44,265 nt of DNA from Erysipelotrichaceae bacterium (lineage in GTDB: Bacteria; Bacillota_I; Bacilli_A; Erysipelotrichales; Coprobacillaceae). The translations under genes and the position numbers were made by a program. The notes beneath the pieces were generated by a model that worked only from the letters and a program-made list of their open reading frames with translations, had not been told where the DNA came from and ran no database searches. Where the stretch lies: contig JAJQFG010000047.1 in the NCBI GenBank assembly GCA_021201315.1, positions 1-44,265 of the forward strand, in the 5' to 3' direction. Positions 1 through 44,265 of the stretch are shown piece by piece. How positions within the stretch are numbered: the stretch's first letter is position 1; the number at the start of each line of letters is the position of its first letter.

Positions 1-37
1 CACCTTTTTGATTTGCAACTGCAATTACTTTACTCAT
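1..37 (-). CDS. ParA-family ATPase, N-terminal fragment cut by the window edge
   Basis: Only the first 12 codons are in the window. They read MSKVIAVANQKG, which is the start of the deviant Walker A region of ParA/Soj partition ATPases; the chromosomal Soj at 16088-16855 starts almost identically. The ATG is at 37 with a purine-rich stretch upstream. Its neighbour is a DprA-like small protein, and repeats at 730-762 look like a mobile-element end, so I infer this belongs to an integrated element (ICE or plasmid-like) extending to the left. The Walker A motif itself lies outside the window. Confidence 0.7.
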   Translation of the reverse strand, partial: MSKVIAVANQKG

Positions 38-95
38 TTCATTTACCTCTTTCTTAAATGGATAACTAAGATAAAACTTATCTGGATCCAACAGA

Positions 96-551
96 TTATC
101 TTTCGATAGCATTTCTTTTCTTAATTTGTCCATAATCCTTTAATCCTGGTTCCCTTCTTTTTAAATAACTAAGAATCTCATCCAGATCATTCTGGTTTTC
201 ACATGCTGCACAGTAATCCAGAACTTCTTCATTTTTAAATGTCGCTGATTTGACTGATACAATAAATCTATGTTTATTACTGTTAACGCTATATATCATA
301 GTATCATCTTTATTCATAAGTGTTGCATCGCCTTCATAAAACAGAACTATTGGTGGACCATCGGTATCTTTTAAAAACTCAGGATAGTCATTCTTAATCA
401 TTGTTGTATACTTATAACGCAATTCCTTTTTATAGCTAGCCATTGCATCATAATCAATGTCTTCATGACTTTTAACTGCATCCAATATATCATCAAAATT
501 GCCATTGTATTTCATGGCTAAACACATCAATGTATCATTTATTTTTCCCAT
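96..551 (-). CDS. Small DprA-like protein of an integrated element
   Basis: The protein has 151 residues from the ATG at 551, which has a good ribosome-binding site (GGAAGTG). The upstream extension of the open frame runs through a hairpin and has no such site. The middle (YPEFLKDTDGPPIVLFYEG, then a short loop and MNKDD) resembles the start of the DprA/Smf Rossmann domain, where YPxxL and PPxxLFxxG precede the nucleotide-binding fold. The rest of DprA is missing, so it is not a normal ssDNA-binding recombination mediator. It sits just upstream of parA in the same direction, which suggests a cargo or maintenance gene of the element. Function unknown; the DprA link is by motif reading only. 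Confidence 0.5.
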   Translation of the reverse strand: MGKINDTLMCLAMKYNGNFDDILDAVKSHEDIDYDAMASYKKELRYKYTTMIKNDYPEFLKDTDGPPIVLFYEGDATLMNKDDTMIYSVNSNKHRFIVSVKSATFKNEEVLDYCAACENQNDLDEILSYLKRREPGLKDYGQIKKRNAIER

Positions 552-578
552 TTTTATCACTTCCTTTCTTAAATAAAA

Positions 579-607
579 AGGCAGAAATCTTATAAAAATT
601 TCTGCCT
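579..607 (-). terminator. Intrinsic terminator at the mobile-element end
   Basis: A perfect 10-bp stem (AGGCAGAAAT with ATTTCTGCCT) is followed on the minus strand by a run of T. It stands between the truncated SWIM gene and the DprA-like gene, and would stop transcription coming from the SNF2/SWIM operon into the element. Confidence 0.7.
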
Positions 608-729
608 TCATTTGCATTATAGTTTTATTTATAATGCTATGTATAATATTCATTTATCAAGCAATTCATTATCTATATTTTTGTTGAACTGCTTTATTTA
701 TTCACATACATTTATTTTATCAAATAAAA

Positions 730-762
730 AAATGGTGTTCATTTGGTGTACTTTTGGTGTAC
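730..762. repeat. Three tandem 11-bp repeats, likely integrase arm-binding sites at an element end
   Basis: Three units at an exact 11-bp period each carry GGTGTWC (734-740, 745-751, 756-762). Phased 11-bp direct repeats near an element terminus are typical of arm-type sites bound by the N-terminal domain of Tn916/lambda-type tyrosine integrases. The SWIM gene loses homology about 80 bp away, which fits a nearby attachment site. The integrase gene is not in the window. Confidence 0.55.
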
Positions 763-799
763 CGTTCAAACCTTCACCCTAATAAAATTATTGAATTTA

Positions 800-1159
800 T
801 CAATATTTTTTTCTTAAACACAAATTTTCATTCCATATTTCAACGCAATATGGTGCTTTTCGATTGCCTTGTACCCTTGAAATAATCTTTCCTTTTTGAA
901 TTTTTAAATCAATAACAGCACCTGATAAAATATAATGTCTACCACGAGAAAGTCTGGTTTTATAATCAGCATATTTTTCAATATTTTGACACCATGCTTG
1001 ACCCCACCAGCTGGTTGCTATGTCATCAGAATGAGGAACGACTGGTTCCATGACTCTTCCTTTTTTCTTGGCGTTTGTTACACTTTCATGGGCTTTTTGT
1101 CTTAACTCTTGAGCTGATAACTGCTCATAGTTTGTTTGATAATCCCAATATCTACTCAT
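800..1159 (-). pseudogene. SWIM zinc-finger protein, C-terminally truncated
   Basis: The 119 residues from the ATG at 1159 match the N-terminal part of SWIM-domain proteins that partner bacterial SNF2 helicases (MSRYWDY at the start, then SWWGQAWCQNIEKYADY and RGRHYILSGAVIDLKI). The family is usually much longer and carries a CxC...CxH SWIM finger, which is absent here. After KAPYCVEI the residues no longer look like the family and the frame stops. ATGAGTAG at the SNF2/SWIM junction puts the start inside the SNF2 stop region, so the two were translationally coupled. The most likely cause of truncation is integration of the element whose repeats lie at 730-762. Confidence 0.7.
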
Positions 1160-3770
1160 TTGCATCACCATCCAATGTTAATAAATTTAATAATTCATCA
1201 TTACTCATTTCTGTAATCCACTTTGTATCAGTAGTAATGATTTCATCAGCTAAAGTTTGTTTTAATTCAATCATCTTATCTATCTTTTCTTCAATAGTAC
1301 CATTACATACAAACTTATGTACAAATACATTCTTCTTTTGACCAATTCTAAAAGCACGATCACTTGCTTGATTTTCAACAGCAGGATTCCACCATCTATC
1401 AAAATGAATCACATGATTGGCACCAATCAAATTTAATCCTGTACCAGCTGCTTTAAGCGATAAAACAATATAAGGAATATATTCCTCATCACTATTAAAT
1501 CTTTCTACAATTTCCTGTCGTTTTCTTACAGGTGTACCACCATGTAATACGAATCCTTCTTTATGGAATATTGTTTCTAGGTATTCTGATAAATAATCAC
1601 AAATTTCACGATATTGTGTAAATACTAAAACACGTTCTCTTTTTGTATAAATCGTTTCACAAATGCTTTTTAACATTTCAAATTTACCACTTTCTCTAGC
1701 AATATAATCTGTTTTATGCAAGTATTGATCAGGATGATTACATATTTGTTTATATTTGGTAAGAGCTGATAAAATAATACCTTTTCTTTGGAATGATGTT
1801 TTACTATTATTGATTTGATCAATAACTTCTTTTGTGAGTCTTTGATAATAAGCTTGTTGTTTTTTAGTTAGATCTATATGATCGATAACTTCTATTTTAT
1901 CAGGCAAATCACTAATAATAGATTTATCAGTCTTAACTCTTCTTAATATAAATGGTGATACCATGTTTCTAAGTTTTGTCATGTTTTGTGGTTTATACTC
2001 TAATGTCTTACTAAATTTCTTAAAATCATCTGATGAACCTAATAAACCTTTATTTAAGAAATCAAATAATGACCAAAGATTAGTTAATTCATTTTCAATT
2101 GGTGTACCAGTCATGGCAATACGCATCTTAGAATTAAGCTTCTTAATATTTCTTGTTTGTTTTGTTTGTGGATTTTTAATAGCTTGTGCTTCATCTAAAA
2201 TTAAACAATCCCAAGTTATATCATTTAAGTATTGTATCTTTGATGCCATCGCATAAGTTGTGATAACTAAAAAAGGTTGATGTTTCCTAAGTTCTTCACT
2301 CATAAAATCAGCATTCATACCATGAGCCATATAATAGTTTAAATCAGGTACAAACTTTTCGATTTCTTTAGACCAGTTTCCTAATAATGAAGCAGGTACA
2401 ATAAGTAATACATGAGCATTTTGATTTTGTTCATACATATTTTCTAAAAAAGTCAATACTTGTAATGTCTTACCCAAACCCATATCATCAGCCAAACAAG
2501 CACCAAAACCAAACTGATTCATATAATTCAACCATGTATAACCACTTTGTTGATATGGCCTAAGTGTAGCATTAATATGTGGTACTTCACTTATATTCAT
2601 ACGATTAGGATCTCTTAGGTTATTAACCATATTATTAAGCCATTCACCATTAGAAATTGTCACACCATCATCAACATCAATATCTTCAGCTTCCATTTGT
2701 GATTGGAAAGCTTCTTTTAATGTAACAGTACCATCATATTCCTTCACATGTTCTAATAGTTCTTCTAAACGATGATGATTGATTTCAACCCATTGTCCTT
2801 TAAACCATACTAAACCTTCTTCATGATCCAACAATTCTTCTATTTCTGCATCGGATAACTTTTGTCCGTTAACCGCTAATCTAGCATCCATCTCTAATAT
2901 AGCATTAAAACCAACGGTTGATGGTTCTCTATCACCTATACTAACATTAATTGAAATTGATGAATTTTTCTTGCGCCACCAATTAGGGACACGACATTTA
3001 ACATGACATTTTTCTATTTCGGGGACACATAATAGCAATTCATAAGCTTCTTTAGCTGTTAGCTTAACAGGATGAAACATTTCACCTGTTTCCATAAAAT
3101 GAGCAATGAGTGGTGATACTTCTGCTACTTTATTTAAACATGATAATAATGATATAAGTTTTAATCTATCATCTTTATATTCTTCTAATGCATATTTTAA
3201 AGGAACATGTTCTATTTTATTATTAGTTTTTGTAGCATAAGATGCCATAAATGCAAAAGGATAATCCTTATCCTCTAAATCTACTAAATGAAAGTAAATC
3301 CTGTGTGCAACTGTTAAATCTTGTGATTTCTCAGTTAAATAAAATTGGACTGAGCCACTATAATCTTTAATTTCACTCGCAAAAATTTCAGCAAGTTTAA
3401 TAAAAATATGATCTAACCACTCTCTATTGATATATTCATTTCCAACAATAAAAGGAATCGAATCTAATAAATAATCATAGGTATCTTCATGTATTTCTAA
3501 ATCTATATTTTCTCTAGCAATTTCTAATTGAGGCTGATTGGTGAGTTCTTTGATAAATGAATCAGAAATCATATAAAGATAGTGTGCAGACACACTTAAT
3601 TTTGATAAATTATCTCTAAAGCCAAAATAATATAAAGCTTGATATTTATCTTCTAAGAATTCTTTTTGCAGCTTTAGTACTTTATTATTATCTGAATGAT
3701 AAGTTGTATCTACAATAAAATCTTTTTCTGTAATAATGAATTGTAAGTTTGATAGGTTATTTGTTGCCAT
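1152..3770 (-). CDS. SNF2-family DNA helicase/translocase
   Basis: This is an 872-residue Swi2/Snf2 ATPase. An N-terminal region of about 400 residues (bacterial SNF2-associated type) is followed by the two RecA-like lobes. Visible motifs are LADDMGLGKTLQ (Walker A), LILDEAQAIKNP (Walker B, DEAQ form), MTGTPIENEL (motif III), and in lobe 2 LSLKAAGTGLNL and DRWWNPAVENQASDRAFRIGQ-type motifs V-VI. Family members use ATP to translocate on duplex DNA and remodel protein-DNA complexes. I chose the ATG at 3770 because AAGGTG lies 8 bp upstream; a GTG at 3779 would sit on that site. The gene overlaps the truncated SWIM gene, and the pair probably formed one operon. All helicase motifs are intact. 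Confidence 0.9.
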   Translation of the reverse strand: MATNNLSNLQFIITEKDFIVDTTYHSDNNKVLKLQKEFLEDKYQALYYFGFRDNLSKLSVSAHYLYMISDSFIKELTNQPQLEIARENIDLEIHEDTYDYLLDSIPFIVGNEYINREWLDHIFIKLAEIFASEIKDYSGSVQFYLTEKSQDLTVAHRIYFHLVDLEDKDYPFAFMASYATKTNNKIEHVPLKYALEEYKDDRLKLISLLSCLNKVAEVSPLIAHFMETGEMFHPVKLTAKEAYELLLCVPEIEKCHVKCRVPNWWRKKNSSISINVSIGDREPSTVGFNAILEMDARLAVNGQKLSDAEIEELLDHEEGLVWFKGQWVEINHHRLEELLEHVKEYDGTVTLKEAFQSQMEAEDIDVDDGVTISNGEWLNNMVNNLRDPNRMNISEVPHINATLRPYQQSGYTWLNYMNQFGFGACLADDMGLGKTLQVLTFLENMYEQNQNAHVLLIVPASLLGNWSKEIEKFVPDLNYYMAHGMNADFMSEELRKHQPFLVITTYAMASKIQYLNDITWDCLILDEAQAIKNPQTKQTRNIKKLNSKMRIAMTGTPIENELTNLWSLFDFLNKGLLGSSDDFKKFSKTLEYKPQNMTKLRNMVSPFILRRVKTDKSIISDLPDKIEVIDHIDLTKKQQAYYQRLTKEVIDQINNSKTSFQRKGIILSALTKYKQICNHPDQYLHKTDYIARESGKFEMLKSICETIYTKRERVLVFTQYREICDYLSEYLETIFHKEGFVLHGGTPVRKRQEIVERFNSDEEYIPYIVLSLKAAGTGLNLIGANHVIHFDRWWNPAVENQASDRAFRIGQKKNVFVHKFVCNGTIEEKIDKMIELKQTLADEIITTDTKWITEMSNDELLNLLTLDGDANE

Positions 3771-3956
3771 AATGGTCACACCTTTGTACGATTATAACAC
3801 ATTGACAGATAAAAGTTTAAAAATTATGCATATTTCATGATTTTTTAACTAAAGAAAAAAATCTTTCTCTATTTAATATGAATAACTGCCTCTATGATTT
3901 TTATTGCTAAAATATACCTCACTTATATAAGAAAGAAACAGAACGTAATAAATTAC

Positions 3957-3984
3957 TTGAATAAAAAAATTCTAATGATATAAT
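3957..3984 (+). promoter_or_regulatory. Promoter of the antisense RNA of toxin locus 1
   Basis: TTGAAT and TATAAT are separated by 16 bp. The predicted start near 3991 coincides with the first base of the direct repeat that matches the toxin start region. Confidence 0.6.
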
Positions 3985-3990
3985 ATAACT

Positions 3991-4068
3991 GATGAAGGTC
4001 AAGTGATTCATAATATCACAAGAAAGCGAAAAGGCTAAGGAGAGCAATCCTTAGCCTTTTCTATTTTT
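3991..4068 (+). ncRNA. Antitoxin RNA of par/Fst-like type I locus
   Basis: A short RNA is predicted from the promoter at 3957-3984 to the terminator at 4029-4060. Its first 29 nt (3991-4019) repeat, in the same DNA orientation, the segment 4160-4185 that covers the toxin ribosome-binding site and start codon. Both contain GATGAAGGTCA and CATAATATCAC. Since the toxin is transcribed the opposite way, this RNA is complementary to the toxin translation start. The arrangement (convergent RNAs, direct repeats, shared bidirectional terminator) is that of the enterococcal pAD1 par system. Confidence 0.65.
4029..4060. terminator. Bidirectional terminator shared by toxin mRNA and antitoxin RNA
   Basis: A perfect 12-bp stem (4029-4040 with 4049-4060) around the core GGCTAAGG has an A-run on the left and a T-run on the right, so it can end transcripts from both sides. 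Confidence 0.85.
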
Positions 4069-4093
4069 AGGGAGAACTAGCTCCTGTTTGTCA

Positions 4094-4177
4094 TTACTCG
4101 AAATGACCATCAATCCATTTACAGATATAATAAACAATTATACCAGCCATGATAGACACGATGAAGGTCATCACCAT
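4094..4177 (-). CDS. 27-residue hydrophobic type I toxin (Fst-like)
   Basis: The gene encodes a single membrane-spanning peptide: MVMTFIVSIMAGIIVYY, then ICKWIDGHFE. A hydrophobic helix of about 17 residues with a short polar C-terminus is the hallmark of Fst/Ldr-type membrane toxins. GGGAGGTGAT precedes the ATG. The start region is complementary to the 5' end of the RNA encoded at 3991-4068, so translation is probably blocked by antisense pairing. An AT-rich promoter containing TATAAT lies upstream on the minus strand near 4215-4225. The 323-bp stretch between the SNF2 start (3770) and this gene holds only the antisense RNA and AT-rich sequence. It could instead be a harmless small membrane peptide, but the repeats argue for a toxin-antitoxin pair. 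Confidence 0.7.
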   Translation of the reverse strand: MVMTFIVSIMAGIIVYYICKWIDGHFE

Positions 4178-4185
4178 AATATCAC
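4160..4185. repeat. Direct repeat B of the par-like locus (toxin start region)
   Basis: It matches 3991-4019 apart from a 3-bp indel and a few changes in the centre, and it covers the toxin Shine-Dalgarno sequence and start codon. It corresponds in position to the DRa/DRb repeats of par loci. Confidence 0.65.
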
Positions 4186-4299
4186 CTCCCTTCAAGAAGG
4201 AGAAGTAATAACGTGATTATTATATAAAAAACGACTTACAACTACAATTTATATTATAACTAGCAAAAAAAGGTTATGAATCCATAACCTTTCAATAAT

Positions 4300-6580
<2,281 letters not shown>

Positions 6581-6657
6581 GTTAACCTCCTCATTAACTT
6601 TATTATATAAGAATTCCTTTGATTATCAAAGATAAATCTAAAAAAAGGGATTATTTT

Positions 6658-8052
6658 TTATAATCCCTGTTCAGTAAGTTTTCTTGCCACATCATCCTTA
6701 ATAGTTACACCTTCAGCTTCAAGCTCGGCAATCTTATCCGCAAATTGTGGTAAATACTTCTTATGTGCAATTAATAATTCATCTAATACACGTTTTGCAT
6801 CAGCACCAGCAACAACTTGTGGATTTAATGTAAATGCTTGTAAAGCTAAACCATAATTACCAGTAACTGCAGCTTCTTCAACACATAATTCCATATTCTT
6901 CATACATTGTAACCATCCTCTTTCAGCTGGTTGTAATGGTCCAAAAGCTATCGCTTGAGCTCCTGTAATACCTACATGAGCAGATACTTCAACAGCCACT
7001 TCAGGTGGTAAATCAGGAATAGCACCATTATTTCTTGTTGTTAAAACAATATGGGTATTTGAATCATTATAAATGGCAGCAATTGTTTCACAAGCAGCAT
7101 CGCTATAATGTGCACCACCACGTTTTGCTAATTGTTCTGGTTTATAATTTAAATTAGGATCTTTGTATAATTCAAATAATTCAGCTTCTGTTTGTTTAAC
7201 TTGTTGAGCACGTGTACCAATTGTATTATATTCTTCTATAGCATGTGCTAACATTTCTTGTTCTCTATAATAGTAGCGATGATATCCACAAGGAATCATT
7301 TTCATTTGATCTAATTGTTCTTTAAAGTATGGAACATCAAAAATATTAGCTGGTCTACCACCATCACCTTCTTTAAACATAGCATCAATGATATCTTGAG
7401 TCACTTCTTTACCAGTTTCATCAAAGACTTTATGCCAATGGAAATGATTTAAACCTGCAAACTTATATGTTAATTGTTCAGGTGTCTTACCAATAGTTTC
7501 AGGTTCATGCAGCATAGCGTTAACAGGTACATTACATAAACCAACAACTTTTTCCCAATGACCATATCTTAAAACTGATTCTGTTACCATACCACTAGGA
7601 TTTGTAAAATTAATCAACCATGCATCAGGACATAATTCCTTCATATCTTCAACAATACTTAAAATAACTGGAATGGTTCTAAAAGCTTTAAACATACCAC
7701 CAGCACCATTGGTTTCTTGTCCTAACATACCATAAGATAAAGGAATACGTTCATCTTTAATACGTGCATTGAGTAATCCAACTCTAAATTGTGTTGTCAC
7801 AAAATCAGCACCAGGTAAAGCTTCTCTTCTATCTAAAGTTAAATGTACTTTAACATCATAAGGTGATGCATCCCACATACGTTGAGCCATAGCGCCAACA
7901 ATTTCCATTTTTTCTTTTCCATCTTCAATATCAACTAACCAAATTTCTTTAATTGGAAGCTGATCATATCTCTTAATAAATCCTTCCATTAACTCTGGTG
8001 TATAACTACTTCCACCACCAATAGTAACAATTTTAACTGGTTTCTTTTCCAT
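6658..8052 (-). CDS. 6-phospho-beta-glucosidase, GH4 (LicH/CelF type)
   Basis: The 464-residue enzyme has an N-terminal Rossmann fold (VTIGGGSSYTPELMEGF) typical of GH4, which uses NAD+ and a divalent metal in an oxidation-elimination mechanism. NFTNPSGMVTES and GLCNVP carry the conserved metal and substrate residues (Asn, Cys), with the catalytic His in the FAGLNHFHW segment. Start chosen at 8052, where GAGGAGG precedes the ATG; the open frame extends upstream without another good site. It heads the GH4-HAD-GH1 gene set and is divergent from an RpiR regulator. Two mechanistically different phospho-glucosidases in one unit probably cover different aglycones or linkages. No PTS permease gene is adjacent. 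Confidence 0.93.
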   Translation of the reverse strand: MEKKPVKIVTIGGGSSYTPELMEGFIKRYDQLPIKEIWLVDIEDGKEKMEIVGAMAQRMWDASPYDVKVHLTLDRREALPGADFVTTQFRVGLLNARIKDERIPLSYGMLGQETNGAGGMFKAFRTIPVILSIVEDMKELCPDAWLINFTNPSGMVTESVLRYGHWEKVVGLCNVPVNAMLHEPETIGKTPEQLTYKFAGLNHFHWHKVFDETGKEVTQDIIDAMFKEGDGGRPANIFDVPYFKEQLDQMKMIPCGYHRYYYREQEMLAHAIEEYNTIGTRAQQVKQTEAELFELYKDPNLNYKPEQLAKRGGAHYSDAACETIAAIYNDSNTHIVLTTRNNGAIPDLPPEVAVEVSAHVGITGAQAIAFGPLQPAERGWLQCMKNMELCVEEAAVTGNYGLALQAFTLNPQVVAGADAKRVLDELLIAHKKYLPQFADKIAELEAEGVTIKDDVARKLTEQGL

Positions 8053-8122
8053 GTGATCTTCCTCCTCGTATCTATATTCTACAAGATTTTTTATTCGATA
8101 AAAAGGCATTTAAGTTGTTTTT

Positions 8123-8144
8123 GTACTTAGTTCTTTTTAAGTAC
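8123..8144. promoter_or_regulatory. Candidate RpiR operator between GH4 and rpiR
   Basis: GTACTTA and TAAGTAC form a perfect 7-bp inverted repeat with an 8-bp spacer in the divergent intergenic region. A binding site for the adjacent RpiR-type regulator is the natural reading, but unproven. Confidence 0.4.
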
Positions 8145-8162
8145 CATAAAATCATAATTTTC

Positions 8163-8190
8163 TTGAAACATTGTACCAATATGATATGAT
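8163..8190 (+). promoter_or_regulatory. Promoter of the rpiR-family gene
   Basis: TTGAAA and TATGAT with a 16-bp spacer lie just upstream of the AGGTG ribosome-binding site, predicting a very short leader. Confidence 0.6.
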
Positions 8191-8208
8191 AATAATGAGG
8201 TGAATATC

Positions 8209-9087
8209 ATGCTTATACAACAACAGCTATCCCAAATTGAATCAACTGCTGTAGAAAAAACAATAGCACAATATTTATTAGATACTAATATCAATATCAA
8301 AAATGAAAACGTAAGACAAATCGCCAAAAATTCCCATACATCTCCTTCTTCAGTGATGCGTTTATGTCAAAAACTTGGTTTTCAAGGATTTAGTGATTTT
8401 AAAGATGCATACATTGAAGAGCTACAATATATTGATTCGCATTTTCAAAACATTGATCCTAATTTCCCTTATGATAAAAATGACAAGAATACTGTCATTG
8501 CTTCTAAATTAGAATCCCTCTATGAAGAGACATTAAAAGATACATTATCACTTATTCATCATGATTCCCTGCAAAAAGCCACCAATGCTTTAAATAACGC
8601 GTCTATTATTTATATATGTACAGGTGGTGTTTCTAGGGAAATGGCGAATATATTCAAAGAAAATATGTTAAAGATAGGTAAAACGGTTATTATTTATTCA
8701 CATATGAATGACGTTTATGTAAGTGCCTGTTATTGTGATCAAAATAGCTGTTTTCTCATGATATCATATTCAGGTGAAACTGAACATACCATTAATGTTG
8801 CTAAAAAACTCAAAGAAAGAAACATTCCTATGATCATTATTACATCCTATGGTAATAATACTTTATCACAATATTCTGATTATCAATTGTATATATCTAC
8901 CAGACAAAAACTTATTACTAATTTAGGTAACTTTTCTATCAATCTATCTATTCATTATTTATTAGATGTCTTATATGCCACATGTTTTCAAACCCACTAC
9001 GAAGAAAATCTTAAAAACAAGATTGCCTATTCCAATGAAATTGAATCTGGCAGGAAATCTACTAATCCAATACTTAAGGAAAAATGA
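8209..9087 (+). CDS. RpiR-family transcriptional regulator (HTH plus SIS domain)
   Basis: The protein has about 292 residues. The N-terminal HTH_6 domain reads VRQIAKNSHTSPSSVMRLCQ, followed by KLGFQGFSDFK, the usual RpiR signature. The C-terminal SIS domain (from about residue 120; IYICTGGVSREMANIFKENM, later MISYSGETEHTINVAKKLKE) binds phosphosugars. I prefer ATG 8209 over GTG 8200 because AGGTG overlaps the latter. It is divergent from the GH4 phospho-glucosidase, so it most likely senses a phospho-beta-glucoside or glucose-6-phosphate and controls the GH4-HAD-GH1 unit. Confidence 0.88.
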   Translation: MLIQQQLSQIESTAVEKTIAQYLLDTNINIKNENVRQIAKNSHTSPSSVMRLCQKLGFQGFSDFKDAYIEELQYIDSHFQNIDPNFPYDKNDKNTVIASKLESLYEETLKDTLSLIHHDSLQKATNALNNASIIYICTGGVSREMANIFKENMLKIGKTVIIYSHMNDVYVSACYCDQNSCFLMISYSGETEHTINVAKKLKERNIPMIIITSYGNNTLSQYSDYQLYISTRQKLITNLGNFSINLSIHYLLDVLYATCFQTHYEENLKNKIAYSNEIESGRKSTNPILKEK

Positions 9088-9106
9088 CTCAATCACGAGT
9101 CATTTT
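9081..9106. terminator. Terminator shared by convergent rpiR and ABC genes
   Basis: A 10-bp stem (AAAATGACTC with GAGTCATTTT, 6-nt loop) overlaps the rpiR stop codon and ends just inside the ABC gene stop. A/T runs on both sides allow bidirectional use. Confidence 0.8.
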
Positions 9107-11282
9107 TTAATTTCTGTAGTATTAATGGTATAATCATTTCCAAAATAAATGATGTAACAATAATAAATATAAAATATATAGGTTGAGGACTAATGATGAG
9201 TGGTACAATATATATTTTGACTACAACTTCAATAAGTATCCTTAATATAATACATGAGGAAAGTGCTAGAAGAATGAAACTTTTAAAATATGTTTTTTGA
9301 ATAATATGTTGTATTTCTTTAAATGTCAATCCTAGAGATGATAAATAATATCTTACATTTATTTCTTCTTTCATCATTAGATATTTTAAATAAATATAAA
9401 ATGCATAGATGATTACAACAACTGAAACAAAGAATACGAACAATATATTTTGATTATCACTACTTAAAATTGTTATAGCTGAACTATTAGCATATTCACT
9501 ATTCACTCTAAAGCCTAAACTTTCTATATCTTCTATAACAGATTGCATATGTGACAAATCATCCACTCTAACAACAACACTATTAGGACTCCAAGGTGAA
9601 TATGTAAATTGACTTGATTCAGAAGAATTCATATATTTTTCAAATTCCTCTGGTACGTGATTATAAAAACATACTCTATAAACAACACCGTCATCTTCAA
9701 CCATATCAACTATTTCGTCATTATCTAAATTAGCATTTTCATCAACTGACAAAGAATAATACACATATCCTTGATCAGGTAAATATTCATTAATATATTG
9801 TTGATAAATACTTGTTTCTATAAATATAGAATAGCTATCTTCACTATCCGTATTTCCTACATTATAGAGTGTTTCATCTTCATCTAATACACCTTTGATA
9901 GGTAATGTTACATTTTTAATATAAAAGTATATAACATTAACATCTTTATCATCATATTGTCCATTTCCTGCAATATTATATTGAGGTATATATAAATTAA
10001 AGGATAAATATGGATTATCAAGATTTGATGATTCACTTTGTTTTAATAATTCTTCGTAAATAGATTTTGTGATGATGATACCAACATCTTGAAATTGTAT
10101 ATACAAACGATCTTCGACTATTTCACTATCATTATAGCTATGATAATCTAATGATACATAATCTTCTATATATCCACGAGGCATATCATATTCAGGTTTA
10201 TATTCAGATATTGTATTCATATTTTGATCCAACAATGTCATAGAATTAATATCTTCATCTTGATTCACATTATCATCATACGTTTCTCCACCATTTAAAT
10301 TGCTGATATCCACATGAATATCTACAGATTCCACATATTCAATATTTTCAATTTGATTGATTTCGTTATATGATACTGGGTATTCTAAGCCTTCATAACT
10401 ATATTCATAGTCATCATTATATTTTGGCTTATAAACTAATAATTCAGTGGATGAAATCTTGTTGATTTGACTTTGATAATCATTTTGAAAAGCTTGATAG
10501 ACATGTGAAGAAAATATCAGAATAATCATTATGATAGCCAACATACAAGTCATAACTATTCTAAAGTGACGATAGCCCAATTGAATGTTGAAACGTTTAT
10601 AGTTTTTTTCAATAGATCTTTGAAAAAGTTTTAATGAATTTTCATGATGCGTCATTTCTTTGTTAGATATAAGTTTATAATCAATAACATTATAAATTGT
10701 ATCAGCACTTTGAATTACACGTTTATCATGAGAAGCTATAATAACAATATGATGATTATAGGCATAATCTTTTAATATTTCTATAACAATATCAGAGTAA
10801 TTCTTATCCAAAGAGGCTGTAGGTTCATCAAGAATAAGAATTTCTGGTTGTTTCATAATAGCCAAATAAATAGCTGCTCTTACGCTTTCACCACCAGATA
10901 AATTATTAGGTAATTTATTACGCATGTTGGATATATTGAGCTTTGATTCAATACTATCATTACGTTTATAACCTAACTTTTCATACTGATTAATGTGCTC
11001 TGATATACGCATACCATTTAAGAATTGGGGTACTTGTTCAACAAAGCTAAGTTTTTCATAGATGAATTGTTTTTGCATAGTTTTATCTAATGATGACAAA
11101 TTCATTCCGTCATATTCATAGGTGCACTGATGTTCAAATATCAATGTTTTCAAAAATGTTGATTTACCAACACCACTTCTACCTTTGATAACTGTTAATT
11201 CACCCTTTAAAGCACAAAACGATGCATCTTTAAAGATAGTTTTATTATTAAATTGAATATTTAAATTCTTAATATATAACAT
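9093..11282 (-). CDS. ABC transporter, fused ATPase-permease with large extracellular domain (copy B)
   Basis: The protein has 729 residues from ATG 11282. Residues 1 to about 215 form an ABC ATPase (GRSGVGKST Walker A, NLSGGESVRAA signature, ILILDEPTASLDK Walker B, IIASHDKR switch His). One membrane helix follows (MTCMLAIIMIILIFS), then some 350 polar, Asp/Glu/Tyr-rich residues predicted outside the cell, then three C-terminal helices. This is the FtsX/MacB-like layout of type VII ABC systems, which use ATP to drive mechanical or extrusion work rather than import. Fusion of ATPase to permease on one chain is less usual. It starts 4 bp after the stop of its paralogue, whose GAGGAA end supplies the ribosome-binding site. 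Substrate unknown. Confidence 0.8.
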   Translation of the reverse strand: MLYIKNLNIQFNNKTIFKDASFCALKGELTVIKGRSGVGKSTFLKTLIFEHQCTYEYDGMNLSSLDKTMQKQFIYEKLSFVEQVPQFLNGMRISEHINQYEKLGYKRNDSIESKLNISNMRNKLPNNLSGGESVRAAIYLAIMKQPEILILDEPTASLDKNYSDIVIEILKDYAYNHHIVIIASHDKRVIQSADTIYNVIDYKLISNKEMTHHENSLKLFQRSIEKNYKRFNIQLGYRHFRIVMTCMLAIIMIILIFSSHVYQAFQNDYQSQINKISSTELLVYKPKYNDDYEYSYEGLEYPVSYNEINQIENIEYVESVDIHVDISNLNGGETYDDNVNQDEDINSMTLLDQNMNTISEYKPEYDMPRGYIEDYVSLDYHSYNDSEIVEDRLYIQFQDVGIIITKSIYEELLKQSESSNLDNPYLSFNLYIPQYNIAGNGQYDDKDVNVIYFYIKNVTLPIKGVLDEDETLYNVGNTDSEDSYSIFIETSIYQQYINEYLPDQGYVYYSLSVDENANLDNDEIVDMVEDDGVVYRVCFYNHVPEEFEKYMNSSESSQFTYSPWSPNSVVVRVDDLSHMQSVIEDIESLGFRVNSEYANSSAITILSSDNQNILFVFFVSVVVIIYAFYIYLKYLMMKEEINVRYYLSSLGLTFKEIQHIIQKTYFKSFILLALSSCIILRILIEVVVKIYIVPLIISPQPIYFIFIIVTSFILEMIIPLILQKLKNDS

Positions 11283-11286
11283 CTTA

Positions 11287-13089
11287 TTATTCCTCACTTT
11301 CACGTAATACTTTTTCTATAGTATATTGATGTAATTCTTTATATATAACTATAATTCTCTCAACAAGAAGAAAGATAAAATAAAGAATGAGAATACCTAT
11401 CATAAGTAATAATCTTGATAATGAAAACGAACCTGAAATAAGAGAAACAATCAATATCGTTATAAATGTTATAATTATTGATATGAATATTTCTATAAAA
11501 TACTCATACATATCCAGTTGTATAAGTTGTTTATTGGATAATCCTGAAAGACGCAGGATATTGTTTTCTTTGCATTTTTGCAAGTGGATGTGAGATATTA
11601 AAATAATATCAATAATGAATGTTAAAACAATAATGACACCACTAACAATCACTTGTAATCTTGTATAATAATCGATAAGAGCATTCATTACATCAATATC
11701 CGTAAATGTATCATTGATTGTATATCCTTGTTTTTCTAATTCGCTTTTACCTTCTTTTAATTGACTAAAACTATCATAACCAATCATATATCCGATATAT
11801 TGATGACTTAAATTCATGCTTTCATATATATCTTCCATCATATCATAGCTCATATAAATAAATCTTTGTGCATTGGTAGAATAATGCTGCTCATACGAGT
11901 TTTGTAATACACCATTCACAGATAATTGTTTATTAATTACATACGGATTATTTTGATCAGTAATCGTTATTTCAAGTGTTTTATCTGTAAGATTTTGATA
12001 AGCATAATATGTTATGGAATCCATATAAACACCATCTTTATCTTCAGAAAGATAAGATGAAAGGTAATTATTAAGATTATTATCTGCAAAATAAGGTATA
12101 ATGTCTATTTCTTGATTGTTAAGTGTTACACACATCTGGTAAAGAGGATAGGCATTATCTATGTCACATGATGTCATATAGGTAGTATATGTTTGATTCA
12201 CGTATTTACTTTCGTCATTAGTAATAATAAGCTTGTTGTCAAATTGTCCTTGTAGAACTTCTAAACTATTACTTTTAGCATAATCAGCCAATAAATTAAA
12301 CATACTTCCAGATAATAAAGATAACGTTAAAATCATAATAAGAAATACATAGATAAAACGATAACTTCGCATATAATGAATAGCATATTCTTTTAAAAAT
12401 GATGCACTCATATCATGATGTTTTGCATTTATTAATGGCTTATTATCTATTTCACCTTTGATTAATTTTAAATGTGTATTTTCAATGACATAAATATTAT
12501 CAGCATATTCTTCTGCTATATCACTATGTGATGCAATCACTATTGCAATGTTCTCACTTGCTAAATGATTAAGAATCTCAAATACCATTCTTTCATTTTC
12601 TTCATCAAGTGATGCCGTTGGTTCATCAAGGATCAAAAGACTTGGTTGTTTAATTAAAGCACAAACAATCGATAATCGTTGTTTTTCTCCAAGTGATAAT
12701 GTCATCACATTTTGATTTATATTATTATCTAATTGAACTTTATCTAGTAATTCTCTAGCTTTATCATTATTCATATCAACATCATTAAGCTTAGCGAAAT
12801 ACGCTATCGTTTGATAAATTGAATAATGTGGAAAGAAATCTATATTCTGTAATACAAAAGATATATTATCTTTCCTAAATTGTTGATAATCCTTCACTTT
12901 CTTTCCATCAACTTCAAAACTAAATGATTGATCATCACTTATTAAAGCTATACGATACAATAATGCTGTTTTCCCTATACCACTTTCACCTTTAATCGAT
13001 GTTATTTTTCCTGATGAAATATTCATTGTTTCATGATCAAGTATGACTTTATCATATTTAATATATAAATTACTTATCTTAATCATCAT
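11287..13089 (-). CDS. ABC transporter, fused ATPase-permease (copy A)
   Basis: The 600-residue protein has the same layout as its downstream neighbour: an ATPase domain (GESGIGKTA Walker A, TLSLGEKQRLS signature, LLILDEPTASLDEEN Walker B, VIASHSD), a first helix near residue 245 (FIYVFLIMILTLSLLSG), about 220 extracellular residues, and three C-terminal helices. The signature is SLGEK rather than SGGQ, and SGGES in the partner, so the two chains may form an asymmetric heterodimer. GGAGG precedes the ATG at 13089. Transcription probably starts from the motif at 13104-13136 shared with the operon at 15121. Candidate roles are peptide or bacteriocin resistance or export; none can be fixed. Confidence 0.8.
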   Translation of the reverse strand: MMIKISNLYIKYDKVILDHETMNISSGKITSIKGESGIGKTALLYRIALISDDQSFSFEVDGKKVKDYQQFRKDNISFVLQNIDFFPHYSIYQTIAYFAKLNDVDMNNDKARELLDKVQLDNNINQNVMTLSLGEKQRLSIVCALIKQPSLLILDEPTASLDEENERMVFEILNHLASENIAIVIASHSDIAEEYADNIYVIENTHLKLIKGEIDNKPLINAKHHDMSASFLKEYAIHYMRSYRFIYVFLIMILTLSLLSGSMFNLLADYAKSNSLEVLQGQFDNKLIITNDESKYVNQTYTTYMTSCDIDNAYPLYQMCVTLNNQEIDIIPYFADNNLNNYLSSYLSEDKDGVYMDSITYYAYQNLTDKTLEITITDQNNPYVINKQLSVNGVLQNSYEQHYSTNAQRFIYMSYDMMEDIYESMNLSHQYIGYMIGYDSFSQLKEGKSELEKQGYTINDTFTDIDVMNALIDYYTRLQVIVSGVIIVLTFIIDIILISHIHLQKCKENNILRLSGLSNKQLIQLDMYEYFIEIFISIIITFITILIVSLISGSFSLSRLLLMIGILILYFIFLLVERIIVIYKELHQYTIEKVLRESEE

Positions 13090-13103
13090 GTTCCCTCCTT
13101 GTC

Positions 13104-13136
13104 TTTATCATAACAAGTTCAATTGGAATTTATGTG
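13104..13136 (-). promoter_or_regulatory. Promoter block of ABC operon 2, matching the one at 15148-15180
   Basis: On the minus strand this reads CACATAAATTCCAATTGAAC, then TTGTTATGATAAA, with TATGAT as the -10 box. The block upstream of the 15121 gene is the same apart from a few bases, at the same distance from the gene. ATTCCACATAA/ATTCCAATTG gives an 11-bp-phased direct repeat, a likely activator site. Confidence 0.55.
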
Positions 13137-13189
13137 GAATTTATCATATTTTATTTTAGACTGATATAATCAATGTTTTTTAGTATATA

Positions 13190-13221
13190 AAAAGATGATT
13201 TAAAATTATAAATCATCTTTT
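13190..13221. terminator. Terminator between the two ABC operons
   Basis: A perfect 13-bp stem (core AAAGATGATTTA) sits between the end of the three-gene ABC operon and the promoter of the next. It is flanked by A/T runs. Confidence 0.75.
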
Positions 13222-13255
13222 ACACATGTTGTTCATAAGTATGAACTTTTTGTGA

Positions 13256-13741
13256 CTATATGAATAACTTAAATATTGTATTTATTATTAAAGAAAGTAA
13301 TATTAAATAATGATGTATATTATCATTATCAAATCTAAAAATAATCATATTAGATATCATCAACAAAATACTATAGTAGAAAATATGAAATGTGATATGT
13401 CTAAAGAAAATAAGTTCCACCAATCCTTGCATCACCAATAATAATATAAAACTCATAAACATATGTTCAATAATATAAATATAATACTTATTCTTAGATA
13501 ATCTTATAACTATTAAATCTTCAATCTTATAAATATAAAGAAAACTTTGAAGTATATACATAATATCTAGAATTGTAAGGCCTAATCCCATAACCAAGTA
13601 ATAAAAGTAATGACATTCTTTATCTATTAAATAAGCTGTTGTTATATAATCAGATTCAACTTGACCAAACATATATATTAAATATATTCTTAATAGTAAT
13701 GAAAATAATAAATATCGATGCTTTTTAAGAAATGATACCAT
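13256..13741 (-). CDS. Hydrophobic membrane protein of ABC operon 1
   Basis: The 161-residue protein consists of about five hydrophobic helices with few charges and no recognisable domain. It overlaps the end of the ATPase gene by 17 bp, so it is translationally linked. As third gene of a permease-ATPase-membrane protein operon it may be a second permease subunit or an accessory immunity-type protein. The gene is very AT-rich. Confidence 0.6.
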   Translation of the reverse strand: MVSFLKKHRYLLFSLLLRIYLIYMFGQVESDYITTAYLIDKECHYFYYLVMGLGLTILDIMYILQSFLYIYKIEDLIVIRLSKNKYYIYIIEHMFMSFILLLVMQGLVELIFFRHITFHIFYYSILLMISNMIIFRFDNDNIHHYLILLSLIINTIFKLFI

Positions 13742-14321
13742 TGTCTATTTGATACTCCTTATCAAATGTAATGCTTTCTAGCTTTTCATGAGTACATATG
13801 ATAATAGTTTTATTTTCATTATGAAGTTGTTCAATCATTTGATAAAACTGTTGAACGCTTTCCTCGTCCATACCTCTGGTTGGTTCATCTAAGTATATAA
13901 TCTTTTGATCTTCCATGACAGCTTGAATAAAAGCTACCTTTTGTCTCATACCAATACTATATTTTTTCATAGGTAGTTTTTCATATAAGTCTAAATGCAT
14001 TTGTTGACATAAGGTTGCTACTTTGTTTTCATCAAAGGTATTTTTAAGGTTATACAAATATTTTAGATTGTTGTAGATATTATCATCTTCTATAAAGCTA
14101 GGATTTTCGGTTAAAGCTCCAATATGATTTTGATATTTATCATATATGACTTGACCACTTGTAGGCTTTATTAAGCCACAAGCTATTTTAAGCAACGTTG
14201 ATTTACCACAACCATTAGATCCAGTTATTTTAATGATTTGACCCTCATTAATAGTGAATGATATATCTTTTAATATAGTTTTTGTTTTAAATGTCTTATT
14301 GATATTTTGAAATGCAATCAT
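13725..14321 (-). CDS. ABC transporter ATPase subunit, short type
   Basis: This 198-residue ATPase has GSNGCGKSTLL (Walker A), KKYSIGMRQKVAFIQ (signature in SIGMRQK form) and KIIYLDEPTRGMDEES (Walker B), then IIICTHEK with the switch His. The short form with SxGMRQK is typical of ABC-2 exporters for lantibiotics, bacteriocins and related peptides. Its ribosome-binding site GGAGG lies within the last codons of the upstream permease gene, so expression is tightly coupled. Confidence 0.88.
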   Translation of the reverse strand: MIAFQNINKTFKTKTILKDISFTINEGQIIKITGSNGCGKSTLLKIACGLIKPTSGQVIYDKYQNHIGALTENPSFIEDDNIYNNLKYLYNLKNTFDENKVATLCQQMHLDLYEKLPMKKYSIGMRQKVAFIQAVMEDQKIIYLDEPTRGMDEESVQQFYQMIEQLHNENKTIIICTHEKLESITFDKEYQIDNGIIS

Positions 14322-14323
14322 GA

Positions 14324-15121
14324 TTAACCTCCTATCTGTTTCTTTCTATATGTATATTTGAAATTTATCACTATTATTAAGATATATATAATCCATGATG
14401 AAATCAGTCCTACTATGCGATATTGAGCTTGTGTACCAGGTTGCAGTAAAGAGGCATTCAACGTGCCAACAGCTATACTTTGTCCTAAAGACAATATACC
14501 TGTTAAACCATCAATATTAATGATATCAAAAATAATATGAATAATTTCAGCCATCATCGTTGAAATAAAATAAACAATAATAGGTGAAACCATAAACACG
14601 TAAAGGTTTTTGATATAAATACTTAATGAATACATAAATACATTAAGTAACCCTCCACCAATACATGAACAACCAATGAACAATATCATATTTAATATTT
14701 GATTAGACACTAGATAATCCATCGTATTATAGTAATAGTAATTGGCATTATCTATCAGATCAGAACTATCACAAGTTATATAATTAAACAGGAATAAAAC
14801 ACCATGTAATATCATCATATAGAATAGTGATTTTAAAAATATTTCTTTAATATTATTAATCATATATTGTTTTAAGCTTATTCGAACAATACAACTCTTA
14901 TCAAACTCATAATATACTTCCTTATACTTTTCCAAAACAGTCCCAATTAAACTCAACATAATCGTCACAATAAAGAACATCGCATACATTCCCATATCCC
15001 ATAGAGTCAAATATTTATCAAATATACTACTAGCCCAATAAGGACATATAATCAATGTATATATTCCATAAGTAATATTAAACAATAAGCATACAACAAA
15101 TACATATTTTCCCTTTTTCAT
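14324..15121 (-). CDS. ABC-2-type membrane permease
   Basis: The 265-residue protein has about six membrane helices and a periplasm-like loop rich in Asp, Asn and Tyr near residues 115-135. It lacks strong family motifs, but length, topology and position directly before an ATPase of the BcrA type point to an ABC-2 permease. It is the first gene of the three-gene operon, behind the promoter block at 15148-15180. Bacitracin- or lantibiotic-type self-protection or export is plausible but not shown. Confidence 0.65.
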   Translation of the reverse strand: MKKGKYVFVVCLLFNITYGIYTLIICPYWASSIFDKYLTLWDMGMYAMFFIVTIMLSLIGTVLEKYKEVYYEFDKSCIVRISLKQYMINNIKEIFLKSLFYMMILHGVLFLFNYITCDSSDLIDNANYYYYNTMDYLVSNQILNMILFIGCSCIGGGLLNVFMYSLSIYIKNLYVFMVSPIIVYFISTMMAEIIHIIFDIINIDGLTGILSLGQSIAVGTLNASLLQPGTQAQYRIVGLISSWIIYILIIVINFKYTYRKKQIGG

Positions 15122-15147
15122 GTGCTTTTCCTCCTTAAGATTCTATA

Positions 15148-15180
15148 TTTATCATAATAAATTCATATGGAAATTTTGTG
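15148..15180 (-). promoter_or_regulatory. Promoter block of ABC operon 1
   Basis: On the minus strand it reads CACAAAATTTCCATATGAAT, then TTATTATGATAAA. It is nearly the same as 13104-13136, including TATGAT and the TTCCAnnTGAA core. Two separate ABC operons behind one motif imply a common activator, which is not encoded in the window. Confidence 0.55.
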
Positions 15181-15195
15181 TAATTAAAAAAGCAG

Positions 15196-16095
15196 TTATT
15201 CACTGCTTTCTTCGATAACACCCATTAATTCTAAAATACGATTAAGATCATCAGTATTGGTATATTTAATAGTGATTGACTTGTCATCAACTTTGATTTT
15301 TGTACGATATTTCTTTCTTAATAAGCCTTCAACATATGTATATTCTTTTGGTTGTGGTTGTTTTGGTTTATTAGCTTTAGCTTCTTGAAGCTTTATGCCT
15401 TTTACTTTGTCTTCAACTTGTCTGACAGACATTTTTTCATCAATAGCTTTTTGGGCTAAGTCTAATGCTTTGTCCGTATCAATTGTAATTAAAGGGCGAA
15501 TATGACCCATTGATAGTTTTCCTTCAAGGACATAATTTTGAAGCTGTTCAGGCATTTTAAGTAACCTTACAGTATTTGCTACATGGGCTCTTGATTTACC
15601 AACACGTTTTGCAAGTTCTTCTTGGGTTAAATGAAGTTTTTGCATCATTGTTTGATAAGCTTGTGCTTCTTCAATAGCATTTAAATCTTCTCTTTGAATA
15701 TTCTCTAATAATGCTATTTCTAACATTTGATCATCAGTAAAGTCTACAAGAATTGCTGGTACTGTTTCTAAACCAACCATGCAAGCTGCACGATATCTTC
15801 TTTCACCTGCAACAATATCATAACCTTGAATAGATTTCTTTAATATAAGTGGTTGAAAGATACCATGTTCTCTTATAGATTGGGCTAATTCTTCCAATTT
15901 TTCTTCATCAAAATATTTTCTTGGTTGATAAGGATTGGGACGAATATCTGTCACAGGGATTTGTTCTTGAGTCAGTGATTCAGCATTGTTGTCAATAGCA
16001 TTGATCATTGATTGAAGATCGCCACCAGTAGCACCATCTCCAAAAATAGCATCTAAGCCTTTCCCTAAACCAGAGTTTTTCTTTGTTTTAGCCAT
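15196..16095 (-). CDS. parB: Chromosome partitioning protein ParB/Spo0J
   Basis: The 299-residue protein starts with the typical leader (GLGKGLDAIFGD). The N-terminal CTPase/ParB domain carries IRPNPYQPRKYFDEE and VAGERRYRAACMVG (GERR CTP/P motif), followed by LLENIQREDLNAIEEAQAYQ and the HTH (TQEELAKRVGKSRAHVANTVRLL) that reads parS. A C-terminal dimerisation segment of about 50 residues ends the protein. It loads on parS as a CTP-gated clamp and stimulates Soj. The start overlaps the soj stop by 8 bp. I looked for the parS consensus TGTTTCACGTGAAACA in the window and did not find it. Confidence 0.95.
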   Translation of the reverse strand: MAKTKKNSGLGKGLDAIFGDGATGGDLQSMINAIDNNAESLTQEQIPVTDIRPNPYQPRKYFDEEKLEELAQSIREHGIFQPLILKKSIQGYDIVAGERRYRAACMVGLETVPAILVDFTDDQMLEIALLENIQREDLNAIEEAQAYQTMMQKLHLTQEELAKRVGKSRAHVANTVRLLKMPEQLQNYVLEGKLSMGHIRPLITIDTDKALDLAQKAIDEKMSVRQVEDKVKGIKLQEAKANKPKQPQPKEYTYVEGLLRKKYRTKIKVDDKSITIKYTNTDDLNRILELMGVIEESSE

Positions 16096-16855
16096 TGCGT
16101 TTCACCACTTCCTTAGCTAATTTAGAATAAGCAATCGCTCCTTGTGAGTTTTTATCATAATCAAATATATTTAATCCTTCAGAAGGTGCTTCAGATAATT
16201 TAATATTTCTAGGTATCACAACATCATAGACTTTTTCTTTGAAATATTTTCTTACTTCCTGTGATACTTCAGTACCTAAATTTGTACGTGCATCAAGCAT
16301 GGTTAATAAAACACCCTCGATTGTTAGTTTTCTATTAAATGTTTTTTGTGTCAATAAAATAGTATTCAATAATTGAGTTAATCCTTCTAGTGCATAATAT
16401 TCACATTGAACTGGTATTAAAACTGTATCAGCTGCTGTTAAAGCATTGGTATTAAGTAAACCTAAAGCTGGAGGACAATCAATAATAACATAATCATAAT
16501 TATTTTTTTCATTATCTAAAACAAATTTTAATCTTTGTTCACGTCCTGTTTTCACTTGTGATAATTCTACTTCAACACCTGCTAAATCAATATTAGCAGG
16601 AACAATATCTAATCCTTCAACATTGGATTTAATAATAATATCTTTAAGAGGCGTACTATCAATAATCGCATCATAGACTGTTAAATCCAAAGCTGAACGA
16701 TCAACACCAATACCTTGCGTTGCATTAGCCTGAGGATCGATATCAATTAATAATACTTTTTTACCCATATATGCAAGTGCTGCTGCTAAATTCACACTTG
16801 TTGTAGTTTTACCAACACCACCCTTTTGATTTGTAACAGCTATAACTTTAGACAT
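16088..16855 (-). CDS. parA: Chromosome partitioning ATPase ParA/Soj
   Basis: The 255-residue protein has the deviant Walker A QKGGVGKTT (residues 9-17), LLIDIDPQANAT (Walker A' / switch region) and VIIDCPPALGLL (Walker B). Length and lack of an N-terminal HTH fit chromosomal Soj rather than plasmid ParA of type Ia. It works with ParB to position origins and regulates DnaA in Bacillus relatives. Transcription starts in the 16856-17000 gap, which carries no other gene. Confidence 0.95.
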   Translation of the reverse strand: MSKVIAVTNQKGGVGKTTTSVNLAAALAYMGKKVLLIDIDPQANATQGIGVDRSALDLTVYDAIIDSTPLKDIIIKSNVEGLDIVPANIDLAGVEVELSQVKTGREQRLKFVLDNEKNNYDYVIIDCPPALGLLNTNALTAADTVLIPVQCEYYALEGLTQLLNTILLTQKTFNRKLTIEGVLLTMLDARTNLGTEVSQEVRKYFKEKVYDVVIPRNIKLSEAPSEGLNIFDYDKNSQGAIAYSKLAKEVVKRNG

Positions 16856-17005
16856 TCTTCAACCTCCCACATTATATTTTCATTATTTTATCTTAGGCAC
16901 AACGAGGGCACATAAGTACCCTTCATTTCTCGTTTCATTGTGTGTATTATAACACACTTCTATGAAATTTTATATATCTTTTCATGAAAATGTCGAAGCA
17001 TCAAA

Positions 17006-17025
17006 AAAAGCTCATACGAGCTTTT
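17006..17025 (-). terminator. Terminator of the glycyl-radical enzyme gene
   Basis: An 8-bp stem (AAAAGCTC with GAGCTTTT, 4-nt loop) overlaps the stop codon and is followed by T residues on the minus strand. Confidence 0.75.
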
Positions 17026-19435
17026 AGAGTGTTTGTTCTGTACGACCAATAATATCATCTTGAGTAGCTTTTGATAATACATTGAAGAATGCAGAATAAC
17101 CAGCTACTCTAACAATCAAATCACGATGTTTTTCTGGATGTTTTTGAGCATCTATTAAAGTATCTCTAGAAACAACATTATATTGAACATGATAACCATC
17201 TAAACGATTAAAGAATGTTTTGATAATCATTTCAAGTTTTTCTTTATTTTCTTCCGTTGATAACATTTGTGGTGTTACTTTTTGATTTAGTAATACCCCT
17301 CCTGTTATTTCATGTGTTGGTAATTTTGAAACAGACTTGAAAACTGCAGTTGGTCCATTTTTGTCCATAGCATGTGCTGGAGAACATCCTTCTGCCAAAG
17401 GCGTTTTAGCTTTTCGACCATCTGGTGTAGCCATTGTACCATAACCTTGTCCCACATTAGCTGAAATAGATGAAGTTCCTGCATAGCGAATGCCCCCAAT
17501 TGGACCACGATTGTATCTTGTATTTGGATATTTTTTCATTTCGTCAATATAATAATTATATACTTCAACAACTAAGTTATCGACTTCATCATTATCATTG
17601 CCATATTTTGGTGCATCGTTAATCAACATATGTTGAATTCTTTGGTTTTCTTCACTTGTAAAATCATCTTGCAAAGCATCCCAAAGTTGTGTTGTTGTGA
17701 TTTTATTTTCTTCAAAAACAAGTTTCTTAATAGCTGCTAGACTATCTGCCATATTAGCAATACCAACTTGTAAACCTGAAATGAAATCATAGATAGCACC
17801 ACCTTCTTTAATAGTCTTACCTCTACCAATACAATCCTGTGTTAAAGCAGAACATAATACATCTGGTACATCTCTTTCCAATGCTAAATCAATCGCATTT
17901 TCTACAATCACACTTATACGTGTTAATTCACGCATAGTTTTTTCTATAGCATGCAACAATTCATCATATGACTTCATTTCTGTAAAGTGTCCACAACCTT
18001 CTACAAATCTCTTACCAGTTGTTACATCAATACCATCGTTCATTGCTATTAATAATATTCTAGGGAAATTCATATAACTCATACCCGTGCAACGATAACC
18101 CCATTTACCAGGTACAGCTGTTTCTACACAGCCAATAGCTGAATAATTATAAGCATCTTCTTCTTTAACACCTTTTTCAATAAATGAAGGAATAATCACT
18201 TCATCTGAATTAAACGCAGGCATACCAAAACCTAATTTCATCACTTCTATGCATTCATCCAAGAAAGCTTTTGGCATATTTTTATGATATCTTACAGTTA
18301 AATTTGGTTGTGTTAATCTTGTTTGTGCTACAGATTTTAATACTAAATAGGATAATTCATTAACAGCATCTTTTTTATCAGGTGTCTGTCCTCCAATTGT
18401 CACATTTTGATACATTGGACTTCCTGCACTAGAGAAAGTATGAGCTTGGCTTCTTACTTTATTGATGGTCAAAGTTTTAATCCAAAGATTAGATAATATT
18501 TCTAATACTTCATCATCACTGATTAAATCTAAATCTTTATCATGTTTATAATAAGGATAAATATATTGATCAAAACGTCCATATGATAGAGAATGACCAT
18601 TAGATTCTATTTGTAAGATAAGTTGAATAAACCATGTAGATTGAATCGCTTCTTTAAATGTTTTGGCTGGTTCATAAGGAACCTTATCACAAATACGACT
18701 AATTTCTAATAACTCTGCTTTTCTTTGTTCACTAGCCTCTTGAGATAACTCTAAAGCTAAAACAGAGAATCTATGAGCAAAAGTCTTAACTGCATCTATC
18801 ACAATTAAAACTGCTTTATAAAATTGATACTTATCGATATTTTCAGGTATACATAAATCTAATTCAGACTTTAACTTTTTTGTTCTTTCCTCATAAGATT
18901 TTAATCCACCCTCTAATACTTGTTGATAATCAACGGCTAAATGGGCATCTCCTGAATTCAATTTACCTTCCATACCAAAGAAACCAGTTTCCATAAACAC
19001 ATCTACTTCTTCAGGTAACAATGCTCCACCCTTACTTCTTAAATTATTATTCTCCCAAAATGGTGCAATTGATCTTAATTGATCTTTTGTTTCTTCAGTA
19101 ATATAAAATACGTCTCCATCTCTTTTTTCAAATAAATCCAATTCATCCATCACAAATTCCATGGTATATTCAGGAAATATTGGTGCATCTCTGTTAGATG
19201 ATGCTTGATTACCAACAATCAGAGTATCATCTTCTATATAAATAGGCATCTTCTCTAATATATTCTTTAACATTAAAGCACGTTTCATAACTGCTGGTTG
19301 ATTTTGATTTTCTTTATATGATTCAGTGACTAATAATGCTCTTGTTGCATCAATATAAGGTTTTTCATCTAGCACTTGATCTCTAAAATGATTCATTCTA
19401 TCTGTTAATTTTCCAAAATGTTCAGTATTTTCCAT
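17024..19435 (-). CDS. Glycyl-radical enzyme, PflF/YbiW-like
   Basis: The 803-residue protein is of the pyruvate formate-lyase superfamily. The catalytic Cys is in SAIGCVETAVPG (C436, with E438 as general base) and the glycyl radical loop is RVAGYSAFF (G779). A CVE motif marks dehydratase- or lyase-type members rather than true PFL, which has two adjacent Cys. The segment GCVETAVPGKWGYRCTGMS resembles E. coli PflF/YbiW, for which cleavage of 1,5-anhydroglucitol-6-phosphate has been proposed. Propanediol- or glycerol-type dehydratase activity is a less likely alternative. The activase gene is divergent across 125 bp. It needs anaerobic conditions, in line with a gut anaerobe. Confidence 0.88.
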   Translation of the reverse strand: MENTEHFGKLTDRMNHFRDQVLDEKPYIDATRALLVTESYKENQNQPAVMKRALMLKNILEKMPIYIEDDTLIVGNQASSNRDAPIFPEYTMEFVMDELDLFEKRDGDVFYITEETKDQLRSIAPFWENNNLRSKGGALLPEEVDVFMETGFFGMEGKLNSGDAHLAVDYQQVLEGGLKSYEERTKKLKSELDLCIPENIDKYQFYKAVLIVIDAVKTFAHRFSVLALELSQEASEQRKAELLEISRICDKVPYEPAKTFKEAIQSTWFIQLILQIESNGHSLSYGRFDQYIYPYYKHDKDLDLISDDEVLEILSNLWIKTLTINKVRSQAHTFSSAGSPMYQNVTIGGQTPDKKDAVNELSYLVLKSVAQTRLTQPNLTVRYHKNMPKAFLDECIEVMKLGFGMPAFNSDEVIIPSFIEKGVKEEDAYNYSAIGCVETAVPGKWGYRCTGMSYMNFPRILLIAMNDGIDVTTGKRFVEGCGHFTEMKSYDELLHAIEKTMRELTRISVIVENAIDLALERDVPDVLCSALTQDCIGRGKTIKEGGAIYDFISGLQVGIANMADSLAAIKKLVFEENKITTTQLWDALQDDFTSEENQRIQHMLINDAPKYGNDNDEVDNLVVEVYNYYIDEMKKYPNTRYNRGPIGGIRYAGTSSISANVGQGYGTMATPDGRKAKTPLAEGCSPAHAMDKNGPTAVFKSVSKLPTHEITGGVLLNQKVTPQMLSTEENKEKLEMIIKTFFNRLDGYHVQYNVVSRDTLIDAQKHPEKHRDLIVRVAGYSAFFNVLSKATQDDIIGRTEQTL

Positions 19436-19514
19436 TGTTTAATCCTCCATAATTCAAGTATATCATGAATAATTACTTTGTCAATTGAAATATGTTTTTA
19501 TTTCATTTGAAACT

Positions 19515-19543
19515 TTACAATAATAACTAAAAATGATAATATA
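19515..19543 (+). promoter_or_regulatory. Promoter of the activase gene
   Basis: TTTACA and TAATAT with a spacer of about 17 bp precede AAAGGAG and the ATG at 19561. Positions are approximate. Confidence 0.45.
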
Positions 19544-19560
19544 GACCAAAGGAGTCAATT

Positions 19561-20454
19561 ATGGAAAAAGGTCTGGTTTTTAATATTCAAAAATTTAGTA
19601 TACATGATGGTCCTGGAGTAAGAACAACTGTCTTTTTAAAAGGTTGTCCCCTAAGATGTAAGTGGTGTTCCAATCCTGAATCTCAATTTGATTATGTGCA
19701 AATACTTTATGATAAAAGTAAATGTGCACACTGCTTGACATGTGTGCATACATGTCCTAAGCAAGCTATCACGCATGATAGTCGTATACATATTGATACA
19801 TCAAAGTGCATTGGTTGTTTATCATGTGTACATAACTGTTTACAGGAAGCTTTAAGTTATGAAGGTGAATATAAAAGTGTAGATGAGGTTGTGAACGTTT
19901 GTTTACAAGACAAAGATTTTTATGAAGAATCCAATGGTGGTGTAACAATATCTGGTGGTGAAGGAATGAGTCAACCTGACTTTATTAGAACACTAACTTC
20001 AAAGTTAAAAGAACATGATATTCATTTAGCTATTGAAACGACTGGTTATATACAACATGATGTATTTCAGGATTTAGCACCTCGTTTTGATTTATTGTTG
20101 TTTGATGTAAAACATTATGATTCATTAAAACATTTTGAAGGTACTGGTGTTTATAATGATTTGATTGTTTCTAATCTTAAATGGGCTATCGAACAAGGTA
20201 TTGAAGTTTTACCTAGAATACCTGTTATTCCTGATTTTAATGATTCATTAGATGATGCTAAAGGTATTGCAACTTTATTAAAAGAAGTTGGTGCAAAGCG
20301 CGTACAGTTATTACCATTTCATCAATTTGGTGAAAAGAAATATGAACTACTTAATCGCAACTATACATACAAAAATAAAAAAGCCTTCCATAATGAAGAC
20401 TTAATAGAATATCAAAAGATATTCTTAGATAATGATATTGATTGTTTTTTCTAA
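19561..20454 (+). CDS. Glycyl-radical enzyme activating enzyme (radical SAM)
   Basis: The 297-residue protein has the radical SAM cluster motif in GCPLRCKWCSNPES (CxxxCxxC) after HDGPGVRTTVFLKG. An insert holds two 4Fe-4S ferredoxin motifs (CAHCLTCVHTCPKQA and CIGCLSCVHNCLQEA), and SGGEGMSQPDF is the SAM-binding GGE motif. The two-cluster insert is typical of activases for non-PFL glycyl-radical enzymes, and supports a PflC/YbiY-type partner for the enzyme at 17024-19435. It installs the radical on that enzyme's Gly779. Its stop overlaps the convergent phosphatase gene stop by 4 bp. Confidence 0.92.
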   Translation: MEKGLVFNIQKFSIHDGPGVRTTVFLKGCPLRCKWCSNPESQFDYVQILYDKSKCAHCLTCVHTCPKQAITHDSRIHIDTSKCIGCLSCVHNCLQEALSYEGEYKSVDEVVNVCLQDKDFYEESNGGVTISGGEGMSQPDFIRTLTSKLKEHDIHLAIETTGYIQHDVFQDLAPRFDLLLFDVKHYDSLKHFEGTGVYNDLIVSNLKWAIEQGIEVLPRIPVIPDFNDSLDDAKGIATLLKEVGAKRVQLLPFHQFGEKKYELLNRNYTYKNKKAFHNEDLIEYQKIFLDNDIDCFF

Positions 20455-21200
20455 TCTAAATATATTTCTTTTAATTTAGCAATCTTTGCTTGATCAACAT
20501 TGAGTTCTTTTTCAAAATATTCTTCATAAGAAGGATATTTTTCATGTATAGTTTTAATAACTAAACGAATATTTTCTTCTTGAACAAATAATAACTTATC
20601 TACATACTTTTTTACTAGATGAGCTGAAGGATGTTTTTTATAGAAATTAGCTACATAAGATTTTAAATAATCATTTGATTTCAAATATTCTTTAACACCA
20701 TCCTCTTCGCTCATGCCTAAGGCCATCATAATCAAAAAAGCACTAATACCAGTACGATCTTTTCCAGCTGAGCAATGGAAGTATATATGACCATTATCTT
20801 CTAATAAGATTTCAAATAAACGCTTATAAGCATCATTATTAAAAGGCATATACTTATAACCTAATTGTAAATATTCTAACATTCCTTTTAATTTTGCAAC
20901 TGTCATTTTTCCTGACATCATATTACCAAAATCAAAGCCTTCTTGATCATCAATATGAAGAGCAGAAATACGTTCATAAGTAGCTTTAGAAAAATGATAA
21001 TCTGGTGTTAGATTGGCTTCTTCCTCATCACGATAATCTAAAATATAACGAATACCTAACGTTTCTTCCATATAAGTTGCTTCTTCATCTGTAATTTGAT
21101 CTAACGCAGCACCTCTAAATATTTTACCTGATTTGATAGTTTTTCCGTCTTTATTTGTATATCCACTAAGCTCTCTAAAATTATTTATATTTAAATTCAT
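20451..21200 (-). CDS. Tyrosine-protein phosphatase (Tyr-phosphatase_3, IphP/LipA-like)
   Basis: The 249-residue protein has the P-loop HCSAGKDRTGISAF, which contains the Cys-x5-Arg catalytic signature with the extra K-D seen in atypical bacterial dual-specificity and phosphoinositide phosphatases. The N-terminus (NFRELSGYTNKDGKTIKSGKI then FRGAALDQI) is the usual family start. It is a cytoplasmic protein without a signal peptide. The ATG overlaps the stop of the dus gene (ATGA), so the two are coupled. Substrate unknown. Confidence 0.88.
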   Translation of the reverse strand: MNLNINNFRELSGYTNKDGKTIKSGKIFRGAALDQITDEEATYMEETLGIRYILDYRDEEEANLTPDYHFSKATYERISALHIDDQEGFDFGNMMSGKMTVAKLKGMLEYLQLGYKYMPFNNDAYKRLFEILLEDNGHIYFHCSAGKDRTGISAFLIMMALGMSEEDGVKEYLKSNDYLKSYVANFYKKHPSAHLVKKYVDKLLFVQEENIRLVIKTIHEKYPSYEEYFEKELNVDQAKIAKLKEIYLD

Positions 21201-22198
21201 AATATCTCCTTTAATTTTACCATATCACCAGTATGTAAATAATAACGATAACCTTCTAAAATACTTTCCAATTGTTGATAAGTATCAATTCTTGATAAAG
21301 CATTCTTAATTTGTGCTGACGATTTTAAACCTTTCATATACCATGGCGCATGTCCACGCATTTGTCGCATAGCATTCTTTTCACCTTCCATTGTTATTAA
21401 TCTTTGGGCATGTTGTAAGCATTGATCAATCTTTTCATCAAATGTTGGTTCCTCTAACAAAATACCTTCCTCTACATAAGATACCATTTGCTTAATAACC
21501 CAAGGATTTCCTAAAGCTGCTCGTCCTACCATGACTGCATCACATCCTGTTTTCTCTAACATACGTGAAGCATCTAATGCAGTTTTGACATCACCATTGC
21601 CTATAACTGGAATAGAAACAGCATCTTTTACTTGTTTAATATATGACCAATCAGCTTGTCCTTCATACATTTGCGAACGTGTTCTTGCATGTAAAGCAAT
21701 CGCACTTGCGCCAGCTTTTTCAACAATTTGAGCTACTTCAACACAATTAATAGAATGGGTATCATAGCCAAGCCTCATCTTCACAGTCACTGGTTTATCG
21801 ACTGTTTCAACCACATGACTAACAATATCATATATTAAATCAGGATATTGTAATAAGTAACTTCCTGCATGAGCTTTCAATACCTTATTAGCAGGACATC
21901 CCATATTAATATCAATGATATCACAATTAGAATGTTTATCTACAAACTTAGCAGCCATAACCATGGATTCTACTTCACCACCAAAGATTTGTATACTTAC
22001 TGGATGTTCATCCTCATCCACTTGTAACATATCAATTGTTTTTTGATTACCATAATATAAAGCTTTATCACTTACCATTTCACTAACAACCAAACTAGCA
22101 CCAAATTCTTTTATCATCTTACGAAATGCCACATTGGTTACACCAGCCATTGGTGCCATAATGATTCTATTCTTTAATTCAACTTGACCTATCTTCAT
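21197..22198 (-). CDS. dusB: tRNA-dihydrouridine synthase (DusB-like)
   Basis: The 333-residue FMN-dependent TIM-barrel enzyme reduces uridine in the D-loop of tRNA. Conserved blocks are IIMAPMAGVTNVAFRKM, VSIQIFGGEVESM, DINMGCPANKVLKAHAGSYLL (with the catalytic Cys in the GCP motif), KMRLGYD, HARTRSQMYEGQADW and IPVIGNGDV (FMN phosphate site). The C-terminal helical domain binds tRNA. It is first in a two-gene set with the phosphatase. The subclass B name is from overall similarity. Confidence 0.92.
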   Translation of the reverse strand: MKIGQVELKNRIIMAPMAGVTNVAFRKMIKEFGASLVVSEMVSDKALYYGNQKTIDMLQVDEDEHPVSIQIFGGEVESMVMAAKFVDKHSNCDIIDINMGCPANKVLKAHAGSYLLQYPDLIYDIVSHVVETVDKPVTVKMRLGYDTHSINCVEVAQIVEKAGASAIALHARTRSQMYEGQADWSYIKQVKDAVSIPVIGNGDVKTALDASRMLEKTGCDAVMVGRAALGNPWVIKQMVSYVEEGILLEEPTFDEKIDQCLQHAQRLITMEGEKNAMRQMRGHAPWYMKGLKSSAQIKNALSRIDTYQQLESILEGYRYYLHTGDMVKLKEIL

Positions 22199-22260
22199 TA
22201 TCTTTCACCACATTCCATAATATAACACAATTATTTTATAAAACAAAGATAAATCATTGG

Positions 22261-22394
22261 TATATTAATAATCGTAGAAAGTGATTTCTACAAAGTTAAT
22301 AATTTTTTCAAAAATTTTCTCTCTTCGATGATATATCTCTCCCATCCTAATATATCATCAAAAGGGAAACTGACATAATCAGTTTCCCTTTTTC
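22261..22394 (+). ncRNA. CU-rich small RNA, copy 1
   Basis: A predicted RNA of about 120 nt starts at 22274, seven bases after TATATT. Hairpin 1 is 22274-22291 (GTAGAAA with TTTCTAC). A single-stranded stretch ends in TTTTCTCTCT. Hairpin 2 has a perfect 10-bp stem (22327-22336 with 22350-22359) and presents CTCTCCCATCC in its loop. It ends in a terminator at 22364-22388. Copy 2 at 27818-27955 keeps the -10 box, hairpin 1, the linker and the loop, while the stem sequences differ but still pair. That pattern of compensatory change supports a selected RNA. A C-rich loop of this kind usually pairs with Shine-Dalgarno sequences. No match to a known family was recognised. Confidence 0.6.
22364..22388. 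terminator. Terminator of small RNA copy 1, also usable by the MerR gene
   Basis: A 10-bp GC-containing stem (GGGAAACTGA with TCAGTTTCCC) is followed by five T on the plus strand. On the minus strand a T4 run follows as well, so it can end both the RNA and the merR1 transcript. Confidence 0.85.
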
Positions 22395-22395
22395 T

Positions 22396-23670
22396 TTAAT
22401 CAATACTATTATATGTTACACCTCTAGGATTATCCAAATGATATTCCTTTGCAATTTGTCTAAAATGATTGTCTAAATACTTCTGTAATTCTACCTTATC
22501 TGTATAATTCTTCAACATATCATATATACCAATAGCATCATGTATTTCGATAAGATTGTTTTTTAATATGTCTAATATCTCTTTAATATTATTTAAAGAA
22601 TAACTTTCAAAATAATATTCATTATCTTTTGTATAAATATCCATATCTAAACAATACATCATATGACTACCAGGAGCAGTTCCTGCAATACCTGTTGCGA
22701 TTAGGCCAATCATTAATTTAATCAAATTGGATGATTTTATTGAAGGATTGTATATTCTACTACACAAGGATAAATGTATTTCTTGGATACTTGAATATGG
22801 AATACGAGTATCTTTTACTACAATATTATTATCAGTAAATAACAATGTATTCTTTTCATTTTTGTTATCCATAGAAAAGTAACTTTTTATTCTATGATTT
22901 TCTTTATAATTAATCGAATTACCATAATACTGCATATTTTTAATATCTAACATATGTATTGTCACCTCTTGTTTATCTTTCCATTTTTTAAAATGGTTAT
23001 TAATATATCGATACAAACCAACCATATCGTTATCGAATTGTTGATATATTTGTATAAGATTTAAAGGATCATTGATATCAATTTTCGCATTTATGAAAAC
23101 TTCAAATAATGGATTAACTTTATTGTTGTTCATTAATTGAAATGAATAAGTATCTTTAGCTGTTATAATATCTAAATCAACATAATAGAAATGATAATCA
23201 TAATATCCATCTCCAAATTTACTTGCATCTATGCCTAGTTTTATACTATTGATATCTCTCAAGTAAATAATAATTGACTCAAACTTAATACAATCATTAT
23301 GAACATATAGATTCTCATATTCATTATTCACTTCTCCATCTAAAACAATATTTACTTTTCTTCTTAACATATATTGATTAATCTTATCTGATATATCATC
23401 TAACTTATCTTTTGATACATATATCATTTCCTTTTTTGCTTCTAATGCATCTCTAATTGATAACTGATTGTTTAATATTAATTTTATTTCATCAATTGAT
23501 ATTTCCATAGTACGCATGAGTAGTATAAACTTTAATACATCCAAATCTTCACTAGAATAACTGCGATAATTATTCGCATCCCTTGCTGGTTTAATCAATC
23601 CTTCTTTTTCATAAAATATCAATGCTTGCTTAGTAATACCAAGTTCTTTCATCACTTCGCTTGTTGTCAT
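22396..23670 (-). CDS. MerR-family regulator with long C-terminal domain (copy 1)
   Basis: The 424-residue protein has an N-terminal MerR HTH (SEVMKELGITKQALIFYEKE, GLIKPARDANNYRSYSSEDL) and a dimerisation helix to about residue 100. A long unrecognised part follows, with a hydrophobic stretch near residue 325 (LIKLMIGLIATGIAGTAPG) flanked by a segment like bacterial PH domains (LLFTDNNIVVKDTRIPYSSI). The promoter has the 19-bp spacer typical of MerR-activated promoters, so it likely autoregulates. A second copy at 26014-26787 shares nearly identical DNA for the first ~130 codons, but the effector part diverges. The signal is unknown. Confidence 0.8.
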   Translation of the reverse strand: MTTSEVMKELGITKQALIFYEKEGLIKPARDANNYRSYSSEDLDVLKFILLMRTMEISIDEIKLILNNQLSIRDALEAKKEMIYVSKDKLDDISDKINQYMLRRKVNIVLDGEVNNEYENLYVHNDCIKFESIIIYLRDINSIKLGIDASKFGDGYYDYHFYYVDLDIITAKDTYSFQLMNNNKVNPLFEVFINAKIDINDPLNLIQIYQQFDNDMVGLYRYINNHFKKWKDKQEVTIHMLDIKNMQYYGNSINYKENHRIKSYFSMDNKNEKNTLLFTDNNIVVKDTRIPYSSIQEIHLSLCSRIYNPSIKSSNLIKLMIGLIATGIAGTAPGSHMMYCLDMDIYTKDNEYYFESYSLNNIKEILDILKNNLIEIHDAIGIYDMLKNYTDKVELQKYLDNHFRQIAKEYHLDNPRGVTYNSID

Positions 23671-23691
23671 GTTATCACCTTCCCTAATACT

Positions 23692-23722
23692 ATCATAACG
23701 TATATGCTTAGAATACAGTCAA
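23692..23722 (-). promoter_or_regulatory. MerR-type promoter with 19-bp spacer (merR copy 1)
   Basis: On the minus strand TTGACT and TATGAT are separated by 19 bp, the over-long spacing that MerR proteins correct by twisting DNA. The spacer contains an imperfect dyad (GTATtctaagcATATAC). Confidence 0.7.
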
Positions 23723-23784
23723 GCATTTTTATCACAAATAACATAAATTATTTATATTTTGTTTTCAAAATATACATCAAAAAA

Positions 23785-23807
23785 GGAAACTCACATATTC
23801 AGTTTCC
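23785..23807 (-). terminator. Small hairpin with T-run
   Basis: A 7-bp stem (GGAAACT with AGTTTCC) is followed on the minus strand by six T. It could end read-through from the AlbA_2 gene before the merR1 promoter. Confidence 0.5.
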
Positions 23808-23840
23808 AAGTTGTTCGATATAATATTTGCTTTATGCAAT

Positions 23841-23882
23841 TTTATCCCTAATTAGGGATAAAATCTTTTAATTTAGGGAAAA
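23841..23882. repeat. Operator-like module 1: palindrome plus third half-site
   Basis: The palindrome TTATCCCTAATTAGGGATAA (core of 23841-23862) is followed by a third half-site TAATTTAGGGA starting 28 bp after the palindrome start. The same arrangement recurs at 24160-24203 with the same 28-bp offset. The wider gap 23671-24224 holds these two modules, terminators and one copy of a dispersed repeat, and no gene that I can support. Confidence 0.6.
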
Positions 23883-23911
23883 ATAACAAGATAAAATTTC
23901 ATCTTGTTATT
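23882..23911. terminator. Bidirectional terminator-like hairpin
   Basis: A perfect 11-bp stem (AATAACAAGAT with ATCTTGTTATT, 8-nt loop) has T-rich sequence on its right and A-rich on its left. Confidence 0.55.
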
Positions 23912-24065
23912 TTTAATGTATTTACGTTTTGATTTTACAGCTCATGATTTTAAATTAACTATATAAAAAATTCATATCTGTTTAAAATGATATTTACTAA
24001 TTATTGGTTGATGATATAAATAATTCTATTAAAAGCAATTGTTCTTTATGTTATCTCTAATAAGC

Positions 24066-24093
24066 AATTTATTGAACTACCTCGCAGCAAGCT
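24066..24093. repeat. Dispersed 28-bp repeat, copy 1
   Basis: The 28 bp ending in CTACCTCGCAGCAAGCT are identical to 44120-44147, 20 kb away. Sequence after the repeat differs. The CAGCAAGCT centre can form a small hairpin. It resembles an insertion-sequence end or a REP-like repeat, not identified further. Confidence 0.55.
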
Positions 24094-24159
24094 ATAAGGT
24101 ATTAAAATGAACTTTTAATAAAGTTTTTTCGCACAATATTTTTGATTGCTAATTACAAA

Positions 24160-24203
24160 TTTATCCCTAATTAGAGATAAATTCCATTAAATTAGGGATA
24201 ATT
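24160..24203. repeat. Operator-like module 2: palindrome plus third half-site
   Basis: TTATCCCTAATTAGAGATAA (one base off the module-1 palindrome) is followed at the same 28-bp offset by TAAATTAGGGATAA. It sits directly downstream of the AlbA_2/winged-helix gene, 319 bp from module 1. Confidence 0.6.
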
Positions 24204-24224
24204 ATTAATTTTGCTAAGATAAAA

Positions 24225-25867
24225 TCATTTTAAAATATATTTTGCCCCTTTATTTTTACCAACTTGTTCCAAAATATTATCATGCGTCATTTTTCTTGTA
24301 TAGTAACCTGCCTGTTTATCTGTGCAACGACATAATCTTCTTATAGTTTCATTATTAATACTTTCATGAGTAGATAAATATTCTAAAATCAAATCCTTAG
24401 CTTTTAAATATGTAACTGACTTGTCCTGGACATATTTAATGCCAGATTTTAGTTTTTCATAAACAATAGAAGTAAACATATATACTCTTCCAGATAATTC
24501 GATAAAATCTTCATTTTCTAAAACTCTTAAACTGCTTTTAACCTCACTTATTGGTAATTGAGTCAACTCTGAGGCTTTTGATAAAGATATATCTTTATTG
24601 TCGTATAAATATCGTAATATCATAAGTTCAGATAGTGAAAATGATTTTATTCTTTTATCTTGGGTTTCAGCTATAAATCTAACAAAATTTTCATCATCAG
24701 TAGCACTATACAATGTCAATCTTATTGCATCCTTATATACTGTATATTCAGGATATGGCTTACCCATAGTAACCATTTCTCTATACATAATATCAATTCC
24801 TTGTCCAGATCTTTGCACGTATCTTAGACGTTGCAAGGTTTCTGCAATCAACTTATTACGGGGTACTGATGGATGAGTAATGATGTTTTTTCGCTAATAT
24901 CAGCCATGAATCCACCAGGACTTTCAATAACCAGCTTATCTGAATAATGCTTTACATATATTGAACCAGGGCTATCATAACGTCTGTGCGTATAAGCATT
25001 CAATAGAGCTTCTTGAAATACCCTTTCTGAAAAATCATATATTTCCAATCTGTATAAACCGACTTGAACATTAATCAAATGATTATAATCTTGTATTTTT
25101 TCTGTTAAACGATCAAGCACTGAAATAATAGGTAATTTTAAATCTAAACGATTATCGTATTCATCTCTATTATCATCACTATAATGCAAATATATACATT
25201 CTGCTTGTGACATATACTTTTTAATTGACGATTCTTTACCAACAAACAATAATCCTGCAACAGTGAGTTTAATTCCATCTGCAGTATCTTTAATTAAACA
25301 AAGATCTTTTAAAAAAGATATATCATCTAAATCTACCAAGGTGGAATTTCGATCTCTTTCTTTTAATTTTTCTTTTAACTTATATACCTCTAACAGATTA
25401 ATATCATCCTCATTACTACTTTGTATTATTTGTGAAGAATAATCTGCTTCTTCATCAAAAGTATTATCTATTTTCTCAGGCGTATATGGTTTGGAATTTT
25501 TGCCAAGTCTTTTATAATATTCACCAGATGATGTACCATAAAGTCTTCGACCTTTGCCAACATAAATAATGATGACATCTTTATTATCAATTGATACAAC
25601 TTCGGCTTTAGTAAACAAACTTGGGATCGTTCTATCATAAATGCTTTCTATAATGTTTTGAAGATCATAATTAGTACAACCAGTAATTGTTTTATCATCT
25701 TCAACACCTAGCAAAAGCATGCCACCCTCACAATTAGCGAATGCAACTATCTCTTTTACGCATAGATGAATAAGCTTTTTAAAATTAGGAGTTTCTTTCC
25801 AAGATTTGAATTCTACTTTAATATTTTCACCTAAATCGATAATATTTTGTAATTCATCTTTATTCAT
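24225..25867 (-). pseudogene. AlbA_2 / divergent AAA-4 regulator with C-terminal winged helix, frameshifted
   Basis: Two overlapping frames make one protein of about 547 residues. The first part (from ATG 25867, GGAGGTGA site) has the AlbA_2 domain (VEFKSWKETPNFKKL, AFANCEGGMLLLGVEDD) and the HATPase-like middle (FQEALLNAYTHRRYDSPGSI, IESPGGFM). The second part continues with RLRYVQRSGQGIDIMYREM and ends in winged-helix repeats. The break is in a 6-A run on the minus strand (24886-24891); adding one A joins ADISEKN to IITHPSVPRNKLIAETLQ, the usual family sequence. Such proteins are transcription regulators, often of phage or mobile functions. This may be a true pseudogene, a phase-variable tract or a sequencing error. 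Confidence 0.75.
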
Positions 25868-26013
25868 CTTAGTCACCTCCTACACATATCATTATAACAA
25901 ATCAAATATAAATATTAAATCGAATTATCTTATATTTATTATATCGAATTTTGCAAATTGCATCAATAATATATTTGCTAAAATCAACATTCCTATAAAT
26001 TATTCCTTTAAAA

Positions 26014-26787
26014 TTATTTCTTTCTTTTTAAATAACTATGATAATGATATACATCTTCTATACTAAATGTTTGTAATTCCAAATTATATTGTTTTGACCA
26101 TTTTTTGAAATGATTATTTAGATACCTATTTAGTCCTACCATATCATTGCGATATTGGTTATATACACCCATCAAATTTAATGGGTCATTAATCTTAATT
26201 GAAGTCTTTGATAATCTATCAAAATATTGTGTAACATATTTATTATTCATCAACTGGAAAGAATATGTATCATGATTAGTCACAATATCCATACTAATAT
26301 AATAGTATACTTCTATTTTAAAAAAGTGGTCATTATTAGTAGCCTTAATCATGATATTTATATAATCAATATCATCCATTAAAATACATATATCATCATA
26401 TATAAAACAATCATTATGAATATATAAATTTTCATATTCATTATTCACTTCTTCATCTAAAACAATGTTTACTTTTCTTCTTAACATATATTGATTAATC
26501 TTATCTGATATATCATCTAACTTATCTTTTGATACATATATCATTTCCTTTTTTGCTTCTAATGCATCTCTAATTGATAACTGATTGTTTAATATTAATT
26601 TTATTTCATCAATTGATATTTCCATAGTACGCATGAGTAGTATAAACTTTAATACATCCAAATCTTCACTAGAATAACTGCGATAATTATTCGCATCCCT
26701 TGCTGGTTTAATCAATCCTTCTTTTTCATAAAATATCAATGCTTGCTTAGTAATACCAAGTTCTTTCATCACTTCACTTGTTGTCAT
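26014..26787 (-). CDS. MerR-family regulator, shorter paralogue (copy 2)
   Basis: The 257-residue protein has an HTH and dimerisation part (residues 1-110) identical to copy 1 at 22396-23670. After about residue 115 it diverges, though it keeps recognisable blocks (DTYSFQLMNN, KINDPLNL, NDMVGL.RY.NNHFKKW). It ends where copy 1 goes on for another 170 residues, so it lacks the hydrophobic and PH-like part. Its promoter is the same 19-bp-spacer type. With identical recognition helices both proteins should bind the same sites, so copy 2 could act as competitor or be cross-regulated. It may be a truncated duplicate that is still expressed. Confidence 0.75.
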   Translation of the reverse strand: MTTSEVMKELGITKQALIFYEKEGLIKPARDANNYRSYSSEDLDVLKFILLMRTMEISIDEIKLILNNQLSIRDALEAKKEMIYVSKDKLDDISDKINQYMLRRKVNIVLDEEVNNEYENLYIHNDCFIYDDICILMDDIDYINIMIKATNNDHFFKIEVYYYISMDIVTNHDTYSFQLMNNKYVTQYFDRLSKTSIKINDPLNLMGVYNQYRNDMVGLNRYLNNHFKKWSKQYNLELQTFSIEDVYHYHSYLKRKK

Positions 26788-26807
26788 GTTATCACCTTCT
26801 TATTACT

Positions 26808-26838
26808 ATCATAACGTATATTCCTAGAATACAGTCAA
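26808..26838 (-). promoter_or_regulatory. MerR-type promoter with 19-bp spacer (merR copy 2)
   Basis: TTGACT and TATGAT are 19 bp apart on the minus strand. The spacer dyad GTATTCTAGGAATATAC is cleaner than in copy 1. Confidence 0.7.
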
Positions 26839-26893
26839 GTGATTTTATTAAATTTTACAAAAAAAGCGCCTTATAAGACGCAAAATATTCATA

Positions 26894-27721
26894 TCAATAA
26901 TTCAAATATGTTCCCTTGTACATGTCTGTGGTTTCAGCATTAGATGTTGTGAAACTTGATGTTTTATACAAAATGGTCAACGAACTGCACATATAAAACA
27001 TATAACTCATATCTTGAACATTTGTTGTATTAAAACTACCTAAATCTAGACTCTTCGATGAAACACATCCATAAAACATACGTTTCATATCAAGAACATG
27101 TGATGTATCAAAACTTGTTAGAGTTAGAGACGGAAGTGACATACATTCTCTAAACATATCAGCCATAACATATACACTTGATGTATTTAAACTAGATGTA
27201 TCTAAATCTTTTAATGAAGCACAGTAATAAAACATAAAACTCATATCTATTGCACGACCTGTATAAAAACAATCGTTAAAATGAATGCTTTCTAAATTAT
27301 TATATCCTGCAAATAAATATCTTGTATCAATATTCGCATCTACCCCTCCTTCGCCTGCAATATATAAATCATAAGGAATCTTATTATCACCAGAATCATT
27401 CACCCATGCCATAACTGACTGATCTACATTATCAGAAATATCCCAAGCATCAGCAGGTTTATTATCTAAGCCATCCAAAAATATAACATTTTTAACGGAA
27501 CTGCGTAAATAATTACTACCAAATACTGTACAACTATACTTAACACAATTATTCCATTCATCAGAAAAGCAAGTATAAGCATCAAAACCATTAGTATCGC
27601 TCATTATAACATTACCACTACTTTGTATAATAGTTTGTTCATAAGTATTGCTTTCGTTATTTGAGCATCCTATTAATATACATAATAAACCCATAAATGC
27701 TAATTTTAGATATTTTTTCAT
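26894..27721 (-). CDS. BspA-like surface lipoprotein (DUF285 repeats)
   Basis: The protein has 275 residues from ATG 27721; the in-frame ATG at 27727 is too close to GAGGCG. A signal peptide (MKKYLKLAFMGLLCI) leads to the lipobox LIGC, so it should be lipid-anchored. The second half has about five leucine-rich-like DUF285 repeats of roughly 24 residues (MSFMFYYCASLKDLDTSSLN, MADMFRECMSLPSLTLTSFD, MKRMFYGC..., MSYMFYMCSSL), as in BspA-type adhesins. The full C-terminal anchor and long repeat arrays of larger relatives are missing. Role probably in surface contact; partner unknown. Confidence 0.85.
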   Translation of the reverse strand: MKKYLKLAFMGLLCILIGCSNNESNTYEQTIIQSSGNVIMSDTNGFDAYTCFSDEWNNCVKYSCTVFGSNYLRSSVKNVIFLDGLDNKPADAWDISDNVDQSVMAWVNDSGDNKIPYDLYIAGEGGVDANIDTRYLFAGYNNLESIHFNDCFYTGRAIDMSFMFYYCASLKDLDTSSLNTSSVYVMADMFRECMSLPSLTLTSFDTSHVLDMKRMFYGCVSSKSLDLGSFNTTNVQDMSYMFYMCSSLTILYKTSSFTTSNAETTDMYKGTYLNY

Positions 27722-27817
27722 TATCATCGCCTCATTTTAAATATAATTGTATCACTATATTTTTTAAAATAACACAAATTACCATAATTTTTTGATATTA
27801 AAAAAACATTTTATGGG

Positions 27818-27955
27818 TATATTAATAATTGTAGAAAGAATTCTACAAATTAATAATTTTTTCAAAATTTTCTCTCTCAGGTGACATTCTCTCCCATCCA
27901 TATATGTCACCTAAAAAAATAGGAACTAAACTCTCTCACTTAGTTTCTTTTTTTG
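27818..27955 (+). ncRNA. CU-rich small RNA, copy 2
   Basis: It has the same architecture as copy 1: TATATT at 27818-27823, start near 27831, hairpin 1 (27831-27846, GTAGAA with TTCTAC), the same linker ending in TTTTCTCTCT, and hairpin 2 with stem AGGTGACAT/ATGTCACCT (27879-27887 with 27904-27912). The loop contains TCTCTCCCATCC. A terminator with loop ACTCTCTCAC ends near 27955. The hairpin-2 stem shares no sequence with copy 1 yet pairs fully. It stands upstream of the BspA-like gene in the opposite direction. Flank sequence outside 27818-27955 is not shared with copy 1. Confidence 0.6.
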
Positions 27956-27981
27956 TATATTTTTTCAAGATATGTCAATGC

Positions 27982-28112
27982 TATAAATAGATAGCTTACA
28001 CTTTCCCCTCTGTTTTTCCTCCCTATTAAAATAGATGTAAGTTATCTAGTTATTCCTAATATTAATAAACTTAGAGAAAGAAGACAATCCCCCTGTCTTC
28101 TTTCTTGTTTTC
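27982..28112 (+). ncRNA. Second CU-rich small RNA candidate
   Basis: An 11-bp stem (27990-28000 with 28036-28046, one G-U pair) closes a 35-nt loop that contains CTTTCCCCTCTG and TTCCTCCC. After a spacer, a perfect 11-bp terminator stem (28076-28086 with 28094-28104) presents ATCCCCC in its loop and is followed by T-rich sequence. TATAAA at 27982-27987 is a possible -10 box, although the start would then fall slightly inside the stem. CCTCC is the exact complement of a Shine-Dalgarno core, so regulation of translation by pairing is the obvious idea. No coding potential seen. Confidence 0.5.
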
Positions 28113-28161
28113 CATAAGTTTTCCATATGAATATGTTAATATGATATGGGAGGTCAAATAC

Positions 28162-28278
28162 ATGTTAGAAATTAAACATTTATCAAAAATATATCATTCT
28201 AAAGGTATGGAAGTTAAAGCTTTGGAAGATAACTATGTCACAATTGAAGAAATGAAAAAACACAATGTCTTAAATTAA
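28162..28278 (+). pseudogene. Remnant of an ABC transporter ATPase gene (N-terminal 23 codons)
   Basis: With GGGAGG upstream, the frame begins MLEIKHLSKIYHSKGMEVKA and then LED, a textbook start of a LolD/MacB-type ABC ATPase. It then switches to unrelated residues and stops after 38 codons. No Walker motif remains and nothing similar follows downstream. It is probably the scar of a deletion that removed the transporter. The end (CACAATGT and ACATTGTG) forms a hairpin. Confidence 0.55.
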
Positions 28279-28356
28279 CATTGTGCCTCTTTCAGTTACT
28301 TGGACTGTGAATAGTAACCAGAAAATAACTTTATGCAATAATTATTTGAAAATCTA

Positions 28357-28384
28357 TTGTAAATAATTTTAAATTGTGTATAAT
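28357..28384 (+). promoter_or_regulatory. Promoter of the antisense RNA of toxin locus 2
   Basis: TTGTAA and TATAAT are separated by 16 bp, immediately upstream of the predicted antitoxin RNA. Confidence 0.6.
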
Positions 28385-28391
28385 ATAGCTA

Positions 28392-28480
28392 AAGAGGGAA
28401 CTATCAATTACGATTGTTCTTCAAAAAATAGAAGTTATAAATAATCGCCCAAGATTGGAAGGCTGGGGCGATTATTTTTT
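28392..28480 (+). ncRNA. Antitoxin RNA of the holin-like type I locus
   Basis: A short RNA of about 90 nt is predicted from the promoter at 28357-28384 to the terminator at 28440-28476. It is convergent with the toxin gene and overlaps its 3' end through the shared terminator, giving complementarity there. Its 5' part (GGAACTATCA, then CGATTGTTCTTC at 28397-28422) is the same sequence found at the 5' end of the toxin mRNA, as an inverted repeat in the DNA. The 193-bp stretch before the toxin holds no other gene. Confidence 0.55.
28440..28476. terminator. Bidirectional terminator of toxin locus 2
   Basis: A perfect 11-bp stem (AATAATCGCCC with GGGCGATTATT) has a 15-nt loop and a T-run on the right. 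On the left, A/T-rich sequence serves the minus strand. It overlaps the toxin stop codon. Confidence 0.8.
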
Positions 28481-28573
28481 GTTTGAAGTTACATAAACAA
28501 TTAATGCTAATATAAAGCTTGCAAATGCACAAAGCATTATGACAAACTGAAATAATTCAGCATATGAAACCAT
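28472..28573 (-). CDS. 33-residue holin-like type I toxin
   Basis: The peptide is MVSYAELFQFVIMLCAFASF, then ILALIVYVTSNKK: one hydrophobic helix with a basic tail, as in the TxpA/BsrG and 'putative holin-like toxin' group. GGAGG lies 7 bp before the ATG. A TATAAT box on the minus strand at 28693-28698 gives an mRNA leader of about 110 nt that can fold strongly, which is typical of type I toxins whose full-length mRNA is translationally inert. The convergent RNA at 28392-28480 is the likely antitoxin. Confidence 0.72.
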   Translation of the reverse strand: MVSYAELFQFVIMLCAFASFILALIVYVTSNKK

Positions 28574-28652
28574 GTTATACCTCCAGCAGTTTGTTTTCTC
28601 ATAGTGAGATGAATCGCACTAAAGACACTGCCATTCCCTTAGCGAGCCAAAG

Positions 28653-28684
28653 GAAGAACAATCGCCGATCACCCTGATAGTTCC
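28653..28684. repeat. Inverted repeat of the antitoxin RNA 5' end, within the toxin leader
   Basis: GAAGAACAATCG and TGATAGTTCC are the reverse complement of the two blocks at 28397-28422, with a different spacer. So both RNAs of the locus begin with the same two sequence blocks. Confidence 0.65.
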
Positions 28685-28692
28685 TATAAGCA

Positions 28693-28721
28693 ATTATATC
28701 ATATTTGCTTATGAATGTATA
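28693..28721 (-). promoter_or_regulatory. Promoter of the holin-like toxin
   Basis: TATAAT preceded by TGA (extended -10 like) lies 17 bp from a weak -35 (TATACA) on the minus strand. Confidence 0.5.
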
Positions 28722-28736
28722 TAGCAAAATGCAAAT

Positions 28737-28760
28737 AAACTCCAGAGTGATCTGGAGTTT
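28737..28760. terminator. Terminator after hslO
   Basis: A 10-bp stem (AAACTCCAGA with TCTGGAGTTT) with a GTGA tetraloop overlaps the hslO stop. T-rich sequence follows on the minus strand. Confidence 0.85.
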
Positions 28761-29622
28761 ATTTTATAAGTTCTCTTAATTCATCTTCACTAAATTGATA
28801 GTGTGTATTACAGAAATGACAAGTGATTTCACAACCGTGATCTTCGTCAATCATAGCTTGGATTTCCTGTTTTCCTACAGTCATTAAAGCTTCTTTCATT
28901 TTATCTTTAGAACAATCACATTCAAAATAAAGATCTTGATAGTCTAAGATTTCAACACCATCAAAGATAAGTTCCAATATTTCTTCAGGTGTTTTGCCTT
29001 CGTGAATAAGGGTTGAAACAGGTGTGAAGTCTTTTATTTTATTTTCAATATAAGTGATATCTTCATCTGTAGCATCAGGTAATACTTGAATAATGAAGCC
29101 ACCGCTTGCTAATATTTCATTTGTAGTATCAACTAAGACACCGACAGATACAACAGATGGCGTTTGTTCTGATACCATGAAGTAGTATGAAAAATCATCA
29201 CCAATTTCACCTGTTTGTAAAGGAACAGTCCCTACAAACGGTTCCTTTAATCCCATATCTCGAATTACTTGTAAAGTCCCTTGATTTCCGACTGCAACGC
29301 CAACCGCTAATTTACCCGTATCATTATATGTATAATGAACATGTGGTTCGGCTACAAAAGCTTTGATTTTACCATCACTATTTGTTGTGGCTAATATTGT
29401 TCCAATAGGTCCACCACCGTTAATATTAACAGTCATTTTTTCATGATTTTTATTGTTAGCAGCCATCATTAAGGTTGCTGCCATGGTTCTGCCAAGTACA
29501 GCAGAAGCCGTTGGCCAAAGATCATGTTTTACTCTAGCAACTTCTGTAAGATTGGTTGTATTACAGGCAAAAACACGACAATTTCTAGAAGGTGATATAC
29601 CTCTTACTAAATAATCTTTCAT
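28759..29622 (-). CDS. hslO: Redox-regulated chaperone Hsp33
   Basis: The 287-residue protein starts MKDYLVRGIS at 29622, with GGGAGG 6 bp upstream. The N-terminal substrate-binding domain has LGRTMAATLMMA and the GGGPIGTILATT loop. The C-terminal redox switch has the four zinc cysteines as CDC and CHFC (FECDCSKDK; ITCHFCNTHY). On oxidation the zinc is lost and the holdase becomes active. It is the last gene of the ftsH-small ORF-hslO cluster. The Bacillus gene order is the same apart from coaX, which is missing here. Confidence 0.95.
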   Translation of the reverse strand: MKDYLVRGISPSRNCRVFACNTTNLTEVARVKHDLWPTASAVLGRTMAATLMMAANNKNHEKMTVNINGGGPIGTILATTNSDGKIKAFVAEPHVHYTYNDTGKLAVGVAVGNQGTLQVIRDMGLKEPFVGTVPLQTGEIGDDFSYYFMVSEQTPSVVSVGVLVDTTNEILASGGFIIQVLPDATDEDITYIENKIKDFTPVSTLIHEGKTPEEILELIFDGVEILDYQDLYFECDCSKDKMKEALMTVGKQEIQAMIDEDHGCEITCHFCNTHYQFSEDELRELIK

Positions 29623-29623
29623 A

Positions 29624-29719
29624 TTATCCTCCCATCGCAAAATAACTTATTAAAGGAATGACCATGCATAAAACTAAAATTGTAATTAATATTTTACTCA
29701 TTGTACTACGTTTCATCAT
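29624..29719 (-). CDS. 31-residue single-helix membrane peptide
   Basis: The small frame reads MMKRSTMSKILITILVLCMV, then IPLISYFAMGG, behind GGAGAG. A basic N-terminus with one hydrophobic helix predicts a small membrane peptide. Its last codons (GGA GGA TAA) contain the Shine-Dalgarno sequence of hslO and the stop lies 2 bp before the hslO ATG, so translation of the two is coupled. It might modulate the membrane protease FtsH encoded just upstream, as small membrane peptides do in other bacteria, or serve as a leader for hslO. Confidence 0.5.
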   Translation of the reverse strand: MMKRSTMSKILITILVLCMVIPLISYFAMGG

Positions 29720-29750
29720 TTCTCTCCTCGAAAAAATAAGCACAAAGTGC

Positions 29751-31706
29751 TTATTTCATTTCATCTAATAAATCATCATTCAAATCAATTGGTTTTGGAT
29801 TTGATGTATCATCACTATCATCATTATTAAAATTATTGATTTTACCATCATGTTTATCTAACATTTTACCAGTGTTGTATAATGCTTCGATTTCTTCGCC
29901 GTTTAAAGTTTCATATTCTAATAATGCTTCAGCGATAATAGTTAATTTATCTTTTTGTTCATTGATGATCTTACGACATTGAGCTAAGCTTTCATCAATG
30001 ATTTTTCTAACTTGCTGATCAATTTCATAAGCTATTTGACCTGAATGGGTATTACTTGTAGAGCTATAATCTCTACCTAAGAATACAGCATCCTGACCAG
30101 AATCATATTTAATAGGACCTAAATCAGACATACCCAATTCAGTAACCATTAATCTTGCAATCCTTGTAGCTTGTTCAATATCATTTTGAGCACCTGAAGT
30201 TACATCACCAAAGAAAACTTCTTCAGCTACACGACCACCCATATAACCAGTAATACTAGCTAATAATTGAGATTTTGTTTGGAAATATGTTTCTTCCTTA
30301 GGCGTCATTAAGTTATATCCTCCTGCTTGACCACGAGGAATAATCGTTACTTTTTGAACCTTATTAGCATCTTCCAAAGTTAAACCAATAATGGCATGTC
30401 CAGCTTCATGATAAGCCACCAAACGTCTTTCATGTTCTGTATATTTACGAGACTTCTTAGCTGGTCCTCCAATAACTCTATCAACGGCTTCATCAACATC
30501 ATCTAATGTAATCAATTGATGATCATTACGAACAGCTAACAAAGCAGCTTCATTTAATACATTAGCAAGTTCTGCACCTGAGAACCCAGGAGTACGACTA
30601 GCCACATTATCAAAATTAACATCTGGTGCAAATTTTTTATTTCTTGCATGTACACGTAAGATTTCAGCTCTAGCACGTTTATCAGGATTAGCCACTTGAA
30701 TTTGTCTATCGAAACGTCCAGGACGAAGCAAAGCTGGATCCAATACATCAGCACGGTTTGTTGCAGCTAAGACAACAATACCTTCATTACCACTAAAACC
30801 ATCCATTTCTACCAATAACTGGTTCAATGTTTGTTCACGTTCATCGTGTCCACCACCTACACCAGTACCTCTTTGACGTCCAACAGCATCAATTTCATCA
30901 ATAAATATAATACATGGTGCATTCTTTTTAGCTTCCTTGAACATATCACGCACACGTCCAGCACCAACACCAACAAACATCTCAACAAATTCTGAGCCAG
31001 AAATTGAATAAAATGGAACATTAGCTTCACCAGCAACTGCTCTTGCAAGTAAAGTCTTACCTGTTCCTGGAGGCCCTACTAATAATACCCCACGAGGAAT
31101 CTTAGCACCCATACTTACGAACTTCTTAGGATTCTTCAAGAATTCAACCAATTCTTTCAATTCTTCTTTTTCTTCATCAGCACCTGCAACATCAGTAAAT
31201 CTTGTCTTACTATCTTTTTCTAATTTAGCTCTAGAATTACCAAAATCAAATGCTCTTGAATTGGCACTACCAGCTCCAGCCATGCTTCTATATAACATAT
31301 ACATGACAATTAATAATAACGCATAAGGTAATAATGAAATAATAGTATTAAAAACAAGATTTGAACTTTCATAATCAACAATCGTGATTTCAATCTCATT
31401 ATCTTCTAATAATTGTACTAATGAATTTAATTCTTCATCAGTTTGTGGTACGTTTGTTTCAAATACATAAGCTGTAACCTCACCATCAACTGTTTTTTCA
31501 TAAGTACCTTCAATCGCTGTTACATATTTCCCTGGCGTAATTTCTACTTCAGTGACATTTTCTGTTTCAATAATTGTCATGAAATCATTGTAATTCACTT
31601 CACTTGAATTAGAACTGCTTAATAAAGGAATCAAGAGACTAAACAGTACAATAACCACAACCCAAGGTAATATCGATTGTAATAAACTTCTATTCTTCTT
31701 ACTCAT
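29751..31706 (-). CDS. ftsH: ATP-dependent zinc metalloprotease FtsH
   Basis: The 651-residue membrane AAA+ protease degrades misfolded membrane proteins and short-lived regulators. It has two N-terminal helices (about residues 12-30 and 120-138) around an extracytoplasmic domain. Walker A is GPPGTGKT (211-218), Walker [12 protein letters not shown], the second region of homology is RPGRFDRQ, and the zinc site is HEAGH (433-437). An acidic, Asn/Asp-rich tail ends the protein. It lies 10 bp downstream of hpt. Length and motifs are normal. Confidence 0.97.
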
Positions 31707-31716
31707 ATACTCTCCT

Positions 31717-32247
31717 TTACAAATAAACTTCTTCTTTTAATATACCCACATATGGTAGATTTCTATATTTTTCATCAAAATCTAAACCAAAACCTACGAC
31801 AAAAGCATTAGGAATTTCAAAGCCATAATATTTAGCTTCAATTGGATAAGTTCTACCTTCTTTTTTATCAAGCATAGCAACTATTTCAACACTATTAGCG
31901 CCTCTTTCATTAAGCATTGCTTTTACAGTAGTCAATGTTTTACCAGTATCCAAAATATCTTCAACCAATAAAATCTCCTTACCTTTAACATCATGATCTA
32001 AATCTTTTTTAATAGTGATTGAACGTGAATGAACACCTTCATAACTACTTACATCCATATAATCAAAAGTCACATCAAGTTGAATATAAGGTGATAAAGC
32101 TGCTAAAAAAGGAACAGATCCTTTTAATAAACCAACTAATACCAATTCTTTACCTTGATAATCCTTTGTAATTTGTTTTCCTAATTCTTCACATTTTTCA
32201 ATAATTTGTTCATGTGAATATAAAATTTCTTTCACATCTTTATGCAT
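31717..32247 (-). CDS. hpt: Hypoxanthine phosphoribosyltransferase
   Basis: The 176-residue enzyme salvages hypoxanthine and guanine using PRPP. The PRPP-binding motif is LLVEDILDTGKTL, with the flexible loop DVSSYEGVHSRS and the purine-binding FVVGFGLDFDEKYRNLPYVG near the C-terminus. I chose the ATG at 32247 because AAGGAG is 8 bp upstream; a GTG at 32256 would overlap that site. Its place between tilS and ftsH is conserved in Firmicutes. Confidence 0.95.
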   Translation of the reverse strand: MHKDVKEILYSHEQIIEKCEELGKQITKDYQGKELVLVGLLKGSVPFLAALSPYIQLDVTFDYMDVSSYEGVHSRSITIKKDLDHDVKGKEILLVEDILDTGKTLTTVKAMLNERGANSVEIVAMLDKKEGRTYPIEAKYYGFEIPNAFVVGFGLDFDEKYRNLPYVGILKEEVYL

Positions 32248-32275
32248 GTTTCTCACTCCTTATTACAACGCTTTC

Positions 32276-33511
32276 TTATTTTATCACAAATACATTTGGT
32301 TTTGTAGTTAAATAATCAATGTTTTTCGCAATATGTGGAACTAAAATAATCGTTTGGTCCTTATTTAAAACAACTGGCCATGTTTTTCTTTTTATTGCAG
32401 GTATTTTCGCATTGATGAATAAACGTGATAACTTTTTTGTACCAGAAGATGTCATAATACTGTCACCTTCTTGCATTGTTCTAATTGTAATTGGATAATC
32501 TTCTTGAGATAAGTATACACCTTCATTGATATGTCCAGTGTCCAACAGATGAAAATATTCACATCCAAAAGGAACAAATTCATTAAATTGATAATAATAG
32601 CCTTTGATCTTATCTTTATCAATGATGTATATATTATCGTATTCTTTTATGAACAGATAATTAACTGGTAAATTCATTTGTATATTTGGTTTAACACTAT
32701 GAATTTGATGCTTGATTTCTTGAATTAATGAATATGAAATAAGACTAGGATGCATGACATCTCTTAGTATTAAGTATAAAAATATGTCTCTTAATTCTTT
32801 AGGTATATAATAATAATAGATTATCTTATCAGCATTATATAAATCATAATATGGTTTAACTTTAATTTCTAATTCTTTGATACGTTGATTATGTTTATTT
32901 GCTTTATCTAATAATTCCTCTTTTTGTTCTCTTGTATAATTTTTTAAAACAAGATTACGTACTTTATCTCTATCAAAATCAGTTTCAAAGTTTGTATAAT
33001 CATCATGATATTGAATATGAGAGTTATGACAACATTCCAATATATCCTCTTTATACATATGCATTAAAGGTCTTAACACCAACATATCTTTCACATGACT
33101 CTTTTCTTTAATACCTAAATAATGAACAGTATTATGACGTTGTAATTGCATATAGACACTCTCTAGATGGTCATCCAAATGATGTCCCAATATTAATCCG
33201 TCACAATGATATAAATCATATATTTCTTTATAAAAATTATATCTTAACTCTCTAGCACGATCTTGAAAATTACCATCTTCATAATCTTGATGATGAAATG
33301 CTTTATAATAAAAAGGTATACCATAATCACTACAATAATCACTTACAAGCTCATAATCCTTATAACTATCATTTCGATAATTATAATTTACATGAGCTAC
33401 AAATAAATGATATCCTTTCTTGTATAAAGTATCCAATAAATACATAGAATCGCATCCACCTGATACACCAATCACATAATATTTATCTTTATCTAATAAG
33501 CTTTCATTCAT
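32276..33511 (-). CDS. tilS: tRNA(Ile)-lysidine synthetase
   Basis: The 411-residue protein starts at ATG 33511 behind AGGTGAT. The PP-loop ATPase motif is GVSGGCDSMYLLD and the family motif near residue 120 is GLILGHHLDDHLESVYMQL. The C-terminal tRNA-binding domain ends with IRTMQEGDSIMTSSGTKKLS and a KLSRLF-like motif. It converts C34 of the tRNA-Ile CAU anticodon to lysidine, an essential step for reading AUA codons, which should be frequent at this GC content. Confidence 0.93.
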   Translation of the reverse strand: MNESLLDKDKYYVIGVSGGCDSMYLLDTLYKKGYHLFVAHVNYNYRNDSYKDYELVSDYCSDYGIPFYYKAFHHQDYEDGNFQDRARELRYNFYKEIYDLYHCDGLILGHHLDDHLESVYMQLQRHNTVHYLGIKEKSHVKDMLVLRPLMHMYKEDILECCHNSHIQYHDDYTNFETDFDRDKVRNLVLKNYTREQKEELLDKANKHNQRIKELEIKVKPYYDLYNADKIIYYYYIPKELRDIFLYLILRDVMHPSLISYSLIQEIKHQIHSVKPNIQMNLPVNYLFIKEYDNIYIIDKDKIKGYYYQFNEFVPFGCEYFHLLDTGHINEGVYLSQEDYPITIRTMQEGDSIMTSSGTKKLSRLFINAKIPAIKRKTWPVVLNKDQTIILVPHIAKNIDYLTTKPNVFVIK

Positions 33512-33544
33512 GATTATCACCTGTAAGCATTATAACAAATAAAA

Positions 33545-33565
33545 AAGAGAAGTCAAACTTCTCTT
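33545..33565 (-). terminator. Terminator at the end of spoIIE
   Basis: A 9-bp stem (AAGAGAAGT with ACTTCTCTT, CAA loop) overlaps the spoIIE stop, with a T-run on the minus strand. It separates spoIIE from the tilS operon. Confidence 0.75.
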
Positions 33566-35747
33566 ACTGCTTACATAATTTTAATACGATCATTGTCATA
33601 TCATCATTATGTTCTTCTTCACAGGCTAATTCACATAATGTTCTAACAATCTCTTTAGGATGATCATCTTCTATAAGATATTTATTTTCATTTAAAAACT
33701 GTTTAAAATGATGTGTAAAACCATCACTAATCATAAATATTAAATCATTTTCTTTTAATTTATAATGTTCTATTTTTGTATCTATCGGTGAAACAATACC
33801 AATTGGTAAACCTTCTAATTGAATTTCAATGATTTCATTATCTCTTAATATATATGTAGGACAAGCACCATATTTCACCAGTGTTGCTTTGCCTATAACC
33901 AAATTTACTTCAATCATATCTAATGTCGTAAACATATCATTACGATTTTTAATCTTCAACAGGGCATTAACAGATTGAATCGTATTATCTAAAGATATAC
34001 CATTGGTTATTAACTGTTTAACAATATTTAACGATAGTGTTGAATCATCACTAGCCTTTTGTCCTTGTCCCATACCATCACTTAATGCAAAATATTGATT
34101 TTCATTCATAGTAAAGATTGTATAACTATCTCCACAAGCACTTACATCTTTAGCAAATTGGTTGATACCATATTGAATATAATATCGACTTTGATGCTTT
34201 AATACTAAGTATGTATAACCTAATTGATTCATTGGTGTTTTAAGACTATGAATATCTAGTGTTTCATTTAAATAGGTTTCTAATATTGGTATAAATTCAT
34301 TGATAACTTCATCTTTATTTGTTTCATATAAGCCTATTTCTATATAATAGATAGATTGTGATTCATAGTACTTTTTTAAATGAGCTATTTGAAAATGATA
34401 ACCTTCCATATGATCTATCATATGACCTTCTTCAATATGACCAACAGATAATTGATTAGAGAATTGATGAAAGACATTGTTTAATAGTGAAAATTGATGG
34501 TAAAGATCTTTTTTCATGGTGGTGTATTCTTGTTGGATACGTTTGACTTTACGATAGCCTTCTTGATATGAATCGATTGTTTCGTAATACTTTTTAGGAT
34601 CTAAGCAATAGTTATCTATAAAATCTTTATCTTGTTCATTGTAGTGTGATTGTAATCCTTTATGCATCAGTTTAACAAGTCGATTAGGTCCATATTTTTT
34701 ATGAAAGCATGTTTGATTACTGATACAGTCACTACATAAGTCTTCATATATATAGCCTACATATTCTAATGAATGATTATGGGGTGAGGCTTTAGAGAAT
34801 AATGATGTCATTTCATCAAATAATTGACAAAAGGAATCAACTTGCTTAGATAATTGCTGTTTTAGTGTCATTTCCTGATAGCTAGATGATAACAATGTTG
34901 ATGTGTGTTTCATAGGTAATATAATAAATATAAGTGCACTAGATACAATCATAATCCCATGATAAGTATAATTAAATTCTAGAAAAAAAGGTAATATGAG
35001 ATGGGATAACAAATATAAAGCTGCAATACCTATTTTCCCTTTATATTTAACCATATAAAAGAAAAATAAAGGTAATATCATAGATAATATATCATCTTTA
35101 TAATCCATACTAATCAAAAGCATAAGCATTGCACAATAAAATAACTCTGGCATAACATCATCCAACGCTTCATAATAAATCATCATTAATATAAAGATTC
35201 GCATTAGTATTAAAGTTATAAATGAAGAATAAGATAATAAACTCATCATACAAATAAATATTAATACTGATAACGTCTTTAATCTTTCATGAGTTAATAA
35301 CTTAGCATCATCATGCATAAATAATGGTGCTAAGTAAATAAAAATCATTGTATTAATATATGTCAGTATTGTTAGTAATAACGTTGATAATAAATCAATT
35401 TGAATATAAGCATAATAGATACCTCCTATGAGTGTTAATAAATAAGGAACATATCTAGCTTTCATAGATTGGAATAATTGACAAAACTCCAATAAAACAA
35501 AACTTAATAAACATATTAATAATATTTCATAATGTCCTTGTATAATTAATCCCGGTAACAAACCTAAAGTAAAACAAAACAACGCTAAATAGCCACACAT
35601 AAAACTCAAATAAAACAAAGGTAAAACAAAAAGTAATGACGTTTGATTAATAGTTACAATTGATAATAAAAAAGATATGATGGACATATATACTACAAAT
35701 TGAATTCTTATTTTCTTAACACGTCCTGGATTTAATAATAGTTCCAT
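33564..35747 (-). CDS. spoIIE: Stage II sporulation protein E (PP2C phosphatase)
   Basis: The 727-residue protein starts at ATG 35747 (GAGAGGTG upstream). The first ~290 residues hold about ten membrane helices. A cytoplasmic linker follows with a cluster CSDCISNQTCFHKKYG. The C-terminal PP2C domain has FALSDGMGQGQKAS (metal-binding Asp) and ends HNDDMTMIVLKL (second metal Asp). SpoIIE dephosphorylates SpoIIAA and so activates sigma-F in the forespore. Its presence shows that the strain or its close ancestors sporulate. All PP2C motifs appear intact. Confidence 0.93.
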   Translation of the reverse strand: MELLLNPGRVKKIRIQFVVYMSIISFLLSIVTINQTSLLFVLPLFYLSFMCGYLALFCFTLGLLPGLIIQGHYEILLICLLSFVLLEFCQLFQSMKARYVPYLLTLIGGIYYAYIQIDLLSTLLLTILTYINTMIFIYLAPLFMHDDAKLLTHERLKTLSVLIFICMMSLLSYSSFITLILMRIFILMMIYYEALDDVMPELFYCAMLMLLISMDYKDDILSMILPLFFFYMVKYKGKIGIAALYLLSHLILPFFLEFNYTYHGIMIVSSALIFIILPMKHTSTLLSSSYQEMTLKQQLSKQVDSFCQLFDEMTSLFSKASPHNHSLEYVGYIYEDLCSDCISNQTCFHKKYGPNRLVKLMHKGLQSHYNEQDKDFIDNYCLDPKKYYETIDSYQEGYRKVKRIQQEYTTMKKDLYHQFSLLNNVFHQFSNQLSVGHIEEGHMIDHMEGYHFQIAHLKKYYESQSIYYIEIGLYETNKDEVINEFIPILETYLNETLDIHSLKTPMNQLGYTYLVLKHQSRYYIQYGINQFAKDVSACGDSYTIFTMNENQYFALSDGMGQGQKASDDSTLSLNIVKQLITNGISLDNTIQSVNALLKIKNRNDMFTTLDMIEVNLVIGKATLVKYGACPTYILRDNEIIEIQLEGLPIGIVSPIDTKIEHYKLKENDLIFMISDGFTHHFKQFLNENKYLIEDDHPKEIVRTLCELACEEEHNDDMTMIVLKLCKQ

Positions 35748-35804
35748 AATTTCACCTCTCAAAAGCATTATAGAGGCTTATCTATAAATTATTTGTCATA
35801 TTAA

Positions 35805-35827
35805 AAAAGAGTTTTAAAAACTCTTTT
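35805..35827 (-). terminator. Terminator of the DUF3990/DUF3791 unit
   Basis: An 11-bp AT-rich inverted repeat (AAAAGAGTTTT with AAAACTCTTTT) lies between the DUF3791 stop and spoIIE. Confidence 0.55.
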
Positions 35828-35852
35828 ATATAATCATTTATAATATTTTTTG

Positions 35853-36257
35853 TTATATATAACATTCTTTAATATAACTTCTTGGTTGCCAATATATAGG
35901 CAAAGAAACATCATCAATATATTCACATATCCATGATTTATAAACTTCCACAAGTTTACTTATCCAATGAACTGCTTCGGATATATCCATTATTAATCTT
36001 GAATATACCTCTCCAGAATCCCAAACTTCTAAAGTTTGAGTTTTTGATAACTCATTAGATTCAGGAATATGATATAATTCTTTAATTTCATAAGTTGATT
36101 GTTCCAATGATTGACAATGGAATATATCAGCATAATCATAAATATGTTGAATACCATCTTGACCTAGATAATCAACAACATGAGATTTTTGTAACCCCGT
36201 AGTTTGAGAAAGTGATTCAATAAGACTACATGTATAAAACAAACTATTTTGATTCAT
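35853..36257 (-). CDS. DUF3791-like protein, partner of the disrupted DUF3990 gene
   Basis: The 134-residue protein resembles DUF3791 in its first half (short helical protein with IYDYADIFHCQSLEQSTYEI), though the second half (LIMDISEAVHWISKLVEVY) is not part of that family as I know it. It overlaps the end of the DUF3990 fragment by 14 bp, so the two formed one translationally coupled pair. Such DUF3791/DUF3990 pairs are common in Firmicutes. DUF3990 is thought to have an ADP-ribosyltransferase-like fold, so a toxin-antitoxin relation is possible. Its own frame is intact, but its upstream promoter is now separated by the transposon. Confidence 0.5.
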   Translation of the reverse strand: MNQNSLFYTCSLIESLSQTTGLQKSHVVDYLGQDGIQHIYDYADIFHCQSLEQSTYEIKELYHIPESNELSKTQTLEVWDSGEVYSRLIMDISEAVHWISKLVEVYKSWICEYIDDVSLPIYWQPRSYIKECYI

Positions 36258-36522
36258 ATTTTACCTCCCTTGCTTCAACAAAACTTATAGTTTTTAAAGC
36301 AGATATAGTATGAAAAGAAATCTGATGAGTAGGATGTTTAAATTTAGCTAACAATAAAAATTCCTCTTTATCCATAAAACCATTTAAATATCTCTCTACA
36401 TAATTATAAATAGTATCATCTGCCATTGGTCCCTCTACTATATCATACGAATGAGTTTCTCCATTTCTACAGCGGGCAATAAAATCTAACCATTCGTCGT
36501 TAACCTCTGAAAAAACTTTAAT
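36244..36522 (-). pseudogene. DUF3990 gene, C-terminal half left of the transposon
   Basis: Residues IKVFSEVNDEWLDFI, DIVEGPMADDTIYNY and HQISFHTISALKTISF are the C-terminal half of a DUF3990 protein. The open frame appears to go on to 36549, but 36523-36549 is the transposon's terminal repeat. The missing N-terminal half is at 43849-44044. Joining the halves at one copy of the 7-bp duplication gives an in-frame NLNIKVFSEVNDEW. Confidence 0.85.
36516..36522. repeat. Target-site duplication, left copy
   Basis: CTTTAAT directly precedes the transposon's left TGTTGAT end and recurs directly after the right end (43849-43855). Confidence 0.85.
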
Positions 36523-36549
36523 TGTTGATAGGCGAAATCTCTTATTCAA
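36523..36549 (+). repeat. Left terminal inverted repeat of the transposon
   Basis: It begins TGTTGATAGGCGAAATCTCT; compare the right end read inward, TGTTGATTAGCGAATTATCT. Confidence 0.85.
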
Positions 36550-36589
36550 AAATTTTGGATTTTAATCAAATTAAATTATTAAAATATAA

Positions 36590-36642
36590 AAAACAGATAG
36601 AATAAAATGACTAAGATATTGTCAAATTATTTTATCTGTTTT
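36590..36642. terminator. Long hairpin inside the transposon's left end
   Basis: Arms 36590-36611 and 36621-36642 match at 19 of 22 positions around a 9-nt loop, with T-rich sequence on the right. It may act as an insulating terminator against outside transcription, or mark transposase sites. Confidence 0.45.
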
Positions 36643-36661
36643 ATTATCTTCATAAGGAGAT

Positions 36662-36745
36662 AACATAGTATTGATTAAAAAAGACGAAGAGAGGTTTACA
36701 TAAGATTGGCGACTTAACCTCTCTTCTCATAGTCAAAACTATGTT
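36662..36745 (+). other. Nested stem structure in the leader of the DUF6431-like gene
   Basis: An outer pairing (AACATAGTATTGATT with AGTCAAAACTATGTT, 13 of 15 with one G-U) encloses a perfect 10-bp inner stem (AAGAGAGGTT with AACCTCTCTT) around a 19-nt loop. It ends just before the first possible start codon, so it is either a regulatory mRNA leader or a cis-acting DNA structure of the transposon. Confidence 0.5.
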
Positions 36746-37351
36746 TTGAACAAGGACATGGTATCATATAAAAGCATAAAATACAAGAGCTACAAGCAGG
36801 AAGATTACGACAAAGAGATAAAAGAAATTGAAAATGATGAATACAAACATATCAGATGCACATGTGGATCATTGGGACATTTTCATAGGCATGGTGCATA
36901 TTTGCGCTTTCTCACATCCGAGAAAGAAAACAATAAAAATAATAGCGGTGAAAAGGAAGAAAATAATACAGATGATACAAATGAAACGAATTTAATTAAA
37001 ATCACCAGAATAAGATGCGAATCCTGCAATAAAACTCATGCACTGCTTCCAACAGTTATCATACCTTATCGTATATTATCCAACCCTATAATTACTAAAC
37101 TGATAGATTCATATAGAAACGCCTTTGATTCAGTAGCTGCAATAGCCAGAATAGTAGGTATTTCACCAGAAGAGGCCAGGAAACTAATCTCATTTTATGA
37201 AAAGCATCATAAGGAGCGATTAGAATCCTTTCTGGCTGATTTTAACGTGGCCGAATATCTTGATCAGGAGTTCATCAGTGGCTATTTCGAGGAAAATCAT
37301 ATGATGTTTATGCAGCGAGTCTCACCCGTCAATCAGATAATTTATCCGTAA
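36746..37351 (+). CDS. DUF6431-like zinc-binding protein of the transposon
   Basis: The protein has about 201 residues and begins with a zinc-ribbon-like part: CTCGSLGHFHRHG, a polar Asn/Glu/Lys-rich insert, then RIRCESCNKTHALLPTVIIPY. The C-terminal half is helical with an HTH-like run (SVAAIARIVGISPEEARKLI). This layout is the one seen in DUF6431 proteins, which accompany DDE transposases in Firmicutes. DNA binding, perhaps target or end recognition, is likely. The start is uncertain: a TTG at 36746 follows the stem structure directly, and an ATG at 36758 has only a poorly spaced AAGG. Confidence 0.65.
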   Translation: MNKDMVSYKSIKYKSYKQEDYDKEIKEIENDEYKHIRCTCGSLGHFHRHGAYLRFLTSEKENNKNNSGEKEENNTDDTNETNLIKITRIRCESCNKTHALLPTVIIPYRILSNPIITKLIDSYRNAFDSVAAIARIVGISPEEARKLISFYEKHHKERLESFLADFNVAEYLDQEFISGYFEENHMMFMQRVSPVNQIIYP

Positions 37352-37426
37352 ATATCTTTTCACATAACGCTTCCGTTGATACCCTGTATACCTTAAGGTA
37401 TAGTTGAATCAGGAGGTGAAAATAGT

Positions 37427-38206
37427 ATGAATAAAGGTAAAAGAAGCAAACTTGACACTGATATTGCGCTGTTCAGATATGAGCAGATCATACCAGCGCT
37501 CAACAAAAACTATCCTGATCGTTCGGCTTTGCAGTATTATAAAAGGATTACGTCCACTCCCTTTGAATATCCTGATGGAACATCAAAAGAATTTTCCTAT
37601 CAGACGATAAAATACTGGTACAGGATTTATAAAAGAGAAGGATTTGAAGGACTTTATCCAAAGAGACGCAGTGATTGTGGTCATTCACGTAAACTGACCA
37701 GCAGCGTAAAGAAAAAAATCATTGATTTAAAAACAAAAAATCCAAGAATGACAGCGACATCTATTTATCTTAAGCTTATTGAGGATGGTGACATAACGAA
37801 AAAGGACATATCGCTGTCAACAGTAACCAGATTTGTATCATCAAAACCGGAACTTAATCAACTGCCTGTTGAGGATATGAGAGCATTCGAGATGGCACAC
37901 ACAAATGATCTATGGCAGCTAGATACTACCTACTGCTCATACATCAGATGCAGCGGCAAAAAGCATAGGACATATCTGATCATGATTATTGATGATCATT
38001 CACGAATGATAGTTGGCTATGGATTCTTTCTTGAGGATAATGCAGTAAATGTACAGATTGTTCTCAAAAGTGCAATCGCCAAATATGGTGTTCCCAAGAG
38101 ACTGTACATGGATAATGGAAGACCATATAAAAATGAGCAGCTGCCAATTATTTGTGCCCAGCTTCAGATACAGATAAACCATGCCCAGGCCTACCACGGG
38201 AATCAA
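37427..38206 (+). pseudogene. DDE transposase, N-terminal part (residues 1-260), split by the RIT element
   Basis: A GGAGGTGA site precedes the ATG. An N-terminal HTH part (residues ~1-140; YQTIKYWYRIYKREGFEGL, TATSIYLKLIEDG) leads to the rve catalytic domain with D166 (LWQLDTTYC) and D229 (YMDNGRPY). The catalytic Glu is missing because the frame runs into the RIT element after Gln260. The remaining part is at 41663-42142. Joined across one AATCAA, the protein has 419 residues, and D229 and the Glu of KGKIERAF are separated by exactly 35 residues, the classic D,D(35)E spacing. As it stands it cannot be catalytically active. Confidence 0.9.
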
Positions 38207-38296
38207 ATTATGTGTAGTTTTTAGTTATGTGGAGTTTTATTTATTTTTCCTCATTTTGAGGACTTTTTTATTTGAAAAACTACACATAATCTTTTT
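38201..38296 (+). repeat. Left 96-bp terminal inverted repeat of the RIT element
   Basis: It is identical, in inverse orientation, to 41543-41638. It contains an internal palindrome CCTCATTTTGAGG and two outer sites (ATTATGTGTAGTTTTT and AAAAACTACACATAAT) that are themselves inverted, probable recombinase binding sites. Confidence 0.93.
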
Positions 38297-38338
38297 GATA
38301 TACAATATACCTGTGTATATCATAAGGAGGTTGATAAT

Positions 38339-39544
38339 ATGTACACATTAAAAGAATTATGCGATAAGGCATTTCAGGAGCTTCTTGATAGCGGCCTTTC
38401 GTATAAAACTGTTTATGGTGCCAATTGGTATATCTGGAACAGACTTGTACGCAAGTTTGGTCCAGATGAGATTTTTAAGGAAGAAATGGTTTATGAATAT
38501 TGTATTGAGTATTTTCAAAGAGATATATTTTCAATTGATAGAACTAATCTTAGACCTGTTGAACGCAAATATATCATTGCCTTTAATAATTTCATTCAAT
38601 CGAATAGAGACATTCCATTCATCCAATTAAATATGCATTATCATAGAGATTTTGTGCTTGATAATCATTCACAGAAATTATTAGATGAATATCTCAATTA
38701 CTGTAAAGCTGATGGAAATAGTGAAAGAACACTAGAAAATAAACATCTAAGAATTAAAAATTTTATTATTGATTCTGATTTCAGTAATTTGACCAAGGAA
38801 AGTCTAATTGATTATCTAAATAAAAGAAATAACGATATGAATAGAATCGCCTATGTCATTGAAATGAGACTTATTAGAAGATTTATTGTTTTCTGTTATG
38901 AAAAAGGTGCAGTCGATAAAGATATTCTATTGACTTTTCCAGATAACATGAGTTCCATCTCTGATAAAAATATTCCTTCAGTATATAGTACTGAGGAAAT
39001 TAAATTAGTACTAGCATCTGCAAAAAAATATCTGTATGAAGACAACCATCTCAGAAATTACTCTATTCTTTGTTTAATCGCATATACAGGAATGAGAGCT
39101 AATGATGTAGCTAATCTTAAATTATCTGATATTGACTGGAGAAATAATGAAATAAGATATGTTCAACAAAAAACAAAGAAAGCTCATGTCCTTCCTCTTA
39201 TTCCAGAAATCGGTAATCCAATGGTTGATTATATCTTGAATGAAAGAAGTGGTTCTTCAGAATATCTATATACTACTGAAAAGGGAAATAAAATCAGTCC
39301 ACAGTTGGTGACAGATGTAATTAGAACATATTTTGAAATATCTCCTGTTGAAATCAATGGAAGACATCATGGTGCACATGCATTAAGACATAGTGTTGCG
39401 ACTAATCTGTTAAATAATTCTGTGTCATCATTCACTGTAGCCAATGTACTTGGTCATTCAAACACCAAGTGTGTTCATATTTATGCAAAGGTTGAGCTAA
39501 ACAATCTTAGAAAATGTGTTCTGGAGGCCCCATATTATGCGTGA
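38339..39544 (+). CDS. Tyrosine recombinase, first of the RIT trio
   Basis: The 401-residue protein has an N-terminal SAM-like DNA-binding part and a C-terminal catalytic domain. Catalytic residues are visible: Arg in AYTGMRANDVANLK, HALRHS (His-x-x-Arg), LGHS, and the nucleophile Tyr in HIYAKV. AAGGAGG precedes the ATG. The stop overlaps the start of the next recombinase gene. Complete and probably functional. In RIT elements the three proteins are thought to act together in a circle-forming, site-selective recombination. Confidence 0.9.
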   Translation: MYTLKELCDKAFQELLDSGLSYKTVYGANWYIWNRLVRKFGPDEIFKEEMVYEYCIEYFQRDIFSIDRTNLRPVERKYIIAFNNFIQSNRDIPFIQLNMHYHRDFVLDNHSQKLLDEYLNYCKADGNSERTLENKHLRIKNFIIDSDFSNLTKESLIDYLNKRNNDMNRIAYVIEMRLIRRFIVFCYEKGAVDKDILLTFPDNMSSISDKNIPSVYSTEEIKLVLASAKKYLYEDNHLRNYSILCLIAYTGMRANDVANLKLSDIDWRNNEIRYVQQKTKKAHVLPLIPEIGNPMVDYILNERSGSSEYLYTTEKGNKISPQLVTDVIRTYFEISPVEINGRHHGAHALRHSVATNLLNNSVSSFTVANVLGHSNTKCVHIYAKVELNNLRKCVLEAPYYA

Positions 39545-40544
39545 ACTGATAAGTCCATGGAGTCAACACATGCATTCTTTCTATGAATACAAAAGACTAT
39601 GCGGCTATAAATATGAAAGAGCTGAGAGTGTTCTTTATATGTTTGACAGATATTACGCAGAATTAGGCATTAAAGAGTTAAGATTTTCAAGAGATATCAT
39701 TGAGCCATTTCTTTATCTAAAACCAGGTGAAAGAATAGGAACTCAAACGGGTAAAGCGAGTACATTACGTCAATTTGGCAAATATTTATTTATTAACGAA
39801 ATTATCGATGATGTCTATATTATTCCACCTATATCACGTAGAGGTGAAAAGGAATATATACCATATATCTATGAAAAAGGTGAACTAATAGATATTATTG
39901 AATATTTTGAAAATTATGAAATATCAGATATTCCTGGAGGATTTAAGCCTCTGCCAAATACATTAAATGCAGTGACCATTGCAGTCAAGATACTGATGTC
40001 AACAGGTATGAGACTTGGTGAGGTAGTCAATCTAAAAATGAATAATATAGATTTTGACAATAATCTTTTCTATATTGATACAGCTAAAAATGATAATCAA
40101 AGAATTGTTCCGATTTCAGAAACATTAAAACATGAAATAACTGGTTATCTATTTAAAACACCTTTCAATATAGGAAAAAATGATTTTTTATTGTATGTAG
40201 ATTATGGTAATAGAATAAGCAACTATAATATTTCTTACTATTTTAAAAAAGCACTTGAAGCATGTGGTATCAAACAAAGAAATGAATGCAGAAAAAGAAT
40301 CCATGATCTTCGCCATACATTCGCAGTTATGAGCCTTACACAGCTACAACATACTGAAGAAAATATTAATCTATCATTATCTTATCTTTCTACATATCTT
40401 GGTCATAAATCAATTTATGAGACACAAAAGTATATATGGCTTACACCAGTACTGTTTAAGGATATAAAGGGCAAAATGGAGAATTATTCGCAATTTATTA
40501 TGGATATATTTGATGAAGGAGAAAAGTTTGATGAAGAAGATTGA
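39537..40544 (+). CDS. Tyrosine recombinase, second of the RIT trio
   Basis: The protein has 335 residues from ATG 39537, preceded by GGAGG within the last codons of the first recombinase gene. Catalytic set: Arg in STGMRLGEVVNLK, HDLRHTFAV, LGHKS, and Tyr in TQKYIWL. Its frame overlaps both neighbours, which implies coupled translation and a fixed stoichiometry. Confidence 0.9.
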   Translation: MRELISPWSQHMHSFYEYKRLCGYKYERAESVLYMFDRYYAELGIKELRFSRDIIEPFLYLKPGERIGTQTGKASTLRQFGKYLFINEIIDDVYIIPPISRRGEKEYIPYIYEKGELIDIIEYFENYEISDIPGGFKPLPNTLNAVTIAVKILMSTGMRLGEVVNLKMNNIDFDNNLFYIDTAKNDNQRIVPISETLKHEITGYLFKTPFNIGKNDFLLYVDYGNRISNYNISYYFKKALEACGIKQRNECRKRIHDLRHTFAVMSLTQLQHTEENINLSLSYLSTYLGHKSIYETQKYIWLTPVLFKDIKGKMENYSQFIMDIFDEGEKFDEED

Positions 40545-41544
40545 TAACGATTTTCCCAAAATACTGGAATCATTTTTTTCAAAACACCTGATACTAGAAA
40601 GAAGATACAGCCTAAATACTTATGAGTCTTATCTAACAACAATGAAACAGTTGATCAATTTTATGGATAATAATCTTCATATAAGAAGAGATAAGATAAC
40701 CATTATGGATTTATCAAAGGAAAATATCAAAAAATTCCTTAATGAAGAAGAAAAAGCATATGGATGGAGTCCAAAAACTAGAAATCAGAAATTATCTGCA
40801 GTTAAATCGTTTCTAGAGTATGCACAGTCAATAAATCCAGTTTATCTTAATACATATGTGGAAGTAAAATCCATCAAGAAGAAAAAGGAGAATAATGAAA
40901 AACAGGATTATATGACAGTAGATGAAATGAAAGCATTTTTTAGTTGTATAGATCTTAGATATAAGTCAGGATACAAGCATTATGTAATTCTAACAGTTCT
41001 TTATGAAACTGGTACAAGGGTATCAGAAGTTATTAATATAAGGATTGAAAATCTTTTTTTTAATGAAAATCCATATATTAAGATATTCGGTAAAGGAAAC
41101 AAAGAAAGAAACGTATATATTAGCGATTCAGTAGTATTTATGATTAATGAATATCGAACAAAATTTAATATTCATGATGGATATTTATTTAGAAATCCAT
41201 CAAACAATCAATTAACCAGATATAGTATTAATAAAATGATTGATAAATATTATGAAAAGACAGTAGAAAAATGTCCAACATTAACTAATAAAAGTGTTTC
41301 TCCACATACTTTTAGACACAGCAAGGCTGTTCATTTCCTTCAGAATGATACTTCAATATTCATAATACAGCGTTTTTTAGGCCACAGTAGTATAAAAACA
41401 ACAGAAGTATATCTTGACATTACAAACGATGTAGTAATAGAAGCAGTTAAATTGGCAACGAATATGGTATCAAATAAAAAAGATAATGCAATGTGGCAAG
41501 GCAATGAAGAATTAATATCGTTACTGGAAAGTCTTAAAAAATAA
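40531..41544 (+). CDS. Tyrosine recombinase, third of the RIT trio
   Basis: The protein has 337 residues from ATG 40531, with AAGGAG 8 bp upstream. It has a clear N-terminal core-binding domain (SLNTYESYLTTMKQLINFM) and catalytic residues: Arg in YETGTRVSEVINIR, HTFRHSKAV, LGHSS, and Tyr in TEVYLDI. It resembles XerC/D-type enzymes most among the three. Its stop lies next to the right inverted repeat. Confidence 0.9.
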   Translation: MKKIDNDFPKILESFFSKHLILERRYSLNTYESYLTTMKQLINFMDNNLHIRRDKITIMDLSKENIKKFLNEEEKAYGWSPKTRNQKLSAVKSFLEYAQSINPVYLNTYVEVKSIKKKKENNEKQDYMTVDEMKAFFSCIDLRYKSGYKHYVILTVLYETGTRVSEVINIRIENLFFNENPYIKIFGKGNKERNVYISDSVVFMINEYRTKFNIHDGYLFRNPSNNQLTRYSINKMIDKYYEKTVEKCPTLTNKSVSPHTFRHSKAVHFLQNDTSIFIIQRFLGHSSIKTTEVYLDITNDVVIEAVKLATNMVSNKKDNAMWQGNEELISLLESLKK

Positions 41545-41638
41545 AAAGATTATGTGTAGTTTTTCAAATAAAAAAGTCCTCAAAATGAGGAAAAATAAAT
41601 AAAACTCCACATAACTAAAAACTACACATAATTTGATT
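41543..41638 (-). repeat. Right 96-bp terminal inverted repeat of the RIT element
   Basis: It is a perfect inverse copy of 38201-38296, beginning at the stop codon of the third recombinase gene. Confidence 0.93.
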
Positions 41639-41663
41639 TATGTGGAATTCCACATAAATCAAA
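41632..41663. repeat. Perfect 32-bp palindrome at the right RIT junction
   Basis: TTTGATTTATGTGG, then AATTCC, then the exact reverse complement. It spans the last 7 bp of the inverted repeat, 18 bp of extra sequence and the AATCAA that rejoins the transposase gene. The left junction has no such palindrome. Confidence 0.85.
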
Positions 41664-42142
41664 AAGGGAAAATTGAGCGTGCATTCAAGTCAGTGAAGGA
41701 ACAGTGGATGTACAATACTGATTTTTCGCAGTTCAAAGACACTGATGATATTAATGATGCATTCGCTGATTATGTCAATCAGAAAAACAACGCTCCACAT
41801 TCATCGCTCGATGATAGTCAAACACCTGTAAATGTCTTCATGAGTGAACCAGAACGTATAAGAAGAGTGGAACCAATAGTACTTGAAAAAGCATTTTATC
41901 ATACAGTTACAAGAAAAGTAGCTAATGATGCAACCATTCGTCTAAACACAAGAATATATGAAACAGGTCAGCAGTATATTGGTTCAAGGATAACGCTTAA
42001 ATATCTGCCTGATCTAAGCAGGGTATTCATATACGGATGTGATGATAACAGCTACATAGAAATACACGAGGTAAACAAGGTGGAAAATTCAAAAACCAAA
42101 AGAAGAAAACCACTGTTTGCACAGGAGGATGAGGAACAATGA
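41663..42142 (+). pseudogene. DDE transposase, C-terminal part with the catalytic Glu
   Basis: The frame from KGKIERAFKSVKEQW carries the third catalytic residue (Glu in KIER), then FADYVNQKNNAPHSSLDDSQTPVNVF, a pattern common at the end of rve domains, and a beta-barrel-like C-terminal part (IYETGQQYIGSRITLKYLPD). The open frame appears to begin upstream at 41633, but that part lies in the RIT terminal sequence. The stop overlaps the ATPase start (ATGA). Confidence 0.88.
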
Positions 42143-42939
42143 TTGATTTTAAGATTTATTATTCACTGGAATTCAATCCATTTGAGAAAGGTCAGGAGGA
42201 CATACAGGTTGATACCAATGACTTCAAAGAGGCAACAGCCAGACTTAATTATCTGAGGGATATAAGAGGCATTGGATTATTTACAGGAAGAAGCGGAACT
42301 GGCAAGACGTTCTGCCTCAAAAAGTTCAGTGAAACACTCAATCCTGGACTTTACCAGGTCGTATATATGCCTATGTCAACATTAACCACAATTGAATTCT
42401 ATCGTGAGCTTAGCCTTCAGCTAGGACTGGAGACATATCATAAAAAGATAGATAATTTTAGAAGCATACAGAGTCATATAAAGGATATGGTTGATGAAAA
42501 ACGAATAGTGCCGGTTATTATTCTTGATGAGGCACAATTCCTTGGAACCAGCATCCTCAATGATCTGATAATGCTTCTCAACTTTGATTTTGATTCAAAG
42601 AATTATGTCATTCTGATAATTTCTGGAACCCCAGTTTTGAACATAACTATGAATAAGGCTGTACACGAAGCACTCAAGCAGCGAATAGTAATACAGTATG
42701 ATATGGCTGGAATGGATGAAAAGGATATTGGAAAATATATTGATGAAAAACTAAAAAAAGCGGGTAGAAGAGATCCGCTGTTTAGAGATGATGCAGTCAG
42801 TGCATTGTTGAATGCATGCCAGGGATCATCAAGAAAGCTTAACAACCTTCTAACGCACTGCCTTATAATTGGTGCAACAGAAAAGAAGATGATAATAGAT
42901 AATGAAGTAGTAATGGATGCAGCTAATGAGATTGGTTAA
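42139..42939 (+). CDS. AAA+ ATPase of the transposon (ExeA/TniB/TnsC type)
   Basis: The 266-residue ATPase starts YYSLEFNPFEKG, the usual beginning of ExeA/TniB-like proteins. Walker A is GRSGTGKT (50-57), Walker B VIILDEAQ (D130, E131), sensor 1 LIISGTP and the C-terminal lid contains GSSRKLNNLLTHCL. These ATPases choose or mark target DNA and activate the DDE transposase. It is coupled to the transposase gene through an ATGA overlap. Intact, although its partner is split. Confidence 0.9.
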   Translation: MIDFKIYYSLEFNPFEKGQEDIQVDTNDFKEATARLNYLRDIRGIGLFTGRSGTGKTFCLKKFSETLNPGLYQVVYMPMSTLTTIEFYRELSLQLGLETYHKKIDNFRSIQSHIKDMVDEKRIVPVIILDEAQFLGTSILNDLIMLLNFDFDSKNYVILIISGTPVLNITMNKAVHEALKQRIVIQYDMAGMDEKDIGKYIDEKLKKAGRRDPLFRDDAVSALLNACQGSSRKLNNLLTHCLIIGATEKKMIIDNEVVMDAANEIG

Positions 42940-42970
42940 ATTAAATTATTAAACAAAGGAGACATATAAC

Positions 42971-43618
42971 ATGTTTGATACAGGGCTGGTACTAAGACAC
43001 AAGAAAAACAGTAATCCCTACGGATTATCAAAAGAAGACGGACGCCCTCTTACAAGAGGTGAGACAATTGGATTTTTTAAACTTAATAATATCAATGATG
43101 CAGAACTTATGGAACTGAATGATTACATAAAGGGAGACAGAGCCAACAATACTTTCTATGATAACTACTGGCTTGAATTTGATGAACTTGGTTATGGATG
43201 TAATTACATAGACGGAATGAGACGTTCATATGCGAAGCTTGATGGAATATATGAAGAAAATAAAAGCTTTACGTTTCCCTGTATATATGAGGACATAGAG
43301 TGGGAAGGTAAAATTAGGAATTTAATATGTCATCAGGGTTATATAGAATTTTCAGTACTTAGAAGAGGAAGTCTCATAAAAACATATGCAGGTGATGCAG
43401 GTAATGAAATATGGGCATGCTTTCCAGCATAAAATTGTGGATGTACGCTTGCAGAGCCGTCAGATATATTTTGGAACAGCGAAAGACTATATCGTTTATT
43501 TGAAAGCATTCCAGATGGGATAACTGTTGCGAATGCGATAAAAATACTAGGCAGTCACATAATAAAACCAAAATATGAATTTGATTATGATTTATCATTC
43601 GATGATGATGAGGATTAA
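42971..43618 (+). pseudogene. Fifth transposon gene, unknown function, with in-frame TAA at codon 154
   Basis: From ATG 42971 (AAAGGAG upstream) the frame runs 153 codons, meets TAA at 43430-43432, and continues in the same frame for 61 more codons to TAA 43616-43618. The segment after the first stop (CGCTLAEPSDIFWNSERLYR, an amphipathic part, then a tail DYDLSFDDDED) looks like real protein, so the ancestral product had 214 residues, or 215 counting the codon now TAA. I do not recognise a family. It lies directly behind the ATPase gene, so a role as target-selection or regulatory factor (the place of TniQ in Tn5053) is possible but unsupported by motifs. The 153-residue form may still be made. 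Confidence 0.65.
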
Positions 43619-43630
43619 TAATATTGGATA

Positions 43631-43661
43631 TGGATATATCGGTAATGATATATCCATTTTT
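43631..43661 (+). terminator. Terminator of the transposon operon
   Basis: A perfect 10-bp stem (TGGATATATC with GATATATCCA, 6-nt loop) is followed by TTTTTATT, 12 bp after the last stop codon. Confidence 0.85.
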
Positions 43662-43821
43662 ATTGACAAACAAAAAATGGTTATTTACAAACCATTCATA
43701 TCAGTTATTATATGAAATTTAGCAGTTATAATAATCTGCATAATTTGATTAAAATAAAGTGAATCATCTTATTAGTCACAATAAATCAACCACAATTTTG
43801 GATATTTTAATTTGAAAAAAA

Positions 43822-43848
43822 TTAGTTAAGATAATTCGCTAATCAACA
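43822..43848 (-). repeat. Right terminal inverted repeat of the transposon
   Basis: Read inward on the minus strand it begins TGTTGATTAGCGAATTATCT. The 160 bp between the operon terminator and this end are AT-rich, contain the inner 15-bp repeat (43741-43755) and no gene. Confidence 0.85.
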
Positions 43849-43855
43849 CTTTAAT
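43849..43855. repeat. Target-site duplication, right copy
   Basis: CTTTAAT directly after the ACA end of the transposon, matching 36516-36522. Confidence 0.85.
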
Positions 43856-44044
43856 ATTTAAATTTTCATTTGGTGTATATTCGTATATATATTCACATAT
43901 CCATTTTTTTGAATCTTGTTGCCCATCTTTCTGCTTGATTTTGCATAGTTATACAATAAAATCCCCAAGCAAAATCTTTTGTGAATCTTGTTTTTCTTAT
44001 TCTGGTTCAGATACTATTTCACGGCTACCATGATATAAAATCAT
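43849..44044 (-). pseudogene. DUF3990 gene, N-terminal half right of the transposon, with frameshifts
   Basis: ATG at 44044 with AGAGGTGG upstream starts MILYHGSREIVSEPE, the hallmark of DUF3990. Continuing needs three small shifts: one base lost before IRKTRFTKDFAWGFY, one A lost in an A7 run before NGYVNIY, and a duplicated TA before EYTPNENLNIKV. The last residues join the half at 36244-36522 in frame across the target duplication. The gene is therefore dead twice over, by point decay and by insertion. LYHG and the FxxDFxxGFY pattern fit the NAD-binding start of ADP-ribosyltransferase-like folds. Confidence 0.8.
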
Positions 44045-44119
44045 ACTACCACCTCTTTCTACATATAATTATAACACATCATTTTTATTTATGGAATTTA
44101 ATGATTAATGTATTATTTT

Positions 44120-44147
44120 AATTTATTGAACTACCTCGCAGCAAGCT
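44120..44147. repeat. Dispersed 28-bp repeat, copy 2
   Basis: Identical to 24066-24093. Here it continues GACGAGG, giving a better hairpin (CCTCG-CAGC with GCTG-CGAGG). The 221 bp from 44045 to the window end show no gene. Confidence 0.55.
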
Positions 44148-44265
44148 GACGAGGATTCCACGTATAAACCAGCGTTCGTTTTTTAGACAAAAATATGCTT
44201 GCTTATAACATGAAACTTCGATTTTACCAATCTACGAATTTCCATGCACTTCATGCTGATGTATC

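Follow-up and report, generated by a model that had tools for sequence, protein, structure and literature searches.

A duplicated candidate small RNA gene with a C-rich hairpin loop and a strongly conserved CU-rich linker beside dusB in a gut Erysipelotrichales family

Our analysis showed that the window, a 44,265-nucleotide stretch of DNA corresponding to contig C133 of the 2.99 Mb draft genome of an Erysipelotrichaceae bacterium (host family f1, genus g1), carries two copies of a small gene, which we call sRNA-1. Judged by its pyruvate-formate-lyase-like gene, the host is closest among named relatives to MAGs labelled Erysipelotrichaceae bacterium, followed by Thomasclavelia, Massilimicrobiota and Candidatus Stoquefichus. 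Each copy is composed of a -10 box, a 5' hairpin, a CU-rich linker, a hairpin with a C-rich loop and a terminator (Table 1), and as far as can be read from the DNA both are complete sRNA genes that are apparently non-coding. We consider it probable that sRNA-1a and sRNA-1b are trans-acting sRNAs that repress translation by pairing at ribosome-binding sites, a proposal that builds on their anatomy, conservation, structural constraint and synteny. The initial annotation had placed the two copies at 22261-22394 and 27818-27955, with a shared -10 box, first hairpin, linker ending in TTTTCTCTCT, second hairpin with CTCTCCCATCC and terminator; both copies are located there and contain all of these parts. 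Its description of a duplicated sRNA gene with a C-rich loop, of the anti-Shine-Dalgarno (SD) kind known from Gram-positive bacteria, is supported by our results, which do not extend to membership of the RsaE family.

Table 1. Coordinates of the sRNA-1 copies, their parts and their neighbours in the window.
Feature	Coordinates	Strand	Remarks
dusB	21197..22198	-	Divergent neighbour; identifies the site throughout the family
sRNA-1 copy a, predicted transcript	22274..22395	+	Fold z -8.1; orthologues L003 and L004
Copy a extended -10 box TTGGTATATT, TATATT	22261..22266	+	TG at 22258-22259; intergenic region common to the divergent dusB promoter
Copy a 5' hairpin GUAGAAAGUGAUUUCUAC	22274..22291	+	GUAGGAGGYGAU in its place in most outgroups
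Copy a CU-rich single-stranded linker	22296..22324	+	Can pair with initiation regions made up of an SD and AUG AAA AAA type codons
Copy a hairpin 2, C-rich loop CUCUCCCAUCCUA	22327..22359	+	Folding
Copy a intrinsic terminator	22360..22392	+	0.0 expected in shuffles
sRNA-1 copy b, predicted transcript	27831..27955	+	Fold z -5.6; orthologues L005 and L006
Copy b -10 box TATATT	27818..27823	+	Sequence
Copy b 5' hairpin	27831..27846	+	Folding
Copy b linker	27850..27877	+	Alignment of g1 copies
Copy b hairpin 2, loop UCUCUCCCAUCCAUAU	27879..27912	+	0/500 shuffles
Copy b terminator hairpin, loop CUCUCUCA	27915..27954	+	Folding
sRNA-c	27989..28106	+	Fold z -7.6 vs -2.8 for the opposite strand; directly after copy b
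hslO (Hsp33)	28759..29640	-	ORF, named by sequence inference and a like C-terminal reading at outgroup loci; far flank

The strand and +1 of sRNA-1 are predicted. Copies a and b each have a folding energy below that of all 200 of their dinucleotide shuffles, and a search of the host draft genome found no third copy. Within the window, these two loci are the only ones where a stem of at least 8 bp encloses a C-rich motif; in a genome sample of about 350 kb, such a stem is present at one of 18 sites with the motif. Neither copy is overlapped by an ORF of convincing size or conservation: copy a has a single ORF of 26 codons on the opposite strand, while copy b has two overlapping ORFs of 28-30 codons on the same strand, absent from copy a, and one of 43 codons on the opposite strand. 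With a promoter, a terminator and no convincing ORF, sRNA-1 has the organisation of a stand-alone gene.

Orthologues of both copies are present in two sister species, and comparison of the resulting six g1 copies, to which G000, G001 and G002 contribute two each, shows that the most constrained part of the RNA is the linker, rather than the loop that the initial annotation had singled out as conserved. None of the 29 linker columns is substituted, compared to 40 of the 83 other ungapped transcript columns (hypergeometric P 2e-7, ignoring the kinship of the copies), and the only difference within the linker is the insertion or deletion of a single A. The CCC of the loop, on the other hand, has been lost in two of the six copies, both of them copy a orthologues, which have TCTCATGTCC and TCTCATATCC. 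The stems of the second hairpin had been described as completely different in sequence between the two copies, but they align in register (GATGATATAT vs AGGTGACAT), and wholly different stems are seen only in other genera. In stem 2, both partners are changed at two of the eight pairs, and 95.6% of its cells are able to pair; these two-sided changes, and the different yet pairing stems of the other genera, uphold the earlier claim of selection on the structure of this hairpin. The first hairpin, also claimed as a shared feature, is present in both host copies and is down to 4 bp in one orthologue (G002a). Identity is 88-91% among a copies and 90-98% among b copies but 72-80% between a and b; each kind is thus closer to its own than to the other, indicating that the duplication predates the split of the g1 species. 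We found no sRNA-1 in G003, where its absence may reflect an assembly gap since dusB and sRNA-c are also missing from this genome.

Direct DNA and covariance searches at the family level, run with strict filters over more than 40 genomes, found no sRNA-1 beyond genus g1, and we therefore inspected the strand divergent from dusB across the family. A single intergenic design was found in 11 genomes belonging to five genera, consisting of the dusB promoter, a divergent TG.TATA.T box that is invariant in all 11 orthologous intergenic regions, and a short RNA with a terminator. The sRNA-1 site thus occurs in four genera besides g1. Most of these genomes have a C-rich motif in a hairpin loop (CUCUCCCAUCC, ACUCCCAUCCC, CUUCCCUCCCAUCC and CCCUCUCCCAU), G028 being an exception in that its C-rich stretch is located in the linker. 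The stems that close the loops (GAUGAUAUAU, AGAGUGAC, GUAACAUC, ACAAUGUA and others) are unrelated in sequence from one genus to the next and have nevertheless kept their pairing. All 13 hairpins that we folded fall below their shuffle mean (z -2.1 to -5.4), with the C-rich motif 88-100% unpaired within a conserved structure; the weakest is that of G006, for which 22 of 500 shuffles were equally low. When a model built from g1 sequences only (R1) was scored without filters over 23 dusB flanks, it gave 11 weak matches, four of which (L190, L197, L193 and L191) are at the expected site and strand, where we estimate that about 0.3 would be expected. A sequence-only model built from the outgroup RNAs (R3) did not recover the g1 copies, and orthology between genera is therefore deduced from site, promoter and architecture. 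In our view this synteny is better evidence than the covarying stems of the two copies on which the initial annotation had relied. That annotation would have been contradicted by a lack of further copies with compensatory changes, and such copies are found in the two sister species and, at the dusB site, in the four other genera. Matches elsewhere were discarded: three in more distant DNA of the family (L089, L090 and L091) lie in or at coding sequence, and of two at the level of the order, one (L124) is antisense over the start of a lipoprotein gene and the other (L119) extends over the end of an opposite-strand coding frame.

The 5' ends of the RNAs at the dusB site are of two kinds. In six outgroup genomes (G004, G005, G006, G027, G032 and G033), the sequence AGGAGGYGAU (Y = U or C), a perfect SD, lies at the predicted 5' end or at most 3 bases from it; the corresponding loci are L190, L193, L194, L195, L196 and L197. 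Pairing of these six 5' ends with the 16S tail amounts to -13.6 to -17.6 kcal/mol, with 0-24 of 500 shuffles as low, and their pairing with the body of their own RNA is not specific. No start codon is found at a usable distance from this SD. The g1 copies instead have a hairpin near the 5' end, as do the RNAs at this site in G028, G010 and G013. Both 5' hairpins and ribosome-binding sites are known to stabilise RNA in B. subtilis (PMC3997798), and an SD that protects without translation has a precedent in the STAB-SD (PMC4113751), which near the 5' end of Bacillus cry3A leaders binds the 30S subunit without initiation and blocks RNase J1 (PMC4113751, PMC3997798). Judging by its perfect match and the missing start codon, the outgroup SD is probably a STAB-SD-like 5' cap, through which the 30S subunit would protect sRNA-1 from RNase J1. 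It differs from the cry3A case in being carried by a small RNA and in occurring only in the outgroups, with a function read from sequence. More speculatively, sRNA-1 might be a lineage with interchangeable 5' protection modules, either an SD (AGGAGGUGAU or AGGAGGCGAU) capped by 30S against RNase J1 or a hairpin, the latter being the form in g1 and in one species each of three other genera. We would give this idea only a modest chance of being right; if true, it would add a new variant, a regulatory RNA capped by the ribosome while itself blocking ribosome sites.

We compared sRNA-1 with RsaE/RoxS, LhrC and the csRNAs, and on our best reading it would work like them, judging by its anatomy, but belongs to none of them. 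No Rfam 15 family reaches its threshold for sRNA-1, in keeping with the earlier suggestion that it belongs to no described family. Like RsaE/RoxS of Staphylococcus and Bacillus, it has C-rich regions of the type that bind SD sequences, and its 10-mer UCUCCCAUCC is a stretch of the RsaE consensus; this part of the RsaE C-rich region (UCUCCCAUCCCC) is identical in host copies a and b and lost in two copy a orthologues. It differs from RsaE, which is under ResD/SrrA-type control (PMC4409812), in being duplicated and in lacking the 5' half of that RNA. The LhrC family of Listeria (LhrC1-5, Rli22 and Rli33-1) has UCCC or CU-rich motifs in a loop, the linker stretch and the terminator loop, and acts mostly on mRNAs for surface proteins, with oppA among its targets (PMC4132741, PMC8079631). 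sRNA-1 resembles this family in being multicopy, and it shares oppA as a prediction only; it has two copies rather than seven, an additional 5' hairpin and no UCCC in its linker. Indeed, its UCCC is confined to loop 2, where LhrC would have the motif in loop A and in the linker, and in LhrC1-5 also in the terminator loop, and LhrC is not among the Rfam matches of sRNA-1 or sRNA-c up to E 1. The csRNAs of Streptococcus consist of a 5' hairpin, an unpaired linker complementary to the SD plus start codon, and a terminator hairpin (PMC3091779). The csRNA model (RF02379) matches copy b only, at 21.3 bits compared to a gathering score of 57. Here too there are several copies with a 5' hairpin and a terminator hairpin, and UUUUUUCA...UCUC of the copy b linker aligns with the csRNA model. 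The sRNA-1 linker complements SD plus UUG/AUG AAA AAA initiation regions, but its average affinity is not above that of shuffles. sRNA-1 differs in having a separate C-rich hairpin between linker and terminator. A literature search found nothing on either sRNA-1 or sRNA-c.

In the mechanism that we propose, each sRNA-1 copy would be transcribed from its own -10 promoter and end at its intrinsic terminator. The C-rich loop of hairpin 2 (CUCUCCCAUCC) would be the site of first contact with G-rich SD sequences, after which the linker (UUAAUAAUUUUUUCnAAAAUUUUCUCUCU) would pair over the SD, the AUG and the first codons of mRNAs of the AUG-AAA-AAA type and so block the ribosome. The 5' end would be shielded from 5'-3' decay by its hairpin in g1 and by the STAB-SD-type sequence in most outgroups, and sRNA-1 would work beside sRNA-c, the second C-rich RNA of the locus. 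The loop and the linker are the accessible elements of sRNA-1, and UCCC-type motifs in loops or linkers are proven to contact SD sequences in RsaE, LhrC and further sRNAs of Gram-positive bacteria (PMC4132741, PMC4409812). The reverse complement of the linker (AGAGAG-AAAATTT-TTG-AAA-AAA-TTA-TTA-A) resembles the initiation region of an MKKLL signal peptide. The target prediction called for by the initial annotation yielded two candidates, both with duplexes that cover the SD and the first codons. The best duplex in a sample of 425 initiation regions is with valS (-25.4 kcal/mol), a minimum reached by none of 60 shuffles of linker a and by seven of 60 of linker b, and a genome-wide search with the linker gave oppA (-25.1 kcal/mol, from the SD to codon 5). 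However, the mean affinity of the linker over the 425 regions is no better than that of its own dinucleotide shuffles (as low in 15 of 60 for a and 51 of 60 for b), and general anti-SD affinity is thus explained by base composition. oppA was not found in the sister species, and the complementarity to valS weakens from its host value to -21.2 kcal/mol in G001 and -19.4 in G002. oppA and valS are therefore leads only, weak predictions made from sequence.

Several other explanations of sRNA-1 were weighed against trans-acting repression. It could serve mainly as a sponge or decoy, its C-rich loops and SD-like 5' ends pairing with regulatory RNAs such as sRNA-c, or with the ribosome, instead of mRNAs. 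This would fit with sRNA-1 and sRNA-c adjoining each other in g1 and other genera, with the match of the outgroup 5' ends to the 16S tail, and with the RNA sponge known for the C-rich sRNA RoxS (PMC8216469). We nonetheless think it improbable, given that in most genomes the 5' SD pairs with the sRNA-c loops no better than shuffles do, that the C-rich loops are not complementary to one another, and that g1 has kept and even duplicated its copies without an SD-like end. We see only a slim chance of an action in cis, with sRNA-1 as a leader or 3' structure, or as a convergent transcript whose transcriptional interference controls the MerR gene (copy a) or the promoters of dusB/DUF285. Although the end of copy a coincides with the stop codon of a convergent MerR gene, and the gene divergent from either copy has its promoter close by, each copy has its own terminator with no same-strand gene directly downstream, and the hairpin with its C-rich loop is still there at outgroup sites where MerR and DUF285 were not seen.

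Of the two remaining explanations, both concern what sRNA-1 is rather than how it acts. That it is a distant member of the RsaE/RoxS family seems to us very unlikely. The RsaE model (RF01820) does match copy a, with the identical UCUCCCAUCC and the 3' terminator in register, but its 21.9 bits fall short of the gathering score of 79; nothing in copy b is matched up to E 1, and the RsaE 5' half is missing. Moreover, UCUCCCAUCC is also found in the sRNA-c terminator loop of G012, showing that this stretch can recur independently. An accidental hairpin or repeat that makes no sRNA, which the AT-richness of the region might bring to mind, is highly improbable: sRNA-1 is kept in two sister species and has positional counterparts in four other genera, the shuffles and motif counts exclude chance, and sRNA-1 has no matches in plasmids, phages or viral contigs.

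The second predicted C-rich RNA of the locus, sRNA-c, was missed by the initial annotation. It consists of a hairpin AGAUAGCUUACA...UGUAAGUUAUC enclosing CUUUCCCCUCU and UUUUUCCUCCC, a AUUCCUAAUAUU linker and a terminator with a CCCCC loop, its C-rich stretches thus lying in the long hairpin and the terminator loop. It has no Rfam match. A covariance model (R2) found exactly one sRNA-c in 31 of 43 family genomes, representing 12 genera; outside the family, the order yielded only a marginal match and a class-wide sample yielded nothing. sRNA-c is more strongly conserved than sRNA-1. It lies near dusB in most genomes, about 45 bases after sRNA-1 in G027 and G032, and the ancestral order was likely dusB - sRNA-1 - sRNA-c - hslO. 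In g1, a block of other genes separates the sRNA-1 copies, copy a still adjoining dusB and copy b still adjoining sRNA-c.

The literature search found no description of sRNA-based regulation in this gut Erysipelotrichales family. The dusB-hslO interval brings together two C-rich sRNAs, one strongly conserved over 12 genera and the other fast-evolving and duplicated, and may offer a compact system for studying the diversification of anti-SD RNAs and the shielding of sRNAs from 5'-3' decay. sRNA-1 and sRNA-c could be added to Rfam as two RNA families.

Some further features of the region were noted. The block between the sRNA-1 copies (22396-27727) contains two MerR genes whose products are nearly identical at the N-terminus and differ at the C-terminus, together with one AlbA/Schlafen-like gene, one winged-helix gene and one for a DUF285/PARCEL lipoprotein. 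It is shorter in G002, at about 2.2 kb. The sRNA-1 copies form direct repeats around this block, as after insertion or Campbell-type integration. Beyond sRNA-c, a truncated remnant of an ABC transporter ATPase (MLEIKHLSKIYHSKGMEVKALED...) lies at 28163-28278 on the plus strand; in G002 (L008), a longer copy of the ABC ATPase at the same place adjoins a permease gene. On the minus strand, a hydrophobic peptide of 33 residues (MVSYAELFQFVIMLCAFASFILALIVYVTSNKK) encoded at 28472-28573 next to a strong hairpin (about 28447-28475) resembles a type I toxin accompanied by its antisense RNA. Lastly, Eggerthia (G014) carries an sRNA-like element after tRNA-Lys (L120:1514-1610), with a 5' hairpin, a linker containing CUUCCCC and UUUUCUCU, and a terminator; it has no convincing relative elsewhere, and it matches model R1 at 30 bits with the right shape.

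Follow-up and report, generated by a model that had tools for sequence, protein, structure and literature searches.

The window examined here, a 44,265-nucleotide stretch of bacterial DNA, holds a transposase gene that has been cut in two by a second mobile element, and the question that this arrangement raises is whether the second element switches its host off and on, is a lasting part of it, fell there by chance or was directed to that site.

Architecture of the nested element and its host

The interrupting sequence is a complete, 3,456-bp RIT (recombinase-in-trio) element that lies in a DDE transposase gene between the codons for D229 and E265, confirming the original prediction that a RIT is nested between the catalytic Asp and Glu. 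The features, with the strand where one applies, are as follows.

36559–43755: host transposon (limits tentative); its terminal inverted repeats are short and imperfect (best pair 36559–36584 and 43726–43755)
36746–37351, plus strand: gene for the DUF6431 protein of the host transposon
37427–38207, plus strand: 5′ part of the DDE transposase (D166, D229), 6-bp core included
38202–38207, plus strand: left (non-dyad) 6-bp core, ATCAAA
38208–41663, plus strand: RIT insertion (element and one core copy), 3,456 bp
38208–38296: left inverted-repeat arm (38201–38296 counting AATCAAA; 96/96 equal to the right arm)
38339–39544, plus strand: ritA, tyrosine recombinase of 401 aa (open reading frame and Pfam Phage_integrase)
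39537–40544, plus strand: ritB, tyrosine recombinase of 335 aa (8-nt overlap with ritA; Pfam Phage_integrase)
40531–41544, plus strand: ritC, tyrosine recombinase of 337 aa (14-nt overlap with ritB; Pfam Phage_integrase)
41543–41631: right inverted-repeat arm (41543–41638 against 38201–38296, 96/96)
41632–41637, minus strand: internal 6-bp core, TTTGAT, the reverse complement of ATCAAA
41638–41657: 20-bp dyad, TTATGTGGAATTCCACATAA, palindromic at 20/20 positions
41658–41663, plus strand: right (dyad-side) 6-bp core, ATCAAA
41664–42142, plus strand: 3′ part of the DDE transposase, starting KGKIER, with catalytic E265
42139–42939, plus strand: AAA ATPase of the host transposon
42971–43432, plus strand: 153-aa open reading frame within the tentative transposon limits, no Pfam family

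The three consecutive, co-directional tyrosine-recombinase genes, with their short overlaps, are the only genes of at least 100 aa inside the repeats, which surround the trio in an element of ~3.5 kb; the predicted trio and its perfect 96-bp repeats are thus both present. No extra protein of the Srap, TnpC or GinD type, the hallmark of SEs, Tn554 and GInts, was found within the repeats of this RIT, which is present as a single copy in its own genome. The cited part of PMC8138268 ascribes two core-binding domains to RitA and an extra C-terminal helix to RitC. Joining position 38207 to 41664 yields, as predicted, a protein of 419 residues with Pfam rve and rve_3 on the two sides of the join and exactly 35 residues between D229 and E265, D166 being the first residue of the D,D(35)E triad. 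The junction had been read as AATCAA; the exact 6-bp join stands, while the repeat at the junctions is really the 7-bp AATCAAA and is best read as a 6-bp core, ATCAAA, flanked by the arms CCACATAA and TTATGTG. The 20-bp palindrome at the right end (41638–41657) had no place in that earlier account.

The host transposon has 15-bp ends (ATTTTAATCAAATTA and its inverse), and no target duplication was identified at its tentative limits. Its order of DUF6431 gene and DDE transposase recurs on two Proteobacteria plasmids, from Cupriavidus and Acidithiobacillus, and on the Cupriavidus plasmid an ATP-binding protein is annotated next. An empty copy from a related genome (G017) is a 3,591-bp contig with inverted ends. 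Judged by gene order (DDE transposase, then ATPase gene) and by the size of the empty copy (~3.5 kb), the host appears to be a DUF6431–transposase–ATPase transposon of Tn6049-like type.

Ends, dyads and cores

We used RitA matches from 244 genomes of the order and RitC matches from 11 chosen genomes, and examined 53 loci with a recognisable trio, which are not 53 independent events; outside these lie many listed places with XerC/D-like frames of about 300 aa or with weak scores. Ends were placed manually, with the cores as guide, the automatic choice of cuts by the longest restored reading frame having been dropped after it gave wrong ends at several loci. Both cuts were set at 23 loci, and every one of these has a 20-bp dyad (TTAT or TAAT ... 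ATAA or ATTA), palindromic at 14–20 of its 20 positions, on one side only, between the internal 6-bp core and an outer core; the predicted circle therefore has two inverted cores. All three cores of the window agree, and the joint of its predicted circle (41543–41663 followed by 38208–38296) forms a perfect palindrome of 210/210 bp. Since palindromes of such length and perfection tend to be unstable, the circle might exist only briefly, or a different intermediate might be used, for example a hairpin-ended one.

The outer cores are equal at 16 of the 23 loci; at six of the seven others the internal core matches the dyad-side core, and the seventh, L176, breaks this rule. Two IS66 copies (L146 and L147) have their internal and outer cores swapped and their genes flipped, and in a further IS66 copy (L149) the internal and dyad-side cores are the same. 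In one genome (G349) a copy has TTTTGT as its internal core and another copy has it as its outer core, and in a second (G548) two copies show the reciprocal pattern of internal and outer cores, although linkage to rit genes was not found on the contigs of these G349 and G548 ends and one left end of G548 (C77, TTCAAT) fits neither outer core. Taken together, the copies indicate that either core is usable and that the unused one can keep the 6 bp of an earlier target. The loci L118–L121 and L138–L144 of these two genomes, where the cores are exchanged between copies, have the same type of dyad end as the RITs, some of them beside T-rich, terminator-like sequence.

The side on which the dyad lies is constant within a target gene. 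It is 3′ for the window, L107, L108 and L093, and for the IS66 loci L147, L149, L158 and L160; it is equal for the three ISL3 copies L145, L148 and L150; and it is 5′ in all four reverse transcriptase genes, where two rit trios run along the gene and two against it. The rit genes can thus point either way while the dyad side is set by the target gene. Between L145/L148 and L150 the asymmetric dyad keeps the same direction in the frame of the circle but lies on the ritA side in the former and the ritC side in the latter, and this is the signature of one circle opened at either of two cores. In-place inversion as the origin of flipped RITs was ruled out for L150, because there the asymmetric dyad and the rit genes are flipped together. 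Two genomes of one genus carry related RITs at the same IS66 codon site, in G017 (L158) one way round and in G016 (L160) the other. By eye, the arms bear no obvious resemblance to the target flanks.

We consider it very probable that the RIT was put into the Tn6049-like transposase by site-specific recombination of a two-core circle, with the conserved codons before the catalytic Glu as attachment site. This short stretch of catalytic-domain codons would serve the RIT much as tRNA genes serve phages. The three recombinases would produce a circular form whose joint carries two inverted 6-bp cores around the 20-bp dyad, and either core could recombine with the 6 bp of the target; the core used would then form the junctions, the other would stay internal, and transposition should stop once the transposase is split. 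The architecture, the exact junction and the recurrence at the site are established here, and the sequences argue for independent arrival on host copies already present and for the use of both cores; we infer the circular intermediate, the roles of the recombinases and the loss of transposition.

Filled and empty copies of the site

A search for the same nesting in other genomes, proposed in the original prediction as a check, found the same codon position filled in three of them. Two of 43 genomes of the family (G016 and G035) carry a full-length, 69%-identical RIT at x|KGKIER, as in the window, of a 77–78%-identical transposase; in the third (G018) the site is filled by a RIT split over two contigs, a copy that is a join of these contigs, with a joined transposase frame of 464 aa. 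Several source assemblies are fragmented. In G019 a distant RIT lies 9 bp downstream of the window position, directly before the Glu codon. The nesting in the window is not a matter of chance, because homologous elements hold the same site elsewhere. Close relatives of the window element were found neither in viral contigs nor, by megablast, in plasmids, and a search of genome contigs gave one distant match.

Empty, open relatives of the transposase occur as well (G017:C108 and G037:C4, with a partial copy, G037:C69), as do more distant uninterrupted ones. The empty transposon of G017, with an open transposase frame of 422 aa, is 99.3% identical to the filled one of G016 over 1,613 bp of upstream flank (11 differences). 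A further RIT-free relative (G308:C71; L122, about 1600–1640) has a small deletion and loss of frame over the KxxER segment, where RITs insert, which is possibly a scar of imprecise excision or an assembly error. In G019 the ATPase gene of the RIT-carrying transposon (L093, 7393–9961) is cut by a 1.77-kb insertion with a transposase-like reading frame of 519 aa, and the same insertion also lies beside the IS66-borne RIT L146.

With its gene split, the transposase is very likely silenced by the window RIT unless the two halves work together. The stronger proposal, that the RIT excises precisely often enough to switch the transposase off and on, draws on the exact junction, across which a 419-aa protein with D,D(35)E is regained, and on the empty site and open frame of the near-identical G017 transposon, but the distribution of empty sites does not bear out a reversible silencer. 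The genomes of all three empty close relatives lack this RIT lineage, whereas in G019 three of three copies of one ISL3 and three of three of one IS66 are filled (6/6 over two IS families, the copies having been found by their left halves). In addition, the cited part of PMC10214605 reports that the related strand-biased elements (SEs) form circles and leave no empty site behind, and the host transposons of G035 and G019 have suffered further damage in the ATPase gene. We therefore regard a working switch as unlikely.

We rate as quite unlikely an obligate composite, in which the RIT would have inserted once, long ago, and then been inherited with the transposon, perhaps because a split transposase or a regulator is useful. 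Such a history would account for the site and orientation shared by four genomes, for transposase halves that are open in all four as far as the contigs reach, and for the end-to-end alignment of the window with the G016 composite (71% DNA identity, and 69% for the RIT). It does not sit well with the empty relatives, with the arrival of two separate RIT lineages on this transposase family, with the varying orientation on other targets or with the comparison of G016 and G035, whose RITs are identical at 3439/3443 positions (four differences) while their upstream transposon flanks agree at 1560/1613 (53 differences; Fisher p about 3e-22). As the RIT is so much closer than its flank, it would have arrived after the hosts diverged.

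The three ISL3 copies of G019, a complete genome, lead the same way. Their RITs show no difference in 4,136 bp (L145 and L148) or in 4,110 bp (L145 and L150), while the left flanks of the IS differ at 11–14 positions in 2,190 bp (11 for L145 and L148), and identical RITs on diverged IS copies point to repeated insertion. These comparisons are most simply read as RITs moving onto host copies already in place, and gene conversion of the RIT alone may be an alternative. The G016 locus is itself a mosaic (L107, 5184–5362): its left flank is like that of empty G017, its RIT and right flank are like those of G035 (177/178 against 171/178 for G017, the contig stopping 178 bp past the RIT), and the break is close to the left core or at it. 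The transposase halves could have been exchanged by the recombinases, or the mosaic could be an assembly error.

Targets elsewhere and relation to known elements

Mobile-element genes are interrupted at 30 of the 53 trio loci, a raw count that takes no account of the background rate of mobile genes; for 24 of these the support is a Pfam match of the restored or flanking protein or the fact that the IS or transposase is one scanned at another locus, and six are tentative (L157 below the Pfam cut-off; L179, L163, L164, L173 and L175 by eye, without a Pfam match). ATPase genes are interrupted at two loci (L177, AAA_14; L174, weak), and two further sites are terminator-like by eye (L181, L182). 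Four non-coding sites are tentatively assigned to group II introns, partly by eye (L151, L153, L162, L171), a candidate domain V beside L151 having an Rfam score below the gathering score. No target was identified at 15 of the 53 loci, and with L181 and L182 at terminator-like sites mobile genes are therefore not the sole targets. L092 was rejected as an interrupted gene, since joining at its cores yields no recognisable gene.

A RitC tree of 45 rows accommodates the target label with 19 changes, where shuffled labels take 28.3 on average (0/200 shuffles as low), and Tn6049-like, IS66, ISL3 and, in part tentatively, IstA targets are each reached by two separate lineages. Specificity is therefore inherited, yet lineages arrive repeatedly at the same kinds of target. 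The preference for transposase and other mobile-element genes on which the original prediction hung is supported by this clustering and by the majority of identified targets. Insertion without target preference, which the 15 loci without an identified target and the RITs at ATPase genes (L177, L174) or near terminators might suggest, can be set aside almost completely, being contradicted already by the exact recurrence at one site, by the clustering on the tree and by the mobile-element majority.

Within mobile-element genes the sites often fall at catalytic or nucleotide-binding codons. Examples of the junctions at trio loci are YLVM|DET in ISL3, LFHS|DRGYQYTS in IS3, TNS|LDERTLRP and GCWA|HARR in IS66, GGG|KTFLA in IstB, RR|CGKS in AAA_14 and QGG|PISP in the reverse transcriptase. 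Which of these residues are catalytic we take from knowledge of the families; the IS66 GCWA, ISL3 C-terminal and IS200 sites are conserved motifs rather than known catalytic residues. Ten RIT-match regions on plasmids include one in an IS66 TnpB-like gene of Sinorhizobium (L204), where by eye a 148-aa frame is restored and the dyad has the same outer TTATGTGG/CCACATAA, one in the C-terminus of an IS66-like TnpC (L203, by eye) and one possibly in IstA (L202). A search of a phage collection with an IS66 gene gave no match.

That RITs insert into transposases is already known. The cited parts of PMC2864759 and PMC3414803 describe RITs of Cupriavidus metallidurans CH34 and Acidithiobacillus ferrooxidans as overlapping trios of tyrosine recombinases of about 3.5 kb, with an inverted repeat that has an overlapping palindrome; one lies in an IS66 tnpA and one in radC (PMC2864759), and one is inside the transposase gene of a Tn6049-related transposon (PMC3414803). 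Trio, size, palindrome-bearing repeat and the IS66 and Tn6049-related targets are as here, whereas those parts give neither an exact codon position nor a site recurring in several genera, and mention neither a two-core joint nor core memory. SEs, in the cited part of PMC10214605, likewise use tyrosine recombinases and a 6-bp core, the donor 6 bp passing to one end and the target 6 bp being at the other; the match of dyad-side and internal cores at six of seven unequal-end RIT loci would be consistent with such an exchange, while the window cores are all equal. Unlike the IntA-Tfp-IntB-Srap arrangement of SEs, the window RIT has three recombinases and no fourth gene, and this part describes no dyad joint. 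It also gives RIT movement and target specificity as not tested. GInts resemble RITs in having three integrase-type proteins and in being site-specific, and they excise as circles, excision yielding attachment-site variants; they differ in a fourth essential gene, genomic-island cargo and other targets (cited part of PMC5385486). Among papers judged by title and the start of the abstract, a scope outside which the main RIT paper falls (Ricker et al. 2013, Plasmid), none describes catalytic-codon targeting or a two-core joint for RITs, and the catalytic-codon rule and the two-core end may, provisionally, be new.

The RIT in the window looks like a parasite of mobile DNA, and its relatives treat many kinds of jumping genes alike. 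Evenly balanced, in our judgement, is the wider reading in which RITs form a broad class of hyperparasites. Their lineages would have taken as attachment sites highly conserved codons, catalytic or nucleotide-binding, in the enzymes of other mobile elements (DDE transposases, an HUH transposase, IstB and the group II intron reverse transcriptase), and in a genome they would fill every copy of a host IS, silencing the whole family. The palindromic two-core joint of their circle would allow insertion through either core, so that one core would record the previous target, and the two-core joint with its stored 6 bp leads to predictions that can be tested from sequence alone. If the targeting rule is true, RITs would be natural, sequence-specific inactivators of whole insertion-sequence families and a brake on mobile DNA without any host defence system.
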